Of a stretch of DNA of 64,000 bases, positions 1-64,000 are shown piece after piece (within the stretch, counting starts at the first letter, position 1; every line of letters starts with the position of its first letter). The translations under genes and the position numbers were made by a program. Source of the stretch: Achromobacter seleniivolatilans (GTDB lineage Bacteria; Pseudomonadota; Gammaproteobacteria; Burkholderiales; Burkholderiaceae_B); assembly GCF_030864005.1 (NCBI RefSeq), contig NZ_CP132976.1:868001-932000 (forward strand), in the 5' to 3' direction. The notes beneath the pieces are model-generated. The model was not told where the DNA came from. It made no database searches and saw only the letters and a list, made by a program, of their open reading frames with translations.

Positions 1-1
1 A

Positions 2-649
2 AGCCATGCCGAAGGCGTGAAGATCGCTGCGGCGTGCATCGGCACATTCGTGCTGGCGGAATCGGGGCTGTTGAATGGTCAAGAGGCCACAACGTCATGG
101 TGGCTGGCGCCGCTGTTTCGGCAACGCTATCCGCAGGTCAGGCTGGACAGCGGGCGCATGATGGTGCCCTCTGGTGATTTCACCACCGCAGGCGCCGCCA
201 TGGGACATTTGGACTTGGCGTTGTGGCTCTTGAATCAAGCCAGTCCCGCGCTGGCGTCGGTCGTTGTCCGCTATCTGCTGGTGGATGCCCGGCCGTCTCA
301 GGCGCCCTACATGATTCCAGACCATCTGGCGCGGGCCGACCCCTTGGTTGAACGCTTTGAACGCTGGGCCAGAAGCCGGCTGGCCCAAGGCTTTTCACTG
401 GATGCGGCGGCAGAGGCCCTGGCGACCAGCACCCGCACCTTGCAGCGCCGGATTGAAGCCGTGCTGGGCAAGTCTCCGCTGTCTTACTTCCAGGACCTGC
501 GTGTTGAGCGGGCCGTGCATCTGCTACGCACTACCCGGCTCAACATCGAGGCCATTGCCGCACAAGTCGGTTATGCCGACGGCGCAACGCTACGCACCTT
601 GCTGCGCCGCCGTTTGGGGCGCGGCGTGCGGGAATTGCGCGGCGCTTAA
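2..649 (+). CDS. GlxA-family AraC transcriptional regulator, 5'-truncated
   Basis: The reading frame is open to the left window edge, so the GTG at 17 is probably internal and the gene starts upstream. The visible part holds the end of a DJ-1/PfpI (class I glutamine amidotransferase-like) domain: an ACIGTFVLAESGLLNG stretch corresponds to the nucleophile-elbow region, followed by the AttSWWLAPLF segment typical of GlxA proteins. A C-terminal AraC double helix-turn-helix covers about the last 100 residues (SLDAAAEALATSTRTLQRR, then IEAIAAQVGYADGATLRTLLRRRLG). It is a cytoplasmic DNA-binding regulator. The target cannot be judged because the upstream context is missing. Confidence 0.85.
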   Translation, partial: SHAEGVKIAAACIGTFVLAESGLLNGQEATTSWWLAPLFRQRYPQVRLDSGRMMVPSGDFTTAGAAMGHLDLALWLLNQASPALASVVVRYLLVDARPSQAPYMIPDHLARADPLVERFERWARSRLAQGFSLDAAAEALATSTRTLQRRIEAVLGKSPLSYFQDLRVERAVHLLRTTRLNIEAIAAQVGYADGATLRTLLRRRLGRGVRELRGA

Positions 650-699
650 AACCGTGTTGCGGTTTTTGCGCCCTGTACGGCTCATGCGGCTTATTCGGC

Positions 700-1245
700 T
701 TACGCATTCCGCCGCAGTTTCACCCCAGGAAAATCCACCGGCACGGCAAAGGCCACGTTCACATAGTTCGTGAACAGATTCAGTGCAACATGCGCCAAGA
801 TTTCAACAATCTTTTCATCATTGAAGCCCGCGGCGCGTATGGCCTGCACGTCTGCGTCGCTGACCTGGCCGCGCGCTTCCACCAGTTGCAGCGCAAAGCG
901 CAATGCCGCCGCCGTTTTGGGGTCCGCAGCGCTGCCCGCTTGGGCAGCCGACATTTCTTCGGCGCTGGCCCCGGCTTTGCGGCCCAACGCCGTATGGGCT
1001 GCCAGGCAGTATTCGCACGCATTGCGGTCGGCAACGGCCACCGCGATCTGCTCGCCCAGCTTGGGTGCAATCACGCCACCGCCCAAGGCGCCAAACGCGC
1101 CCCACATGCTTTTCAGCGCGGCGGGCGAATTGGCGACGGCCTTGAACATATTGGGCGTGGCGCCAAAGGCGCCGTGGATCTGAGTCAGCAGCGCTTGACG
1201 GTCGGCAGTGGTGTTGCTGGAATCGATAAGGGAAATTCGCGACAT
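700..1245 (-). CDS. carboxymuconolactone decarboxylase / AhpD-like peroxidase-family protein
   Basis: The protein has 181 residues. The start at 1245 is chosen over the longer frame (1293) because AGGAG lies just upstream of this ATG and conserved sequence begins here. The AhpD/CMD helical core is clear, with the redox motif CEYCLAAH (C77, C80, H84). Proteins with this motif use the CxxC pair and histidine for peroxide or radical detoxification; the physiological substrate is unknown. It is divergent from the AraC-type gene at 1379, which probably controls it. The 133-base gap includes the palindrome GTACGTAC at 1315-1322, a possible operator. Confidence 0.88.
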   Translation of the reverse strand: MSRISLIDSSNTTADRQALLTQIHGAFGATPNMFKAVANSPAALKSMWGAFGALGGGVIAPKLGEQIAVAVADRNACEYCLAAHTALGRKAGASAEEMSAAQAGSAADPKTAAALRFALQLVEARGQVSDADVQAIRAAGFNDEKIVEILAHVALNLFTNYVNVAFAVPVDFPGVKLRRNA

Positions 1246-1378
1246 GGTGACGGCTCCTGAAAGTAGGACGTTCGTTGAAAAGACATACGCCAAAGGCGGC
1301 TAGTGATTGGAATCGTACGTACAATACGTGGATGCAAGGTGCGATAACGTCCAATAAACATGTCCATTCGTCCAAGTC

Positions 1379-2242
1379 ATGATTGATCCCGTCGCGGCTC
1401 CAATAGACCGCCTGTCAGCGCTGCTGGACCGGTTTCGCGTGCGCGCGAGCTTGTTTCATACGGGCGCGCTGTGTGGGGTGCAGACCTTTGATGCCATACC
1501 GGGCCGGGGTTTTCTGCATGTGCTGCGCCAGGGCGAAATGGAAGTTCGGCACCCGGGCGCCGCCGGTTCTGCAAGCATGGTGCTCACCGAGCCCACGTTG
1601 CTTTTCTACCCGCGAGCCTTGCGCCATGAATTCATCAATCCCCCCGTGGGCGGGTCCGATTTCACTTGCGCGGCGCTGGATTTCGATGGCGGCGAACGCA
1701 ATCCCATCGTCCAGTCATTGCCGCCGGTGGTGCGTGTGCCGCTGGCGGCGGTGGACGGCTTGCGGCCCGCGTTGGACTTGCTTTTTGCCGAAGCGGATCA
1801 GGTGCGCTGCGGCTCCCGCCTGCTGGCCGACCGCCTGTTTGAAGTCGTGCTGATTCAATTGCTCAGGTGGATTCTGGATCAGCCGTCCGCAGTGGGAGTA
1901 ACGAGCGGGCTGGTCATGGGCTTGTCCGACCCCCGCTTGGCCCGCGCGCTTGTCGCCCTGCATCAGTCTCCTTACGAGGAGTGGAATCTGGAGCAGATGG
2001 CTGCCATTGCCGGTATGTCGCGCAGCGCTTTCGCCGCGGCATTCAAGGCCGCTACGGGAACCACCCCCGCCGCGTATCTGACCGATTGGCGTCTGAGCCT
2101 GGCCGCATCGATGTTGCGTTCTGGCCGATCAGTAAAGCTGATTGCGGCGGAATTGGGTTTTGCCAGCGCGTCGTCGTTGTCCAAGGCGTTCCGGCAACGC
2201 ATGGGTGCGTCTCCGCGCGTATGGCTTGCCGCCAACCCTTGA
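1379..2242 (+). CDS. AraC-family regulator with N-terminal cupin domain
   Basis: The protein has 287 residues. Residues about 10-170 look like the cupin_6-type sensor domain common in AraC regulators paired with redox or short-chain enzymes (GRGFLHVLRQGEMEVRHPG; LLFYPRALRHEF). Residues about 180-285 are a double helix-turn-helix (WNLEQMAAIAGMSRSAFAAAF; VKLIAAELGFASASSLSKAF). It is divergently transcribed from the AhpD-like gene ending at 700, a common regulator-target arrangement. The effector is not predictable. It converges with the wHTH-TPR gene, and the two stop codons are about 20 bases apart around a GC-rich hairpin. Confidence 0.88.
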   Translation: MIDPVAAPIDRLSALLDRFRVRASLFHTGALCGVQTFDAIPGRGFLHVLRQGEMEVRHPGAAGSASMVLTEPTLLFYPRALRHEFINPPVGGSDFTCAALDFDGGERNPIVQSLPPVVRVPLAAVDGLRPALDLLFAEADQVRCGSRLLADRLFEVVLIQLLRWILDQPSAVGVTSGLVMGLSDPRLARALVALHQSPYEEWNLEQMAAIAGMSRSAFAAAFKAATGTTPAAYLTDWRLSLAASMLRSGRSVKLIAAELGFASASSLSKAFRQRMGASPRVWLAANP

Positions 2243-2255
2243 GGCTTGCCGGATG

Positions 2256-2272
2256 GCCGGATTTATTCCGGC
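2256..2272. terminator. weak bidirectional hairpin between convergent genes
   Basis: A six-base-pair stem GCCGGA/TCCGGC with loop TTTAT lies between the convergent stops of the AraC gene and the wHTH-TPR gene and overlaps the latter's stop. There is no T-run, so it is at best a weak or Rho-assisted terminator. Confidence 0.25.
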
Positions 2273-3846
2273 AGCCCGGCTTGCCTAAGCCCGTCCACCA
2301 ACGTCGCCAGATTCTCAGGCCGGTGTATGGGCAGCCAATCGGAAATGTTGGAAAGCCGCAAAGCGGGGTCCAGCGAGCGTACCTGCTCCATCGCACGCCG
2401 CGCCTGGGTAGTCTGCCCGGCCAGGGCGTGGCTGGCGGCAATGACGGCGGTCGCCATCAGAAAACTTGGCAGTTCCCGCAAGGCTTTTTCCGACCACGAC
2501 AAGGCGGTGTCGTAGCGCCCCATGAACAAGTGGGCGACGGCCATGCCCGCCTGCATCCGGTACAGCTCAGGGTCCAGCGGACTCAGGCGCATACCATGCG
2601 CAAAGTGCTCGATGGCTGCGTCGGTTTCACCATGCCACAGCCTGAGAAATGCACTCAGAAACCAGGCTGCTGCCAAGTTGGGATTCAGCACCAGCGCCTT
2701 GTCCAGCAACGCAATGCCGCCCGGCAGGTCGCCCGCCAAGTGTCCCAGAGCATGGCCGCTGCGGGTCAGTGCGACTGCGTCGCTTCGGCCCAGCTCGACC
2801 GCGCGGCGCGCAAGACGCGTCCCTTCAGCCATCTCGCCTTCGCGATCGGCCATCCAGCCGTTCACCTTGCGCCAGCAGTGGCACCACGCGGCCATCGCGT
2901 ACGCCGACGCATATTCCGGGTCAACGTGGATGGCCTGATGAAAGTGTTGCAGGGCCTCGTCTATGGTTTGCCGCGTGCCCTGATGCAGCTGGGCCATGCC
3001 GCGCAGGTAGTGGTCGTAGGCGTCCAGGCTGCCGGTGGGCTTGTGCCGGGTGCGTTCCATCTCAGCCCGTTCCAGCTGCGGCGCGATCGCGCCGACTACG
3101 CTCTGCGTGACCTGATCTTGCAACTCGAATATGTCGTCCAGCACGCCTTCAAAGCGGCCCGCCCAATGGTGCGCGCCGGTTGTCGCGTCGATCAACTGGC
3201 CGGTGATGCGGACGCGATTCTTCGCCGTACGCCAACTGCCTTCCAGCACGTAGCGCACACCCAATTCGCGGCCCACAAGCTTCACGTCCACCACGCGAGA
3301 CTTGTAGGTAAAGCTGGAGTTGCGCGCCACGACGAATAGCCAGCGATGTTGCGACAGCGCAGCAATGATGTCTTCCACTACGCCATCGGCCAGATAGTCC
3401 TGTTCCGGGTCGCCGCTTAGATTTACAAATGGCAGGACAGCAATCGAGGGTTTGGCGGGCAGGGCGGGCGTGGGGGCCGCAACCTCGGCTTGCGCTGGCG
3501 CCGCTGAATCGGGCGGTACGACTTCTGGGCTTGGCAGGCTGGAATCGATATTGGCGACAAACCGGAACCCCTTGCGGGGAATGGTCCGAACCACACGCTG
3601 TTCATTGCCGCTGTCACCAACGGCTTTGCGCACGGCATTGATATGGCTGGCAAGCGTGGATTCCGAGATGATGCGGCCGCCCCAGACGGCATCGATCAGC
3701 TCATCTTTGCTGACCACGTGATCGCGGTGCTGTGCCAGATAAACCAGCAAATCAAACACCTGGGGGGCGGTGGCAACGACCAGAGACCCACGGGACAGTT
3801 CCCGGCGGTCCAGGTCCACCACGCAGTCGTCAAACACCAATCGCAT
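2263..3846 (-). CDS. CadC-like winged-helix regulator with TolB-like and TPR region
   Basis: The protein has about 527 residues from 3846. The frame is open to 4005, but the OmpR/PhoB-type winged helix begins at once with MRLVFDDCVVDLDRRELSRG, as in this family, and GGAG precedes this ATG; 3858 is an alternative start. Residues about 1-95 form the DNA-binding domain (VVSKDELIDAVWGGRIISE). A Pro/Ala linker follows, then a TolB-like stretch (KPSIAVLPFVNLSGDPEQDY) and tetratricopeptide-type helices to the C-terminus. No phosphoacceptor domain and no transmembrane helix are evident, unlike true CadC. It is divergent from the NAD(P)-binding gene at 4045 and may regulate the 4045-5307 pair. Confidence 0.85.
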   Translation of the reverse strand: MRLVFDDCVVDLDRRELSRGSLVVATAPQVFDLLVYLAQHRDHVVSKDELIDAVWGGRIISESTLASHINAVRKAVGDSGNEQRVVRTIPRKGFRFVANIDSSLPSPEVVPPDSAAPAQAEVAAPTPALPAKPSIAVLPFVNLSGDPEQDYLADGVVEDIIAALSQHRWLFVVARNSSFTYKSRVVDVKLVGRELGVRYVLEGSWRTAKNRVRITGQLIDATTGAHHWAGRFEGVLDDIFELQDQVTQSVVGAIAPQLERAEMERTRHKPTGSLDAYDHYLRGMAQLHQGTRQTIDEALQHFHQAIHVDPEYASAYAMAAWCHCWRKVNGWMADREGEMAEGTRLARRAVELGRSDAVALTRSGHALGHLAGDLPGGIALLDKALVLNPNLAAAWFLSAFLRLWHGETDAAIEHFAHGMRLSPLDPELYRMQAGMAVAHLFMGRYDTALSWSEKALRELPSFLMATAVIAASHALAGQTTQARRAMEQVRSLDPALRLSNISDWLPIHRPENLATLVDGLRQAGLPE

Positions 3847-4044
3847 CCGGGGCTCCATCTGCCGTACATACGCGCCGGGCTTGCGGTAGATAACACGGTA
3901 ATGGCCCGGGTTCCTGGACATATTCCCAAGGGAAAACCAAGGGAAATCCAAGGCGCCGGCAAAGTCTTTTGTCCGGCCGCCAAGGATACTGCATCCATCG
4001 ATCACCGCAATACGGAAGATCGCTAGCGAACCCAGGAGATGGAC

Positions 4045-4794
4045 ATGAAGATAGTCGTTATAGGTGGCACTGGCCTGATCGGATCAAACGTTGTGAAGAG
4101 GCTGCGCGACAATGGCCATGAGGTGGTGGCGGCGTCGCCCGGCACCGGCGTGAACACTCTGACTGGCGCAGGGCTGGCCAACGCGTTGAAGGGCGCGCAG
4201 GTTGTCGTCGATGTGTCGAACTCGCCCTCGTTCGAAGATCAGGCTGTCATGGAATTCTTCCAAACGTCTGGCCGGAACCTGCTTGCCGCCGAAGTGGAAG
4301 CGGGCGTTGAGCACCACGTGGCGTTGTCCGTCGTAGGCACGGACCGCCTGCCAGACAGCGGTTACTTCCGTGCCAAAGTGGCCCAGGAAAAGCTGATCAA
4401 GGCGTCCAAGGTTCCCTACACGATTCTGCGCGCCACCCAGTTCTTTGAATTTGTTGAAGGCATCGTCAAATCAGGCGCGGATGGCGACGCGATCCGCTTG
4501 TCTCCCGCCTTGATTCAGCCGATTGCGTCGGACGATGTCGCGGCCGCAATCGCAGATCTGGCGGCCGGCGCGCCCTTGAATGGCACTACTGAAGTGGCTG
4601 GGCCCGACCACTTCCCGCTGGACGAACTGGCCCGCAAGTTTCTCGCTTCGCGCGGCGATCAGCGTGAAGTCATTGCCGACGTTCATGCCCGCTACTTCGG
4701 CAGTGAACTGGATGACCGGTCGTTGGTTGCTAGCGACCACCCGCGTATCGGTCCGACGCGCTTTCAAAATTGGCTGAGCCGCGCATCGGCCTAG
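4045..4794 (+). CDS. NmrA/SDR-type NAD(P)-binding protein
   Basis: Atypical short-chain dehydrogenase/NmrA family. The Rossmann glycine motif GGTGLIG lies at residues 7-13, followed by VVDVSNSPSF, HHVALSVVGTDR and YFRAKVAQEKLI (a YxxxK-like pair). The ATG at 4045 is preferred over 4039 because AGGAG at 4034-4038 touches the first ATG but is correctly spaced from the second. Such proteins bind NAD(P)H and act as sensors or reductases; the substrate is unknown. It lies 33 bases upstream of the CMD-type gene at 4828, and the two are probably co-transcribed as a redox pair under the divergent wHTH-TPR regulator. Confidence 0.85.
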   Translation: MKIVVIGGTGLIGSNVVKRLRDNGHEVVAASPGTGVNTLTGAGLANALKGAQVVVDVSNSPSFEDQAVMEFFQTSGRNLLAAEVEAGVEHHVALSVVGTDRLPDSGYFRAKVAQEKLIKASKVPYTILRATQFFEFVEGIVKSGADGDAIRLSPALIQPIASDDVAAAIADLAAGAPLNGTTEVAGPDHFPLDELARKFLASRGDQREVIADVHARYFGSELDDRSLVASDHPRIGPTRFQNWLSRASA

Positions 4795-4827
4795 CACAGA
4801 CCCGCAACTTCACTTTCAGGATTCAAC

Positions 4828-5307
4828 ATGACCCAACGTATCGATTACCAAAAACAGTCCCCCGAACTCTTCAAGAAATTCGTGGCCTTCAGCCTTGCGC
4901 TACAGGACTCCGCCATCGAGACGTCCATCCGCGATCTGGTGGACATCCGGGCTTCTCAAATCAACGGCTGCACGTTCTGCGTAGATATGCACGTCAAAGA
5001 AGCCACGCAGCACGGCGAACGGGCGTTGCGTTTGCATCATGTGGCCGTGTGGCGCGAATCCACGTTATTCAGCCCGCGCGAACGCGCCGCCTTAGCCTGG
5101 ACCGAAGCGTTGACCAGCATCCCCGCAACGGGCGTGTCGGATGAGATCTATGTAAGGGTCCGCGAGCAATTGTCCGAAAAGGAACTGTCGGACTTGACCT
5201 TCCTGGTGATGTCCATCAACGCGTGGAACCGTGTCAACGTGGGTTTCCAGGTGCCGCCCGGCATCTACGACAAAGCGTTTGGCGTGGATAAGTCTGGCCT
5301 GGCCTGA
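4828..5307 (+). CDS. carboxymuconolactone decarboxylase-family (AhpD-like) protein
   Basis: The protein has 159 residues. It contains the CMD core with CTFCVDMH (C48, C51, H55), the catalytic CxxCxxxH of AhpD-like peroxidases, followed by ERAALAWTEALT. It resembles the short alkylhydroperoxidase-domain proteins often paired with NmrA-like genes, as here. It is the second CMD protein in the first 5.3 kb and diverges clearly in sequence from the one at 700-1245, so it is not a recent tandem duplicate. The predicted role is thiol-dependent peroxide reduction in the cytoplasm; the physiological substrate is not known. Confidence 0.9.
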   Translation: MTQRIDYQKQSPELFKKFVAFSLALQDSAIETSIRDLVDIRASQINGCTFCVDMHVKEATQHGERALRLHHVAVWRESTLFSPRERAALAWTEALTSIPATGVSDEIYVRVREQLSEKELSDLTFLVMSINAWNRVNVGFQVPPGIYDKAFGVDKSGLA

Positions 5308-5318
5308 TCTCTCAGGCG

Positions 5319-5819
5319 CTAGGCCACGGCGTTCTGATCCGTCTTGCCAGGATTTTTGCGGATCAGGATCGCACCCGCGATGGTCAGCAGCAAGCCTCCG
5401 CCGATATAAGGCAGGCCAAAAATCAGCGCCCAAAAGAAGAGCGCGGTATTGGCGTCGTTGGCGGCCCGTGCGCCAGCCGTGGCGGCTTGGTGCGCGGATG
5501 GGTCCATCAACAGCATGCTGGCCGGCATGGTCAGCAGCAAGGTAACGCCCAGCAGCACGCAGCCCCAGCCGATCAAACGGCGGATATTGGCAATGCGCGC
5601 CAGCGCAATCGCCACGATCGCCGTGATCAGCAAGGAAATAATGCCGCCCGTCATCTGCATGGTGTCCACGGTGGCGGAATCAGACGGGGTGTAAGACCCC
5701 GTCGCGTCATTCAGCCCAAATGCCATGATCAGGAAAGGATTCACCAGGCTGAAAGAGGCTCTGCCTACGAGCAGGCCAATGACAATGCTGGAAAGCCACT
5801 TGATTGCGACAGGAGGCAT
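5319..5819 (-). CDS. hypothetical four-helix membrane protein
   Basis: The protein has 166 residues with about four hydrophobic segments: IVIGLLVGRASFSLV, GGIISLLITAIVAIALA, GWGCVLLGVTLLLTMPASML and ALFFWALIFGLPYIGGGLLLTIAGAIL. The C-terminus is short and charged. No motif was recognised. It is probably an inner-membrane protein of unknown role. It converges with the CMD gene (stops 11 bases apart). Confidence 0.7.
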   Translation of the reverse strand: MPPVAIKWLSSIVIGLLVGRASFSLVNPFLIMAFGLNDATGSYTPSDSATVDTMQMTGGIISLLITAIVAIALARIANIRRLIGWGCVLLGVTLLLTMPASMLLMDPSAHQAATAGARAANDANTALFFWALIFGLPYIGGGLLLTIAGAILIRKNPGKTDQNAVA

Positions 5820-5874
5820 CAGGAGTTCCGAGTAGTGGGTCTAGCGGCACACAGTACTAGGCATGCACGCCGGT

Positions 5875-6489
5875 TTAGTAATAAATATCGACGTAATCAG
5901 TCAGCCTGCCGCAAGTTTCCATCTGCTGGAGGCGCCAGTATTTGCGCTTGCCCGTCGCGCGGAATTCGTAGTCGCCCGTGCGTTCGCAGCGGCGGCCTTT
6001 TTCCGGGGCATCCAGAATCAGGATCGTGCCGCGGAAGACGAAGCGGTCGCTGTCGATCGAGACGACTTCGCCGTTGATCTTCAATGTGCCTTCAAAGTTG
6101 GCCTGTTCGCCATCGATACGAACGACGTCGTTCACATCCTTGGCATTGAGTTTGCCGCGCTGAGCCGACCACAACCATTGCACGGTGACGCCGCTGTTGT
6201 TCAACAGGCGTTCATATGCGGCTTGGTTCTTGATGTCGGTTTTCGTCACAGGCGCCAGGGCGGTGGCGTTGTTTTGCTGGACGGGGGCGCTATTTTGCGG
6301 CGCAATATTCTGCGGGGCCGGGGCGCTATTTTGATGTGCCGGGCCATGTGCGCGAGGCGCGCTGTCAGTCTGCGCCGAGAGAATCGGCGAAGCCGAAACC
6401 AAGGCCAGCCCGCATAGCAAGGGAACTATCCGAAACATCCGCTGCGGTTTCTTGGCGGAAGTTGTGTGACGATCAAGCGTCGTAGGCAT
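5875..6489 (-). CDS. hypothetical exported protein with Ala/Gln/Asn-rich linker
   Basis: About 204 residues from the ATG at 6489; an alternative ATG at 6438 gives a cleaner signal peptide (MFRIVPLLCGLALVSA). After the signal comes a low-complexity linker with short repeats of the type PQNxAPxQN. The C-terminal domain of about 110 residues contains many beta-type stretches (VVRIDGEQANFEGTLKI, VVSIDSDRFVFRG) and two cysteines near RRCERTG and METCGR that could form a disulfide. It is predicted periplasmic, of unknown function. Confidence 0.7.
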   Translation of the reverse strand: MPTTLDRHTTSAKKPQRMFRIVPLLCGLALVSASPILSAQTDSAPRAHGPAHQNSAPAPQNIAPQNSAPVQQNNATALAPVTKTDIKNQAAYERLLNNSGVTVQWLWSAQRGKLNAKDVNDVVRIDGEQANFEGTLKINGEVVSIDSDRFVFRGTILILDAPEKGRRCERTGDYEFRATGKRKYWRLQQMETCGRLTDYVDIYY

Positions 6490-6651
6490 GGTGATGAGTA
6501 AAAGTGGCAAAGGACAGCGCCGTCCTCGGACGAGGACAGCCACGGGCGCTTAAATTACCATGCTGATTGCGACGAAAAATTACCGGCTTTCGATGGGATG
6601 TATCAATTCGTTAACCCGTAAACTCACCGTTGCGCTTACACAGGAGTCCGC

Positions 6652-7293
6652 ATGCTGACCGTCCACCATCTGGGAATATCGCAGTCCGAACGCATCGTCT
6701 GGCTGTGCGAAGAACTCGCCATCCCGTACGAACTGAAAGTGTATGAGCGGGACCCCGTCACTCGCCTGGGGCCGCCCGAGTACAAGGCGCTGCATCCGCT
6801 GGGCACGGCGCCCATCATTACGGACGGCGATACGGTGTTGGCGGAGTCCACCGCCATCGTGGAATACATCCTGGCCAAGTACGGCAATGGCGCGCTGACC
6901 GTACCGCCCAGTGATCCGGCCTTTGCCGACTATCTCTATTGGTTCCACTTCGCCAATGGCTCGTTTCAGCCCAGCCTGATGCGCTGCATGGTTCTGGCCC
7001 GGGCCGAAGTGGCTGCGGACAAGCCGGTCGCCCAATTCGCGGACGCGCGCCGCAAGCAGGCGCTGGCCCTGGTGGATCAGCAACTGAGTAAGACGGCGTA
7101 TTTGGCGGGCGAGTCGCTCACCGCCGCCGATATCGTGGCGGTGTTTTCCTTGACGACGATGCGGGCGTTCTACCCGTTCGATTTGTCGCCGTATCCGAAC
7201 ATCCTGGCTTATCTTCAGCGCATCGGCGCCCGTGAAGCGTATCGCCGGGCCATGAAAAAAGGCGACCCGGGAATGACGCCGATGCTGACCTGA
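6652..7293 (+). CDS. glutathione S-transferase family protein
   Basis: The protein has 213 residues, the usual length. The N-terminal thioredoxin-like domain (about 1-80) has a candidate active-site serine near residues 10-12, the cis-proline GTAP (P54) and the glutathione-contacting AES (E65, S66). The C-terminal helical domain (about 90-213) has LAGESLTAADI, the conserved helix-capping motif. It probably conjugates or reduces small electrophiles in the cytoplasm; the specific substrate is unknown. An AGGAG-like ribosome-binding site precedes the ATG (caggagtccgc). Confidence 0.93.
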   Translation: MLTVHHLGISQSERIVWLCEELAIPYELKVYERDPVTRLGPPEYKALHPLGTAPIITDGDTVLAESTAIVEYILAKYGNGALTVPPSDPAFADYLYWFHFANGSFQPSLMRCMVLARAEVAADKPVAQFADARRKQALALVDQQLSKTAYLAGESLTAADIVAVFSLTTMRAFYPFDLSPYPNILAYLQRIGAREAYRRAMKKGDPGMTPMLT

Positions 7294-7306
7294 CAGTCAG
7301 GCGGCC

Positions 7307-7900
7307 TTACAGCACCAGCGGCGAGATCTTGTTGCCGTCCACTGACACACCGGCCATCAGGCCGCCGTTGTTCATGACGAAGCCCACGATGGGTTGCTGC
7401 GCGGTGTTGGAGTCAATGCTGCCATTGGCGCCAACATTCGCCACGGCGACGGTGGCGTCGGCGCCGATCGTCCAGCCGCTGCTGGCGCGGAACTTGGCCA
7501 GGGCGTCATCCGTCATGAACAACAGCACCATGGCCTTGGACTGTGCACCCGCTTGAAAGCCGATCGAACCGCCAGTAATGCTGTAGTAGGCGGTGTCTGT
7601 TCCACCTACCCGCAACGTGCCCGACCCATACTGCGCGCCCACGATGAAGCTGCCGCTCAGCACCGAGGGGAACACCAGCACGCCGCGCGCGCGTTCAACC
7701 AACTGCTTGGACTGCGGCGAAGCTTCGTACAGCTTGGATAGCGTGGCCGACGTAGCGGCGTTCAGTTCCTGCCGCTTCTCGGCCGAGGTGGCCTTTGATT
7801 GGGGACCATTCGTTGTGCAGCCTGCGAACAGCACGCCCGCCACGCCAAGCGTTACCGCTGCCAGGGTGGTCCTACGCAAGGTTGAAATGATCTTGTTCAT
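7307..7900 (-). CDS. SYLF/YSC84-domain lipoprotein
   Basis: The protein has 197 residues. A lipoprotein signal peptide ends at the lipobox LFAGC (C28). The rest is the SYLF (YSC84) lipid-binding domain: ARGVLVFPSVLSGSFIVGAQYG, YSITGGSIGFQAGAQSKAMV, LFMTDDALAKFRASSGWTIG, then a C-terminal strand pair. Bacterial SYLF lipoproteins are envelope proteins of poorly defined function, some of them stress-induced. It is monocistronic, and its stop is close to the convergent GST gene. Confidence 0.92.
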   Translation of the reverse strand: MNKIISTLRRTTLAAVTLGVAGVLFAGCTTNGPQSKATSAEKRQELNAATSATLSKLYEASPQSKQLVERARGVLVFPSVLSGSFIVGAQYGSGTLRVGGTDTAYYSITGGSIGFQAGAQSKAMVLLFMTDDALAKFRASSGWTIGADATVAVANVGANGSIDSNTAQQPIVGFVMNNGGLMAGVSVDGNKISPLVL

Positions 7901-8019
7901 TAGCGTTTCCTTTGGGATGCAGACGAATTTGCAGACGGGAAATTCAAATGGGGCTACGCCCTGGCAAGCAGATTACTCTCGTTGGCGGCCTTGCAGCCGA
8001 GTTCTGGTTGCGCCATGGG

Positions 8020-8046
8020 AAAAAAAAAGCCGCCCGAAGGCGGTTT
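8020..8046 (-). terminator. intrinsic terminator pointing leftwards
   Basis: Read on the minus strand, this is a CCGCC stem, a TTCG loop, GGCGG, one C and then nine T (nine A at 8020-8028 on plus). It is the most canonical terminator in this part of the window, yet it faces left between the divergent SYLF and zinc-ribbon genes, where no annotated minus-strand gene ends. Confidence 0.75.
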
Positions 8047-8057
8047 AACATCGCGCT

Positions 8058-8330
8058 ATGTTTCCATTTATTCTCGTCTGGATCGTGCTGGCCCTGGTGG
8101 TCGGCGTCATGGCGTCTGGCCGCGGCCGCAAGGGCTTTGGCTGGACGATACTTGCCTGCCTGATCAGTCCTCCTCTGGCGGGCATCTTCCTGATGGTCAT
8201 TGCCGACCGGTCGCCCCATGCGCGGCAACCTATCTTGCCCACCCACATTGAATGCCCAAAATGCGGCGGTCGGGTGCTTCGAGACGCGCGCGTATGCAGG
8301 CATTGCGGGGGCGAGGTCACGGCAGCGTAG
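8058..8330 (+). CDS. small membrane protein with C-terminal zinc ribbon
   Basis: The protein has 90 residues. Two hydrophobic segments (FILVWIVLALVVGVMA; WTILACLISPPLAGIFLMVIA) are followed by a cytoplasmic-type zinc ribbon CPKC...CRHC (C66, C69, C80, C83). This is the common arrangement of the short membrane zinc-ribbon proteins found in many Burkholderiales; no function is established. Confidence 0.82.
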   Translation: MFPFILVWIVLALVVGVMASGRGRKGFGWTILACLISPPLAGIFLMVIADRSPHARQPILPTHIECPKCGGRVLRDARVCRHCGGEVTAA

Positions 8331-8385
8331 TTGCACCGCAGCATGCTGGCTATACTGGCCGTCGATTTCATTGACGACGCTCTCC

Positions 8386-9150
8386 ATGACGCTCCCCACG
8401 CCACCTCTGGAAGGTTATTGGTTTGACTATCCCGACCAGTCACCTGCCCTGAAAAGAACAGGCACGCAGGTCACACTTGCGAATGCGGTTCCGCCCTGGA
8501 TGGTGGTGGAGCAAGCCTTATCCACGATCACCATCGGCAGCCATTGGCCGGGCAAGCTGTGGCGCGTTCAAGTCACAGTGCTTGGAGATATGTCGGGCCT
8601 GGTCGCCAAGCCGGGATATTGGCGCGCCGCAGCGCTCGAACTATTGGAAGAGCTGCCGCTGTCCGTCTTGTTCGGTCCGCACGGCGTTGCGGTGTTTGAT
8701 ATCTGCTCGGCTATCACAAGCCTGTCGCGCGCTCAGGCGGAAGCGCTGGCAAGCAATGTGGATGAAGCTGCCGCGTCTGCCTATGGCAGAGCCTGGATGC
8801 AATGGGCGCATTCCCGCGGCGACAAGCGGTCCATGCACGCAGACGAGTGGTGCGGCACGCTCGCCACATCCAGCGGACCTGACAAGCAGCGGTCACCCAT
8901 TCACTCTGGTTTTCTTCTGATTCATACTTTGGTTTGGCAGCGAGCCAAAGACATAGACGGCGACGACGCCTTCAGCCAGTACGAAGAAGATGGCGAAACA
9001 GAGGTTGTACTAAAGCCGCTATGGCGAGATGCCTGCAACGCAATGCTGTATGCCGCCATGGCGCAGGGCGCGCCGCAATGCGTATCGGAAGCGGATGCGG
9101 CGGAACTGAACCGGGCTTGGTCTGGTGTTTTTTCATCACCGGCTTTGTGA
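8386..9150 (+). CDS. hypothetical cytoplasmic protein (254 residues)
   Basis: The frame is open from 8200, but that part overlaps the zinc-ribbon gene in another frame; MTLPTPPLEGYW at 8386 is the likely start. The protein is soluble, rich in Trp and acidic residues, without signal or membrane helix. It resembles proteins of the type found as orphan immunity or DUF partners, but no family could be named. It is followed after 13 bases by another hypothetical gene, probably in the same transcript. Confidence 0.65.
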   Translation: MTLPTPPLEGYWFDYPDQSPALKRTGTQVTLANAVPPWMVVEQALSTITIGSHWPGKLWRVQVTVLGDMSGLVAKPGYWRAAALELLEELPLSVLFGPHGVAVFDICSAITSLSRAQAEALASNVDEAAASAYGRAWMQWAHSRGDKRSMHADEWCGTLATSSGPDKQRSPIHSGFLLIHTLVWQRAKDIDGDDAFSQYEEDGETEVVLKPLWRDACNAMLYAAMAQGAPQCVSEADAAELNRAWSGVFSSPAL

Positions 9151-9163
9151 GGGAATCCATTCA

Positions 9164-9964
9164 ATGTCCGAACACCACCAATTCATTTTTCCTCGCGATT
9201 TTCATTTGCCGCCGCCCGATTGGCCTGCGCTGGAAACTCGGTTATTGGAAGGCGGATTTATCGTGGAGCCGCGCGGCGACCGCATCCCGTATCGCGCACT
9301 GTTGAACCTGAGCTTTGGACTTGCCGCGCTTAACGAAGGCTCGTATCAGCACCAGGAACAAATAAGAACGCCAGGCGATGTCGTTGCGATGTATGTGCGT
9401 GCTGGCTATCTGCCCGCTACTATCCCGATCCGCCATAACGACACGATGGAAGAGACGCTCGCGCTGCTGGCGACCTACGGCGTTACGCCAGACCCTCTAT
9501 ACGCCGACGCTGAAGGCAGCGACTGGCACAGCCCGCAATACTGCCTGGGCGCAGCCGCCCGACCGTACCTTAGCGCCGACAGCCGGGAGGCCTATGACGC
9601 GGATTCCCAGCAGATTCCCTTGATGCTGCTGGCTTACGACAGCGCCAACCCCAACGTGGCCGTTGGTGAAAACTTGTCTGAACCCAGCCTGCCAGGGTCA
9701 GACGAGCCCCTGGAATCGCTGCCGCCCTTTGACTCGCATGTGGATTTCATTGGCCAAGCCTTCGAAAATCCCGCCGCGCAGTGGCATTGCGAAGAGACCG
9801 GGCAGAGCTACCGCATCTTCGAACTGGACTGGCACTTCAGCCTGGCAATGGGCTTTCGCATGGTGCGCGCAGAAGGGCTGGATCGCGCCAGCGCGGAAGG
9901 TCTGGCGGCGCTGATTGGCGAGCTGATCGGTCAGCCAGCAACGTGCAGCCATCGGCACTTGTGA
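9164..9964 (+). CDS. hypothetical protein (266 residues), second gene of a pair
   Basis: The start at 9164 is set by GAGGG at the right distance; the upstream extension to 9125 overlaps the previous gene. The sequence is soluble and acidic, with aromatic and proline-rich N-terminal IFPRDFHLPPPDWPALE. There is no signal peptide, transmembrane helix or recognised motif. Size and order (two soluble unknowns in tandem) would fit contact-dependent immunity or housekeeping DUFs; the sequence does not decide. Confidence 0.68.
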   Translation: MSEHHQFIFPRDFHLPPPDWPALETRLLEGGFIVEPRGDRIPYRALLNLSFGLAALNEGSYQHQEQIRTPGDVVAMYVRAGYLPATIPIRHNDTMEETLALLATYGVTPDPLYADAEGSDWHSPQYCLGAAARPYLSADSREAYDADSQQIPLMLLAYDSANPNVAVGENLSEPSLPGSDEPLESLPPFDSHVDFIGQAFENPAAQWHCEETGQSYRIFELDWHFSLAMGFRMVRAEGLDRASAEGLAALIGELIGQPATCSHRHL

Positions 9965-9984
9965 CCATAAGACGCTAGGGCGCC

Positions 9985-10407
9985 TTACTCGTCCGCACGC
10001 CAAGACTTGCGCCGCCTTGACCGTGGCTTAGGCACCACCCCCAAACGCGGGTCCCGCGCCAGCGCAAGCGCTACCAGCTTTGCCGCAATGGCCTCAAAGG
10101 CTTCATCCGACTGCGGCAGGTACAGCCACTTCCCCAACTCGGGATGAGGCAGCAAATTCGGTATCTCAGCCACCAGCGCCGCCTGACGCTCGTGCGAGGT
10201 GCATACCATCACGCCGTTCCAGGGTTCTTCCCGATCCGCCACCACCAGGTACAGCGACCCATCCAGATAGGCCGCATCACAGCCGAACATCTTGCGGCGC
10301 AGGTAATTGGCGTCTTGCTCAAGCGGGTCGAGGACCCAGAGCAGGGAGTTCAGCCGGGCAGGGCGGGCCTTGTTGGGCGGGGCAAAGGGGTCGGCTTGGT
10401 TGCGCAT
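9985..10407 (-). CDS. TfoX N-terminal-like/MmcQ-like small protein
   Basis: The protein has 140 residues. The core RRKMFGCDAAYLDGSLYLVV, then VMVCTSHERQAALVAE and KWLYLPQ, resembles the TfoX_N/YjbR-type fold found in many stand-alone proteins of unknown role. The C-terminal tail is strongly basic (PKPRSRRRKSW), suggesting nucleic-acid contact. No ribosome-binding site is clear. It converges with the hypothetical gene ending at 9964. Confidence 0.65.
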   Translation of the reverse strand: MRNQADPFAPPNKARPARLNSLLWVLDPLEQDANYLRRKMFGCDAAYLDGSLYLVVADREEPWNGVMVCTSHERQAALVAEIPNLLPHPELGKWLYLPQSDEAFEAIAAKLVALALARDPRLGVVPKPRSRRRKSWRADE

Positions 10408-10492
10408 GGGGGGAGTTTAGCGGGGTAGGAGTCGCTGGCACCCGCTCACGCACACGGCCGCCGGCTGCCGCAGGTTATCTATTGTCGAGACC

Positions 10493-11431
10493 TTAAAGAT
10501 CTGCCTCACTCAGACGCGGCTTCAGGGCTGCCGCGCGCGCGATGTCGGCGTCTGCACCGGATGCGTCTCCCAGTTGCCGTCTGACCAGCCCGCGACCCAG
10601 AAATGCTCTCGCGTCTTGGTCGCGGGCCAATACATAGTCGAAGTCGGCCAAGGCGTTTTTGAGCTGTCCGAGCTTTCTAAGGACGTTGCCTCGGTTCGTA
10701 TAGTTGGTGATGTTGTTGGCCTCAAGGCGAATGGCCTCATTGATATCCGCCGCAGCTAAATCCAGTTCACCCAATTTCTCATAGCTCGCCCCACGCATGG
10801 CATATAGTGAAGCGCCGCGATACACGGGGCCGCCCTTTTTTTCGTCGATCAGGGCGGTATAGATGATGGCGGCGTTCCGATAGTCTTTCTCTCGATCGTA
10901 GAGCCACGCGGCCTTGAGGTTGTCCATGCCAACGTCATCCTGCTGCGTCAGGGCGGCAGCAAGCTGATAGTTGGATATCGCCTGTTTGGCATCTGTATCG
11001 TAGAAGTGGTCGCCCAAATAGCGGTACGCGGTGGGCTCTTTCGGGTCGGTCTTTATCGCTTCTCGATAACGTTCCACCGAGCGAGCGGCCAAGGCTGCTT
11101 GCTCGTCAGCGCTACCCCCGCTTGCCATGCGACCGTAGGCAAGCCCCTCGTGAGCAATCGCCCAGGCCCGTAGCGCCGTGTTATTCCCGGCAGCCTCTCT
11201 TACCTTGATGCAGGCGTCAATAACGGCATCCAACGGGGTGCGTAAGGAAAAATCGCAACGGGTGCGCAGATCAGCAAGGTTCAGCGGAAGGGCCGCGGCG
11301 GTGTCTGCGGCCGGTTGCGTGGTTTCCTGCGGATGCGGGGAGTCGGCAAGGGCAGTGGCTGCGATCAGAAGGGACAACGCACTGCCGGCGAAAGCCAAGG
11401 ACAAGGTGCGTGCGTATTGCGTGGTAGACAA
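10493..11431 (-). CDS. exported tetratricopeptide-repeat protein
   Basis: The likely start is a TTG at 11431 preceded by AGGAG with seven-base spacing; the longer GTG frame to 11470 has no ribosome-binding site. The N-terminus is a signal peptide (LSLAFAGSALSLLIAATALA). The mature protein is built of TPR-like helix pairs: YREAIKTDPKEPTAYRYLGD, KAAWLYDREKDYRNAAIIYT, LGELDLAAADINEAIRLEAN and LKNALADFDYVLARDQDARA. It is predicted to be a periplasmic scaffold of unknown partner, in a single-gene unit. Confidence 0.82.
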   Translation of the reverse strand: MSTTQYARTLSLAFAGSALSLLIAATALADSPHPQETTQPAADTAAALPLNLADLRTRCDFSLRTPLDAVIDACIKVREAAGNNTALRAWAIAHEGLAYGRMASGGSADEQAALAARSVERYREAIKTDPKEPTAYRYLGDHFYDTDAKQAISNYQLAAALTQQDDVGMDNLKAAWLYDREKDYRNAAIIYTALIDEKKGGPVYRGASLYAMRGASYEKLGELDLAAADINEAIRLEANNITNYTNRGNVLRKLGQLKNALADFDYVLARDQDARAFLGRGLVRRQLGDASGADADIARAAALKPRLSEADL

Positions 11432-11689
11432 AAGTGGACTCCTGGTCCTCTGGCTATAGAGTGAAATCACATAGTGATTCTGGTTGGCGATATCGCGCTA
11501 TGCGTGATCCAAAATCGGCAAACCATACCTTGAATCAGCTGGCTTAGATGCCGCTGGCATCATGCTCCAAACTGCAAGTTGATGCGATTGACTGGCCAGC
11601 GCAATCCAAATTGCGAATGGCGAAGAAGTGCCCAGTATCATAGCGAAGTGTTCATCAATCGACTGTCTTGGCAGTGAAGAGATCGCCCG

Positions 11690-12073
11690 ATGAGAAAAAC
11701 CGTTCCGCTCTTGCTTTTGTCGTCCGTCATGCTGACCGCATGCGGCCCGAACAAAATCATTGTCGATCTGCCTTCGCCCAACGGCAATTACCATGTTGAG
11801 GTGCGCAAATGCCCTCAACGGGGCTCCATGACATCAGGCGAGCAGACGCAAGTGTCTGTTCTGAAAGCTGGCACATCAGAGAATTGCAATTCGGCGGTGA
11901 ACGCGCTGGTGCAGTTCGGCTCCTATGCGCCCGACGATCAGCTGCAACTTCAATGGATTTCAGATGCGGAGCTTAGAGCGTGGCATCCGGGGTTTGATCC
12001 GAAGTTCGGGCCAAGGTCCGCGTCGAGTAAGGCTGATAGTTCGGTGAAGGTGATTTATGCGCCGGCGAAGTGA
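11690..12073 (+). CDS. hypothetical lipoprotein
   Basis: The protein has 127 residues. The signal peptide ends at the lipobox LTAC (C18). The mature part is small, with two cysteines (KCPQRG, ENCNSAV) that could pair, and a beta-type pattern (YHVEVRKCP, QLQLQWISDAEL). No family was recognised. A short purine-rich ribosome-binding site (gaagaga) lies upstream. Confidence 0.75.
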   Translation: MRKTVPLLLLSSVMLTACGPNKIIVDLPSPNGNYHVEVRKCPQRGSMTSGEQTQVSVLKAGTSENCNSAVNALVQFGSYAPDDQLQLQWISDAELRAWHPGFDPKFGPRSASSKADSSVKVIYAPAK

Positions 12074-12138
12074 TGATTCGGGTGATGTCTTGGCGGATGC
12101 GTTTGCGAAATTCCGCACTTATTTTTAAGGGGATTTGA

Positions 12139-12741
12139 GTGTTTTGCAATTCGTGTGGCATTGCCATGGAAGGCGACGATTTGACCTGTGGGCCGTGCGC
12201 GAAAGCGCTGTACTCAACGTCAACATCCAAGAAGTTTTCCCTAAATCTGGATGAGTTCAATGCCTATCAACGTAATCCAGCAGCAGCAGAGCAAGCCGCC
12301 AACAAAAGTCGCCGCGATAAACATTCTGGCGACATCGTCCGATTGAAAATCGTCCCCGTCATGCTGCGCGGACTGCCGTTCAAAGCGAATTGGCTGATAG
12401 CGTCCGGGGCCCTGGGCTTGGTTGGCTGTGTTTTCGGATTGACCAAAATAGTGGATTCGGGCTGGTGGTTCGCGCTGGGTGGCGCATTCGGTGTGGTGCT
12501 GGCAGTGGGGGTGCAGTTGATGCGCCAGCGCTACTTTTGGATTTCTTCAAAGAACATCTTTGAGCTGAATGCTGCGGGCGAGGTTTTCCGTACACAGATC
12601 GGCGGGCATTGCCCTGTTTGCGCCGGCAAATTGAAAGTTATCGTTGTCCCTCGCAGCGAGAGCAAAACTCCAGTGGTTCGCTGCACGGCTAACGCCAATC
12701 ACACGTGGAGTTTCAACTCTGGCTTGTTGAGCGATTTGTAG
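12139..12741 (+). CDS. zinc-ribbon membrane protein, GTG start
   Basis: The protein has 200 residues and starts at GTG with AAGGGG upstream. An N-terminal zinc ribbon C3xxC6...C17xxC20 is followed by a charged linker, two hydrophobic helices (WLIASGALGLVGCVFGLTKI; WWFALGGAFGVVLAVGVQLM) and a C-terminal domain with CPVC and a later cysteine/histidine group that could be a second zinc site. Predicted inner-membrane protein of unknown role. Confidence 0.75.
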   Translation: MFCNSCGIAMEGDDLTCGPCAKALYSTSTSKKFSLNLDEFNAYQRNPAAAEQAANKSRRDKHSGDIVRLKIVPVMLRGLPFKANWLIASGALGLVGCVFGLTKIVDSGWWFALGGAFGVVLAVGVQLMRQRYFWISSKNIFELNAAGEVFRTQIGGHCPVCAGKLKVIVVPRSESKTPVVRCTANANHTWSFNSGLLSDL

Positions 12742-12921
12742 CTGTTGCGGAGCCTGCTGGCAGCCTCACTCGACTGGCTGAAGAATGCGCAACGCAAGTG
12801 TGGGTCTCCAAACGAGGAGGAATCTGAAACTTGCGTGTCTGGCGTAGTGGGCCCGCAGCCCGCAGCGGCTGTCGAGTATCAAGGCACTGCGGCTGGGTCA
12901 AGGCTCTGCGCAAAGGCGACG

Positions 12922-13689
12922 TCAAACACCAGCAAACCGCGCCGCCAACTGATCGCAATACCGCACAAGAATCGCCGCATCCACGCCTACCGCCGTAAAC
13001 AAACTCCCGGCCTCGATGTAGCGGCGTGCCAGGTTCTCATCCCCCGTCAGAACGCCCGGCGCCTTGCCAGCCGCCCGCACACGACGAATCGCACTTTCAA
13101 CCTCGGTCACCACCTTCGGATGCTGCGGCTCTCCCGGATATCCCAAGCTGGCGGCCAGATCCGCCGGCCCGATGAACACCCCATCCACGCCATCCACCGC
13201 AATTATTGAGTCCAGATTCTCCAGCGCTTCGCCTGTCTCAGCCTGCACCAATAAGCACAGCTCCTCTTCGCACCGGCGCATGTAGTCAGGCACGCGGCCA
13301 TACCGCGTAGCGCGCATCGTTCCGCTGACGCCCCGCACGCCACGCGGCGCATAACGCATGCCGGCGACCGCGCTTTGCGCCTCATCGGCGTTCTGCACAT
13401 ACGGCAGCAGCAAAGTCTGCGCGCCTATGTCCAGATATTGCTTGATCTGCACCTTGTCATTCCACGACGGCCGCACCACGGCATGACTGTTGTAGGCGCT
13501 TGCTGCCTGCAACTGCGCCATGACCGTGGGCAGCACGACCGGGGTGTGCTCGGTGTCCAGCAGCAGCCAATCAAAGCCGCTGGCCGCGACCAGTTCGGTG
13601 CTGTTGGGATGCCCAAGCGTGACCCACAGCCCGGTTTGATGGCGCTGGGCGCGCAGCGCGCGCTTGAACGTATTGATGGGGAGTTCCAT
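12922..13689 (-). CDS. hpaI: HpcH/HpaI-family class II aldolase
   Basis: The protein has 255 residues, full family length. Metal and substrate residues are visible: LLLDTEHTP, LVQAETGEALENLD (metal-binding Glu) and GVFIGPADLAASLG (metal-binding Asp), plus the active-site Arg in VVRPSW. The family cleaves 4-hydroxy-2-oxo acids, in the homoprotocatechuate route 4-hydroxy-2-oxoheptanedioate to pyruvate and succinate semialdehyde. It is the last gene of the six-gene minus-strand operon, nine bases after the hydratase. The exact substrate here is inferred, so the symbol denotes family more than proven pathway. Confidence 0.88.
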   Translation of the reverse strand: MELPINTFKRALRAQRHQTGLWVTLGHPNSTELVAASGFDWLLLDTEHTPVVLPTVMAQLQAASAYNSHAVVRPSWNDKVQIKQYLDIGAQTLLLPYVQNADEAQSAVAGMRYAPRGVRGVSGTMRATRYGRVPDYMRRCEEELCLLVQAETGEALENLDSIIAVDGVDGVFIGPADLAASLGYPGEPQHPKVVTEVESAIRRVRAAGKAPGVLTGDENLARRYIEAGSLFTAVGVDAAILVRYCDQLAARFAGV

Positions 13690-13698
13690 GCGCTGTCC

Positions 13699-14481
13699 TT
13701 AAGAGAAATGCACCGAAATGCTGCCCAGCTTGCCGTAGTCGGCATGCAGTGTGTCGCCGCGCTTGACCGCGACGGTGCGGGTGAAGGAACCCGCCAGCAC
13801 GATGTGCCCGGCCTCCAACCCCGCATCATGCAGCGCCAGTTTGTTCGCCAGCCATGCAATACCCAGCGCCGGATGCCCCAGCACCGCGGCCGACACGCCG
13901 GACTCTTCAATCACGCCATTTTTCAGGAGCAGGGCGCCAACCCAGCGCAGATCGATATCCAGCGGCCGCACCGGCCGGCCGCCCAGCACGATGCCGACGC
14001 AGGCCGCGTTGTCGGCAATGTTGTCGACAATGCGGCGCGGATACTTGCTGCGCCCGTCGATCAGCTCCAGAGCAGGCACCACATAATCCGTCGCATCCAA
14101 CACATCGAACAGGCTCACATCCGGCCCGCGCAGGGGCTTGCCCAGCACAAAGGCCAGCTCCACCTCCACACGCGGCACGATCAGCTTGTCCGTAGGAATG
14201 GTCTGCCCATCCTGAAAGAACATCGTGTCCAGCAAATGCCCATAGTCCGGCTCGTCGATGCCAACGGTGCTCTGCATCGCCTTGGACGTCAGCCCGATCT
14301 TGTGGCCGCGCAGGCGGGCGCCGTCGGCAATCTTCTGGTCGATGTTGATCTGCTGGATCGCATACGCGTCCGCGATCTCGATATCCGGAAACGCCTGGTC
14401 CAGCTGCGTGGTGGGCACGCCGCTGCGTTCCGCTTCAAGCAGCAGGCTGGCCGCGCGGGCGCGGTCTTCTTCGTTAAGCAT
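13699..14481 (-). CDS. hpaH: 2-oxo-hept-4-ene-1,7-dioate / 2-keto-4-pentenoate hydratase
   Basis: The protein has 260 residues; the start at 14481 is fixed by AAGGAG seven bases upstream. Hydratase features include the N-terminal helical cap (DAYAIQQINI), GHKIGLTSKAMQ and VEVELAFVLGKPL, with the Glu pair expected to bind the divalent metal, then ALELIDGR and GSFTRTVAVKRGD. It adds water to a 2-hydroxy-dienoate before aldol cleavage by the downstream HpaI-type enzyme. It lies ten bases after the FAH-family gene, so it is part of the same transcript. Confidence 0.88.
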   Translation of the reverse strand: MLNEEDRARAASLLLEAERSGVPTTQLDQAFPDIEIADAYAIQQINIDQKIADGARLRGHKIGLTSKAMQSTVGIDEPDYGHLLDTMFFQDGQTIPTDKLIVPRVEVELAFVLGKPLRGPDVSLFDVLDATDYVVPALELIDGRSKYPRRIVDNIADNAACVGIVLGGRPVRPLDIDLRWVGALLLKNGVIEESGVSAAVLGHPALGIAWLANKLALHDAGLEAGHIVLAGSFTRTVAVKRGDTLHADYGKLGSISVHFS

Positions 14482-14491
14482 GAACGGCTCC

Positions 14492-15358
14492 TTATTGGGA
14501 GGCGGCGGCTTCATCCGCCACGGGGTTGGACAGAATGCCGATGCCCGCCACTTCCACCTCGACCACATCCCCCGGCTTCAAAAACCGTGGCGGCGTAAAG
14601 CGCACGCCCGCACCAATCGGCGTGCCGGTGGAGATCACATCGCCGGGTTGCAGCGTGGTCCAGATGGAGATGTAGCGGATCAGTTCCGCGAACGGGAACA
14701 TCAGGTTGTCGGTGGCGTCCTGCTGGCGCAGTTCGCCGTTCACGCGGGTGGTGACGGTCAGGGGCGCGGCAGGATCGAACTCGTCGGCCGTCACCATCCA
14801 GGGCCCCATCGAGCCGCTGGCATCAAAGTTCTTGCCCTGGGTGACGTTGAACTTGCCGTGCTTCAACCAGTCGCGCACCGTGCCTTCGTTCAGGCAGGTC
14901 AGGCCCGCCACATGGCTCCAGGCGTCATCCGCCAAGATGCGGCGTCCGGCCTTGCCGATCAAGATGGCGATCTCGCCTTCGTAATCCAATTGCTCGGACT
15001 CGGGCGGGCGCAGCAAAGGCTCGCCATGCCCGACAAACGACCCCGGAAACCGCGGGAACACGCTGGGATACGCGGGTGGCGCGCTGCCGTCCTGGTATTC
15101 CTCATTGCGCTTGCCGTAGTTCACGCCCACGCAAATGATTTTTTCCGGGACGGGAATCGGCGGCAACAGCCGGATCTCGCCCAGCCGATGCGTGACCGGC
15201 AGCGTTTTGGCCAACTGCGCCAAGGCGGGCAGGGCGTCTGCATCCAAGGCGGCGCGCAGGCTGTCATAGCCGTGGCCATCCAGCGCAACGACCTCGTCCT
15301 GACCGCGCAATGCGCCAAAGTGTGCACGGCCTTGATGCGTAAAACTGAGCAGTTTCAT
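14492..15358 (-). CDS. fumarylacetoacetate hydrolase-family protein
   Basis: The protein has 288 residues from the ATG at 15358, which overlaps the amidohydrolase stop (ATGA). The N-terminal cap is MKLLSFTHQGRAHFGAL; the catalytic FAH core has KIICVGVNYGKRNEEY, DYEGEIAILIGKAGR (metal Glu residues), VTQGKNFDASGSMGPWM and ISTGTPIGAGV. Family members are C-C hydrolases, decarboxylases or isomerases of ring-cleavage products (fumarylpyruvate or 2-oxohept-3-ene-dioate type). The neighbours suggest an isomerase or hydrolase step before the hydratase. Confidence 0.88.
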   Translation of the reverse strand: MKLLSFTHQGRAHFGALRGQDEVVALDGHGYDSLRAALDADALPALAQLAKTLPVTHRLGEIRLLPPIPVPEKIICVGVNYGKRNEEYQDGSAPPAYPSVFPRFPGSFVGHGEPLLRPPESEQLDYEGEIAILIGKAGRRILADDAWSHVAGLTCLNEGTVRDWLKHGKFNVTQGKNFDASGSMGPWMVTADEFDPAAPLTVTTRVNGELRQQDATDNLMFPFAELIRYISIWTTLQPGDVISTGTPIGAGVRFTPPRFLKPGDVVEVEVAGIGILSNPVADEAAASQ

Positions 15359-16227
15359 TTGTCGAATCCAAACAGATGAGCGGGGTTGTCGACCAAGATT
15401 TTCTTGAGCGTCGCGGCGTCGCCCGCATAACGCGCCAATTGGTCCACCAATTGACCTTCGTCGGGCGTGGCCTTGACCGACACCGGATGCGGCCAGTCGC
15501 TGCCCCAGACCACGCGGTCTGGGTTGGCGGTAATCAGCGCCTGCGCAAGTGGCGTCACGTCGTCCCAAGGCGGGCCTGTGCGTGAAATCTTCTCGGTCAG
15601 CGACAACATCACCCAGAAATTGCCGCGAGTCAGCAATGACTCCAACAAGCGCCGAGTCGGGTCCGCCTGGCCCGCGGCAGGATCGGCGCGGCCCATGTGA
15701 TCCAGCAGCACCGGAATCTCCAGCCGCTCGAACTGCGCCGCTTGCGCCATCATGCCGTCGGGTTCCGGCTGGAACTTGGCGTACCAGCCCAGCTCACGAA
15801 TGCGGCCGATAGCCCTGTCAAACACGGCCGGCGTCATGCTGATACCCAAACCCTGACGCGTGAAACGCGCCCCGCGCACACCGGCGTCGTGCAGCTTCTG
15901 GATATAGGCGTCATCACGTTCAGCCAGCACCACCGCGTTGGCGCAACCGCGATACGAGGGGCCGGCTGCGGCCAGACCGTCCAGCACCACCTGGTGATCC
16001 GCGCCGTAGGTGGTTGCCTGCACGATCACGCCGCGTTCGATGCCAAGCAAACGGTGCAGGGCAAGGGCGGTCTCGATGGTGGCGCTGGGCATCTCGTAGG
16101 CCGCGCCGGGGCGCACCGGATAGCGGTCAGCAGAGCCGAACACATGAAACTGGCTGTCGCAGGCGCGCGGCGGAAGGCGTGTGGCCGGGGCTGAAGGATG
16201 GGAGTGAAAGGGCTGATATGGCGTCAT
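15355..16227 (-). CDS. amidohydrolase-family (LigI-like TIM-barrel) hydrolase
   Basis: The protein has 290 residues; the start at 16227 is set by GGGAG, while the longer frame begins at a TTG within the RidA repeat tail. It opens with ACDSQFHVFG, the first-strand histidine motif of metal-dependent lactonases such as 2-pyrone-4,6-dicarboxylate lactonase, has LLDHMGRAD mid-protein, and ends with VWGSDWPHP, which carries the catalytic Asp. It predicts hydrolysis of a lactone-like intermediate. It lies third in the operon and is translationally coupled (ATGA) to the FAH-family gene. Confidence 0.86.
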   Translation of the reverse strand: MTPYQPFHSHPSAPATRLPPRACDSQFHVFGSADRYPVRPGAAYEMPSATIETALALHRLLGIERGVIVQATTYGADHQVVLDGLAAAGPSYRGCANAVVLAERDDAYIQKLHDAGVRGARFTRQGLGISMTPAVFDRAIGRIRELGWYAKFQPEPDGMMAQAAQFERLEIPVLLDHMGRADPAAGQADPTRRLLESLLTRGNFWVMLSLTEKISRTGPPWDDVTPLAQALITANPDRVVWGSDWPHPVSVKATPDEGQLVDQLARYAGDAATLKKILVDNPAHLFGFDK

Positions 16228-16240
16228 CGTTTGCGCTCCC

Positions 16241-16645
16241 TTATCCAATCACGTCGCCAATCACGTCGCCAATCACCGCGACAAAATCGCACTCAATGAG
16301 CTTGTCGCCATCCAGGTCGGCTTGCATCGTGTGGCGGGCTGGGCGGTTGTCTGCATCGGGAAACGCTTTAAGCCACACCGCATTCAGCGCGGCGCGTTGG
16401 TTGCGGTCACGCATCCACACCGTCATCTTGGCGATGTGATCCAGCGTGCCGCCGCACGCTTCAACAATGCGCCGCACGTGATCGAACATCAGTTCGCACT
16501 GACGCTCAAGCGACGCGCCGTAAGCGCCGGTGGCGGGATCGGTGCCTTGAATGCTGCCCGAATACAGCATGGGACCAATCCGGCATGCGGCCGGAATGGG
16601 ATTCTTGTGGCTGAAGCCTTCGGCATAGATGCTGCGTCTGCTCAT
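16241..16645 (-). CDS. RidA/YjgF-family protein with repeat-extended C-terminus
   Basis: The protein has 134 residues from 16645; the frame extends to 16732, but homology begins at MSRRSIYAEGF. The RidA core is clear (GPMLYSGSIQGTDP, CGGTLDHIAKMTVWM, RPARHTMQADL with the conserved Arg, IECDFVAVIG). RidA proteins hydrolyse reactive enamines or imines; some relatives in amino-aromatic pathways are 2-aminomuconate deaminases. The last residues repeat GDVI, encoded by a 12-base tandem repeat that reaches the stop. Second gene of the operon. Confidence 0.88.
   Translation of the reverse strand: MSRRSIYAEGFSHKNPIPAACRIGPMLYSGSIQGTDPATGAYGASLERQCELMFDHVRRIVEACGGTLDHIAKMTVWMRDRNQRAALNAVWLKAFPDADNRPARHTMQADLDGDKLIECDFVAVIGDVIGDVIG
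16245..16280. repeat. 12-base tandem repeat, three units
   Basis: Units CCAATCACGTCG at 16245 and 16257 are identical; the third at 16269 has two changes near its end. On the coding (minus) strand they encode the repeated GDVI at the RidA C-terminus. Because each unit is a multiple of three, copy-number change would alter only the length of the tail. Confidence 0.9.
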
Positions 16646-16728
16646 GGCGTGTTCCGAAAAGAGAAAAGGGGAAGGGGGCATCGCGGCGATGGAGGCTCCG
16701 CCGCCACGACGCGCCCGCTTGCTGGGGG

Positions 16729-17697
16729 TCAATTCGCCGTGATGCCAGCGCGCTTAATGATCGGCGTCCAGCGCGCATCTTCGGCCGCGAGATAACGCGT
16801 GAATTCCTCGGGCGAGCTGCCGCGCGCCTCGGCGCCCAGCTCGTCAAAACGCTGAATGATCGTCGGCTGCGCCAGAATCTTGACCAGCGCTTCGCTCAAC
16901 CGCTTCTGCACATCAGGCGGCGTACCCTTCGGGGCAAGCAAACCGGTAAACGTGGCCGCTTCCATGCCCTGCACGCCAGCTTCTGCAAACGTCGGCACGT
17001 CCGGCATCGACGGCACGCGTTTGGCCGTCGTCACAGCCAGCGCGCGCAACCGACCATCCTTCACGTAAGGCAGCGCCACTGAAATCTGATCAAAGTTAAA
17101 GTCCACCTGCCCGCCCAACAAATCGGTCGTTGCGGGCGCATTGCCCTTGTATTGCGCGGTTGTCCAACGCGCGCCCGTCAAGGACTGCAACAGCTCGCTC
17201 ACCAGATGATTCGTCGTGCCCGCGCCCGGCGACGCCATGTTCAGCTTGCCCGGCTCTTTCTTGGCCAGCGTCAGCAACTCATCCAGCGTCTTCGCGGGCA
17301 AACCTGGCTTCACCTGCAATACCAACGGCGTGTAAGACACCGAACTGATCGGCGCAAAGTCCCGATCCCACTTGTAGGCTTCCCGCTTGAAAATCAACGG
17401 CGAGAACAGCAACGGCCCATTGGCCGCCATGAACAAGGTGTAGCCATCCGGCTCGGACCGCGCCACCTGCTCGCCAGCAATCATCCCGCCCGCGCCCGGC
17501 TTGTTCTCCACAATGAACGGCTGCCCAAACGCCGCCTGCAACCCCGGCGCAATCAACCGCGCCGCCACATCCACATTGCCGCCAGGCGGATAGGGCACCA
17601 CGATCTTTACGGGTTTCTCGGGCCAGGCGGCGTGCGCCATGGAAGTCAGGACGGTCAGCGCCACCGTGGCGCAGGCGCGAAGCGCATTGCGAGTCAT
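16729..17697 (-). CDS. Bug-family (TctC-like) tripartite tricarboxylate solute receptor
   Basis: The protein has 322 residues. A signal peptide ends at MAHA, followed by the Bug hallmark WPEKPVKIVVPYPPGGNVD, then GAGGMIAGEQVARSEPDGYT and GSSPEEFTRYLAAEDARW. These periplasmic receptors bind carboxylates and are greatly expanded in Bordetella and Achromobacter. No TctA/TctB membrane partners are adjacent, which is usual for the family. First gene of the minus-strand operon, so it probably captures the substrate of the downstream enzymes. Confidence 0.92.
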   Translation of the reverse strand: MTRNALRACATVALTVLTSMAHAAWPEKPVKIVVPYPPGGNVDVAARLIAPGLQAAFGQPFIVENKPGAGGMIAGEQVARSEPDGYTLFMAANGPLLFSPLIFKREAYKWDRDFAPISSVSYTPLVLQVKPGLPAKTLDELLTLAKKEPGKLNMASPGAGTTNHLVSELLQSLTGARWTTAQYKGNAPATTDLLGGQVDFNFDQISVALPYVKDGRLRALAVTTAKRVPSMPDVPTFAEAGVQGMEAATFTGLLAPKGTPPDVQKRLSEALVKILAQPTIIQRFDELGAEARGSSPEEFTRYLAAEDARWTPIIKRAGITAN

Positions 17698-17899
17698 GTT
17701 TTGTCTCCTGGTCGTGTCATCACGTTTTGTCTGTTTGACGACACTCTAGGAATTCTCACGCTGCTGAACAACGCGAATTTGCAGAAAAGTTCCGATATGT
17801 GGACGCTTTTGAAACGTCGTCCTGAGCGTGGTCTTGGACCAAAGCCAATTTCTTCGCAGAATTAGGCTAGGCGCTTATTGCGCGCGCGGTTAATCCCAT

Positions 17900-17911
17900 T
17901 GTTGAATGTTC
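17900..17911. promoter_or_regulatory. candidate operator palindrome before the flavin reductase gene
   Basis: TTGAATGTTCAA is a perfect inverted repeat (five-base arms, two-base spacer) in the 243-base divergent region between the solute-receptor operon and the flavin reductase/IclR pair, 29 bases before the flavin reductase ATG. IclR regulators bind short inverted repeats; assigning this site to the IclR protein at 18570 is inference. Confidence 0.35.
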
Positions 17912-17940
17912 AATATCCGGACTACGGAGCCAGACCCACC

Positions 17941-18573
17941 ATGCACTTCCCCGCAAGCGACCTGAACCCCGAACAGACCTACCGCCTGATGAGCGGCATC
18001 GTCGTGCCCCGGCCCATCGCCTGGATCAGCAGCGTCAACGCCCACGGCGGCGTCAACCTGGCGCCATTCAGCTGCTACACCTTCGTCTCAAACAAACCGC
18101 CCATGGTCGGCATAAACATCGGCCGCAAGGCAGGCGAACGCAAAGACACCGCCCGCAACATCCTGGCCAACGGTCATTTCGTGGTGAACATCGGCGACGA
18201 AACCCTGCTCGATCCCCTGCATGAAAGCGCCCACGAACATCCGCCCGAAGTCAGCGAGGCCGACGTGCTGGGTTTAAGCGTGCTTCCCGGCGAAGTAATC
18301 GCAACCCCGCGCCTCGCCGCCGCACCCATCAGCCTGGAATGCCGCTTTCACAGCGTGACGCCATTCGGAGAAACCGGCGCGGAGTTCTTCGTAGGGGAAG
18401 TCGTGATGTTTCACATCCGCGAAGGCCTGCTGCAAGACGGCAAGATCGATACGGAATTGCTGCGGCCCATATGCCGCATCGCCGGCCCGAACTATGCATC
18501 GCTAGGCCCCATCGTCACCAAGCGCGGTATTCAGCAGACCCCAAAATCGGTTCTGAAACCGGAGGCCGCGTGA
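17941..18573 (+). CDS. flavin reductase-family (FMN-binding split barrel) protein
   Basis: The protein has 210 residues; the start is fixed by GGAG 12 bases upstream. The flavin reductase-like domain is visible: YRLMSGIVVPRPIAWISSV, NLAPFSCYTFVSNKPPMVGI, KDTARNIL and FVVNIGDE. Some members are NAD(P)H:FMN reductases feeding monooxygenases; others of this length in catabolic clusters are stand-alone flavoproteins. It overlaps the IclR gene by four bases (GTGA) and is divergent from the operon at 12922-17697. Confidence 0.9.
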   Translation: MHFPASDLNPEQTYRLMSGIVVPRPIAWISSVNAHGGVNLAPFSCYTFVSNKPPMVGINIGRKAGERKDTARNILANGHFVVNIGDETLLDPLHESAHEHPPEVSEADVLGLSVLPGEVIATPRLAAAPISLECRFHSVTPFGETGAEFFVGEVVMFHIREGLLQDGKIDTELLRPICRIAGPNYASLGPIVTKRGIQQTPKSVLKPEAA

Positions 18574-19364
18574 GTGAAGCCGAAGATAAAACCGCATCCG
18601 GCGCGCAAACCGTAAGGCGAGCGCTGGCCCTGCTGCGGCTGATTGCCTGCGGACAGGAGAGGGGCGTGCGGCTGGTGGATTTGGAGCGAATGTCTGGATT
18701 GAACCGGCCTACTGTGCATCGATTATTGAAGACGCTGGTGCAAGAAGGCGCGGTCGAACAGGATCTGGATACGCGGCGGTATTTGATCGGGCAGGAGATT
18801 AGTTTGCTGGGACTCGCCCGGACTCGACGGTTTCCATTACTGACGATGGCAGAGCCTTATATGGCCGAGCTAGCGGAGCAAGTGGGGGACACGGTGTTTT
18901 TGAGTATTCGACATGGGCACGACTCGATTTGTATTGGCAGACGGACGGGAAGGCATCCGATACAGGTGCTGTCGATTGAGGTGGGGGTTAGGAGGCCGCT
19001 TGGAGTTGGCGTGTCGGGCGTGGCGTTGTTGGCGAGTTTGGGAGTGGAGGAAAGTGAGGAGCTGGTGCGGGGGAATGCGGCCAGGTTGGAGGTGATGGGG
19101 GAGCGGGTGGAGGAGGTTATTGCGCGGGTTCAGGTGGCGCGGAGGGAGGGGATTGCGCATGCGCCGATGGGGTTGATGCCGGGGACTAGTGCGGTGGCGG
19201 TGCCGGTGTTGAGTGTGGGAGGGGAGGCGCTTGGGGCGATTACGGTGACGGCGATGGCGGAGAGGTTGGGGGTGGGGAGGTTTGAGATGGTGGTGGAGAG
19301 GATGAAAGGGGCGGCGGGGGGGATTGCGGGGAGGTGGGGAAGGGTTGTGGGGGGTAGAGGGTAA
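18570..19364 (+). CDS. IclR-family transcriptional regulator, GTG start
   Basis: The protein has 264 residues. The GTG at 18570 overlaps the flavin reductase stop. N-terminal winged helix (TVRRALALLRLIACG, LVDLERMSGLNRPTVHRLL) and C-terminal GAF-like effector domain (AEQVGDTVFLSIRHGHDSICI, GISAxPVL-type end: GTSAVAVPVLSVGGEALGAI). It probably controls the divergent catabolic operon. Oddity: from about 18770 the coding strand becomes extremely G-rich and C-poor, with runs of GGG, AGG, GTG and GAG codons, unlike the C-rich start of the same transcript; the protein sequence stays IclR-like throughout. Confidence 0.9.
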   Translation: MSEAEDKTASGAQTVRRALALLRLIACGQERGVRLVDLERMSGLNRPTVHRLLKTLVQEGAVEQDLDTRRYLIGQEISLLGLARTRRFPLLTMAEPYMAELAEQVGDTVFLSIRHGHDSICIGRRTGRHPIQVLSIEVGVRRPLGVGVSGVALLASLGVEESEELVRGNAARLEVMGERVEEVIARVQVARREGIAHAPMGLMPGTSAVAVPVLSVGGEALGAITVTAMAERLGVGRFEMVVERMKGAAGGIAGRWGRVVGGRG

Positions 19365-19452
19365 GTTGGGGGGCAGGTGGGAGTGTTAGATGGTTTGTGA
19401 TTTAGGCCCATGTCGAACGCAGTTGAGGTCGCTTCGGCAAAGAGTAGGACTT

Positions 19453-19477
19453 ATTTACGGTGGTAAATGGGTGTTTT
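19453..19477 (+). terminator. possible weak terminator after the IclR gene
   Basis: ATTTAC/GTAAAT stem with a GGTG loop, followed after a few bases by TTTTT. The stem is AT-rich and separated from the T-run, so this is only a weak candidate. Confidence 0.25.
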
Positions 19478-19505
19478 TGTAGGGCGATAGGTGTGTGTGG
19501 GACCT

Positions 19506-19661
19506 ATGATTACCAGCTCTATACAGCACCTAGGTGTCTCACCAGGGGGACGGCATGTTGAAGGCTTCCTTCAGATTCGACTGGATGCGGCCAAGGATGC
19601 TAATGCATTGCGAGTGATCGCCCTAGAGTTAAGGGCGACTGTGGAGTTGAGACATGATTAA
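19506..19661 (+). CDS. small ORF, 51 residues, unknown
   Basis: An ATG-started frame in the otherwise gene-poor 19.4-20.5 kb stretch. The protein begins MITSSIQHLGVSPGG and is soluble with a charged C-terminal half (IALELRATVELRHD). It ends inside the start of the next small ORF (8-base overlap), suggesting translational coupling. The ribosome-binding site is weak (gggacc). No family was recognised; it may be a real small protein or gene remnant. Confidence 0.4.
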   Translation: MITSSIQHLGVSPGGRHVEGFLQIRLDAAKDANALRVIALELRATVELRHD

Positions 19662-19824
19662 ACGTGATGATTTTTTAGCTTCGGAAATCCGAGAGTTGGA
19701 GCGGATGCTTGAGGCTATTCCCGCATCGTCGGTCATACAGCGGATTTCGATTCAGAATCGACTTAAAACCGTGCGTGAAGCGCTTGAGCGAGAAATCGCA
19801 TCCGCAAAGGCTTCCACTGGATAG
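19654..19824 (+). CDS. small helical protein, 56 residues (possibly a truncated N-terminal domain)
   Basis: The start has GGAG upstream. The sequence MIKRDDFLASEIRELERMLE followed by SVIQRISIQNRLKTVREALE is strongly amphipathic, like a helical hairpin or coiled coil. From memory it resembles the first 55 residues of a longer family of island-borne hypothetical proteins, which then continue with a beta-rich domain. Directly after the TAG, in the same frame, an ATG opens a 17-codon stretch (MTLRGRLTIDGRAIGAE) before another stop, compatible with a decayed continuation. That relation is inference. Confidence 0.45.
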   Translation: MIKRDDFLASEIRELERMLEAIPASSVIQRISIQNRLKTVREALEREIASAKASTG

Positions 19825-20518
19825 ATGACGCTTCGTGGTCGCCTAACCATTGACGGCCGAGCTATCGGCGCCGAATGACACGTGCGGTGGTTGCCTACGG
19901 CCTCGTAGATCGTTGCTGGGTGTGCGGGCAGAGCACACCATCTGCTAGGTGTTGCTTGCCTGAGTTATTGCTGACCTATCCCCGAGCTTATTCCCAAATA
20001 TTCTTATGAACACTGCTTTGTGCGGATCAGCGTTCAACTCTTTATTGGCTAGGAAGCGATCCGAAACTTGGCGGTGCTGAAGCGAAATGGAAACACAGTG
20101 CGAACCTTTCCAGCCCTTCGAAGCGCGAATTCGGCTGCGCCCGACGGCGGATTGCGCTGACTGCAGAAGCAGGAATAGACCATTTTTCGTCGATCTTCCG
20201 TTTCAAACCGGAAGCTAACGTTCACGATAGTCCGCTTCCGGCCAGTAGCAGACCTTGAAACCCTGCCCGCAAATGATTGCTTGAGACTGATTTCGGACTG
20301 CCCATCAGGCAGCCCGGCAACTTGTCGCAGAGCAGTCGTCGGGTGTAGTCACACAGCCGCGTGAGTATTTAGGGGACCAATGGGTGTGCATTGCCTTCCG
20401 CGTATCGCCACGAGCACGCTGGCCTTCATAAGTTGCAAATGAGTATTTTGTTACAGTATTTGGTGATGAAGCACCGACGCAGTGAGCGACGAGGACACCA
20501 GTTTCGGAGGGGAGAAAT
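19825..20518. other. gene-poor stretch upstream of the STAND gene
   Basis: About 690 bases without a supported gene. It contains a degenerate element around 20195-20260 (CTTCCG...CCGGAAGC and GTCCGCTTCCGGCC) that resembles sequences at about 26510 and 27950, and the promoter region of the large gene. TTGCAA at 20433 could be a -35 box but no good -10 box is spaced correctly. GGAGGGGAG just before 20519 is a strong ribosome-binding site. Confidence 0.5.
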
Positions 20519-23500
20519 ATGAGTGAGCAGGAAATGTCTATGGCTGACAGCCACTCCGGGATGAGCACGTTGGCCAGCGGGCCTGCGGGCACTCATTTCG
20601 AGGGCCAAGTCGGTGCGTCATACTTGCTCGCCATGCTTGCCGGGGCACCCGCCCGAGGGCTCCCCGGCGCCTCGATAGACCGAGTCGGGCTACAGCAAGC
20701 CAATGCGGGGCATCCGCTCGACGACGTGATTATCCACGCGCACGAAAACGTATCCGGAAAGCCGGCGGTGCTGGAAGTTCAGGTCAAGAGATCCATCACC
20801 TTTGCTGCCGCCGACCCCGTCTTTCGCAAAGTCGTTGGCCAAGTTGTCAAGGCGTCGCAACGGCCTGACTTCTTGACGCAGCGGTACGAATTGGCGATTG
20901 CGACGACGAAGGGATCGCGCAAGATCGATGGGGCATATCAGGATGTCCTCACGCTCGCGCGGCAGATTGGCGACGCGGCTACATTCTTCGTCCAAATCGA
21001 TCTGGCGGGCGTGGCAAACGACGACATGCGCGCCTTCGTCAAGACGTTCAAAAGCCACCTACGAGACGAAGGCTCGCCTGACGACAACGAGACCGTCTGG
21101 CTGTTGCTGTGTCGGCTGCAGATTCTGACCTTCGACTTTACGGCCTCAGGCTCTGCATCACACGACCTGGCGTTAGAACGCGCTATACGTGTGCTACACA
21201 CGGACGATGGATCGCGCGCTGGGGCCTTCTGGGTCAACCTCATTGAACTAGCAATCGACGTGGCGAAAAGTGGAGGCGACAGAACTCGCGAGACGGCATT
21301 GCAAGCTCTCGCGCAGCTGGGCTATCGGTTCCTAGGTGAACGTCGGCACGCTATGGCCCGAGCAGCGCTAGCCGAGTCGTCCCGCTTGGCACTTGCCGAC
21401 ATTCGCAATTGCGTGGGCAACGTCGTACTTGCACGACAAGCGCGTGTGGCCGCAACGCGCGAAGCGTTGGACCGCGGACGCTTTGTGGAGATCCGTGGTG
21501 ACGCAGGCGTCGGCAAATCGGGGATCTTGCGGCAGATGGCCGAGGCCATGCAAGCCGAAAGTCAGGTCATCGTTCTCAGCCCCGGACGATGTGTTCCCCG
21601 CGGGTGGGCAGCGTTGCGTGCGCAACTCGGTTTCGACGGAACGCTTCGCGAATTGCTTGTCGAACTGGCTAACGATGGTGGCGCCACGATCTTTATCGAC
21701 AACCTCGACTCTTTCAGCACAGAGGAGAGGCCCACGGTAGTCGATGTCGTCAGGGAGGCCTCTGTCGTCCCGGGAATCGCAGTGGTCGTGACGGCCCGGC
21801 GCGAATTTGGGATTGATGAGCCCAACTGGCTCCCGAGCGACGCACTGGCACGCTTGGCGCAACCCGACGCGATCACAATAGATGAGCTGAGCAAGGTGGA
21901 AATTGAGCAGCTGAAGGTGACAGATCCTTCGCTTGGACCCCTGCTAACGGATGGACATCCCGCACGCCAGGTCGCCAGAAACCTTTTTCGCCTCGCACGG
22001 CTGGCAAGTCAGCCAGCATCTGACCCCATACCGCGCACTGAAGTCGATATGGCCGAGCAGTGGTGGACCACTGCGGACGGCACACGCGATGCCGGGTGGC
22101 GAGATCGAATTCGGCTACTGCAAGGCGCGGCAGCGCAGACCATGTCTGGCGCTGACTCCCTCGACGTTACAGGCCAAGCTGCAGCGCCGATCGATGCACT
22201 GGTGTCCAGCGGGACTCTGCGGGATTTGGGTATCGACCAGGTCGCGTTTCGTCATGACGTACTGCGTGAGTGGGCGATTGCTAGCGCCTTGCATGCCGGG
22301 CCCGAACTCGTCAGCAGGCTGCGGCTAGATCGGCCAGCAATGGCGATGTTTGCACGTGGCGTTGAGCTGGCAGCGCGTATGACAATCGAGCGGGCGTCTG
22401 ATGGCGTGAGGTGGCACGCGCTCGTTGATCGGCTGAGCCAAGCGGGAGTTCATCGTTCTTGGCGCCGCGCCGCGTTGCTCGCCCTAGCTCGATCGGAAGC
22501 TGCGGAAACACTTCTCCAACGCGCATCGCCCGAGCTACTCGCCAATGGCTCCGAACTGCTGCGCGAACTCATCCGAACGGTCATGGCAGTCGACGTGCTT
22601 CCGGCCGCGCAGGTCTTTGCGGCTGCGGGAGTCGACCCTGCGCTCATACCCGCATCGATCAACGTCCCGCGTGGCCCGGCATGGAAGACATTGATTGTTT
22701 GGCTCTTAGGTGTCGGAGATAGCGTTCCTAAAGATGCCATCCCAGAGATTGTTCAGCTATACACGAATTTCTCGGTTGGTACACTTGGCGCCTCCAGTAT
22801 CACGCCGTTTACAACACGACAGATCTACCGTTGGCTGAGGTTGGTGGAGCCAATAGATTCAATGACGATACGAAGCGAGGGCCTGAGATCGGACCTCCGC
22901 GAAGCGTTCGTCATGTTCGCGCACACAACGCCAGAGCTAGCCGCTGAATACCTGACGGCAGTGGGAAAGAGCGAGTACAACGAAGACATCGTGCGCAGCA
23001 TCTTGAAGATGCGCGGCGCGCTGGCGCAAGCAGCCCCGGCAGAGCTGGCTAACCTGACTGCGGAGGCGTTGATCGCAAGGCCCCGTCGACGCGAGCGCCA
23101 CTTCGGCCGGGAGCGCGAGGATGCGTTTACATATATCGATCATGAGTTCTTCCCGGCCTCGCCGGCACAAGGCCCATTCCTCGATCTATTGACCAATTCG
23201 CCCAAGAACGGGTTGGCCTTGGTTCATCGCTTGGTCGCACACGCGGTCGCACACAAAAGTCGAGGTGCTGACCCAGGGACGAATGGGTTCGACTTGGCCT
23301 TTCCTGAAGGGACGCGCACCTTCCCGTGGACGCAGACCTACTTCTGGTCACGCAACAGCAACTGCAACGCTGTCACGTCTTCGCTGATGGCCCTCGAAGC
23401 ATGGGCGCACCGCCGCATTGATGCGGGCGAAGCCTTCGAAGATGTGCTGACAGACGTGCTCGGGCCACAATACTCGTGCGCTGCATACTTGCTGGTGGCA

Positions 23501-25669
23501 GTTGATCTCATCATCTCGTATTGGCCCAAATCACTTGATGTGGCGGCAGATTTTCTCGGCTGCCCCGAACTGCTGTGTATCGATTACACGCGTCAGGTTC
23601 ACGATCGCATCGAAATGCCGGACTTCTTCGGGTTTGACTCCTTGCATAGCGAACCGCGCGGCAGCGTGACCGCTGCTGACCTGAAGCGTCGGCCATCCCG
23701 GCGGATAACGCTCGACGGACTGATTGGCAACTTCACGTTCCTGGCATCCCCAGATCAGCTCGCGGCATTGAGGACGCTGCTGACGACCGTAGCAACACGC
23801 CTGGGCGAACCCGCCGCAAGCGCGAATCTGGGCAACCCGGAATTCATGGCTCGGTTCGCATTAAACCTATTGGATGCCGCAAATTGGCAAGAAGTCGAAG
23901 TGACGCTCAGGGACGGATCATCCGCAACTGCGCGCGAATATCGATCGCCAATGGCTGAGCAGACCCATCTACAGGCTTTGCGAGACGCCACGACTGAGCG
24001 AGAGTCAGACTCCGCCACGCGGTCTGCGCTGACCCTTGCGCTCGACGATCCCGCTCGGTTGCTACCAGAAGGCCGGTCGGCAGCGGCGGCTTGGGCGCGG
24101 CGTTCTGCAACGACGACGGAAGAAGTCGAATCCGACGACGATGGCGGAGAGCGGCGAATGCAAGAGGAAGCAATTGTGACGGCCGCGATGATCGTCATGC
24201 GGGACGGCGATGATGACTTGCGCGCTGAGTACGGGGAATGGGCGCGGTCTCAATTGGAAAAGACGCTTGCAGCCCTCGACGAAGGTTTGGCACGCCAGAC
24301 GCGAGGAGGCCTACGCTTCAATCCGACCGCGATCGCCTATGCCGGGTTGATTCACGCCTTGCGACATCGGTCAACGCCGGAAGACGTGCGGTCGCTTCTT
24401 GAGGTAGCGGCGACAGGAAACCACGCTGCCGCGCACGGATTAGGGACGTTCGCGGCAGTCCTAGCGGACGTCGATAGTCGCTTACCGAGAGCTGTGCTCC
24501 GATGTGCATTCAACGCCAGCGTCGTGGAGAGCCGAGCTTGGGATGCGTCGCAGGAAGAGGTCAAGGCTCGAAAAGCGCGCAGTCATGGACGGGCACGGGC
24601 GGCCGTTGCCGCTGAGATGGCATGGCTTGGAGGTGAAGGCCCGGAGCCAACGTGGCCGACATTTCCGGTAGAGCAAGCTCGGTCGAGAATGCAACTACGT
24701 TTACCTGGAGCCAGAATTGCGACACCAGAACCAGCAGAACCACCAGAAGCGTCGGCGCCTTCGCCAACAGAGCATGTAAATCATCAGGCTGCGGCTCTTT
24801 GGTTGCGCCAAGTGCGCACTCTTTCCATAGATGACACGCTTCCTTGGCTCAATGAGCTGGTGAGGGCCTACATGGCTTGGACTGCCCTTGCGAATGGAGC
24901 GAACCTAGACGACGGAGACGAAACGGACCACCCGCCATCTGAGTGGAACGATACCTTCTTTGCGGCGGTTGCACGATGCGTTATCGGTTTGTCAACGCCT
25001 GATGCCACTGAGCTGGTCGTGCGGCACATCGTTGCGCTTCCAGACCGGAATTTCTATGACGTGCTCGTCGATTTTTTGCGCAGCATCGACGTGGTGTATT
25101 TCGAGGGCGACAGTATTCCGACGCAGGTAGCCGTAGACATTCGGAGCACATTCGCCGACCGAATGCTGACCACGCGAGGATGGGAACGTCTCAGCCGAAC
25201 CAGGGACTTTTCTATCGAAATGCACATTGGCCCGGCAATCGCCGTCTTGTTCTTTAACGACTACATGTACGGGCAGGGATCGAAATGCTACCTGCTTGAG
25301 AAGGGCGTGGAGCGAGTGGGCCCGTTTCTCCCTATTCTTGGGAAACTGGTCAGAAAAGGACCGTCACCCTTCGCCGCCATGGTATTACTCAACCTGCTTG
25401 AAGTTACGCCACTAGCCGAGCAACTCGATGTGCTGGTTGAGGCTGGAAGTGTATGGCTTGAGGCATATCCTGATTTCCGACAGCTGTGGATTGATCACGG
25501 TGTGGGCCGCCGTTGGTGCTTGCTCATGGAGGCCATCCAGGCACGCAGCCCGACCAGCTTCAGCAGTAGCGCGCCGCTGCGGCCTGCCATCGACAACCTC
25601 GTCGCATCGCTTATTGCGCTTGGAGTGCCTGAGGCCACACGGTTGGAGGAGGAGCTTAGCAAGCTTTGA
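20519..25669 (+). CDS. giant STAND-type NTPase with N-terminal Mrr/Cap4-like nuclease domain (putative antiviral, Avs-like)
   Basis: The protein has 1716 residues. N-terminal domain (about 20-130): D68/D69 then LEVQVKR (E86, Q88, K90) fits the D...QxK variant of PD-(D/E)xK nucleases seen in Mrr-type enzymes. P-loop ATPase (about 310-560): Walker A GDAGVGKS (327-334), Walker B ATIFIDNLD (D394), then VVVTARR, a STAND/NACHT-like sensor segment. Residues about 600-1716 are long, helical and unassigned, the place where Avs proteins carry their TPR-like target sensor. Inference: a sensor ATPase that unleashes DNA cleavage on phage recognition. A strong ribosome-binding site precedes it, and a HEPN gene follows after 71 bases. 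Other STAND regulators are an alternative. Confidence 0.72.
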   Translation: MSEQEMSMADSHSGMSTLASGPAGTHFEGQVGASYLLAMLAGAPARGLPGASIDRVGLQQANAGHPLDDVIIHAHENVSGKPAVLEVQVKRSITFAAADPVFRKVVGQVVKASQRPDFLTQRYELAIATTKGSRKIDGAYQDVLTLARQIGDAATFFVQIDLAGVANDDMRAFVKTFKSHLRDEGSPDDNETVWLLLCRLQILTFDFTASGSASHDLALERAIRVLHTDDGSRAGAFWVNLIELAIDVAKSGGDRTRETALQALAQLGYRFLGERRHAMARAALAESSRLALADIRNCVGNVVLARQARVAATREALDRGRFVEIRGDAGVGKSGILRQMAEAMQAESQVIVLSPGRCVPRGWAALRAQLGFDGTLRELLVELANDGGATIFIDNLDSFSTEERPTVVDVVREASVVPGIAVVVTARREFGIDEPNWLPSDALARLAQPDAITIDELSKVEIEQLKVTDPSLGPLLTDGHPARQVARNLFRLARLASQPASDPIPRTEVDMAEQWWTTADGTRDAGWRDRIRLLQGAAAQTMSGADSLDVTGQAAAPIDALVSSGTLRDLGIDQVAFRHDVLREWAIASALHAGPELVSRLRLDRPAMAMFARGVELAARMTIERASDGVRWHALVDRLSQAGVHRSWRRAALLALARSEAAETLLQRASPELLANGSELLRELIRTVMAVDVLPAAQVFAAAGVDPALIPASINVPRGPAWKTLIVWLLGVGDSVPKDAIPEIVQLYTNFSVGTLGASSITPFTTRQIYRWLRLVEPIDSMTIRSEGLRSDLREAFVMFAHTTPELAAEYLTAVGKSEYNEDIVRSILKMRGALAQAAPAELANLTAEALIARPRRRERHFGREREDAFTYIDHEFFPASPAQGPFLDLLTNSPKNGLALVHRLVAHAVAHKSRGADPGTNGFDLAFPEGTRTFPWTQTYFWSRNSNCNAVTSSLMALEAWAHRRIDAGEAFEDVLTDVLGPQYSCAAYLLVAVDLIISYWPKSLDVAADFLGCPELLCIDYTRQVHDRIEMPDFFGFDSLHSEPRGSVTAADLKRRPSRRITLDGLIGNFTFLASPDQLAALRTLLTTVATRLGEPAASANLGNPEFMARFALNLLDAANWQEVEVTLRDGSSATAREYRSPMAEQTHLQALRDATTERESDSATRSALTLALDDPARLLPEGRSAAAAWARRSATTTEEVESDDDGGERRMQEEAIVTAAMIVMRDGDDDLRAEYGEWARSQLEKTLAALDEGLARQTRGGLRFNPTAIAYAGLIHALRHRSTPEDVRSLLEVAATGNHAAAHGLGTFAAVLADVDSRLPRAVLRCAFNASVVESRAWDASQEEVKARKARSHGRARAAVAAEMAWLGGEGPEPTWPTFPVEQARSRMQLRLPGARIATPEPAEPPEASAPSPTEHVNHQAAALWLRQVRTLSIDDTLPWLNELVRAYMAWTALANGANLDDGDETDHPPSEWNDTFFAAVARCVIGLSTPDATELVVRHIVALPDRNFYDVLVDFLRSIDVVYFEGDSIPTQVAVDIRSTFADRMLTTRGWERLSRTRDFSIEMHIGPAIAVLFFNDYMYGQGSKCYLLEKGVERVGPFLPILGKLVRKGPSPFAAMVLLNLLEVTPLAEQLDVLVEAGSVWLEAYPDFRQLWIDHGVGRRWCLLMEAIQARSPTSFSSSAPLRPAIDNLVASLIALGVPEATRLEEELSKL

Positions 25670-25740
25670 AGCCAACACTACGCTGCGCGGCTTAGTTCAA
25701 GCGTCCGGCGTCAAAAATTTGTAATTCTGAGATCAATTTT

Positions 25741-26274
25741 ATGTCCTTCGCTCCTTACGCGAATGAGCAAGACAAGCTGGATCGCTACGTCAATGCATTC
25801 GGCACGCAGTCATTCCGAGATCAGGCAGACCGAGACTACGTTGCCGCGCGATTGGCATGTCGCCACGAACTGTTTCCTCAGTTTCTTTGGTCTTCGCATC
25901 AAGCGATAGAGAAGTATCTAAAGGGAATCCTTCTCTATAACCGCATCAAGGCGAATAAGGTGGGTCATGACCTGGCCCAAGCCTTGTCTCTTACACAGTC
26001 CCTGCCCTTCGAGATAGAACTTTCGAAAAGAAGCCACAGGTTCATAGAACACCTTGCAGAGGTGGGCGAGTTTCGATACATCGACGTTCCTTATCATGTG
26101 TACGGACACATACTTGTCGATCTCGACTTGGCTGTTTGGGAGGTTCGCAGATACTGCCAAATCCTACAGACCTTTGGAAAGCCACTTCCGCTCGAGGAGC
26201 AGAAACTTCTTGAAGATGCTTGGTCAGATTTGGCCTCTAGCGACTCCAAGCCGCTCAGCGTTGCTATGGCATAA
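25741..26274 (+). CDS. HEPN-domain protein, C-terminus frameshifted
   Basis: The protein has 177 residues. The HEPN four-helix signature is visible: ARLACRHELFPQFLWSSHQA, IEKYLKGILLYNR and VGHDLAQAL. No clear catalytic Rx4-6H pair stands out, so it may be a non-nuclease HEPN. It ends early in LASSDSKPLSVAMA, while the +1 frame immediately after (26261-26467) continues with a plausible domain end (LLWHNPCFGVRKRATVKVKN, LYLYPEMLDELLKYVFIPKK). This suggests a frameshift or short deletion in a once longer gene. It follows the STAND gene on the same strand and may be its partner. Confidence 0.7.
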   Translation: MSFAPYANEQDKLDRYVNAFGTQSFRDQADRDYVAARLACRHELFPQFLWSSHQAIEKYLKGILLYNRIKANKVGHDLAQALSLTQSLPFEIELSKRSHRFIEHLAEVGEFRYIDVPYHVYGHILVDLDLAVWEVRRYCQILQTFGKPLPLEEQKLLEDAWSDLASSDSKPLSVAMA

Positions 26275-26467
26275 CCCCTGTTTCGGCGTTCGGAAACGAG
26301 CTACGGTGAAGGTAAAGAACCACCTAAATGCTCAGAATTCGCTGCTGTATCTCTATCCCGAGATGCTCGACGAATTGCTCAAGTACGTCTTCATTCCCAA
26401 GAAGCTGGTAGCCGGCTATCGTGAACACTTGTCGGAGATCAAAGCAGGCGCGAAGGCGAGGCCTTAG
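26261..26467 (+). pseudogene. out-of-frame C-terminal remnant of the HEPN gene
   Basis: In the frame one base ahead of the HEPN gene, the conceptual peptide runs LLWHNPCFGVRKRATVKVKN and continues to KAGAKARP before a stop at 26467. Its composition (Lys/Leu/Tyr-rich, amphipathic) is protein-like, and from memory it resembles the C-terminal ends of longer HEPN proteins. There is no start codon or ribosome-binding site suited to independent expression. Programmed frameshifting is possible, but no slippery heptamer is evident. Confidence 0.45.
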
Positions 26468-26777
26468 CTATGTTGGTGCCGCCCGGCCCTTCCATCGAGA
26501 ACCGTTGACCAACGTCCGCTTCGGGTCGAGAGCGGCCAGACACGATTGGCGCCTTTCGACCCAATGCAGTCGTTCGAGCAGCCCCCAGCAGTTTCTGCTG
26601 TGAAGTGATTGCAGTCCATCGCTTTTGCAAGCCGAGGTCACACTAGTTCGCCCTATGCAGTATTTTGGTTTCGCTATTCTTATGATGGTATAAACGGTGC
26701 ACTTCAATTCGGCTCAGGGTGTTTCTGCTGTGTCGCAATTTACCTGCGCCCGTACGGACCAATAGGGAGTATTTGCT
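26468..26777. other. 310-base intergenic stretch with a repeat-like element
   Basis: No supported gene. Around 26508-26590 the sequence AACGTCCGCTTCGGGTCGAG and the following GCGCCTTTCGACCCAATGCA resemble parts of the elements near 20195 and 27930; CGGGTCGA and TCGACCCA can pair. The last 60 bases should hold the promoter of the 26778 operon, with GGGAG as ribosome-binding site. Confidence 0.4.
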
Positions 26778-27071
26778 ATGACATTTATGAAAGGCCTGGA
26801 CGATCTGCAGAGAACTTTAGCGGAAGCGCAGAAAGCGCTTGAGACAGTAAACGGCGAGCTCGGAACCTTGTCCTTTAACCCAGAGGATCCAGAGAGCGTC
26901 GAAGCGGCGATCGCTGAGTCCGAGCGGTTGGTTGACGAGCGACTGGGCAAGTACGCGAACAACTCGATCGTCGGTCCGCTGATAGTTCAGATGAAGGATT
27001 CGTTCAGGACTGCCGTGATCGAGAAGGCAGCCGAGGCGCGGCTGAAGGGAGAAGCGTCAGATGGCGAATAG
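26778..27071 (+). CDS. small acidic helical protein, first gene of a two-gene module
   Basis: The protein has 97 residues with GGGAG upstream. It is almost entirely helical and acidic (FMKGLDDLQRTLAEAQKALE; EDPESVEAAIAESERLVDER), with coiled-coil character over residues 5-50. No cysteine, signal or membrane helix. Its last 11 bases overlap the start of the next gene, so the two products are probably made together and interact. The small-acidic plus larger-partner order recalls antitoxin-toxin or sensor-effector pairs; no family could be named. Confidence 0.75.
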   Translation: MTFMKGLDDLQRTLAEAQKALETVNGELGTLSFNPEDPESVEAAIAESERLVDERLGKYANNSIVGPLIVQMKDSFRTAVIEKAAEARLKGEASDGE

Positions 27072-27849
27072 AGAGGTCCTGTTCAAACGGATCAACAATG
27101 CCCTGTTCGATATGCAGGCGGCAACGTCGCAGACCTTTGAGCAGCACTTCCTGACCTTTGCCCGACTTCTTGCGGATTCGTCACTACAGGATCTGAATCA
27201 AAAGCTAACAGTCAATCTGGATGTGGAACGTTTCTTGGAAGCCAGTTCTAGGTCACAAGGCAGCATGGTGGGTTCCGCTCGTCTCGCATGGCCTGAAAGC
27301 GCGGACGCGGTGCTCGGGCTGCAGTGGCTACTGGTTCAAAAGTTCGCGCGAGAACCGGGAGGGTTGTTAGATTTTGCGCACACTTACTACACTGTGGGGC
27401 GCAACTTCACTGGTGAGCTGCATAGCCTCACACGTCAGTTACTTATCCCGTTTGCCCGCGACTACAAGGACTACGTGATGGCCATGGAGCAATCGCATGT
27501 GGCAGCGTCCGTGAGCAGCGCTGCGGACAGCATCGGAAGCGGCCCAGCACAAATCACTTACCACATCAATGGAAATAACGTTCGCGTCAACAATCACTCA
27601 GTCGACAAATCGACGAATATCATAAACATCGGCGCTGACTTTCGCGAATACATCGACGGCCTACGCCAAGTCATTCAGAGCCTGACTGATGCTCAACAAA
27701 AGCAGGAAGCGATGGAAATTGTCAATGCTGTAGAAGCGCAGCTTGCGACCCCGAAGCCCAGCAAGACGGTGGTATCAACCTTGTTGAATGCATTGCCTCA
27801 CGTGGCAAGCATCGCCACACTAGCATCCGCGATTATCTCCGGGCTCTAA
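27061..27849 (+). CDS. unknown island protein with AbiTii-like C-terminal layout
   Basis: The protein has 262 residues. Residues 1-160 are helical and soluble (FEQHFLTFARLLADSSLQDL; FAREPGGLLDFAHTYYTVGR). A short Asn-rich beta segment follows (ITYHINGNNVRVNNHSVDKS), then a helix ending in QLATPKPSKTVVSTLLNALP and a hydrophobic end (HVASIATLASAIISGL). The Asn-rich linker plus helix plus xPKPSK-hydrophobic tail resembles the C-terminal module of AbiTii and related phage-defence proteins; this is pattern memory, not a search. The hydrophobic tail may contact the membrane. Start overlaps the 26778 gene. Confidence 0.72.
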   Translation: MANREVLFKRINNALFDMQAATSQTFEQHFLTFARLLADSSLQDLNQKLTVNLDVERFLEASSRSQGSMVGSARLAWPESADAVLGLQWLLVQKFAREPGGLLDFAHTYYTVGRNFTGELHSLTRQLLIPFARDYKDYVMAMEQSHVAASVSSAADSIGSGPAQITYHINGNNVRVNNHSVDKSTNIINIGADFREYIDGLRQVIQSLTDAQQKQEAMEIVNAVEAQLATPKPSKTVVSTLLNALPHVASIATLASAIISGL

Positions 27850-28182
27850 TAGATGTCCAAATTGCAGGACTGAGGATTGTTTGACCCGCATTGGTAGCTG
27901 ATGAGCGAGCTTTTGTCCCTCAGATAAGGGCCTCTGCAGACCGACCTTCGCAGGTCGCCGTCCTCCGACCTGCGGGCGGCGACTTCCGACCCGCTGCTGT
28001 CTTTGAAGCCTCGTTAGCCTACGTCGGTAGGCTGCAAAAGCCGGCGCCTATAGACTTCTCTTTCGGTAGTACGCTAAGTTAAATAGCGCCTTTTGAATTA
28101 TCAGTCCGATATCATGTATTTTTTGCAGGCGTTAGGTGCAGTTCGCGCCTCGTCCTAGCTTAAAATTGCCAGGACGGGAACT
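27850..28182. other. intergenic stretch with GC-rich hairpin-forming element
   Basis: 333 bases without a supported gene. GACCTTCGCAGGTC at about 27943 is a hairpin, and a second, GACCTGCGGGCGGCGACTTC, follows. The region shares CTTCCGACC/GCTGCT-type words with the elements near 20200 and 26520. The AT-rich 28070-28180 part is likely the promoter region of the DUF262 gene. Confidence 0.4.
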
Positions 28183-29436
28183 ATGATCCGTCGAGATAAC
28201 ACATACGACGAGTACACAATGAACAATGTCGATGAAGATAACGCCCTAGTTAATTTCGAAGATGACCAGGCGGATGACCTTGACACATCTCTTGCAGTCG
28301 ACCGCTTTCGTGATGCTGTTTTGTACGGTACTGACTGGACGGTGCGGACGCTTCTTCAGCAAATCGAGCAGGGCAACATCGATTTGTCACCTGATTTTCA
28401 ACGCAGGGATGCTTGGAGTTTACGTAACAAGAGCCGCTTTATTGAGTCGGTGGCGCTACAACTGCCCATTCCCCAAATCGTGTTGGCAGAACGCAAGGAA
28501 CAGCGCGGCACATACATCGTTCTTGATGGTAAGCAGCGATTGCTAACCCTTGCGCAGTTCGCTGGCGATTTTCCGGATGACCATCCTTTATGGGATGAAT
28601 CGCGGAAGGTTGCTTCACTTCGACTGTCGGGCCTGCGTGTCCTGACAGATCTGAACGGTAAGACATATAACGACTTCACTTCTTTGCCTGATCTGGCGCA
28701 GATGCGAACGCAGTTTGATAATCACACAATCCGAAGCGCTCTAATTCGAAATTGGCCCGACGAAGACTACTTATATGAAGTATTTATTCGACTAAATACA
28801 GGAAGTGTTCGGTTGTCGCCTCAAGAACTGCGGCAAGCAATGAAGCCGGGCCCTTTCACGGCGTTTCTTTCAATTAAGTCGGCGGAGAGCGTGACGATCC
28901 AAAAAATCCTTGGCTTGTCGGCTCCCGATTTCCGGATGAGGGATGTTGACCTTTTGCTTCGGTTAATTGCATTCAGCACAAGACTTTCTGTATACAGAGG
29001 CAACTTAAAACAGTTTCTCGATGAAACACATGAATTCTACAACGCAAACTGGGGCGTGGAGCAGAAAGGAATGGAGGGCTTGCTCAAACGCCTCGAAGAT
29101 GGCCTTATTTTTCTATGTGCCGCCTTCGGCAATGAGAGACATGTCGGCCGAAGATATAAGGGAGACAATTTTGAGAGTCCGCTGAACAGAGCCGTCCTTG
29201 ACGTACAGATCGCTTCAGCACTCGATGAGAATGTAAGACGCGCGGTAGAGGAAGGTCGATTGGACCTGTTAGGAACCTTCCAAAAAATGTCTATTAATGA
29301 TCAGGAATTTGCGCAGGCGGTAGCGGGAACCACCAAATCCATTACAGCCATTCGCACTCGTTATAACAGTTGGCGGGCCGCATTAGAAGGCGTCATTGGC
29401 CAACCAGTTCAAATGCCTGAGCTGCCAAATGGCTAG
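28183..29436 (+). CDS. DUF262 (GmrSD N-terminal/ParB-like) protein
   Basis: The protein has 417 residues; a start at the later ATG 28219 is possible. DUF262 hallmarks: LSPDFQRRDAWSLRNKSRFI, then LPIPQIVLAE and the DGxQR motif LDGKQRLLTL (D115, R119), which in ParB-like/DUF262 proteins belongs to the nucleotide-binding or hydrolysing site. Unlike GmrSD there is no C-terminal DUF1524 HNH nuclease; the C-terminal half is helical. The next gene overlaps by eight bases and encodes an Rx4H HEPN nuclease, so the pair probably works as sensor or NTPase plus RNase. Its base composition is visibly AT-richer than flanking chromosome. Confidence 0.85.
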   Translation: MIRRDNTYDEYTMNNVDEDNALVNFEDDQADDLDTSLAVDRFRDAVLYGTDWTVRTLLQQIEQGNIDLSPDFQRRDAWSLRNKSRFIESVALQLPIPQIVLAERKEQRGTYIVLDGKQRLLTLAQFAGDFPDDHPLWDESRKVASLRLSGLRVLTDLNGKTYNDFTSLPDLAQMRTQFDNHTIRSALIRNWPDEDYLYEVFIRLNTGSVRLSPQELRQAMKPGPFTAFLSIKSAESVTIQKILGLSAPDFRMRDVDLLLRLIAFSTRLSVYRGNLKQFLDETHEFYNANWGVEQKGMEGLLKRLEDGLIFLCAAFGNERHVGRRYKGDNFESPLNRAVLDVQIASALDENVRRAVEEGRLDLLGTFQKMSINDQEFAQAVAGTTKSITAIRTRYNSWRAALEGVIGQPVQMPELPNG

Positions 29437-30196
29437 CAGTCATTTCATAAAGCTGACGACCTCCATTCAAACGTTGAAGAACATCTACCTTGATGATGCG
29501 TTGGCCTCACCAGTTCCAAATGACGTTCACTCGGAACTAGCGCGTGCATTTGTAACATTCGCCCACGCGGAGTTCGAATATTACGTCGAAGAAGCGTTGC
29601 GAGAACTTACGCATGCAGCATTTAACGGTGCGATTTCCGGGAACTTTGGGAGCGCATCTATCGCGATGCTTGCCTTTAGTGGCATGAGTTCTCTAAAAGC
29701 GGGCGACAAACTCGGGGCCGGTGGGAAAAAGCCTGCCCGTAAGCTGTCTACTCGATTCGGAGATGCAAAGTTGGCCATTTTAAAAGGCCTTGATGCAAAT
29801 ATGGGGGTCCGGGAGAAACATATCGCTGCCATGGCGATACCCCTAGGATTAGATGCGGCATCTGTTGACAATACTTGGCTGAACGATCTTGACGCCTTTT
29901 GCTCGTATCGAGGCGCCTATGTTCACATGTCGAGGACGCAACAACGAGCTGACCCGGCTGCCGTCAACCCAAATGACATGTGGCTGAAGTGTAAACGTCT
30001 GGTTTGGACAGATCCGACACTAGGAAGTCCAGGATCAATCAACTCTTTCGAAAGTTTTGACGCTTGGGTCCAGTCAGAAAAAACTGGCTTAGCGCCACTA
30101 GTCGGAGCTCCTCGTTGGAGACTACGCATCATGACTTACCTTCTTCAACTGTTATCGCGTAGGAAGCAAAATGCGGCTGGCGAAGATGATGACTAG
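29429..30196 (+). CDS. HEPN-like RNase (MAE_28990/MAE_18760 type)
   Basis: The protein has 255 residues from the ATG at 29429, inside the end of the DUF262 gene (ATGGCTAG overlap). The N-terminal helical part FVTFAHAEFEYYVEEALREL and the later FCSYRGAYVHMS hold the HEPN ribonuclease signature R161-x4-H166. The family is recognised as HEPN-like nucleases commonly encoded next to DUF262 proteins. Inference: cleavage of RNA on infection, held in check or activated by the DUF262 partner. The gene is AT-rich and ends just before a reverse-strand hypothetical gene. Confidence 0.82.
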   Translation: MASSHFIKLTTSIQTLKNIYLDDALASPVPNDVHSELARAFVTFAHAEFEYYVEEALRELTHAAFNGAISGNFGSASIAMLAFSGMSSLKAGDKLGAGGKKPARKLSTRFGDAKLAILKGLDANMGVREKHIAAMAIPLGLDAASVDNTWLNDLDAFCSYRGAYVHMSRTQQRADPAAVNPNDMWLKCKRLVWTDPTLGSPGSINSFESFDAWVQSEKTGLAPLVGAPRWRLRIMTYLLQLLSRRKQNAAGEDDD

Positions 30197-30326
30197 CCCA
30201 CTCTCCACGCATGGCCTCGATGCCCGCCGGTATCCTGTAGTTAGTCAAGAAGATGCGTTGGCCGACTGCTATTGGCCGTAAGCAGACTTGAGAACAGTGG
30301 ATCCTATGTTTGCACGCACAGTTTCC

Positions 30327-30638
30327 CTACTGAGCGACATTGACTGCTTTTGCCAATACGGAGTCCAACGTTGGATCATTTATGGTGCGTCCCACTAGAT
30401 CCGCAATCTGATCGCAGATGCTCTCAACGCCACCCATCAAATTCGAAACCACCCAAGCATTCAACGGTATCGTCCCCGTAGCCTCAAGCTCACCCACACC
30501 ACTCCCCACAATCCTAGCAATAGCCCAAATCCCCCCGCAAGCCCGCTCAATCTTCCGCAAATCATCAACCCGAACAATACCAAACTCCGGATCATCCGGG
30601 GTGGCCCAACGGTCATAGGTAAAAGGGTGGTCGCTCAT
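30327..30638 (-). CDS. small hypothetical protein
   Basis: The protein has 103 residues; the start at 30638 has CGGAG upstream, whereas the frame extends to 30722 without one. Sequence includes RKIERACGGIWAIARIVGSG and LNAWVVSNLMGGVESICDQI, which look like short amphipathic helices similar in style to DUF3077-type proteins of pseudomonads; no firm assignment. It points against the island genes and may mark the right edge of the island. Confidence 0.6.
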   Translation of the reverse strand: MSDHPFTYDRWATPDDPEFGIVRVDDLRKIERACGGIWAIARIVGSGVGELEATGTIPLNAWVVSNLMGGVESICDQIADLVGRTINDPTLDSVLAKAVNVAQ

Positions 30639-30729
30639 CTCGACGCTCCGGTGTAATTGACGCAATGAAAGAAAGGAGGCCGCCATTGCAGCGGCCGCTT
30701 GTTCTGTCTTTCCGGCTGTCAACCCGGGC

Positions 30730-30827
30730 GATCCTTCGGATCACGGGGCGAGTATGCCCCGTTAGGCGACGGAGGCAATGCGGCTCCGTGCCAAATTGAT
30801 CACGCTCTCTCTAACGGAAGCGTGATC
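30730..30827. terminator. cluster of GC-rich inverted repeats downstream of the methyltransferase gene
   Basis: Three stems in 100 bases: GATCC-TTC-GGATC (30730-30742), ACGGGGC/GCCCCGT with a six-base loop (30743-30762), and GATCACGCT/AGCGTGATC with a 12-base loop (30798-30827). They lie after the minus-strand methyltransferase gene and before the start of the 30638 gene. No T-run follows, so they may be Rho-assisted termination or a regulatory element. Confidence 0.35.
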
Positions 30828-30912
30828 GCGGACTATTAATACTGAAAAGCGTCAGTAGCCCACCACCAGCCGAAGCTACCCGTTGCTTCAGACCAATTAG
30901 CCAAGCAGCGAC

Positions 30913-31773
30913 CTATTCAGCCGCCACCACAGCTTTCGGCACAAAAAACCTATCCTTCAACTCCTGCAACCCAATCCGATCCAGCATCTCGGTCAATCGT
31001 TCAGCAGGCTTCCTCGTCGGCAAATTCTTAAACTGCGCAATGATCAGCTCATTCTTCATAGAATGCTCCCAGCCGACCAGCTCCGTGACACTAACCTGAT
31101 ACCCATGCGCTTCCAGCTGCAAACACCGCAGCACATTAGTAATCTGGCTTCCAAACTCCCGCGTATGCAGCGGATGCCGCCAAATCTCCGCCAGCGGATC
31201 AGCCAGCGCCTTGCCCTTATTCTTCCGCAACACCGACGCCACCTCAGCCTGACAGCAAGGCACAACCACGATGTACTTGGCCTTCTTCTCCAGCGCAAAG
31301 TGAATCGCGTCGTCGGTGGCGGTGTTGCAAGCGTGCAGGGCGGTCACTACGTCGATCGTTGCGGGCAGACGATCTGAAGTAATCGAATCCGCCACTGACA
31401 GATTCAAGAACGACATCCCCTCAAACCCGAGCCGCGTCGCCAGTTCCTCTGACGACTTGACGAGTTCCTCGCGCGTCTCGATCCCATAAATATGGGACCC
31501 GCTCTTCACGGCATCCTTTTGTTCCTTGAAGAACAAGTCATACAGGATGAATCCCAGATAAGACTTCCCAGCCCCGTGATCCGCGAGGGTGACTGCGCCG
31601 CGTTCTTGTTGAACGTCTTTCAGCAGCGGCTCGATGAATTGGAACAGGTGATAGACCTGCTTCAATTTACGGCGGCTGTCCTGGTTCATCTTGCCGTCGC
31701 GGGTGAGGATGTGCAGGGCTTTTAGCAGTTCGACGGACTGGCCGGGGCGGATGTCGTGGGTTTTTTCGGACAT
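30913..31773 (-). CDS. class I SAM-dependent methyltransferase (Methyltransf_32-like)
   Basis: The protein has 286 residues; homology starts at MSEKTHDIRPGQ (31773), and the extension to 31935 lies in the repeat-rich intergenic region. SAM-binding loop LADHGAGKSYLGFILY, then GIETREELV and LNLSVADSI, then the motif-IV region TALHACNTATDDAIHFAL and VVVPCCQAEVA. The HACNTATDDAI...PCC arrangement is that of the METTL25/GSTCD-like group. Target (RNA or protein) unknown; cytoplasmic. Confidence 0.85.
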   Translation of the reverse strand: MSEKTHDIRPGQSVELLKALHILTRDGKMNQDSRRKLKQVYHLFQFIEPLLKDVQQERGAVTLADHGAGKSYLGFILYDLFFKEQKDAVKSGSHIYGIETREELVKSSEELATRLGFEGMSFLNLSVADSITSDRLPATIDVVTALHACNTATDDAIHFALEKKAKYIVVVPCCQAEVASVLRKNKGKALADPLAEIWRHPLHTREFGSQITNVLRCLQLEAHGYQVSVTELVGWEHSMKNELIIAQFKNLPTRKPAERLTEMLDRIGLQELKDRFFVPKAVVAAE

Positions 31774-31855
31774 GGGGAAGGCAAAGCGCCCCGCGCGGGG
31801 CGGGGCGCGTAGAGGCGCGGAAAGCGTCAGTTTAACGAAAACAGCGGATTGGCCA

Positions 31856-31919
31856 GGTTGGCCGGACTTCGAGCTGCTTCGATATGCCCGGGTTGGCCGC
31901 ACTTCGAGCTGCCTCGATA
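31856..31919. repeat. 29-base imperfect direct repeat
   Basis: Copies at 31856-31884 and 31891-31919 share GGTTGGCCG-ACTTCGAGCTG and the following CTCGATA-like end with two mismatches, spaced 35 bases start to start. They lie in the intergenic region before the methyltransferase gene (minus strand). Confidence 0.8.
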
Positions 31920-31941
31920 CATATAGCGAGGACAACGCGGA

Positions 31942-31995
31942 GCCGGCTTTGCCGGTCCGCAGTTGTAGCCCCTTTTTGGGGCCCGCGTAGGCGGG
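31942..31995 (-). terminator. three consecutive short hairpins after the CMD-fusion gene
   Basis: On the minus strand, downstream of the operon end at 32025: CCCGC-CTAC-GCGGG (31982-31995), GCCCC-AAAAA-GGGGC (31968-31982) and CCGGC-AAA-GCCGG (31942-31955). No T-run follows any of them on that strand, so termination efficiency is uncertain. Confidence 0.4.
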
Positions 31996-32024
31996 CTGGG
32001 GGCCTAGTCAGATGCAGGTCCTAC

Positions 32025-33197
32025 TCAGACCGCCGGAAAAACCGGCTCGCCCAGGTTCAGCATCAAACGATTCGCCCAAGCAAAAATCGCATCCGAGTGC
32101 AGCAGGTCCAGGACCTCGCCCTCGGTCAAGCCAGCATCCTTCAGCGCCTGGATGCTGTTGGCGTTCACATCCGCCTGGGCTTCCGTGATCTGGACCGAGA
32201 ACTTCCCAATCGCCAGTTCGCGCGCCGTCGTGCCCGCCGTATACGGATCTTCGAACACCTGGGCGATCACGTCGTTGCGCTTGGCCAGTTGTTCGAAGCG
32301 CTGAGCGTGGACGGATGCGCAGTAGACGCAGCCGTTTACGCGCGACACCACCGTGGAGCCCAGTTCGCGTTCGGCGCGGGACAGGCCGCCGGGTGCGTAC
32401 ATGATGGCGTTGAAGGCGGTGGAGCGTTGGCGCAGGATTTCTGGTTGGTGGACCAGGAACAGGTAGTAGTCCGAGACCTTGGCCTTGGGGTGGCTTTCTT
32501 CCAGGACGGCGATTTGTTCCGGGGTGGCGGTGGCTACGGTGACGACGTCCAGCCAGGCGCTCCATTCCAGCGATTCGTTGGTGAAGCCGTGTGCCTTGAT
32601 GACCGCACCGGGCTCGGTGGCGGCGGTGTTGGGCTCATACGGCGCGGGCGGGACGGACGCAGCGCGTGCAGGCTGGCCTTCCAGGTCTTTCATGGCCGCA
32701 AGTCCTGCGACCAGACGCGTCTGGTAGGACAGGAAGGCGATCAGTTGCGACAGCGTGACCACGGCGGGCGTGGAGACGCCTGCTGCGGGCAGGGTCTTCA
32801 GTGCGGCTTCGTCGCCTTCGACTGGGTTTTCAATCAGCTTGCGCGTGAATTCCAGCACCGCAGCCAGACGCGGGGTGGAGGCGTCGGACGGTTTGCCGGA
32901 TTCCGCGACGGCGATGTCGGCGGGAGCGGCTCCTGCTTCGATCAGGCGGGCGCGGTAGTGGGCGGCCAGCAGCGGCGACGGGCTGATGCGGGTGGCGTAC
33001 AGCGCGGTCAACAGGCGTTCGTTCAGCGACAGGCCGGGCAGTTCGGGGTCGAACAGCGCGTCGTAGCTGCCTTGCGTGGCGGCGGCGACTTTTTCGCGTT
33101 GGTGGCGGACGGCATAGGTGTTGCTGTCGGCGGTCAGGCCGACGAGGCGGTCCACCAGGTCATTCGCGGCGTCGTAGACGATGGGTTGTTGTGCCAT
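32025..33197 (-). CDS. fused double CMD protein (Avi_7170-like + Avi_7169-like alkylhydroperoxidase domains)
   Basis: The protein has 390 residues. The start MAQQPIVYDAA at 33197 is preferred over 33221. The N-terminal half (about 1-185) resembles the Avi_7170-type CMD domain (GLSLNERLLTALYATRISPS) and lacks the CxxC pair. The C-terminal half resembles the Avi_7169 alkylhydroperoxidase domain with CVYCASVH (CxxCxxxH). In other bacteria these are often two genes; here they are one chain. Last gene of the LysR-FMO-ABC operon, 20 bases after the BAAT-type hydrolase. Confidence 0.88.
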   Translation of the reverse strand: MAQQPIVYDAANDLVDRLVGLTADSNTYAVRHQREKVAAATQGSYDALFDPELPGLSLNERLLTALYATRISPSPLLAAHYRARLIEAGAAPADIAVAESGKPSDASTPRLAAVLEFTRKLIENPVEGDEAALKTLPAAGVSTPAVVTLSQLIAFLSYQTRLVAGLAAMKDLEGQPARAASVPPAPYEPNTAATEPGAVIKAHGFTNESLEWSAWLDVVTVATATPEQIAVLEESHPKAKVSDYYLFLVHQPEILRQRSTAFNAIMYAPGGLSRAERELGSTVVSRVNGCVYCASVHAQRFEQLAKRNDVIAQVFEDPYTAGTTARELAIGKFSVQITEAQADVNANSIQALKDAGLTEGEVLDLLHSDAIFAWANRLMLNLGEPVFPAV

Positions 33198-33217
33198 TGA
33201 AATAGTCTCCTTGAATG

Positions 33218-34534
33218 TCATTCAGCCGGTGTGGCGGAGGCAGATGCAGCGCGGGCCTTCACCGCCGCGTCCAAGAACTTTTTCACGCCTTCCCACGATT
33301 CCTGGTCGGCGCGCGCGTTGTCCTTGGGATTCCCGCCACTCGTGCTGATCTTGCCGGACACGGGGTGGGCGTAGACGAGCTGGGTGGTGGGCACGTACGG
33401 GAACAAAATCGAATGCCCGCCGTTCTCGTAGTCCAGCCATTGCACCGGATACGGGTGCTCCACTTCCACCAACTTGTCCTGCACCATCTTCGAGTAAAGA
33501 CTCGACGGCCAGGACCCATCGTCGGTGGCCGACAGCAGCATGACCGGGCCTTCGATGTCCTCCACGCGAATTCGCGCACGGGCGACGGCGTCGGGGTCTT
33601 GCAACGCGGTCAGGATGGCCTTCTCATGTCGATGCGGCGAGGGGCCTTCGTCAAACGGCGCCCAGGTGGCGGTGCGGTTGTTCTCCCAGACGTGGGGCAG
33701 GGGCTTGCCGCCCAAGAGCCACGTGGGGCCTTCGCGGCCGATCTTGGGGTCGCAGGCGTTCTGGCCGCTGTGGACGACGGCGCCGGGTACGTAGGCGACG
33801 ACGGCCGACACTTCCTTGGGGAAAGTGGCGCCCAGCAGAAGTACGAGTTCGCCGCCGCGCGACTGGCCGCTGATGGCGACGAAGTCGTGCTTGGGCTGAA
33901 CCTTGTTGCGCAGCCAGCGCAGGCCGGTCTGGAAGTACTCAAGCGGGGTGTTCGAGATGTAGTCGGACAGGCCCGGCGCCTTGAAGTACGCCAGCGCAAA
34001 GGCGGCGTAGCCGCGCGAGGCATACAGCGCCGCGCGCGGTTCGTTGATGCCGCCGCCCGATCCGTTCAGGATCATGACGGCGGGGTGCGGGCCGGGGCCG
34101 GCGGGCAGGTACAGCGTGCCGACCAGTCCTTCTTCCCGCACGTCCTGGCGCGTGACGCCGTCAGACGCCAGCCGTTGCGTGAAGCTGGCTTGCGCTTGCG
34201 CGCCAGCCACGCGGGCCACCACGTCGGTGACCAGAGCGTCGGTCACCGGGTGGTTGAAGTGTTCGCGGCTGGGCGAGTCCACGGGGGACTGCGACCAGAC
34301 CAGGCCCATCGGGGCCAGGCTGGTGTAGTCGCCGGAGACCGGCGCGTCGCGGGTCAGGTCGACGACGCCGTCCTCGCCTGCCGTGAACGCGGCTTGCGCC
34401 TGCCAGAGCACGCCGTTGCGGCGGGTCAGCGCGGTGATTTCCACCGTCTGGCCCGGCTGGACGTGCTCGACCCGGATCTGGCGCGGCACGTCGATCAGGG
34501 CGTCCGCGGGGGTGATGGTTAGGGTCGGCGCCAT
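33218..34534 (-). CDS. acyl-CoA thioesterase/BAAT-family alpha/beta hydrolase
   Basis: The protein has 438 residues. An N-terminal immunoglobulin-like thioesterase domain (about 1-135, PADALIDVPRQIRVEHVQPG) is followed by the alpha/beta-hydrolase domain with nucleophile elbow ISGQSRGGEL (S225), the acid in SATDDGSW and His in GGHSILFPY. Bile acid-CoA:amino-acid transferases use Cys here; Ser suggests thioesterase or hydrolase activity. It is embedded in an ABC-importer operon, four bases after the solute-binding-protein gene, which fits removal or trapping of an imported acyl or amide compound. Confidence 0.87.
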   Translation of the reverse strand: MAPTLTITPADALIDVPRQIRVEHVQPGQTVEITALTRRNGVLWQAQAAFTAGEDGVVDLTRDAPVSGDYTSLAPMGLVWSQSPVDSPSREHFNHPVTDALVTDVVARVAGAQAQASFTQRLASDGVTRQDVREEGLVGTLYLPAGPGPHPAVMILNGSGGGINEPRAALYASRGYAAFALAYFKAPGLSDYISNTPLEYFQTGLRWLRNKVQPKHDFVAISGQSRGGELVLLLGATFPKEVSAVVAYVPGAVVHSGQNACDPKIGREGPTWLLGGKPLPHVWENNRTATWAPFDEGPSPHRHEKAILTALQDPDAVARARIRVEDIEGPVMLLSATDDGSWPSSLYSKMVQDKLVEVEHPYPVQWLDYENGGHSILFPYVPTTQLVYAHPVSGKISTSGGNPKDNARADQESWEGVKKFLDAAVKARAASASATPAE

Positions 34535-34537
34535 GGC

Positions 34538-36121
34538 TTATTTACCAGCAGCGGCGGCCGGCACTTTGGTGACCATCATGGCGGCCGTGCGGTCGCTGGT
34601 CATCGGGGTGACCTTCAGGCCCTTCTTGGTGGCCCAGATGTTCTTGTAGTGGAACAGCGGGAAGATGGCCACGTCATCCGACACGATCTTGACGGAGTCG
34701 CGCAGGATGGCTTCGCGCTTGGCCACGTCGAATTCCGACGTGGATTGTTCCAGCGCGGCGTCTACCTTGGCGTTGCTGTAGTGGCCCCAGTTGGAGGCGC
34801 CCAGGCCCTTCTTGGCGTCGACGGTGGCCAGGATGTTGACCAGCGCGTAGCTGGCTTCACCCGTGCCGTTGCCCCATGCCAGCATGCTGACGGCGAACTC
34901 GTTCTTGTTGGCGCGGCCCGAGTACACGGCCCATGGCACCACTTCCACTTGGGTCTTCACGCCAACGCGGGTCCAGAACTGCGCAATCGCTTGGGCCGTT
35001 TCCGGGCCTTGCGGGTAGCGGTCGTTCGGCACGTGCATCGTCAGCTTGAAGCCGTCGGGGAAACCCGCTTCGGCCAGCAGCTTCTTGGCTTTTTCTACGT
35101 CGTTGGGGATGTCTTTGACGTCGGGGTTGTAGCCGAAGGTGTCCTTGGGCATCCACTGGTTGGCTTCGGTGGCCGCGCCTTGCAGGATGCGGTCAGAGAT
35201 TGCCTTGCGGTTGATGGCCAGGTTCAGCGCTTGGCGCACGCGCAGGTCCAAGAGCGGGTTTTTGTCCAGCGGCTTGCCGTTGTTGTCGGTGATGTACTGG
35301 TTGGGCGCGGGGTTGAAGCTGGGTTGCAGAATCATGACGCGCAGGCCGTCGTACGGGTAGACCGAGATGTTCGCGGCCTTTTGCAGTTTGGCCAGGTCAG
35401 ACACCGACACCTTGTCGATCACGTCCACGTCGCCCGCCAGCAGCGCGGCAGTGCGCGAGGCGGCGTTGTTGATGTAGCGGTAGTTGACCTTGTCCCAGGT
35501 GGCTTTTTCGCCCCAGTAGCCGTCGTTGCGTTCCATGATGACGCGGTCGCCCGGCGTGTAGGACACGAACTTGTACGGGCCGGTGCCGACCACGGCCTTG
35601 CCCGAGTTGTAGTCTTCGGTGGTCGACTTTTCACCGACGTGCTTGCTGACGACGTGGACGGATGCCAGGTTCAGCGGCAGGTCGGGGTTGGGCGCCTTGG
35701 TCTTGACGATCAGGGTCAGCGGGTCCTTGGCGGTCATCGTGTCGATGGTGCGCAAGTAGCCGGCATAGGTGGCGACGCTGCCGGGAACGGCGCGGGCGCG
35801 GGTGTAGGAATAGATCAGGTCGTCGGCGGTGAACGGCGTGCCGTCCTGCCATTTAACGCCTTCACGCAGCTTGAATTCCCAGGTGGTGGGGTCCAGCGGC
35901 TTCCAGCTGACGGCCAGGCCCGGCTGCAGCTTGTTCCACTTGTTTTCAATCAAGAGGTCCCAGAAGTGCAGGGCCACCGAGCGGTCGCCGGCGTGGTTGT
36001 TCAGCTGCGGGTCCAAGGACGACAGCGGGTCTGCGAAACCGATCGACAGATTGTCGGCGGAGGCGGCGGCAGAGGCGCCCAGGATGGCGGCGGTAAGGGT
36101 CGAGAGAATCAGGCGTTTCAT
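34538..36121 (-). CDS. ABC importer solute-binding protein, Opp/Dpp (SBP_bac_5) family
   Basis: The protein has 527 residues. Signal peptide (MKRLILSTLTAAILGASAAA) and the family 5 pattern: LDPQLNNHAGDRSVALHFWD, WEFKLREGVKWQDGTPFTAD, GTGPYKFVSYTPGDRVIMER and VRQALNLAINRKAI. A periplasmic receptor for peptide-like or other large solutes. It follows two ATPase genes, with the permease pair upstream, all on the minus strand, completing a five-gene importer. Confidence 0.93.
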   Translation of the reverse strand: MKRLILSTLTAAILGASAAASADNLSIGFADPLSSLDPQLNNHAGDRSVALHFWDLLIENKWNKLQPGLAVSWKPLDPTTWEFKLREGVKWQDGTPFTADDLIYSYTRARAVPGSVATYAGYLRTIDTMTAKDPLTLIVKTKAPNPDLPLNLASVHVVSKHVGEKSTTEDYNSGKAVVGTGPYKFVSYTPGDRVIMERNDGYWGEKATWDKVNYRYINNAASRTAALLAGDVDVIDKVSVSDLAKLQKAANISVYPYDGLRVMILQPSFNPAPNQYITDNNGKPLDKNPLLDLRVRQALNLAINRKAISDRILQGAATEANQWMPKDTFGYNPDVKDIPNDVEKAKKLLAEAGFPDGFKLTMHVPNDRYPQGPETAQAIAQFWTRVGVKTQVEVVPWAVYSGRANKNEFAVSMLAWGNGTGEASYALVNILATVDAKKGLGASNWGHYSNAKVDAALEQSTSEFDVAKREAILRDSVKIVSDDVAIFPLFHYKNIWATKKGLKVTPMTSDRTAAMMVTKVPAAAAGK

Positions 36122-36194
36122 GTTCGGGGTCCTTGGTAGGGGGGGAACTAGCTGTAATCCAGCGCCGCGGCAACAGTGCCGCGGCCGGTAGGGT

Positions 36195-37207
<1,013 letters not shown>

Positions 37208-37211
<4 letters not shown>

Positions 37212-38218
37212 GCCATCACCTCGCTGGTTTGGATCGTGGGATGGAAGCAGCGCACTTTATGTTCGGGCAAGGCTTGCGTAATGCCGGGTTGCTGACCACA
37301 GGCGGCGGTGGCGCGCGAGCAGCGCGCGGAAAACGCGCAGCCTGCGGGCAGGTGCAGCAGGTTGGGCGTCATGCCCGGAATCTGGCGCAGGCGCTGCCCG
37401 CGCTGGTTGTTGCTGGGCAGGCTGTCGATCAGACCCACCGTGTACGGATGCTGCGGGCGGTCCAGCACGTCGTCCACTTTGCCGTGTTCGACGATGCGGC
37501 CGGCGTACATGACAGCCACGTCGTCCGCCAGACCAGCCACGACCGACAGATCGTGCGTGATCCAGATCAGGCTGGTGCCGTGCTGCTGCGCCAGCTTTTG
37601 CACTTCGGACAAGATCTGCGCCTGAATGGTGACGTCCAGCGCGGTCGTCGGTTCATCGGCAATGATCAGGTCGGGGCGGTGCAGCATCGCAATGGCAATG
37701 GCCACGCGTTGACGCATGCCGCCAGACAACTGATGCGGATACGCCAGCAGGCGCTCTTCAGGGCTGGGTATGCCCATCATGCCCAGCGTGTCGCGCGACA
37801 GCTCGCGGGCCTGCGCCTTGCTCATCTTGTTATGCGCGCGCACGGTTTCGATCATTTGCACGTCCACCCGCAAGACGGGGTTCAGCGTCATCATCGGATC
37901 TTGGAAGATCATGGCGATGCGGTTGCCTTGCAGGCGGCGCATTTCTCGCGGCGACAGCTTGGTCAGGTCGCGGCCCTGGAACAGCACTTCGCCGCCCACG
38001 ACGCGGCCCGGCGCGTCGACCAGACCCATGATGGAAAAGCCGGTGACGGATTTGCCCGAGCCGGATTCACCGACCAGGCCCAGGATCTTGCCGCGTTCCA
38101 AGGTAAAGGACACGTCGTCCACGGCAGGCAGCACGCCCGCGCGGGTGTGGAAGTGCGTGCGCAGGTTGCGCACTTCAAGCGTGGCCGGCGCGCTGGCGGA
38201 TGCGGAGCGGTCGGTCAT
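37208..38218 (-). CDS. ABC importer ATPase, OppD/DppD-like
   Basis: The protein has 336 residues; the start at 38218 overlaps the permease stop (ATGA). The longer frame to 38512 is a shadow of the permease gene. Walker A GESGSGKSV, Q-loop IFQDPMMTLNP, signature LSGGMRQRVAIA, Walker B LIIADEPTTALD, H-loop WITHDLS, and the Cys-rich C-terminal motif CAFSARCSRATAAC typical of Opp/Dpp ATPases. Partner of the ATPase at 36195-37211. Confidence 0.93.
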
Positions 38219-39132
38219 TTGTGGGTCCTCGGGTTCAGTACGTCGCGCAGGCGGTCGCCCACCAGATTGATGGCCACAATGGTGATCAGCAGCGCGATGC
38301 CGGGGTAGAAGCTGATCCAGTATTCGCCGGACAGCATGTATTGGAAGCCGTTGGAAATCAGCAGGCCCAGCGACGGTTCGGTCACCGGCACGCCCAGGCC
38401 CAGGAAGCTCAAGGTGGCTTCCAAGGTAATGGCGCGCGCGATCTGCAAGGTGCCAATCACAATCAACGGCGGCAGGCAGTTGGGCAGAATGTGCTTCAAC
38501 ATGATCCGCCAATTGGGAATGTCCAGGCAGCGGGCGGCTTCAACGTATTCACGGCGGCGTTCGACCAGGGCCTGGCCGCGCGCGGTGCGGGCGTAGTAGG
38601 CCCATTCCAGAATCACCAGCGTCAGCACCACGTTACCCACGCCCTTGCCCAGATAGGCCAGGATCATCATGGCCACCAGGATCGACGGGAACGACAGGAT
38701 CAAGTCGACCAGACGCATGATGAAGGCATCGACCTTGCCGCCCGCGTAGGCGGCCAGCAGGCCCAGCAAGGTGCCGATGATGCCAGCGATAACGGCAGAA
38801 CCCACGCCCACCATCAGGCTGATGCGCAGGCCGTACAAGATGCCCGACAGCAGATCGCGGCCTTGGCCGTCGGTGCCCAGCCAATAGTGGAAGGTGCCCA
38901 AGCCGTTCATGGAACCCGGCGTCATGCGCGAATCCAGCACGTCGATTTGCAGCAGGTCATACGGATTCTGCGGCGAGATCCACGGCGCGAAGATCGCGGC
39001 CAGGATCAGCAGCGTGGCGATGACCAGCCCGAACACCGCCGTCTTGGACGACAGGAATTCGGTCAAGTTGCGGCGCCAGGGGGATTCGCGGCGCAGGGCG
39101 GGAATCTTCTCGGGGGTTGCAGCGGTGCTCAT
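38215..39132 (-). CDS. ABC importer permease, OppC/DppC-like
   Basis: The protein has 305 residues. N-terminal OppC-type region with a transmembrane segment (TAVFGLVIATLLILAAIFAP), a periplasmic loop with LGTDGQGRDLLSGILYG, and five further helices. The ATPase-contacting EAA loop is EAARCLDIPNWRIMLKHILP. Start and stop overlap the neighbouring genes by ATGA. Confidence 0.92.
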   Translation of the reverse strand: MSTAATPEKIPALRRESPWRRNLTEFLSSKTAVFGLVIATLLILAAIFAPWISPQNPYDLLQIDVLDSRMTPGSMNGLGTFHYWLGTDGQGRDLLSGILYGLRISLMVGVGSAVIAGIIGTLLGLLAAYAGGKVDAFIMRLVDLILSFPSILVAMMILAYLGKGVGNVVLTLVILEWAYYARTARGQALVERRREYVEAARCLDIPNWRIMLKHILPNCLPPLIVIGTLQIARAITLEATLSFLGLGVPVTEPSLGLLISNGFQYMLSGEYWISFYPGIALLITIVAINLVGDRLRDVLNPRTHK

Positions 39133-40103
39133 GCCGAGCCCTCCAGCCGTACCCGGGGGTCCAGCACTTTATAAAGAATGTCCACGATCAGGTTCAGCGT
39201 CACGAACAGGCACACCACCACGATCAGGTAGGCGACGATCACCGGGCGGTCCAGCGCGTTCAGGCTGTCCAGAATCAGCTTGCCAGCGCCGGGCCACGAA
39301 AAGATGCTTTCCGTGATGACGGCAAACGCGATGGTCGAGCCCAGTTCCAGGCCCAGCACCGTCACCAGCGGGATCATGGTGTTGCGAAAGACGTGCACAC
39401 AGACCACGCGAAAAGGCGACAAACCCTTGGCGCGCGCGAACTTCACGAAGTCCAGCGGAATCACGTCGCGCACACCGGCGCGGGTCAGGCGGATCACCAA
39501 AGAGATCTTGAAGAGCGACAGATTCAGCGCAGGCAGGATCAGGTGGCGCAGGCCATCGGTCGTCAACCAAGACCATTGAAAGCCCAGGAACTCCACCGTC
39601 TGTCCGCGGCCGCTGGCGGGCAGCCAGCCGAGCGACACGCTGAAGGTCATGATCAGCATCAGCGCCACCCAGAAGGTGGGCAGCGAGAAGCCGACGATGC
39701 TGCCAGCCATGATCATCTTGGAAAAGCGGCTGTCCGGGTACAGGCCAGCCACCAGACCCAGCGGCAGACCGATCAGCACGGCCAGGAACAGGGCGGAAAA
39801 CGCCAGTTCCAGCGTGGCGGGCAGCCGCTGAATCACCAGTTCGATGGCGGGAATGTTGTAGACAAAGCTATTGCCCAGGTTGCCGTGCAGCGCGCCGTTC
39901 AAAAAGCCCAGGTACTGCTGCCACAAGGGCTTGTCCAGACCCAGCTCCGCGATGATGCGGGCGCGGTCCACCTGGTCTACGTCTTGGCCGATCAGAATGT
40001 CTACCGGGTTGCCAATGGCGTGCAAACCCACGAAGACGATCAGCGTCATCAAAAATACGACTACCGCGGCTTGCGCAATGCGGCGTAGCAACCAACCGGT
40101 CAT
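39129..40103 (-). CDS. ABC importer permease, OppB/DppB-like
   Basis: The protein has 324 residues from the ATG at 40103, which overlaps the FAD-protein stop (ATGA). OppB N-terminal signature (WLLRRIAQAAVVVFLMTLIV), LGLDKPLWQQYLGFL, EAA loop DFVKFARAKGLSPFRVVCVH, and the C-terminal FSWPGAGKLILDSLNALDRP characteristic of OppB/DppB permeases. Forms the membrane channel with the OppC-type partner. Confidence 0.92.
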   Translation of the reverse strand: MTGWLLRRIAQAAVVVFLMTLIVFVGLHAIGNPVDILIGQDVDQVDRARIIAELGLDKPLWQQYLGFLNGALHGNLGNSFVYNIPAIELVIQRLPATLELAFSALFLAVLIGLPLGLVAGLYPDSRFSKMIMAGSIVGFSLPTFWVALMLIMTFSVSLGWLPASGRGQTVEFLGFQWSWLTTDGLRHLILPALNLSLFKISLVIRLTRAGVRDVIPLDFVKFARAKGLSPFRVVCVHVFRNTMIPLVTVLGLELGSTIAFAVITESIFSWPGAGKLILDSLNALDRPVIVAYLIVVVCLFVTLNLIVDILYKVLDPRVRLEGSA

Positions 40104-41563
40104 TGCGTGGTCTCCGCCTGCGGCGCCGGGGCGGGCGTCCATTCGTCGCCGAACACTTCGGGCTCAGAGAACGCTTCCATATTGGCGTAGTACGTCTCGA
40201 CGTCTTCGCGGTAGAACAGGCCGGCAATGCCTTGCGCCAGGCGCTTGGCGCCATCGCTGATGGCCGGAATGTCGCCCGAGATCGTGCCTTGCGTCAGCGC
40301 GGCGGGGTACGAGAAGCAGTGCACGCGGTCAAGGCCGGGGCACGCGCCCGGCAGTTTTTCCTGCAATTCAAAGACGGCGCCCAGGTCGGGCGAATCATGC
40401 AGCTCCTGGTCTTCGTCGCCAGCGGGCGGGGTGTAGCGGTCGCCCCAATTGCGCACGTGTGGCGCCAGCGCGGCAAACTCCGGGCGCACGGTCCAGTCGA
40501 TGCGGAAACCCGTGGAGAAGATCATGAAATCCAGCACGAACACGCCTTTGGGCGTGGTGACATGGATGTCGTTGCCGACCAGCGCCAGGTCCAGCACGCC
40601 ACAGCCCATATTGAAGCGGGCGTTTTCAAAGCGGGATACGCGCAAGGTGCTGCCGCGCGGGGGCGGCACTTGGGCGGCGTTGATGTAGTGGCGGATCTTC
40701 CACTTCCAATCGTCGGGCAGCGTCAGGTGGCCGTGGGTCAGGCCCGGGTTGCCCGCGCCTTTGCCCTTGTTCACGCGAGGAATGTCATTGCGGCGGATCA
40801 GCAGGTCAACGCTCGCAGCGCCCGCTTCCAAGGCGGTGCCTGCGCTGTCCATGGCGGATGCGCCCGCGCCGACAACGCCGACGCGCTTGCCAGCCAGCGT
40901 GGCGTAGTCCATCACGTCGGACGAATGCGCCCAGCGGTCGCGCGGCAACTTCTTAGCAAAATCAGGCACATAGGCGCCGCCCAAACCGTCGCGGCCGGTA
41001 GCCAGCACGACGCGGCGAGCCAGCACGGTGCTGCGGCCGGCAGAGGACTCGATGTCCAGCTGCACCAGATTGTCGGCGCGCGGCAGTACGGCCAGCACGC
41101 GATGTTCGTTGCGCACGTCCAGGTTCAGCACGCGGCGGTACCAGCGCAGGTAATCCATCCATTGCAGGCGCGGGATCTTGTCCAGCGCTTCCCACGCGTC
41201 CAGGCCAAACTGCGCTTCAAACCAGGCGCGGAACGTCAGCGCGGGCAAGCCCAGGGCAGGGCCCGTCAATTGCTTGGGACTGCGCAGCGTTTCCATGCGC
41301 GCAGTGGTGGCCCAGGGGCCTTCATACCCTTCGGGCGACTGATCGAAGATGGGCGCGGTAATGCCCAAGTGCGTCAGCGATGCCGCAGCGGCCAAACCGG
41401 CCATGCCGCCGCCGATGATGGCCACGTCCAGCACTTGCTGGCCGTCCACAAACCGGGGCGCGACCCAGTTCTTGGCAGGGATTTCCAGCCAGGACAGGTC
41501 TTGCCGCAGGCGCGCTTCCAGCGCGGCTAGGCCTTGCGGCGGGGTGGCAACGGGCAGATTCAT
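40100..41563 (-). CDS. FAD/NAD(P)-dependent monooxygenase-like protein
   Basis: The protein has 487 residues. Two dinucleotide folds: FAD-binding VAIIGGGMAGLAAA (about 47-60) and NADPH-binding VGVVGAGASAMDSAG in mid-protein, with LATGRDGLGG before it and FSTGFRIDW near the C-terminus, as in class B flavin monooxygenases/SidA-like N-hydroxylases. Predicted to hydroxylate or oxidise the imported compound. It lies between the LysR gene and the permeases, with ATGA overlaps on both sides. Confidence 0.87.
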   Translation of the reverse strand: MNLPVATPPQGLAALEARLRQDLSWLEIPAKNWVAPRFVDGQQVLDVAIIGGGMAGLAAAASLTHLGITAPIFDQSPEGYEGPWATTARMETLRSPKQLTGPALGLPALTFRAWFEAQFGLDAWEALDKIPRLQWMDYLRWYRRVLNLDVRNEHRVLAVLPRADNLVQLDIESSAGRSTVLARRVVLATGRDGLGGAYVPDFAKKLPRDRWAHSSDVMDYATLAGKRVGVVGAGASAMDSAGTALEAGAASVDLLIRRNDIPRVNKGKGAGNPGLTHGHLTLPDDWKWKIRHYINAAQVPPPRGSTLRVSRFENARFNMGCGVLDLALVGNDIHVTTPKGVFVLDFMIFSTGFRIDWTVRPEFAALAPHVRNWGDRYTPPAGDEDQELHDSPDLGAVFELQEKLPGACPGLDRVHCFSYPAALTQGTISGDIPAISDGAKRLAQGIAGLFYREDVETYYANMEAFSEPEVFGDEWTPAPAPQAETTQ

Positions 41564-42537
41564 AGTGCGGGGGTTTCCATAACAGGGGCGTCATCACCGT
41601 AGATCGACTGCAACAGCGCCGAATGCTCGCAAGCGTCATGCTGCACAAAGCCGGGGAGCAGGGCGGCGGCGGCATCGGCCAGCGCGTCCGCCATGGCCTG
41701 GCAGGCGGGCGTCATGGGTTGCGATTGCGGGGTGATGACCCCAAAGAAAAAGGGGATGTCCAGGTCGATGGGCCGTATCGCCACGCCCGGCATCGGAACG
41801 CCGTAGGCGGTGATCGGTTCCAGCACCGACACGCCAAGTCCAGCGCGCACGGCGGCCAGGGCGTTGACGGACGAATTGGTTTCAATGGTGCCGGGCGCAT
41901 TGCCGGTGTGCGCCAGCGCGGCGTCCAGGCGGCGGCGCAGGCGGTAAGGATTGGCCATGGTGATCAAGCGGCGTCCGGCCAGGGCGGACACGGGCACCAC
42001 ATCGTGCGCGGCGACGGGATCATCTTCTGGCAACGCAACCACACAGGGCGCTTGCCCGATCCAATGCACCGTCAAACCGCGATGCTCCAGCGGCAGGCTG
42101 GTTGCGCCCAATTGCGCGGCGCCGGTCAGCACGGCGTGCACAACACGCTCGGGCGAGGCGCTACGCACCTGGATGCGGGTGCCGGTGGTTTGGGATTCGA
42201 TACGTTTGAGCGCATCGGGCAGCAACCCGGCGGCCAGGGCAGACGTGGCTGCCAGCAGCAAGGGCTTGGCTTGCCCGCGAGCAATCTCTTCGGCCCGGCC
42301 GCGTATCTGTTGCAGGCTGGCCAAGGCGCGTTCTACGTCGTCATACAGCAGGAAACCCTGCTCGGTCGGCGTGACCCGCGGTCCGCTGCGCGCAAACAAG
42401 GCATAGCCGATTTCGGCTTCCAGCTCTTGCAACAGGCGGCTGATGGCCGGCTGCGAACGCCCGAGCAGACGCCCGGCAGCGGTAACGCTACCTGTGGACA
42501 TGACGGCCGCGAAGGCCTCGAGTTGACGAAGTTCCAT
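41560..42537 (-). CDS. LysR-family regulator heading the operon
   Basis: The protein has 325 residues. The N-terminal winged helix is MELRQLEAFAAVMSTGSVTA then GRLLGRSQPAISRLLQELEA; the effector domain covers about 90-300. Unusually for LysR, it is not divergent but is the first gene of the operon it probably controls, overlapping the monooxygenase start by ATGA. This arrangement implies autoregulation together with the transport and catabolic genes. The C-terminal tail is somewhat extended (HDACEHSALLQSIYGDDAPV). Confidence 0.9.
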   Translation of the reverse strand: MELRQLEAFAAVMSTGSVTAAGRLLGRSQPAISRLLQELEAEIGYALFARSGPRVTPTEQGFLLYDDVERALASLQQIRGRAEEIARGQAKPLLLAATSALAAGLLPDALKRIESQTTGTRIQVRSASPERVVHAVLTGAAQLGATSLPLEHRGLTVHWIGQAPCVVALPEDDPVAAHDVVPVSALAGRRLITMANPYRLRRRLDAALAHTGNAPGTIETNSSVNALAAVRAGLGVSVLEPITAYGVPMPGVAIRPIDLDIPFFFGVITPQSQPMTPACQAMADALADAAAALLPGFVQHDACEHSALLQSIYGDDAPVMETPAL

Positions 42538-42874
42538 CTGTCTTGCTTTATGCTCAGGACGAATTCTTGCTCGCCAAGTATGCGCGCTGCAAATAATTAA
42601 AAGGCATAAGTAAATTCCCTAATATTGGGTTTTCCATCATTTTTCATAACTTCGCGTTATTTCAATGACTTAGGGATTACCCGCTGAACCTCCACTTGCT
42701 GTGGGGCCAGCGGAAGGCAGGCCCTTTCGACGCGCAGGGTGGCGTCTGGCGTAGGGGGTGGGGTTGGGTTCAATGGCGAAGGGAGTCCACGGCAAAAGGG
42801 CATCCTGCTGTTGCGTGCAGGAGTTTCTGGCCTTTGGGCGATGGCGTCATCGGGCTTGGACGCGGCAGTTGGAC
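42538..42874. other. promoter region of the LysR operon plus apparently non-coding stretch
   Basis: The first 120 bases next to the LysR gene are AT-rich and promoter-like, with the T-N11-A palindrome. The remainder to 42874 is GC-rich with no supported gene; a 78-codon reverse frame (42657-42893) lacks a ribosome-binding site and has shadow-like proline-rich composition. Confidence 0.5.
42646..42660. promoter_or_regulatory. candidate LysR-type box upstream of the operon
   Basis: ATAACTTCGCGTTAT is an interrupted palindrome of the T-N11-A type used by LysR regulators, about 110 bases upstream of the LysR ATG in an AT-rich promoter-like stretch. Assignment to this regulator is inference. Confidence 0.4.
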
Positions 42875-43150
42875 CTACATGAGTGGAAACCACACGGTGG
42901 TCTCGGATTGTGCATCGACCAACACTATTACGTGATCGGGGTCCATCGTTGCGATGCTCGAATCAGCGTTGAGCAGCTGGAATAGTACGGACCAATAGGA
43001 AATTCCGAGTCCAAGGCGTTCGTGGCCAAATCCCCCGGTTTCCAGGTGCGCGTTTGCCGCGCCAAGCCGCAGTTGCGTTTTCTTTTTGCGAAAACCGGTC
43101 TCGGCAAATTCTCTGGCCAGGAAAATCGCTCGTTCTTTGCCAATACTCAT
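42875..43150 (-). CDS. small hypothetical protein (91 residues)
   Basis: The start ATG at 43150 has TGGAG upstream. Sequence begins MSIGKERAIFLAREFAETGF and includes LGLGISYWSVLFQLLNADSS and HVIVLVDAQSETTVWFPLM, with a balanced composition. No family was recognised and there is no signal peptide. It is isolated between the LysR promoter and a secreted-protein gene. Confidence 0.55.
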   Translation of the reverse strand: MSIGKERAIFLAREFAETGFRKKKTQLRLGAANAHLETGGFGHERLGLGISYWSVLFQLLNADSSIATMDPDHVIVLVDAQSETTVWFPLM

Positions 43151-43405
43151 AAATGCTCCAGGTCTGCGTCGCCGTATTGCCGCTAGACATGTGGTTCCAC
43201 ATACATAGCGGATGTATTTAAAGCGCCGGCCTTCAGACAGTCCCTATATAACTACGCATCATTTGCACGCTAGTCTTTCGCTCGGGAAGCGGTCTGGGCG
43301 CGATTGGGCCGAAAGATACTCCTATTCCCGAATCGACCTTCTAGCTAGGACGCTGGCCGCGATCCGGCATGCATTGAGAATAGCTTCACAATAAATGGAT
43401 GTTGT

Positions 43406-43768
43406 ATGAAGAAAATTGCCGTCGTTGTTTTTGGGATTTTGGTGTCTTCAATGGCTCATGCTGCGCCAAATTGGCAGAAGCTTATGGACAATGAAATGGG
43501 CACGATGTTTTTGGATAAGAATTCTATTCAAGATACCAAAGCCAAAAACACGAGGCAGGCGGATCTGCTAATAAATTACAAGGATCGCTCTGGCATCGTT
43601 TCCACCGTCACGGTGTACGAAATTAATTGCAAAACCAAAAAAGACCGCAGGGTAAAGGTATCTGATTACGAAAAGTCTGATGCGCAGGGACGGCTTTTTG
43701 GAAGCACTCCGTTGGATGAGTCGTTCGAGCCGGCAGATCCGGGGATGGTCAAGTTGATATGTCCTTGA
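43406..43768 (+). CDS. small exported protein, surface-adhesin E-like
   Basis: The protein has 120 residues. A signal peptide (MKKIAVVVFGILVSSMAHAA) is followed by WQKLMDNEMGTMFLDKNSIQ, a pattern seen in the small periplasmic adhesin-E-like domain, then YKDRSGIVSTVTVYEINCKT; a disulfide may join the Cys in INCKT to the one at the C-terminal LICP. The gene is AT-richer than average. Likely periplasmic or secreted; function unknown. Confidence 0.72.
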   Translation: MKKIAVVVFGILVSSMAHAAPNWQKLMDNEMGTMFLDKNSIQDTKAKNTRQADLLINYKDRSGIVSTVTVYEINCKTKKDRRVKVSDYEKSDAQGRLFGSTPLDESFEPADPGMVKLICP

Positions 43769-43850
43769 TAAATATATGAAAACACCTGTGCGCATGCTTT
43801 TCGCGTGATGGTGGGCTAGGGGTTTTGTTGCCTATTGAACTGAGGAAGGA

Positions 43851-44303
43851 ATGCATTACATCCGCATTGTGGGAATGTTGTTGTTGATCGCTTCAATATC
43901 CGGGTGTGCCAACCTGAATGTCGGGGAAGGCTATCTCAGTATTGGAGAAGCGCTTACCGGCAAACGAGTCGAGCGAACAGAAGATGCAATGGCATCCTGG
44001 GTTGGCAGCGATATCGATGCAGTGGCTGCCGCGTGGGGGCCTCCTTCCTCGGTATATACCAATAAGGATGGCAGCAAGGTTTATGACTATTCCTACACGA
44101 TTACAAAAACCCGAGCGGCCCAAAAGAACGTCTACGGTCAGGTCTTAGCGCCGGGTGAGTCCAGTAGCAGTACGTGCAATCGGGCTTTCCTGGTTGCACC
44201 TGACGGGGTGATAAGCAAGTGGAAAGTGACAACGCCAAGAACGTGTGAATTCACGGGTAAGAAGGTTTCAAAAGAAATCCCCATTCCCCAATCGACCTTC
44301 TGA
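43851..44303 (+). CDS. hypothetical lipoprotein (SmpA-like layout)
   Basis: The protein has 150 residues. Lipobox SISGC (C19). The mature part has SWVGSDIDAVAAAWGPPSSV, a pattern like the helix-turn of BamE/SmpA-type lipoproteins (G-x-P after a helix), then KVYDYSYTITKTRAA and a cysteine pair (STCNRAF, RTCEFTG). Outer-membrane anchoring is likely because the residue after the lipid cysteine is Ala, not Asp. Exact role unknown. Confidence 0.72.
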   Translation: MHYIRIVGMLLLIASISGCANLNVGEGYLSIGEALTGKRVERTEDAMASWVGSDIDAVAAAWGPPSSVYTNKDGSKVYDYSYTITKTRAAQKNVYGQVLAPGESSSSTCNRAFLVAPDGVISKWKVTTPRTCEFTGKKVSKEIPIPQSTF

Positions 44304-44321
44304 AAAGCATTGCAGAATGTG

Positions 44322-44358
44322 GAATCGGGCGCAGATGTACAACATCTGCGCCCGATTC
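44322..44358. terminator. perfect 17-bp stem hairpin between convergent genes
   Basis: Arms 44322-44338 and 44342-44358 are exact reverse complements (core GGGCGCAGATGT / ACATCTGCGCCC) with a three-base loop ACA. It sits between the stops of the lipoprotein gene (+) and the membrane-protein gene (-). There is no T-run on either side, so it could be a bidirectional Rho-assisted terminator or a protein-binding site. Confidence 0.55.
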
Positions 44359-44454
44359 TCATGTGTGAATGCGGCCAGGCCGCGGCGCTGCTCGTGTTCA
44401 CGGACGGCACGCCAGAAGGCAATCAAGCCATCAAGGGCGCGCTGGCTATAAGCC

Positions 44455-45030
44455 TCACCAACGATCTTCCCGCCAGATCCTTCTGATCGCCCGAAATCCG
44501 AACGCCGCAGCACCCAGCGCCACGAGCAGCGCAGCCCATGCCAGCCGTTCGTGCAGCGTCTTGCGCGATACTGCCTGTTCATAGGCGGGCTCAGGGTCCG
44601 CCAGCAGCTCTCCACCTTTGCGCACACCGTGGACCTTTACCGGAATCATTACGTCGAAGGATCGGCCCTGTTGCCGGCCAGCAATTTCAGACGGATCGCG
44701 GTGAACCAATAGTTCCACGCGCTCGGCCGGGGTGAACGATACGCCCATCGCTGCGCCCTGAAGCTGGAATGTCACCCCCTGATAGTCATGTGAATACAAG
44801 CAGCGCAGTGCGGCTATGGGAGCATTTCGGGGGATGGGAGCGAAGCGCGGGCAGGCCTCTACCTGATCAACCTGCAACGCGACCGTGGTCAGCGCGGCAG
44901 GATTGACAGGTACTTCCGTTTTTTTCGCCATTGCGAACAGCTCGGACGAGATCAGGCCCAAGAACAATACCGCAAAGGCTGAAATGCCTACAGGCTTGAG
45001 GATTTCTTTCAGTGCGGTCTGTTCAGTCAT
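44455..45030 (-). CDS. hypothetical membrane protein with periplasmic domain
   Basis: The protein has 191 residues. One N-terminal transmembrane helix (ISAFAVLFLGLISSELFAMA), a periplasmic-type domain of about 110 residues with two cysteines (VEACPRFAP, LRCLYSH), and a C-terminal helix (LAWAALLVALGAAAFGFRAI) followed by basic RRIWREDRW. The layout resembles DUF3592-type proteins. It lies ten bases after the exported-protein gene at 45041-45556, so they form an operon. Confidence 0.7.
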   Translation of the reverse strand: MTEQTALKEILKPVGISAFAVLFLGLISSELFAMAKKTEVPVNPAALTTVALQVDQVEACPRFAPIPRNAPIAALRCLYSHDYQGVTFQLQGAAMGVSFTPAERVELLVHRDPSEIAGRQQGRSFDVMIPVKVHGVRKGGELLADPEPAYEQAVSRKTLHERLAWAALLVALGAAAFGFRAIRRIWREDRW

Positions 45031-45040
45031 TCCACGAATC

Positions 45041-45556
45041 TCAGAGTTTGCTCTCTAGCAGTTTCTGTATTGCCTCGGCGCGGGGCTTGATGTCGTCGGC
45101 ATTGATGTCGGGCGCAAAATTGATCGTGAGCGTGCCGCCCTCGAATTTGAGTCCGTTCGCATAAGCCGAGCTGGGCGCAGTCGCTTCGTCGTACAAGACC
45201 ACGATGTTGGCGAGTTTGTCTTTCAGCGCTTTTTTGCCCATCTCGTCGACAGTGATTCGACGAAGGGCTTCGGTCAGCGGGACAAAATAGATGTTGGTGG
45301 CGTATCCGTCTTCTTTGTACCGGTCAGCTTTGCCGGCCACGGCAAGAGTATCCCACTTGACCTCGACGGGAACCGCATAGCCCGCTGCGGTCTGAACTGC
45401 CTTTAGTTGGGCAGGAAACGTGGTTTCCTGATAAGCCGCGATCGCGCGCCGCTCCGCAAGTCCGGCCCCTTGCGCCTGGACATACGTCACGGGCGCGAGA
45501 GCGACCATTGCGCCAAGAAGCACTCGCCGAACACTGGGAAGGAGGGATAGTCTCAA
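45041..45556 (-). CDS. hypothetical exported protein
   Basis: The protein has 171 residues. Signal peptide RVLLGAMVALAPVTYVQA then QGAGLAERRAIAAYQETTFP. The mature domain is mixed alpha/beta (VPVEVKWDTLAV, YATNIYFVPLTEALRRITVD, GGTLTINFAPDINADDIKPR). No cysteines in the mature part and no recognised family. First gene of a two-gene unit with the membrane protein at 44455-45030. Confidence 0.72.
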   Translation of the reverse strand: MRLSLLPSVRRVLLGAMVALAPVTYVQAQGAGLAERRAIAAYQETTFPAQLKAVQTAAGYAVPVEVKWDTLAVAGKADRYKEDGYATNIYFVPLTEALRRITVDEMGKKALKDKLANIVVLYDEATAPSSAYANGLKFEGGTLTINFAPDINADDIKPRAEAIQKLLESKL

Positions 45557-45905
45557 GGTCTCACCTTTTTGTAGGGAAGCATTTTAGATGTGGTATCAAG
45601 CGATTGATTGACTGCGCGGGGTTTCACGGTGCGCTGTTGGGGGCGCCGGAAACGTGGTCCGCAGGGTCATAGCGTCGCCATTAAAGCGTGAGGCGAAGCG
45701 CTGCAAGTGTACGAAAATTCGTATTCGTTGATGTGAGCTGCGCCAGCCATATTTGGTGATGGGGACGCGCTGTGGCAACCTTGGCCAGGAAATCAGGCGC
45801 GGTATTTTCTTACACACCTTCAGTTTTATTCGCCTTCGGTCGTCTTTTTCGTGCCCCTCGGTCTGCTATAAGAGTACGTACCAAGTCTTTGTAGTGCGAG
45901 GGAAA
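45557..45905. other. divergent promoter region with a candidate operator
   Basis: 349 bases between the exported-protein gene (-) and a lipoprotein gene (+). TACGAA-AA-TTCGTA at 45710-45723 is an inverted repeat suited to a dimeric regulator. No coding potential was seen; the frame opening at 45753 has no support before the ATG at 45906. Confidence 0.45.
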
Positions 45906-46142
45906 ATGTCGATTCAAATGTTGGGCCGCTGCGGCGTTGCGCTGGTTTTGATTGCACTGGGTTCCGGGTGTTCAATGATGGGGCGTGGAGATTCCAGTCG
46001 CAGCAGCGAGTGCAGTTGGTACCGCAGCAGTTGCATCCATGAGGGATCTTACGAGCCGGGTGAGGAGTCCTATGCGGAAGAGGAAGCCAAGCGCTTGAAC
46101 AAGGCTTCGTCGGACAGGTTGCGCCGCAGCTCGGGTAATTAA
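45906..46142 (+). CDS. small lipoprotein
   Basis: The protein has 78 residues. GAGGGAAA precedes the ATG at 45906, which excludes the longer upstream frame. Signal peptide with lipobox LGSGC. The short mature peptide is rich in Ser, Arg and Glu, with a cysteine pair (SECSWYRSSCIHEG) and a charged helical end. Unknown function, probably outer-membrane anchored. Confidence 0.7.
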   Translation: MSIQMLGRCGVALVLIALGSGCSMMGRGDSSRSSECSWYRSSCIHEGSYEPGEESYAEEEAKRLNKASSDRLRRSSGN

Positions 46143-46240
46143 GTATGAGCGGTGCGGTGCGCTAGCCGGGCTGCACCGGCTCCACTATTCAACGGTTTAC
46201 CGCAGCAAGCCCTTTGCGTCTCCAGACCGAGGCGTGTGTA

Positions 46241-46564
46241 TTACCGGACTCCCGGAAATGCGCTCACCCAAGAAACCTTCAAGTCGCCAAAAGCACTGAC
46301 CAGCTGAACGGTAAAGTCAGGGAAGGCGGTGACGATCTCCCATTTACCGCAGCTGTCGGCGAACGCGTTCACCTTCTGCACGTTCAGGTCGGCAAAAGCG
46401 TTGACCTCTTGGACTTTGATGTCGGCAAAGGCGGTAACGAACTGCACTTTGCCACGTAGCGGAATGCCGTTGTAGGTGCAATGGGACTTGTCCAGACCAT
46501 CGGCATAAGAGATAACAGGCGCGGCAATGAGCGCGGCCAGAATGACGTGCTTGACGCATTTCAT
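46241..46564 (-). CDS. exported 11-residue-repeat protein (DUF6150-like)
   Basis: The protein has 107 residues. A signal peptide (MKCVKHVILAALIAAPVISYA) is followed, after CTYNGIPLRGKVQF, by five repeats of the form VxAFxDxxVQx: VTAFADIKVQE, VNAFADLNVQK, VNAFADSCGKWEI, VTAFPDFTVQL and VSAFGDLKVSW. Such short hydrophobic-Asp repeats suggest a small beta-solenoid. From memory it resembles DUF6150 proteins. Two cysteines could brace the fold. Predicted periplasmic; function unknown. Confidence 0.72.
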   Translation of the reverse strand: MKCVKHVILAALIAAPVISYADGLDKSHCTYNGIPLRGKVQFVTAFADIKVQEVNAFADLNVQKVNAFADSCGKWEIVTAFPDFTVQLVSAFGDLKVSWVSAFPGVR

Positions 46565-46754
46565 GACGGGGATATTTTGGGTTGAGAGTCAGCAGTGGCG
46601 GCTAGCTTAATGCAGCCAGCGCCCGGCTATCCACGTTTGGTTATGGTTTGAAACCACTACTCCGCTTGTCGTCAAGCTAGTAGTGACCGCAGCTCATCTA
46701 CAATCGCTGGCCTTACCGGTTGCATCCTCGCGCCGGACAGCAGCCACAGGTAGC

Positions 46755-47669
46755 ATGACGCGCGCGAAGAAAGCAGCCCCCAGAACAAGAAGTTCGTCAG
46801 CCAGGACTCAATCCAAATCCGTCAACCGTATCGGCAGATCTCTGCGCGCCTTGGTTATCACCGCGATAACCAGCTTCGGCGCTGCGACGTATTTGCTGAA
46901 TCCTCACTGGCGGCCACAGTTTTCGCTGGACCAGATTCTGAGCTATCTGCCGCGCCCGGCGTCGCAGGAGCAGACAGCGCCCATCGCGAAGCCGACGGGG
47001 GCGATGGTCCAGACCACATTCGTCAGTTGTCCGCAGTTTTTTCCCGACGGAAAATTACCCGCCGTGCCAGCCAGCCAAGGGCTGCGCGAGCTGTGCTTTT
47101 CGGCGTTCGCGGTGTTGCATAGCGGACAGACCAAGACGCCCGTGTTTGTGGCTGAACGCCTGAATCGCAAGACCTTGTCGCAAGCGCAGGGGTTGCAGCG
47201 GACCGACAAGTTCTACGCCGATGCGCGATTGCCCAAGGCCGAGCGGTCCGACCTGGACGACTACAAGGGCTCGGGGTTCTCGCGCGGTCACATGGCTCCC
47301 GCGGGCGACATGTCCACCAAAGAAGCCATGGCGCAGAGCTTCTCGCTGGCCAACATGGTGCCGCAGGATCAGACGCATAACGCCGGGCCGTGGAGCCGCA
47401 TCGAGCAGGACACCAGGAAGTACGTGATGCATGCGGCCGGGGACGTCTACGTGTTCACGGGTCCTGTTTATGCGGAAAAACCCAAGACAATCGGCTTTGG
47501 CGTCGCTATTCCCAGCTATATCTATAAGGTCGTGTACGACGCGACGACGGGCCGGTCCTGGGTGCACTGGCAGGCCAACGCGGCCAGCACGAAGGCCGGG
47601 CCGCCTATCGACTACGCCGAGTTCGTGCGGCGCACGGGGATGCAGTTGCTGCCGGCTTCCCAGCACTGA
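46755..47669 (+). CDS. DNA/RNA non-specific endonuclease (NUC1/EndoG family), membrane-anchored
   Basis: About 304 residues from the ATG at 46755; a GTG at 46683 is also possible. Basic N-terminus, then one hydrophobic segment (RALVITAITSFGAATYLL) acting as signal anchor. The NUC1 domain has SRGHMAPAGD (catalytic H179 in the S/DRGH motif) and SLANMVPQDQTHNAGPW with the Mg-binding Asn expected at N209. Predicted to degrade nucleic acids on the periplasmic side or outside. Alone in its unit; a short hairpin with a T-run follows. Confidence 0.87.
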   Translation: MTRAKKAAPRTRSSSARTQSKSVNRIGRSLRALVITAITSFGAATYLLNPHWRPQFSLDQILSYLPRPASQEQTAPIAKPTGAMVQTTFVSCPQFFPDGKLPAVPASQGLRELCFSAFAVLHSGQTKTPVFVAERLNRKTLSQAQGLQRTDKFYADARLPKAERSDLDDYKGSGFSRGHMAPAGDMSTKEAMAQSFSLANMVPQDQTHNAGPWSRIEQDTRKYVMHAAGDVYVFTGPVYAEKPKTIGFGVAIPSYIYKVVYDATTGRSWVHWQANAASTKAGPPIDYAEFVRRTGMQLLPASQH

Positions 47670-47721
47670 GGCAAATAGACCGGGCTTGCGGCTCAGATCT
47701 ATCAAGTTGAAACATCCATAG

Positions 47722-47743
47722 ACCATCCACTTGGATGGTTTTA
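47722..47743 (+). terminator. small intrinsic terminator after the nuclease gene
   Basis: CCATCC-ACTT-GGATGG stem-loop followed by TTTTATT. It overlaps the first codons of a possible TTG-started upstream extension of the next gene, which argues for that gene starting at the ATG 47755. Confidence 0.55.
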
Positions 47744-47754
47744 TTGTTCGTTTC

Positions 47755-48177
47755 ATGCCTCCGCGTCCTCCAAAACTCGCTTCCGCTCCCAAGCCTTCCG
47801 ACGAAAAGATCACGATCAACCTGGGTTATGTCGACCTGGGCCAAATTGATCTTCTGGTCCAGGAAGGGTTCTACGCGAATCGCACTGACCTGATCCGAAC
47901 CGCCATCCGCAATCAGCTGGCGACGCATGGCGATGCCGTGCGTCAGGCGGTTAGCCGGAAGACGCTGGTGCTGGGTATTCAGCACTACACCGCTCAGGAT
48001 TTGCTGGCGGTTCAGGCTGCCGGCGAAATGTTGCAGATTCGCGTGTTGGGTCTGGCGACGATCGCCGCCGACGTCACGCCCGAGCTTGCGCTTGCCACGA
48101 TTGAATCCGTGACGGTTTTGGGGGCTTTGCACGCCAGCCCCGCCGTCAAGACTGCCCTGCGTCAGCGCATTCGCTGA
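47755..48177 (+). CDS. ribbon-helix-helix (CopG-like) regulator
   Basis: About 140 residues from the ATG at 47755. Ribbon-helix-helix fold at residues about 15-60: EKITINLGYVDLGQIDLLVQ, GFYANRTDLIRTAIRNQL, the classic strand-helix-helix with the N-cap Asn-Arg. The C-terminal half (about 65-140) is a dimerising or ligand-binding extension of unknown type. It ends 30 bases before the PHB-depolymerase-like gene and may regulate it. Confidence 0.78.
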   Translation: MPPRPPKLASAPKPSDEKITINLGYVDLGQIDLLVQEGFYANRTDLIRTAIRNQLATHGDAVRQAVSRKTLVLGIQHYTAQDLLAVQAAGEMLQIRVLGLATIAADVTPELALATIESVTVLGALHASPAVKTALRQRIR

Positions 48178-48206
48178 CACCTCCCCAGCCGCTTGAAGGT
48201 CACACC

Positions 48207-49373
48207 ATGCACCCTGAATTTCAGCAGCTTATGAGTCAAGCCACTCAGCTCACCCGTGCCGGCAATTTGGCCGAAGCGACCGCCGCCATTCAAGCCGCGC
48301 TGCGCGGCGTGCAACCCGCCGGCCGATCCGATGCCGGATTTTCCACGCAGACTTTTAGCCGTCCTTTCGCGCAACCAGCAGTATCCCCGTACGACGGTGC
48401 GGACGTCATTGACGTCGAAGCCCGGGTGATTCCTGAGCGCGCGAACTCATCATCTGCTGCACACGCTAGTACCTCTGCGGATGAGCACGTCACTGCGCCG
48501 GTTCGCGAGCCGTCCTTGTCTGGCGACACCTTCACCTCGGGCTCCTTCCGCAATGCGGCAGGCCTGCGCCACTACAAGCTGTATGTGCCGCCCGGCGCGG
48601 CGGACAAGCCCATGCCCTTGGTGGTGATGTTGCACGGCTGCACACAAGACGCTGATGACTTTGCCGCGGGCACCGCGATGAACGACGCGGCGCGGGAGCA
48701 GGGCTTTTATGTGCTGTACCCGGTGCAATCGCGTGAGGCCAATCCGCAAAAATGCTGGAACTGGTTCAAGCACAATCATCAAGAAGCGGGCCGTGGCGAA
48801 CCGTCCATCTTGGCCGGGATGACGCGTGAAATCATGGCCTCGCACAACATTGATCCGCGCCGTGTTTATGTTGCGGGTCTGTCAGCAGGCGGTGCGATGG
48901 CGGCAATTCTCGGCCGTGCGTATCCGGAGCTTTTTGCCGCTGCCGGTGTGCACTCGGGACTGGCGGCTGGCGTGGCGAAGGATCTGCCATCGGCGCTTTC
49001 TGCGATGAATGGCGCAGGCAATCGGACCGTCCCGCCAGGGAGTTCGGCGGTCCCGACGATTGTCTTTCACGGCGACCGCGACGCGACCGTGCATCCTGGC
49101 AACGCCGATACCGTGGTTGCCGCCAGCGCAGGTGCAAGCGCCCGGGCGGAAAGCCAGCGGGTGGCCGGATTGAACAATAAGCGCGACAGCACGAAGCGCG
49201 TATACCGGAATCAGGCAGGTGACGTCGTTGCCGAGTATTGGACGATTCATGGCGCAGGCCACGCTTGGGCGGGCGGCACTGAACGAGGTTCCTACACGGA
49301 CCGCGCAGGTCCTGACGCTACGGCTGAGATGCTGCGATTCTTTTTCGAGCATCCCTTGGCGGGCAGGCCCTGA
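48207..49373 (+). CDS. PHB depolymerase-family esterase (LpqC-like)
   Basis: The protein has 388 residues. The N-terminal 110 residues begin with a helical MHPEFQQLMSQATQL segment and a Pro/Ser-rich linker; they lack a classic signal peptide. The alpha/beta-hydrolase domain has the oxyanion motif VVMLHGCTQDADDFA, nucleophile GLSAGGA (S226), acid in VFHGDRDATV and His in GAGHAWAGG. It is therefore a probable intracellular polyester or ester hydrolase of the esterase_phb type. It follows the ribbon-helix-helix gene in one transcript. Confidence 0.9.
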   Translation: MHPEFQQLMSQATQLTRAGNLAEATAAIQAALRGVQPAGRSDAGFSTQTFSRPFAQPAVSPYDGADVIDVEARVIPERANSSSAAHASTSADEHVTAPVREPSLSGDTFTSGSFRNAAGLRHYKLYVPPGAADKPMPLVVMLHGCTQDADDFAAGTAMNDAAREQGFYVLYPVQSREANPQKCWNWFKHNHQEAGRGEPSILAGMTREIMASHNIDPRRVYVAGLSAGGAMAAILGRAYPELFAAAGVHSGLAAGVAKDLPSALSAMNGAGNRTVPPGSSAVPTIVFHGDRDATVHPGNADTVVAASAGASARAESQRVAGLNNKRDSTKRVYRNQAGDVVAEYWTIHGAGHAWAGGTERGSYTDRAGPDATAEMLRFFFEHPLAGRP

Positions 49374-49462
49374 TGGCGGCGGGCATGTATCTTGCGGATA
49401 GCTGGCCGCTGACACCGTAAATGCCGTCAAATACTATGAACCATCAATCACCAGGAGGCGCA

Positions 49463-49699
49463 ATGGATTGCTCTGTTGAAGGGAAGGTAGCTTTTGCGGA
49501 TGGCTTTTCTTATCACTTCGCGACCGTGGACGCCGCCTTGGCATTCGCGGACTGCGTGAAAAGTTCGCAGCAACCGGCGCAGTGCGCGGCGACCCACGGT
49601 TGCACGCAGACCGTCAAACTTGAAGTCGTTAAATCGGATGACGAAGAGGAAGAAGAGCAAGATCAAGCAGCCCAAAACAGCCGGCCTTCAGGCGGCTGA
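49463..49699 (+). CDS. small hypothetical protein with acidic tail
   Basis: The protein has 78 residues. The ATG at 49463 is chosen because AGGAGG stands just upstream; the frame is open from 49421. Sequence MDCSVEGKVAFADGFSYHFA, then two Cys-containing turns (FADCVKSSQQPAQCAATHGC) and a poly-Asp/Glu tail. It may bind metal or a disulfide partner, but no family was recognised. An intrinsic terminator follows after 29 bases. Confidence 0.7.
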   Translation: MDCSVEGKVAFADGFSYHFATVDAALAFADCVKSSQQPAQCAATHGCTQTVKLEVVKSDDEEEEEQDQAAQNSRPSGG

Positions 49700-49727
49700 T
49701 TTCCGGCGCCTGCCTTGATGTGAGATC

Positions 49728-49758
49728 AAACCGGCCAGAGTCATTGGCCGGTTTTTTT
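49728..49758 (+). terminator. intrinsic terminator
   Basis: AAACCGGCCA / TGGCCGGTTT (ten base pairs, loop GAGTCAT) running into a T-run. It ends the small acidic-tail protein's transcript and, with A/T on both sides, can also serve the convergent response-regulator gene. Confidence 0.88.
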
Positions 49759-49778
49759 GCGCCCGTCAATCGGGGGGC

Positions 49779-50426
49779 TTATTTGGGTTTTCCCAACAAG
49801 CCGCCGCGCCGCGCCACCCACGTGGCCTGCGTGCGGTTGGGCACTCCCAGCGTCGCAAGGATGGCAGTGATATGGGTCTTGACCGTTTTCTCAGCGACGC
49901 CCAGATGTGCCGATATTTCACGGTTGGCCATGCCATCGCACATCAGGCGCAGCACGTCGCCCTGGCGCGGGGTGAGCTCGCTTAACAAGGCGACCTCATC
50001 CGTGGGATGTCCGTGCGCCGGTGTAGGCAGAGGCGGGCGCAGGTGCGCGTCCAGCGATTGCGGCAGTTGGATTTGCGCCAGCGCCGACAGCAAGCTTTGG
50101 CTGTTCGCCGACTTATGCAGAAAACCGCGTGCGCCCGCCATCATGGCGCGGTCGCGGTCTTGCGGGTCTTCAGAGGCGGACATCACCAGTATGCGAATGC
50201 CCGGCCGCAATTGCCGCAGGCGCTTGAGCAGCGCGCTGCCGCCGATGTCTGGCAGGTAATAGTCCATGATCACGCAACTGATATCCGATCTGGACTCAAG
50301 CGTGGCGATGGCCTCGTTGCCGCTTGCGACCGGGCAAATATCCAACGTGGGGGCCAAATGGGCGATGGTCAGCATCAGACCTTCGCGGAACATCGCGTGG
50401 TCGTCGATCAGCAGCACGGCGGTCAC
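49779..50426 (-). CDS. NarL/FixJ-type response regulator
   Basis: The protein has 215 residues. Receiver domain: LLIDDH with acidic pocket, phosphoacceptor D55 (CVIMDYYLPD), Ser in VMSASED and Lys in FLHKSA. Linker, then LuxR-type HTH (LTPRQGDVLRLMCDGMANRE; GVAEKTVKTHITAILATLGV). No sensor kinase is adjacent, so it is an orphan regulator here. Confidence 0.92.
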   Translation of the reverse strand: MTAVLLIDDHAMFREGLMLTIAHLAPTLDICPVASGNEAIATLESRSDISCVIMDYYLPDIGGSALLKRLRQLRPGIRILVMSASEDPQDRDRAMMAGARGFLHKSANSQSLLSALAQIQLPQSLDAHLRPPLPTPAHGHPTDEVALLSELTPRQGDVLRLMCDGMANREISAHLGVAEKTVKTHITAILATLGVPNRTQATWVARRGGLLGKPK

Positions 50427-50739
50427 TGGGAGGCTCCGGGGAAAAGGGTCTGGTAGTGGCGGATGTGCCGCAAGTCGGGACCATCAAATATCAAGGCGCC
50501 AGCAGAAAAGATCCCTGCGCAGGATGCGCTGACATGGTGTTGACGCGTAAAAATTTAACAAAGGGCCTCTGCCCAGTCAACGAAATGCGGGGCGGTTGCA
50601 GATGTGGACGACACGCCACATAGGACTAAAGTCCCATGCGCATTGCAGGCAGACGCGTTATTTCTGAACGCGGTTGAAATCCCATCGGGCCGCTGCTGCG
50701 GATCAATGTTGCGAATACATCGGGAACGGACAAGTGGCC
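50427..50739. other. intergenic stretch with a small palindrome
   Basis: 313 bases between the response-regulator start and the carbonic anhydrase stop, both on minus. GGACT-AA-AGTCC at 50623-50634 is a compact inverted repeat and possible regulator site. No gene seen; the forward frames here have shadow-like composition. Confidence 0.45.
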
Positions 50740-51462
50740 TTACATCAGCGTGACTTTGCCCGTCGCCAAGTCGTAGACGCCGCCAGCGACGGAAAGCTTT
50801 TTCTGCTGCACCAAGTCTTGCAAGACCGGTTGCGCCGTTTTCAAACGATCAACCGCCAGACGCACATTCTCCGCGATTGCCGCAGCGAGCAGGTCGGCTG
50901 CACCAGAGCGGCGCGCGAACTCGACAGCGGGTTTGATCGCATTGACCAGCGCAGGCAGATGACCAGGCAACTGGGCGTTGTCCTTCAGCACCTTCACCGT
51001 CGCGTCCACCGCGCCGCAATTGCTGTGGCCAAGCACCAGGATCAGTGGCGCATGCAAGAACACCGTTCCGTATTCCAAACTGGCCAAGCCGTCGTCGTTT
51101 ACGAAGTTGCCCGCAAGACGCACGATGAACAGGTCACCGGGAGCTTGGTCAAACGCCAATTCGGGCGCAACCCGGGAATCGGAACAACTCAGAATGGCGG
51201 CAATGGGTTTTTGCGTTTTGACCCGGGCAGCGCGCCCCGCCGAATAGTCCCGCGTCTGGGGCCTATTGGCCACATAGCGGGCGTTACCGGCCATCAGGCG
51301 CTTCAATGCCGCATCGGGGCCGATATCGTTGGATGGCACTGCGGCGTGGGCGGCTCCCAGCCACCCCGTGCTGCTGACGGCGGCGATGGCCGCCGCGCCC
51401 AACAGGACACGGCGCTGACGATTGATATGCAGGCAGGCAAGAAAAGATGAACAGTCGCACAT
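50740..51462 (-). CDS. beta-class carbonic anhydrase with Tat-like export signal
   Basis: The protein has 240 residues; the ATG at 51462 has AGGAG upstream. Zinc ligands of beta carbonic anhydrases are C93 and D95-R97 (LSCSDSRVAPE) and H146/C149 (LGHSNCGAVDA). The N-terminus carries NRQRRVLLGAAAIAAV, a twin-arginine-type signal followed by a WLGAAHA cleavage site, so the enzyme is predicted to work in the periplasm. It interconverts CO2 and bicarbonate. Single-gene unit. Confidence 0.9.
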   Translation of the reverse strand: MCDCSSFLACLHINRQRRVLLGAAAIAAVSSTGWLGAAHAAVPSNDIGPDAALKRLMAGNARYVANRPQTRDYSAGRAARVKTQKPIAAILSCSDSRVAPELAFDQAPGDLFIVRLAGNFVNDDGLASLEYGTVFLHAPLILVLGHSNCGAVDATVKVLKDNAQLPGHLPALVNAIKPAVEFARRSGAADLLAAAIAENVRLAVDRLKTAQPVLQDLVQQKKLSVAGGVYDLATGKVTLM

Positions 51463-51648
51463 GGGGCTCTCCTGAAAGACGGGGTGTCCAGAGAAACGTG
51501 CGTCCCTATTGTGCTGCCGCATCGCGGTGCGGCAGCGTATTTTTTTGGATGATGACGTATTACAGGGTGCGTTTGCGATACCAGCTTGAAGCCGGACGGC
51601 TGGTGTATGTGTGCCTGCGGGCAACTCGCTGCTTGGCAATGCTGCCAG

Positions 51649-52179
51649 TCAGGCTTGCTGTGTCTCGTTGGCAGCAGACGGGTGGCTTCCGGGCTTGCCG
51701 TAATACAGGCGTGCACAGATGGCGCTGCCTATGGCGCCCGGCAAGGCGCCAACGAACAGAGGGAATATGAACTCGGTCCAGCTCATTTCCCAACGGCTGA
51801 ATGCCAGAAATAAAGAGAAGCCGTATAAGCCGCCGATGGCCGTCATCCTGCCCCAAGCACGCCACGATGACACCGCGGGCTTGAGGGCGCCAGCGGCCGC
51901 CCCGCACATCAACGCAGGAACCAGTCCAAATAGATAGAACCAGGGCGCGCCCAATAAAGCCAGACTTAGCGAATTAGCGTCCCACGTAACAATTGCCAAA
52001 CCCAGCGTGACTGCCATGCCTCCGGCCAACGGAGCCAGAAACGCATATATCGCGGCGCCAGCAAATACGTCGCTAATGATGCGGCGTCCGGTGTCACCTG
52101 GATTGGGGTGGCGCAAGCGGTAGATCACGCAAACCAGCGTGATCAATAGCAAAGCGGCCAGGCAGAGAGTGAGGTTCAT
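51649..52179 (-). CDS. hypothetical multi-helix membrane protein
   Basis: The protein has 176 residues; the start at 52179 gives an N-terminal hydrophobic helix (MNLTLCLAALLLITLVCVIY). Further helices: FAGAAIYAFLAPLAGGMAVT, LLGAPWFYLFGLVPALMCGA, MTAIGGLYGFSLFLAF and FIFPLFVGALPGAIGSAICA. No motif was recognised. It may be a small permease-like or immunity-type protein. Confidence 0.7.
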   Translation of the reverse strand: MNLTLCLAALLLITLVCVIYRLRHPNPGDTGRRIISDVFAGAAIYAFLAPLAGGMAVTLGLAIVTWDANSLSLALLGAPWFYLFGLVPALMCGAAAGALKPAVSSWRAWGRMTAIGGLYGFSLFLAFSRWEMSWTEFIFPLFVGALPGAIGSAICARLYYGKPGSHPSAANETQQA

Positions 52180-52492
52180 CGCATTATTCTGGCATACGCG
52201 GCAGTTGGCGCTGTCAGCGCGCAGGTCTGGCGTCTGCTGTATTGGTGGGGCTACGGGTATACGCGATGTCATGCACCACGTCGGGGCTTGAATGCCTTGG
52301 GGAGAGTGAATTGTTCAGGGGATTCAAACGTTACATCGTCAAAATGCAGATGACGCATTGATCCGTTGCATTGGATGCAAGTAGTATTCAGTCCCGCGTG
52401 GCGTCGCCATAGCGGCCATATTTACGCGTATTGCTTCGCTGTCCGCCTGGGGGCAGACATAGCCGGCAACGATCGCTTCTACGTTTATCTCC
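52180..52492. other. divergent intergenic region
   Basis: 313 bases between the membrane protein (-) and the LuxR-type regulator (+). No gene, repeat or convincing promoter box was identified. Confidence 0.4.
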
Positions 52493-53200
52493 ATGCCCGC
52501 CGATTCGGTCCATTCTCCGTTCTTGCTGCGTGCTCCGGTGTTGCTGCTGGAAGACGAGCCTTTGATTAGTCTACGTTTAGAAGGGCTGCTGCTGCGCCTG
52601 GGCTACACGCGGGACGACTTGGTATTCGCTTCGACGCTGGCCGAAGGGCGGGCATGCGCTGCCCGCTTGCCAATCGCGGTGGCGCTGGTGGATTTGGGCT
52701 TGCCGGATGGTAATGGTCTGGAACTGATCGCCGAGATGCACGCGGCCAATCGGGAATGCGTGATCGTGGTGGTGTCGGCCTGGAGCTCCGAGGACACGAT
52801 ACTTGCTGCGTTACGCGCGGGCGCGGTGGGGTATGTGCTGAAGGAACGCGATGATCTTGAAGTGCTGCTTTCCATCCGCAGCGCCTTACAAGGCGGCGCG
52901 GCAATCGATCCCTTCATTGCGCGGCGGTTGATTCAAGAATTCCGGTCTCAGCCTGCGGCGGCCAGCGGCGCCGACATCGATAGTGATGCCGAGACGGAAA
53001 GCAGCGGACAACTGAGCCGCCGCGAGACGCAGATTCTGCGCATGGTTGCAGAAGGGTTGGGCAATCGCGAAATTGCCGAACAACTGACTTTGTCGCGTCA
53101 TACCGTTGAACGACATATCAAACACGTCTATCGCAAACTTCGCGTGTCCTCGCGGACAAAGGCGATACATACGGCCCGCGTATCCGGCCTGATCAATTGA
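52493..53200 (+). CDS. LuxR-type response regulator upstream of the adhesin operon
   Basis: The protein has 235 residues. Receiver domain: LLLEDEP acidic pocket, D67 phosphoacceptor (VALVDLGLPD), Ser in VVSAWSS and Lys in YVLKERD. C-terminal LuxR HTH: LSRRETQILRMVAEGLGNRE then QLTLSRHTVERHIKHVYRKL. It is 363 bases upstream of, and co-directional with, the adhesin operon, so control of that operon is plausible but unproven. No kinase gene nearby. Confidence 0.9.
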   Translation: MPADSVHSPFLLRAPVLLLEDEPLISLRLEGLLLRLGYTRDDLVFASTLAEGRACAARLPIAVALVDLGLPDGNGLELIAEMHAANRECVIVVVSAWSSEDTILAALRAGAVGYVLKERDDLEVLLSIRSALQGGAAIDPFIARRLIQEFRSQPAAASGADIDSDAETESSGQLSRRETQILRMVAEGLGNREIAEQLTLSRHTVERHIKHVYRKLRVSSRTKAIHTARVSGLIN

Positions 53201-53563
53201 GCTGGCAGGGCCTGTTGTCGCTCCCGGTTTGAGGCACCTCAGACATTATTCGGATTTATTTTGTAAAAAAACGCGCGATGATTGCGATCGATTGCACGCG
53301 AATTTGCGACCGCTTTGCGGGTTGATTTGAAATATATCGATTTATATTTATCTGAATTCGCATGCCGTGTTTTATGGGAAGTTTCATACACGATATGCCT
53401 AGTTTCAGGGATAGACGAAGTCTGACAAAACCCGTCTAATTCTTGCATTCGTTCAACCAAACGATGCATTGATTTTTCGGGAAAGGCGTTAAACGCCATA
53501 GTGGGTCGCAGGCCTTACCGAAAACGGATTAGTGCCAATAACCGGGGTAAGGAGATTTATCAA
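53201..53563. other. AT-rich promoter region of the adhesin operon
   Basis: 363 bases, conspicuously AT-rich against its surroundings. An 86-codon reverse frame (53239-53499) has no ribosome-binding site and is judged non-coding. The stretch probably carries the operon promoter and a long 5' leader. Confidence 0.55.
53322..53349 (+). promoter_or_regulatory. candidate sigma70 promoter of the adhesin operon
   Basis: TTGATT at 53322 and TATATT at 53344 with a 16-base spacer match four and five of six consensus bases. It lies about 215 bases before the SapC start, in the AT-rich stretch. Confidence 0.35.
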
Positions 53564-54355
53564 ATGTCAGCGACTGTGTTCTACGAGCGGGCTGTTGCGC
53601 TGGATCGCGCGGCGCATCAAGAAACCCGGATTCAGATTCAGCCGGATCACTATGCCTTCGCGCATGACACTAACGCGCTGCCCATCGCGGCAAGCGAATT
53701 CGCTGATGCTGGCCGCCATTACCCCATCGTTTTCGTAGGCGACGAAGCCGGCAATTTCCATGTGGCCGTGCTGCTGGGCCTGGAAGACAAGTCGAACCTG
53801 TTCGTCACCGAAAACGGCACCTGGAAGACCGACACCTACGTGCCCGCTTTTGCGCGCCGTTACCCGTTTGTGTTGGGCACGACGTCCGAGGCCGATCGCC
53901 TGGCCGTGTGCATTGACGAGTCCTACCCCGGCATCAATACCACCGAAGGCGTGGCGCTGTTTGAAGATGGCAAGGAAACCGCGTACCTGACGCAGATGAT
54001 GGAATTTCTGCGTGTGTTCCAGGGCGAGATGGAATTGACCAAGAACATGGCCAAGCGCCTGAATGATCTGGGCCTGCTGGCAGCCAAGACCATCACGATT
54101 TCGCAAGCCGATGGCGACCGCTACCTGAGCGGCTTCTGGGTGGTGGACGAACAAAAATTCGCGGGCATCGATGATGCCCGCGTGGTCGAGCTGCATAGCG
54201 CCGGCATTCTGCGTTTGATCGAGTTGCATCGCGCATCGCTGGGCAACGTCCAGCGTCTGGCCATGCAGCTGGATGAGCAGCGCCGTTTGAAAGCGCAGCA
54301 GCAAAAGGACGTGGCGTCCACGACTGACGCCGCGCCCAATGAAGCCGCTGCCTGA
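53564..54355 (+). CDS. SapC-family protein
   Basis: The protein has 263 residues; the ATG at 53564 has AAGGAG upstream. SapC features: YPIVFVGDEAGNFHVAVLLG, NLFVTENGTWKTDTYVPAFA, RRYPFVLG and CIDESYPGINTTEGVALFED. SapC proteins have an unclear role and are often encoded with type I-secreted adhesins or S-layer-like proteins. The C-terminal end is a Gln/Lys-rich helix. First gene of a four-gene operon ending in the giant adhesin. Confidence 0.9.
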   Translation: MSATVFYERAVALDRAAHQETRIQIQPDHYAFAHDTNALPIAASEFADAGRHYPIVFVGDEAGNFHVAVLLGLEDKSNLFVTENGTWKTDTYVPAFARRYPFVLGTTSEADRLAVCIDESYPGINTTEGVALFEDGKETAYLTQMMEFLRVFQGEMELTKNMAKRLNDLGLLAAKTITISQADGDRYLSGFWVVDEQKFAGIDDARVVELHSAGILRLIELHRASLGNVQRLAMQLDEQRRLKAQQQKDVASTTDAAPNEAAA

Positions 54356-54385
54356 TTTCAATACGCGCACTCACCGGCCAGACTC

Positions 54386-55255
54386 ATGCTGACCGCCACC
54401 CTGACGCCCGCTGTCGGTCAGCGCCCGGCTGCGCCCGGTTCAGAGCCCGAGATCCATATTCCCTTGCACACGTTGCGGGGAGAAGCCCGGATCTGGGCCG
54501 ACCGGCTGCTGTCTGCCTTCAATGGCAAGCAGATTGACGGTGTTGAGTGGTCGATGAAGTTCTCGGCCGCGGGCCTGGTCGGCAACCGGTTCATGTTGGG
54601 CATCCAGCGAGATCACTGGCATCAGCTGGATCTGGCCACGCTATCGCAGCTGCTGGCCATTCCGCAATCCCTGTGGATGCGCATGGTGCAGGACATGGAG
54701 CAGGCGCGTGCCATGTTCTTTGCCTACGAACCCGACGAAGGCGCGGGCACATACCGCGTCTATCTGGAGTTCATGCCTGCGCCCGAGGCGCTGCGCCAAC
54801 ATGGCGTGCTGCCCTTGGGCTGCGGCTACAAATGGCACCCGGCAACGCAACGCGAGGCCGCCATCACAGCCTATCGCATGCGTCACCTGGAAAGCCCGGC
54901 TGCGTTTAACCAGCATCTGGACCCCTATCTGGCAAAGCTGCGTAATCCGGTTTTGCGTCAGGTGGCCGAAGGCATCGTGCAGCAGGCCTCTGCGCAAGCT
55001 GACCCCTGCGGGTTCATGTTTTTGGAAGTAGAAGAAGCCGACACGCGTCGCGACTCTTTCACGCTGACGTTCCGCGGGGCGGACTTGCCCTTGCGTGCTT
55101 TCATTCCCGATCTTTTGCGTTTGGCCGCCAGTCTGGCGTTGGCCGAAAGCGAGGTGCTGGGGTTTCTCTTGCCCGACGAACCGCGCAGCCTCTATAGCCT
55201 GGCTGCTGGCACCGCGCGGGACGGACATGAGTTTCTGACTGTCTACTATGACTGA
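54386..55255 (+). CDS. hypothetical protein of the adhesin operon
   Basis: The protein has 289 residues, soluble, with no signal or membrane helix. Mixed alpha/beta composition (GVEWSMKFSAAGLVGNRFML; YRVYLEFMPAPEALRQHGVL; SFTLTFRGADLPLRAFIPDL). No domain was recognised. It lies 30 bases after the SapC gene and overlaps the TolC-family gene by eight bases (ATGACTGA), so its product is made in step with the secretion component and may be a cytoplasmic accessory for adhesin export or modification. Confidence 0.78.
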   Translation: MLTATLTPAVGQRPAAPGSEPEIHIPLHTLRGEARIWADRLLSAFNGKQIDGVEWSMKFSAAGLVGNRFMLGIQRDHWHQLDLATLSQLLAIPQSLWMRMVQDMEQARAMFFAYEPDEGAGTYRVYLEFMPAPEALRQHGVLPLGCGYKWHPATQREAAITAYRMRHLESPAAFNQHLDPYLAKLRNPVLRQVAEGIVQQASAQADPCGFMFLEVEEADTRRDSFTLTFRGADLPLRAFIPDLLRLAASLALAESEVLGFLLPDEPRSLYSLAAGTARDGHEFLTVYYD

Positions 55256-56888
55256 CCACGACACGCTTTTCTTCCGCCCGGCGCTTGCGCGCAAGGGCAT
55301 GGTCGCGATGGCGGTGCTTGCCGCCATGAGCCTGGCCGGTTGCGCCGCCCGCAGTGGCACGGCGCCGGCCACCGCCAGCGCGGGCGCTACGGAAACGCCG
55401 GCCGCCGGGGTGCAGACCGAAGGCGGCACGCTCAAAATGGGCGCAACCGGACCGCGCGAGACCACTCGTTTCGGCCTGGCCGCGCCCAGCGCGCAGATGG
55501 ACACAGTGCCGCCCGAACCCGCGCCGCGCTTTGACGAAAAAACCGTTTTGCCCGCGCCTGCGTCCTATCTGGCCGAAAACATGCCCGCCTACAACGGCGC
55601 CCAGCTGCCGGATCAAACTGATCCGATGACGCTGGATCAGGTCTACATGATGGCGTTGCAAAACGATCCGCAACTGCAAGGCGCTTATCAAGAGTTGCAA
55701 GCCGTGGGTTATGGCGTGATGTCGGCGCGCGCCGGCCTGTTGCCCAGCGTCAGCGGTGAGGTCAACCGCAGCAAGGTGCGCCAGAACGTGGTCGACAGCG
55801 AAAACGCGGTCTATCAGACAGGTCGCGCCGCTTGGGCGGAAAACGGTTGGGCGCTGACGCTGAATCAGCCCATCTTTGAACTGGGCGCGTATCACAAGTG
55901 GCGCCAGTCGCAAGACGCCGAACGCAAGCAAGTGGCCAGCTATGCCTATGCGCAGCAGGATTTGATGCTGCGCACCGCTACCGCCTATCTCAGCGTGCTG
56001 GCGGCGCAAGATCAGGTTGAGTTGACCGAAGCCGAACGCCGCACCACGCAAAAGCAGATGGAGCTGGTGCAGGCGCGTTATCACAGCGGTCAGGAAACGC
56101 GGGTTGGGCTGAGCGAAGTTCAGGCGCGCCTGGACATCCAGGATGCCAATACGCTGCTGGCCCAGAACGACTATCTGGACAAGCAGCAGGCGGTTCAGGA
56201 AATCATCGGCTTTGGCAATCTGAAGTTGCGCCCGGTCCGCAAGGATCTGCCCATGTCCATGCCGGTGCCGAATGATCCGCAAGCCTGGCTGCGAACGGCG
56301 CTGGAGCAAAACTGGTCGATACGCGCCGCGTCCGCCGGCGTGGCCGTGGCCGAAAAAGAAGTGTCGGTGCAGAAGGCGGGGTACTACCCCAGCGTGAATC
56401 TGCGCGCGTCCACCGGACGCAACGAAACGGGCGGCAGCTTGTTTGGGGGCGGCAGCACGGTAGCCGACACCCGCGTGACGGTGAACCTGAACGTTCCCAT
56501 CTTTCAAAGTGGCTACACCTACGGCATGAGCCACGCTGCCGCCAGCCGCCTGAGCGCGGCGTCGTCCGACCTGAGCCTGACGCGCCGCAAGGTGCAGCGT
56601 CAGGTGTTCTCGTCGTTTCAGAACATCGTGATCGGCATAGACCGGATGCGTGCGTTGAACAGTTCGGTGCAGTCTTTTGAACTGGCGTTAAAGCTGAAGG
56701 AAGAAGGCTTTACCGCTGGCCTGAATGACATTGTCAGCGTGCTGGACGCCACGCGGAATCTGTACAACGCGAAGCGGCAGCAAGCCGAGGCTGGCTACAA
56801 CTTCGTGCTGGACGGGCTAAAGCTCAAGCAGGGCGCAGGAACCTTGAGCGCCGCCGACATCGCGGCGATCAGTCAGCAGATGCTGTAA
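55248..56888 (+). CDS. TolC-family outer-membrane efflux lipoprotein (type I secretion)
   Basis: The protein has 546 residues. Signal peptide with lipobox SLAGC (C32), then an unusually long Ala/Pro/Thr-rich region (about 33-125) before the TolC domain. Two outer-membrane-efflux repeats are visible, starting PMTLDQVYMMALQNDPQLQG and later AWLRTALEQNWSIRAASAGV, with helical QDLMLRTATAYLSVLAAQDQ and the end LKLKQGAGTLSAADIAAISQ. Predicted outer-membrane channel for export of the adhesin. The inner-membrane ABC and HlyD partners are not in the window. Confidence 0.9.
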   Translation: MTDHDTLFFRPALARKGMVAMAVLAAMSLAGCAARSGTAPATASAGATETPAAGVQTEGGTLKMGATGPRETTRFGLAAPSAQMDTVPPEPAPRFDEKTVLPAPASYLAENMPAYNGAQLPDQTDPMTLDQVYMMALQNDPQLQGAYQELQAVGYGVMSARAGLLPSVSGEVNRSKVRQNVVDSENAVYQTGRAAWAENGWALTLNQPIFELGAYHKWRQSQDAERKQVASYAYAQQDLMLRTATAYLSVLAAQDQVELTEAERRTTQKQMELVQARYHSGQETRVGLSEVQARLDIQDANTLLAQNDYLDKQQAVQEIIGFGNLKLRPVRKDLPMSMPVPNDPQAWLRTALEQNWSIRAASAGVAVAEKEVSVQKAGYYPSVNLRASTGRNETGGSLFGGGSTVADTRVTVNLNVPIFQSGYTYGMSHAAASRLSAASSDLSLTRRKVQRQVFSSFQNIVIGIDRMRALNSSVQSFELALKLKEEGFTAGLNDIVSVLDATRNLYNAKRQQAEAGYNFVLDGLKLKQGAGTLSAADIAAISQQML

Positions 56889-56928
56889 GCGCAGGACACG
56901 GCGCGCGGTTGGCGCCAACTATCAGCAG

Positions 56929-56955
56929 GGCCATCCGGTGCTATGCCGGGTGGCC
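56929..56955 (+). terminator. hairpin between TolC-family gene and adhesin gene
   Basis: GGCCATCCGG / CCGGGTGGCC, ten pairs including one G-U, loop TGCTATG, no T-run. It lies inside the operon and may partly terminate or stabilise the upstream transcript. Confidence 0.4.
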
Positions 56956-57014
56956 GCTAATCGTTTAATTCAGGGCGTGCGTTGCGCCCGCAAATTCAGA
57001 TATCGAGTGACGAT

Positions 57015-60000
57015 ATGAGCATGAAGAAACTGGCGCGCAAACTGTGGACCGGCCGATCCTCTCGCGAGGTGCAGCAGTCCTTGTTCCGCAGACGGCCCCT
57101 CTTCGAGGCGCTGGAACGCCGTTATCTCATGTCGGCCGATCTGCTGGTTCCGCCGCCGCCGCCCACAAGCGATCAAGCGCCTATCGTGGCGTCCGCAGAT
57201 CCGGCAGCTGGTGCGCAAGGCAAAAAGCCCAGCGCGCCGGGTTCGCATCCGTATCTGGTTGAGCGCGCCGCGTACAAGGCGGCCACCCAACACAGCGAGA
57301 TGATGACCTTGGACCAGTACGCCAAGGCCAATGCAACGCGCCAGGGCGACGCGAAAGCCTGGCTGCCGGGGCAAGAGGGCGGCCAAGAGGGCGGCCAAAT
57401 CAAGGCGGCCGTATTGACCGGAAAAATTCCGGGTTACACCACGCAATCCGAACAGACACCGGTTCGCCAGATCATTTTTGTGGACCCGGCGGTCGACAAT
57501 GCCGATCAAATCGTGCAGGGCCTGTATGGCCTGATCAGCGGCAAGACTGAAGGTTGGGGCGGCCTTGCCAAACCCACGGGCGATGGCCCGCAAGTGCAGG
57601 TGCTGCGCAGCCACGATACCGAGATCATCGTGCTGGATGGCCGTTACGACGGCGTGGACCAGATTACGCAGATTCTGGGTCAGCACAAGGATCTGGCTGC
57701 GGTGCAGATCATGAGCCACGGGAGCGCGGGCGCGCTGTCGCTGGGCACGGCAACGCTGGGCGCAGGGCAGTTGGATACGTACAAGGACCAATTGCGCGCC
57801 TGGGGCGACGCCATGTCCGATGACGGCGACATTCTGCTGTATGGCTGCAATGTGGCATCTGGCCGGGCTGGCGTGGCTTTTGTAGACAGCCTGTCCGCGA
57901 TCACTCGCGCCGATGTGGCCGCAGCCACCCACACCGTGGGCAGCGCCGCGCTGGGCGGTGACTGGGTGCTGGATTACCGCAAGGGCGTCATCGACGCCAA
58001 CACAATTACCGTGGCCAGCTGGAATGGCGTGATGGCCAATGCCACAGGCGTCCAAAACGGCGGCTCGACCTTGCAAGGCGTGGCGGTCAATGACCGGTTG
58101 ATCGGCTACGGCAGCGACAACACGTTTGTGTTCGACAACAATTCCACGGCGGCAGTCACCACAATCGAATTGCGCCAGGGGATGAAGCAAGAGAACGGCG
58201 TCTGGGTGCGCAACGAGGACGACGACAACAGCAACAACACGCTGGACTTCTCGGGCATCAAGGGCAACGTCACGGCCATCATCAGCAACAACGACTCCTA
58301 CCAGATCAAGTATTCGACGGTAGACGCTGCCAACAACTGGACCGAGCGCACCGTCAACGTGGTGTTCAAGTCGGCCGATGGCACGCAAAGCCTGAAGATC
58401 GGCGACAAGACGTTCAACCTGATCGGTACCGCGCTGGACGGCAAGACCATACTGGATTACAGCGGGTACGCCACGGGCGTGACGGTCGATCTGTCTGGCC
58501 CCACGGCGGACTCCAATGGCGAAGAAGTGCCGCCGCCGCCGCCGACCGGATTCGGCTATGTGCGCGCAGTGAGCGGTGTGAAGGGATCTACGCAAGGCGG
58601 TAACCGGATTACGGTGGTCGGTGACACCACAGTCACTATCAACAACGCGCAAGACATTGTCAAAGGCAGCGGCGGCGGCAATACCTATATCGTCGCAGGC
58701 GGCGCCATCGGATTCACCCTGACCCAGCAGGCTGGCCAAAGCGGCAACACTCTGGACCTCTCCCAATTTGGCGCTGACGTGACCGCCCGCGTGCAAACCC
58801 AGGGCGGCCTGAGCGTCTACCTGGGCGCGGGCGTGGCGGCGGACGGCAGCATTCGTAACCTGTCGGGTGCGACGGCGCTGGTCAGCAATCTGGATATCCA
58901 GATTTTTGTCGGCGCGGCGGGCAAGACCACGCTGGACTATTCGGCCTACGAGGACAACGTCACGGTCAACCTGAACTATCAGGACGAAGCGACGGCCCTC
59001 TATGACGCCAGCGGCCTGGCGGGCGTGCTGAACATCAGCAACGTCATTGGCGCGGGTGGCACTTATGGCAACGACATCGTCGGCAGCCTGGGCGACAACA
59101 TCATTACCGTGGCCAACAGCCGCGGGCAGAATCGCATCAGCGGCGGCGGCGGCAACGATCTGGTGATCGGCAACCTGGCCGTCGGCGGCGCAACGGAATA
59201 TATCGCGGGCGTGGAAAGCAATGCCACGCTCAGCGGCGGCAAGACCTCGGCCACGATTGTGAACACGCCTCCTGGCGCAAGCACCGCATCGACGGTGACC
59301 TTGCGCGGCGTCAGCGCAGTGACCTTGCAGGACTACCGCACGATTAACGCAGGCGCGGCGGCAGGCACGACCTACCACGCGGGCACCAGCGTCACGCTGG
59401 ATGGCACGAACTACACGGGCGACCTGACCTTGATCGGCAGCGCGGGCGCCAACGTCTTGAAGGGCGGTCTGGGCAACAACACGTTTACCGGCTACCAGGG
59501 CGCCAATGACCTGTGGGCGCAGGCGGGGGCGGCAAGCAACACGCTCAATGAAAACGGAGAGTGGAATTTCACGCTGACCAACACCGCGTTGACGGGCACA
59601 TACGCGTCAGACGGTACGGCGTTGGCGGCTGGCGCGCCGACGCCTACGTTGGCCAACATCTTGCATGGCGTGTTTACCGACGCGCGCTTGAATGGCGGCC
59701 TGGGTTCGACGCTGATTGATGCGTCGGCCTTCAGTGGCAACACGATGCTGGTCAGCGGCTTGATGGCCAATGGCGTGATCAAGGCTGGTAACGGTGCGGG
59801 GCGCACGCATCAGATCCTGTTGCTGGGCGGAAAGTACGCCATCAGCGGCGGCACGGGCGCAGGGTCAACGACGGAATTGGTGGTGGCAGCCGACGGCTAC
59901 ACCGGGCTGACCGGCGCGGAATACGCGGCGCAAATGGCTGCGGGCGGTGGCGTGGGGTATGTGTCGTTCGAGAAAGATGGTTCGGGCGCGACCTGGATCA

Positions 60001-63000
60001 AGCGTGACGCGGCAGGCGTGTTGGCTGGCAGCTCAACCTACACCAACATCACCAGCGCGCGCGTGATCAGCGGTGAGTATGGCAATTGGATCGACACCTC
60101 GCGTTTCGAGGGCCGCGCGGTCCTGGATGGGTCGGCAGGCTTGTCCAACTACTTCATCATCAGCAACGCCTATGCCACGCAGGTCATCGGCTCGGCGGGC
60201 ACCAATACGATTGAACTGTCCACCGGCGGCAAGAATGTGACGGTGGACAACACCCGAGTCCAGATCGGCTCGGGCGGCACGCAATTCGACAGCGCGTTCA
60301 CCAATGTGAACGATTTCCGCTTTGTGGTGCAGGGCAGCGCCGCAAACACCGTGAACACCACAGCGTTTACTGGCGTGACGACCCAGACGTATCTGTCCAA
60401 CCTGAATTCGGGGTACACGGCGGAAGACGGCCCGGCGCTGGCGTTTCTGTTTCCCAACCGTGCGAATGCGCGGGTGGATGTGGGTCTGGAAGGGGTCCGA
60501 ACCATACAGGACCTGTTGGACGCCATTGCAGGCGGCGTCATGGTCAATGCGGCTGGCGTGCCGTTGCGTATTGCGGTGGGCGGCCCCAATGCGGGCCAAT
60601 TGCTGGCGGAAACTGACACGACGTCGGCGTGGGATTATTTGTACGCCCTGACGGCCAGCCTGGATGGCCAGGGCCGTTTGCAGGTGAGCTACAGCCAGGA
60701 TGCGATCACGGCAGGCTTGTCCGGCGCGTTCACGCTGACCCCCGGCATGCAAGCCAAATTGAATGCCGATGGCACGGTGTCGACGTCTACGGTCAGCGTG
60801 TCTGACGCCGCGTATACGTTGGGGCTGATCGCTGCGGGGCAGACGCAGAACACGTCTACCGGCGCAGGCGTGCTGACGGGGGTGGCGCTGGGTATCGCCC
60901 ACCAGACGCAATTTGTGCTGGCGGGCTCCAATGCCGTGATCCGTTCGGGCGGTGGCGACAATACGTTCGTGGTCAATTACGGCCAGGCTTCGTCCAACAC
61001 CGGCACGGGTAACAACATCATCGCGCAGACCGGCGCGCAGAACAGCCTGGTCGTCAACACCAGCCTGGGCGCGGTGCTCGCGACCGGTTCCGTTTATTAC
61101 GTGTCAGGCGGCGTGAATACCAGCACGGTGACGTTCACGGCAGGCGCCTTTGCAGACGCCACGGTCACGGCTACCAATACCGCTGGCGCGACCACATTGG
61201 ACGCGAGCGCGTGGGACAAGACGGTGGCGTTGGTCACCAGCGGCGGTTACGACACGCTCAAGGGCAACAAGAGCAACGTGACTTTCGTGGTGATGCAGCC
61301 CACCAATACGGCGGGCGGCACTGTGACCATGTCGCTCGCCGCGACGGGCGGCACGGGCAACAGCCTGCAGGTGTCGATGCAGGGCGCAGGCGCGGCCTTG
61401 TCCAGCCTGATTTCCAGCGCGGGTGTGATCACGGGCGTGACGTTCGGGGCCAACACGGCCAGCCTGGACTATGTGCTGGACATCGGCAATGGCACGTTGG
61501 ATCAGGCGCTGACCGTGTCTGGCCGCAATGTCACGATACGCGGGCAAGACTACACGGTATCTAAAGCCATTACGTTGAGCGCCGACCGCACTCTGCGTCT
61601 GGAAGGCGAGAAGATCACCGTGGGCGACGATGCCGCCGCCCATATCGTGCTGGCGGCGGGCGCCATCCAGTTGGCGGCGCAGCACTATCGCCCGTGGCGC
61701 AGCGGCTTTGCCCAGATCTATACGCTGGACACGGAAATCAACGTTCGCAATGCCACGCTGTGGGCCAAGGACGCGGCAGGCTCGGGCGTAACGCTGACCA
61801 CCAAGATCAGCAGCGACGACTATGGCCGTGACCCGCTGATCAAGAACGGCGCGGACCAAAAGGGCATTCTGGGCACGCTGGCAGGCGGCGTGAACTCCGC
61901 TTTCAACGCGTTGATGAACTTCCTGGACGGGGCCAGCGCCCTGGCGTCCTGGGCGGGTATTACCTACAAGTCGTCCATCAATGTCGGCACCACCGCAAAG
62001 CTGGTGTCCAACAGCGACGTGACGATCACGGCCAGTTCTACCGCGAAGGTGGAGCTGAATCCGCTGGTGACCAAAGTCGCGGGCATTGCCGTGGGCGTAT
62101 TGCAGAACTACGCGCACATCGAAATCAACGGCAAGATCAGCGCCGCCAAAGCGATCACCATCAAGTCCGAAGTGACCAACGAGATGAGCATCAAGCTGAT
62201 CCCGGGTCAGTTGAGTGCGGTGCCTGCGGTGATCGGCGTTGGGGTCGCGGTGGTGCTCAGTGAGTCCACGGTACACATCGGCACGACGGCAACGCTGGAT
62301 ACGGGCTTGAGTTACGTCAATGACCTGGTCACGTCATCGGTCAGCAATGTTGGCGGTGACGTGACGGTGCAGGCCATCACGAACCACAAGAGCGTCATCA
62401 GCATTTCGGTCGCTGGCAAGATGGCTGAAAGCGACGACACCAAGGCAGTTACGCCTGCGGCAGGCGCGGCGACGACTGGACCAGCCCAAGAAACGGGCAA
62501 GTACAAAGCGGGTTACGCCAAGGTTGGCGTGGGCGTGGGTTTTGCGTACAACCAGCTCACCACCGAAGCCTATATGGACGGCACGGTGACCACGCGCAAC
62601 GCGGGCAAAGTGCTGGTTGAAGCCAAGGCGCTGGACACTGGGAGCGCCGTCGCGGTCAAGACCATTCTGGGCGGCCGCGCGGCCACAGGCAGCGACTACC
62701 TGACCAGCGCACAAACCGAAGCCAAGAGCGCGGCCATCGCCAAGGCGACCAAACCCATCGTGGGCGGCGTCATGAGCGGCCTGGGCACCGGGTCGCAATA
62801 CACCAAGTCTTTCTTCAGTGCGCTGGTGTCTGACAGCAAGGAAGGAGGTTTCGGCAAGAAGGTTTCGGATATCAAGAAGGAAAAAGACGCCAAGGACCGG
62901 TCGGACTACGACAAAGACATTCAGAAGGAAATCGACAACCCGTCGACCGAGTTCCAGGTGGGCGCGGCGCTGGGCATGTCGATGAGCAACATCACGACGA

Positions 63001-64000
63001 CGGCCCGGATTGGCAATGGCGTGAATGTGGCAACGGTAAACACGGCTGGCGGCGCGGTAACGGTCAATGCACTGACCCAATACAACACCAAGATCACGGT
63101 GATGAGCGGGGTGGATGACCAGGTCATCGCCGACAAGCAAAAGTTCCTGGAAAAGAAGAACAACGTCACGACGGATCAGGTCAAGCGCGCGACCGGTCCC
63201 GATGGATCGGATTTCGGCGCTGCCGCGGCTATTGTGATCGGCATCGATAACGTCAAGACGTCCGCAACGGTAAACGCCAAGGCGGCCATCAATACGCAAG
63301 GCGGCGACGCAACGGCAACGGCCAGCACCCTGAATCAGATCGATCCCAACAAGCTCTGGCTGGTGAATCTGTACGCGCCGTTTGACGGCATTGAGGCCAA
63401 GTGGAAGCTGGCTGATGGCACGTCCGCCAAGATGGGCGTGGCCACTACCGCTGGCAAGGAATTCCTGAACAATCTGCAAGCCACGCTGACCAGCACGGGC
63501 GGCATCTCGTCCAGCTTCAGCACGTGGGCAAGCGCCACCGCGAAGAGCAAGAAGCTGGCGCTGTCTGGCGCATTCACGGTGCTGGTGCAAGACACGCAGA
63601 CACGCGCCACGGTGTCGGGTTCGATCGATACGACGCGTGTAGCGGGTTCGGCTGGCGCGGTGCGCATCGAGGCCGAAAATTCCTCGCAGCGCATGAATCT
63701 GGTCGGGAACATCATCCTGCCGGCCATTTCGATTGGCGGCGCAAAATCGTTGCAGACGTCGGCGGCGCGGCCGCAGTCGCAAAGCCGTATGAGCTACGGC
63801 AAGGATCAAGCCAAGGGTTTCCTGACGCCCAAATACGAAGGTTTTGAATACGGCAGCAGTTCCAAGGAAGGGTCGGCGATTGGCGTATCGGTCTACGTCA
63901 ATGCCGCTACTCACGACACGCGTGCGGTGGTCAGTGACACCGCAGTGATCAAGTCGGGCAATCTGACTGTTGATGCGAACAATGAGCTGGTGTCGGTAAC
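57015..64000 (+). CDS. giant LEPR-XLL/DUF4347 adhesin, 3'-truncated by the window
   Basis: The frame runs open from the ATG at 57015 to the window end (2328 codons). Domains: LEPR-XLL leader LFEALERRYLMSAD at about 30-43; linker; DUF4347 (about 155-345) with IMSHGSAG (H235) and LLYGCNVA (C278), ending GGDWVLDYRKGV and SWNGVM; then beta-rich repeats with GGGGNDLVIGN-type RTX-like turns, LIGSAGANVLKGG, DGKTILDYSGY and GAAGKTTLDYSAY. Past about 1500 the motifs change to VxGVAVGVL/VGVGVGFAYNQ segments typical of large filamentous adhesins. No cleaved signal: export by type I secretion is expected through a C-terminal signal outside the window. It probably mediates surface attachment or biofilm. 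Confidence 0.9.
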   Translation, partial: MSMKKLARKLWTGRSSREVQQSLFRRRPLFEALERRYLMSADLLVPPPPPTSDQAPIVASADPAAGAQGKKPSAPGSHPYLVERAAYKAATQHSEMMTLDQYAKANATRQGDAKAWLPGQEGGQEGGQIKAAVLTGKIPGYTTQSEQTPVRQIIFVDPAVDNADQIVQGLYGLISGKTEGWGGLAKPTGDGPQVQVLRSHDTEIIVLDGRYDGVDQITQILGQHKDLAAVQIMSHGSAGALSLGTATLGAGQLDTYKDQLRAWGDAMSDDGDILLYGCNVASGRAGVAFVDSLSAITRADVAAATHTVGSAALGGDWVLDYRKGVIDANTITVASWNGVMANATGVQNGGSTLQGVAVNDRLIGYGSDNTFVFDNNSTAAVTTIELRQGMKQENGVWVRNEDDDNSNNTLDFSGIKGNVTAIISNNDSYQIKYSTVDAANNWTERTVNVVFKSADGTQSLKIGDKTFNLIGTALDGKTILDYSGYATGVTVDLSGPTADSNGEEVPPPPPTGFGYVRAVSGVKGSTQGGNRITVVGDTTVTINNAQDIVKGSGGGNTYIVAGGAIGFTLTQQAGQSGNTLDLSQFGADVTARVQTQGGLSVYLGAGVAADGSIRNLSGATALVSNLDIQIFVGAAGKTTLDYSAYEDNVTVNLNYQDEATALYDASGLAGVLNISNVIGAGGTYGNDIVGSLGDNIITVANSRGQNRISGGGGNDLVIGNLAVGGATEYIAGVESNATLSGGKTSATIVNTPPGASTASTVTLRGVSAVTLQDYRTINAGAAAGTTYHAGTSVTLDGTNYTGDLTLIGSAGANVLKGGLGNNTFTGYQGANDLWAQAGAASNTLNENGEWNFTLTNTALTGTYASDGTALAAGAPTPTLANILHGVFTDARLNGGLGSTLIDASAFSGNTMLVSGLMANGVIKAGNGAGRTHQILLLGGKYAISGGTGAGSTTELVVAADGYTGLTGAEYAAQMAAGGGVGYVSFEKDGSGATWIKRDAAGVLAGSSTYTNITSARVISGEYGNWIDTSRFEGRAVLDGSAGLSNYFIISNAYATQVIGSAGTNTIELSTGGKNVTVDNTRVQIGSGGTQFDSAFTNVNDFRFVVQGSAANTVNTTAFTGVTTQTYLSNLNSGYTAEDGPALAFLFPNRANARVDVGLEGVRTIQDLLDAIAGGVMVNAAGVPLRIAVGGPNAGQLLAETDTTSAWDYLYALTASLDGQGRLQVSYSQDAITAGLSGAFTLTPGMQAKLNADGTVSTSTVSVSDAAYTLGLIAAGQTQNTSTGAGVLTGVALGIAHQTQFVLAGSNAVIRSGGGDNTFVVNYGQASSNTGTGNNIIAQTGAQNSLVVNTSLGAVLATGSVYYVSGGVNTSTVTFTAGAFADATVTATNTAGATTLDASAWDKTVALVTSGGYDTLKGNKSNVTFVVMQPTNTAGGTVTMSLAATGGTGNSLQVSMQGAGAALSSLISSAGVITGVTFGANTASLDYVLDIGNGTLDQALTVSGRNVTIRGQDYTVSKAITLSADRTLRLEGEKITVGDDAAAHIVLAAGAIQLAAQHYRPWRSGFAQIYTLDTEINVRNATLWAKDAAGSGVTLTTKISSDDYGRDPLIKNGADQKGILGTLAGGVNSAFNALMNFLDGASALASWAGITYKSSINVGTTAKLVSNSDVTITASSTAKVELNPLVTKVAGIAVGVLQNYAHIEINGKISAAKAITIKSEVTNEMSIKLIPGQLSAVPAVIGVGVAVVLSESTVHIGTTATLDTGLSYVNDLVTSSVSNVGGDVTVQAITNHKSVISISVAGKMAESDDTKAVTPAAGAATTGPAQETGKYKAGYAKVGVGVGFAYNQLTTEAYMDGTVTTRNAGKVLVEAKALDTGSAVAVKTILGGRAATGSDYLTSAQTEAKSAAIAKATKPIVGGVMSGLGTGSQYTKSFFSALVSDSKEGGFGKKVSDIKKEKDAKDRSDYDKDIQKEIDNPSTEFQVGAALGMSMSNITTTARIGNGVNVATVNTAGGAVTVNALTQYNTKITVMSGVDDQVIADKQKFLEKKNNVTTDQVKRATGPDGSDFGAAAAIVIGIDNVKTSATVNAKAAINTQGGDATATASTLNQIDPNKLWLVNLYAPFDGIEAKWKLADGTSAKMGVATTAGKEFLNNLQATLTSTGGISSSFSTWASATAKSKKLALSGAFTVLVQDTQTRATVSGSIDTTRVAGSAGAVRIEAENSSQRMNLVGNIILPAISIGGAKSLQTSAARPQSQSRMSYGKDQAKGFLTPKYEGFEYGSSSKEGSAIGVSVYVNAATHDTRAVVSDTAVIKSGNLTVDANNELVSV

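Follow-up and report, generated by a model that had tools for sequence, protein, structure and literature searches.

Likely anti-phage cargo at a chromosomal hotspot of Achromobacter seleniivolatilans and a putative effector exchange in its p97/p262 gene pair

The stretch of Achromobacter seleniivolatilans DNA analysed here (64,000 nucleotides in full; the window) contains a run of genes that a sequence-only reading described as an accessory island of defence-like modules. Two questions follow: whether the run is exchangeable defence cargo, and what is encoded by the two long segments that the reading could not explain, the C-terminal 1100 residues of a giant protein and the gene pair starting at 26778 and 27061. 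The plus-strand genes lie as described (20519-25669, 25741-26274, 26778-27071, 27061-27849, 28183-29436 and 29429-30196), and Pfam, PADLOC and fold matches across their products uphold the view of several defence-like modules. Taken together, the region is rather probably the cargo of a hotspot, made up of four likely anti-phage units (an Avs4-like giant, a lone HEPN protein, the p97/p262 pair and a DUF262/HEPN pair) with the mechanisms proposed below. The two previously unexplained segments thereby become testable proteins.

The borders of the island were set by comparison with 13 relatives of the same genus that hold both flanks no more than 25 kb apart (E up to 1e-5; matches shorter than 60 bp dropped). 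The left flank (17878..19352), a reductase-type gene and an IclR-type regulator as named by eye, shows 80-88% DNA identity in all 13 genomes, and its match ends at 19335-19373. The right flank (30327..31935, minus strand) consists of two genes, a small one and one of 340 aa that by eye looks methyltransferase-like; its match starts at 30292 or later, and within 30292-30410 in the six closest relatives. The minus-strand gene at 30327-30722, matched at least partly at 10 of the 13 sites, therefore belongs to the flank, and the island, first drawn as 19365..30720, is present with a shorter extent. The exchangeable cargo occupies 19353..30343 on the plus strand, with the right border only approximate. 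Within 19374-30291, none of the 13 relatives has a matching stretch of at least 60 bp, which makes the island accessory beyond chance and supports the picture of a hotspot with conserved flanks and exchanged cargo. The genes had also been called AT-richer; this is true of most (GC 0.488-0.560, against 0.611 in the rest of the window) and hardly of the giant (0.599). As reported before, there is no tRNA in the window and no integrase recognisable by eye among the island reading frames; the window also has no Rfam match at the gathering score. Exchange of the cargo through homology of the flanks is compatible with these observations.

The pair at 26778 and 27061 had been held to resemble no nameable system, a claim that is not supported: its nearest counterpart is a TIR pair of plasmids, from which it differs as a sibling without the TIR domain, and it also matches a PADLOC candidate. 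The first gene (26778..27071, plus strand) encodes a 97-aa partner, p97, and overlaps the second, p262 (27061..27849, plus strand). A p97-type gene lies immediately upstream of the p262 relative in all eight loci, and the Pfam tag PF27363 is carried by all 88 p97 relatives; against PDB sequences p97 had nothing better than weak hits (best E 0.098), all to helical proteins that are unrelated. Borders of the module as a transferred unit are indicated by a locus in Bordetella genomosp. 5, which matches the window only over 26554..27859 (plus strand), with 95% identity over 1306 bp. Window p262 matches the candidate model PDC-M14B (E 1.6e-8), and its relative P0198 aligns over nearly the full length; however, the scores are weak (32 bits), and no PDC-M14A model was matched by the seven window proteins scanned. 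Three of eight other p97/p262-type loci lie upstream of Gabija-type genes. No relative of p262 was confirmed in viral_contigs, where pattern matches were not borne out by tblastn, and its N-domain had no match in phage records.

The N-terminal domain of p262 (residues 1-150; 27061..27510, plus strand), a predicted all-helical sensor or adaptor, shares 35-45% identity with the N-terminal part of 11 TIR proteins from plasmids, and is also found on SLFN_AlbA_2 and PDC-S32-type proteins. One such TIR pair (PADLOC candidate PDC-S35) resides on the F plasmid of E. coli K-12 (NZ_CP011496). There, a p97 relative (40%) stands directly upstream, and the N-domain (38%) likewise forms the N-terminal part of the second protein, whereas the effector at the C-terminus is a TIR domain of the CAP12/Pycsar kind in place of the helical tail of window p262, in which no Pfam TIR match (PF10137) was found at E up to 1. 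The label PDC-S35 suggests a single-gene candidate (S), and PADLOC models gave no hit to the p97 relative of F (E up to 1). Among the open-licence literature matches listed, there is no description of the p97-TIR pair of F or of the function of PDC-S35 or PDC-M14. Since a relative is carried by F, the pair is accessible in the best-studied laboratory strains, and of 5426 complete genomes of E. coli, 261 carry it (coverage of at least 80%).

The tail of p262 (residues 164-262; 27550..27849, plus strand) is predicted to form four helices with a hydrophobic end, and is defined by its identity to 194-aa proteins and by PDC-M14B. It follows a linker of low model confidence (residues 152-191; 27514..27633, plus strand; pLDDT under 50). 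In the comparison, the tail shares 76-88% identity with the tails of 194-aa proteins; for the remaining full-length p262-type proteins the range is 37-51%, with P0121 (94%) as the exception. The DNA match to three further loci (L074, L075 of Hydrogenophaga intermedia, and L079) stops at 27612-27613, which places the putative site of tail exchange near 27612, within the linker. The tail had earlier been called AbiTii-like. Half of this label holds: the tail is indeed common to 194-aa proteins, one of which bears the UniRef name 'AbiTii domain-containing protein'. Pfam does not support the name, its AbiTii model being unmatched (E up to 1) by the three 194-aa proteins that were scanned.

In the mechanism we propose, the N-domain together with p97 would sense infection, and the C-terminal slot of p262 would be an exchangeable effector. 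On F and related plasmids the slot is filled by the TIR domain, predicted to destroy NAD+, and in the window by a helical tail, which would have been swapped in from another protein family. The tail would most likely be the effector and p97 a keeper holding it inactive; that it acts on the membrane is a guess, and a rather doubtful one. More broadly, p97 and the N-domain might be what stays the same in a large and so far unrecognised family of bacterial immune receptors, while recombination exchanges the other half, the effector slot (TIR, Schlafen/AlbA_2, a PDC-S32-type end or the helical tail). F of E. coli K-12 would then carry one member, and the window would preserve an effector swap at sequence resolution. 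We give this proposal even weight for and against. If p97 and the N-domain are a shared sensor with exchangeable effectors, identifying what triggers the F version would also shed light on the rest, among them those upstream of Gabija-type genes.

Other readings of the pair deserve consideration. An unlikely one takes p262 for a HEPN-type RNase: in tail-type proteins the N-domain would cleave RNA, with the tail serving only for docking or assembly and p97 as a classical antitoxin. HEPN toxins come first in the VIA list for the p262 fold, yet within the noise of helical bundles; the fold search gave no reliable relative, and PDB sequences gave nothing at E up to 5. The overlap of the two genes, the smaller of which comes first, and their spread on plasmids (a p97 relative in 981 plasmid records, 429 of them conjugative) would also suit an addiction module, a toxin-antitoxin for plasmid or island maintenance without a specific anti-phage role. 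The surroundings make this quite unlikely: the pair in the window is itself part of a defence hotspot, the Gabija-type neighbourhood recurs as noted above, and the F pair sits between ppl, annotated as anti-phage, and a P-loop gene beside pifC, which we take to be pifA. The whole cargo might likewise be passengers of an insertion-tolerant region, free of selection as defence. Four of 20 cargo proteins scanned from the relatives' sites, which hold 109 cargo reading frames in all, have no PADLOC match at 1e-5, and by eye the cargo of one site (G020) resembles genes for ordinary metabolism and for taking up iron. Proteins from 8 of 10 sampled sites nevertheless match known or candidate defence models, and at another site (G013) a DUF262 protein (NsnA 1.5e-64) with a HEPN protein (1.5e-13) repeats the kind of pair found at 28183-30196, leaving the passenger reading highly improbable.

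For the giant (20519..25669, plus strand; 1716 aa), the preferred reading is an Avs4-like AVAST protein, based on motifs, predicted fold and weak profile matches. It combines an N-terminal QxK nuclease, a STAND NTPase (about 300-590) and a C-terminal sensor (590-1716). At motif level, residues D68/D69, E86, Q88 and K90 of the nuclease and G332, K333, S334 and D394 of the STAND domain are invariant in 24 aligned sequences, the window's included, in agreement with the nuclease-STAND protein first described. The C-terminal 1100 residues no longer lack an explanation, as an Avs4 sensor fold is predicted there: 957 aligned residues (1 to 1125 of the model) cover almost the whole sensor, and a weak sequence match to Avs4 in PADLOC spans residues 638-1030. 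The giant shares with Avs4 (AVAST type 4; PDB 8dgf) the order nuclease-STAND-solenoid and the predicted sensor fold, but is only 11-13% identical in fold alignments and scores 28.6 bits against the NCBIfam equivalog cut-off of 1500 bits (NF041815). Its relatives, at least 739 at E up to 0.001, form their own clade, which is widespread and occurs in 82 of 5426 E. coli genomes; none was confirmed in viral_contigs, where pattern matches were not borne out by tblastn. The trigger of Avs4 is the phage portal. By analogy, the solenoid of the giant would recognise some conserved protein of the phage, with the portal as the most probable one, whereupon the STAND domains would assemble, the nuclease would cut DNA and the infection would be aborted. 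A trigger other than the portal, for example another packaging or structural protein, is a realistic alternative for a STAND protein with an Avs4-like solenoid, though it falls somewhat short of even. The low NCBIfam score speaks for it, as do several distinct triggers apparently answered by Avs5 systems in passages of PMC12931631; the extent of the fold match over the sensor speaks against it. With the Avs4-like clade, this kind of pattern recognition would gain a second sensor, one that has diverged.

The DUF262/HEPN-RNase pair proposed earlier is borne out by adjoining Pfam matches. The first gene (28183..29436, plus strand) encodes a 417-aa DUF262 (GmrSD_N) protein with a DGKQR motif (PF03235, 7.5e-26), and the second (29429..30196, plus strand) a 255-aa RiboL-PSP-HEPN protein with an RX4H motif, RGAYVH (PF18735, 1.1e-8, scanned from 29396). 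The HEPN start, moved from TTG at 29396 to ATG at 29429, overlaps the DUF262 stop. Both domains are listed for PD-T4-2 in a portion of PMC10952713, and the window pair shares the adjoining genes; however, its DUF262 protein is closer to NsnA (1e-61) than to PD-T4-2_A (1.2e-32), and the HEPN partner (frame 29396-30196) has no PADLOC match. No relevant paper on NsnA was among the literature matches listed, and PDB sequences gave nothing for the DUF262 protein. The two best plasmid DUF262 relatives have no annotated HEPN neighbour within the stretch viewed, and the pairing is therefore weakened outside the window and G013. By analogy with PD-T4-2 and GmrSD, the DUF262 protein may sense phage DNA in an NTP-dependent manner, with the HEPN protein as the RNase.

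The small gene between the giant and p97 (25741..26274, plus strand) encodes the HEPN protein anticipated there, of 177 aa (PF05168, E 4.1e-8) with RX6H at residues 112-119. This domain and motif recall HEPN-MNT toxin-antitoxins, but no nucleotidyltransferase gene adjoins, the neighbours being the giant and p97. A partnership with the giant was rejected, the gene being absent within 1.5 kb of two full-length relatives of the giant (L065 and L066). In Rahnella, a relative of this HEPN protein stands alone among phage-type genes.

The island at about 19353-30343 is present and accessory. Each flank was searched against 43 same-genus genomes, the window's own included. The left flank (17878-19364) has a strong match (E 1e-121 or better) in 19 other genomes, and the right flank, or at least its 340-aa gene, is present in 41 of the 42 others. 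The flanks lie less than 25 kb apart in 13 other genomes, with other DNA between them, which bears out the accessory status proposed in the sequence-only reading; in the remaining genomes they fall on separate contigs or the left flank is absent or weak, and in G012 some 290 kb separates them. At all 13 sites, each of which was compared, the left-flank match to the window runs up to 19335-19373 and the right-flank match starts at 30292 or beyond, and between these matches no stretch of at least 60 bp (E ≤1e-5; shorter matches dropped) is shared by the window and any of the 13 sites. The span first proposed, 19365..30720, therefore stands as an accessory stretch but not at its right edge, as the gene 30327-30722 is part of the flank. 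The same reading had seen no tRNA, and there is none in the window, nor were any Rfam matches found there. The interval between the flanks ranges from 1.7 to 23.9 kb in relatives, the shortest sites (G015 and G032) being near-empty: two and three ORFs there reach 90 aa. Two copies of the left flank (IclR side), about 12 kb apart, occur in G028 (C1:205612-218611). GC skew reaches 0.40 at 19001-20000, far higher than elsewhere in the window, along with a very C-poor plus strand at the end of the IclR-type gene. A 56-aa ORF at 19655-19825, in the otherwise gene-poor 1.1 kb preceding the giant Avs4-like gene (20519-25669), is perhaps a leftover of earlier cargo.

The cargo of relatives was scanned with PADLOC using 20 proteins from 10 of the 13 sites, picked by eye out of 109 mechanical ORFs (≥90 aa). 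Sixteen of the 20, at eight of the 10 sites, matched at E 1e-5 or better, a rate that gives no estimate of enrichment since the proteins were picked by eye. The matches include DRT8 and a DUF262 protein (G013), Hachiman HamAB and Septu PtuA (G016), an AriA-like ATPase (G034), bSEFIR with PDC-M65AB (G035) or PDC-S06 (G024), LmuB and PDC-M01A (G038), PDC-S06 and PDC-S60 (G028), and an Old/GajA-like ATPase (G022). The sole protein scanned of G018, both of G036 and one of three of G038 had no match. Of the three sites outside the scan (G015, G032 and G020), G020 has genes that by eye resemble ordinary metabolism.

The anti-phage role of all units of the window's island is putative, and their structures are predictions. 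The HEPN gene at 25741-26274 (PF05168, 4.1e-8) stands without a partner gene; its closest plasmid relative is a lone HEPN gene among phage-type genes in Rahnella, and the remaining 11 plasmid records with a relative are from Yersinia. Past it, in a different frame, a 62-aa open stretch (26279-26467) resembles the terminal part of a lost gene. The DUF262 gene at 28183-29436 (PF03235, 7.5e-26; NsnA, 1e-61) overlaps a RiboL-PSP-HEPN gene (29429-30196; PF18735, 1.1e-8) whose product has RGAYVH. Published accounts give the domains of PD-T4-2 as DUF262 and PF18735 (PMC10952713) and report that T4 plating rose greatly when the system was deleted from its native strain (PMC9519451). The window pair resembles PD-T4-2 in having both domains. 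Another DUF262/HEPN pair occupies the same hotspot in G013; no such pairing was seen for two distant plasmid DUF262 relatives.

The genes for p97 (26778-27071) and p262 (27061-27849) form a module of wider distribution. There are 152 relatives of p262 at E ≤0.001, and p262 or part of it occurs in 7 of 399 and 3 of 369 genomes (order- and class-level samples, own included), a p97 relative in 2 of 399 (own included). At all eight loci in named genomes (Bordetella genomosp. 5, Hydrogenophaga, Chitinimonas and five uncultured bacteria) a p97 relative, matching at 72-96%, lies directly upstream of the p262 relative, which is intact in four, cut by a contig end in one and shortened or broken in three. 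The window's giant, its lone HEPN gene (25741-26274) and its DUF262 gene are absent from all eight (5-17 kb per locus compared). The Bordetella locus shares only 26554-27859 with the window (95%), making the p97/p262 module a unit of transfer. At loci L074 and L076, relatives of gajA and gajB come next on the module's strand, about 350 and 13 bases past p262, with best models of different groups (PDLC00093/PDLC00135 and PDLC00067/PDLC00132); the 501-aa gajA relative following it in L077 belongs to the gajA group of L074, so there are at most two independent Gabija associations. Among five scanned non-Gabija neighbour proteins, that of L075 matches PDC-M68A and endonuclease effector models and the other four match none. 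The neighbour in L079 is a purL-type enzyme.

Relatives of p97 occur in 981 of 72,556 plasmid records. A precomputed Pfam tag, PF27363, is attached to each of the 88 p97 proteins listed as relatives (P0241-P0328). We examined 13 plasmid regions, picked for variety among 40 p97 matches listed. In 11, the gene adjoining p97 is intact and some 295-300 codons long, and its product resembles the p262 N-domain over residues ~7-146 (35-45%, E 3e-23 to 2e-39); in one the N-domain is split in two pieces, and in one a Tn3-family transposase gene immediately follows p97. At its opposite end this protein has a CAP12/Pycsar TIR domain, seen in matches to PF10137 (four proteins scanned, E 3.7e-37 to 1.1e-40), in an alignment of 14 and in PDB matches to CD-NTase-associated protein 12 and PycTIR; PADLOC assigns the protein to PDC-S35. 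The E. coli K-12 F plasmid (NZ_CP011496) carries one such p97-TIR pair, so far uncharacterised, between ppl, a gene with an anti-phage annotation, and a P-loop gene that adjoins pifC and that we take to be pifA. The pair is found at ≥80% coverage in 261 of 5426 complete E. coli genomes.

The N-domain and the tail of p262 differ in their closest relatives. With Cupriavidus P0122 the window protein shares 95% identity in the N-domain but 47% in the tail; the window tail is 76-88% identical to tails of the compared 194-aa proteins such as P0205, in which no N-domain was seen. The DNA match of the window to L074, L075 and L079 ends at 27612-27613, within the linker. Order- and class-level searches revealed two more architectures: the N-domain stands behind a Schlafen/AlbA_2 domain (PF04326, 3.1e-14) in L102, and ahead of a PDC-S32-type end in L062 and L063 (1.3e-33 and 1.1e-29), the L063 gene overlapping a PglX/type IIG-like gene. 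No p97 relative was seen beside these genes in the short flanks compared. An M-x-G-S motif, and P-x-x-R-D near the N-domain end, are present in all eight aligned members. The tail is likewise found behind several different front ends (L059, L061). One putative sensor with several effectors and one tail with several front ends are what combinatorial immune receptors would be expected to show, and such a function is inferred from this pattern. In L061 (79-2229) an AAA-type ATPase gene begins about 40 bp after that of a tail-bearing 246-aa protein, possibly another two-gene system sharing this tail.

The p97 protein and the N-domain would act as sensor and keeper, since they stay constant between the TIR and tail versions and their identities climb together (Spearman 0.88 over 17 loci, kinship not corrected). 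The C-terminal part of p262 would be the effector, because a TIR domain fills that slot elsewhere. In the predicted structure the tail forms four helices following a low-confidence linker, and its last segment is hydrophobic (peak 1.65); action on the membrane is our favoured guess only. Counting against it, an RX6H motif is found in the N-domains of 66 of 79 tail-type proteins and in 0 of 15 of the TIR type, and the tail-type N-domains keep H121 in 78 of 79 and R125 in all 79. These counts suggest that the tail-type N-domain may be catalytic.
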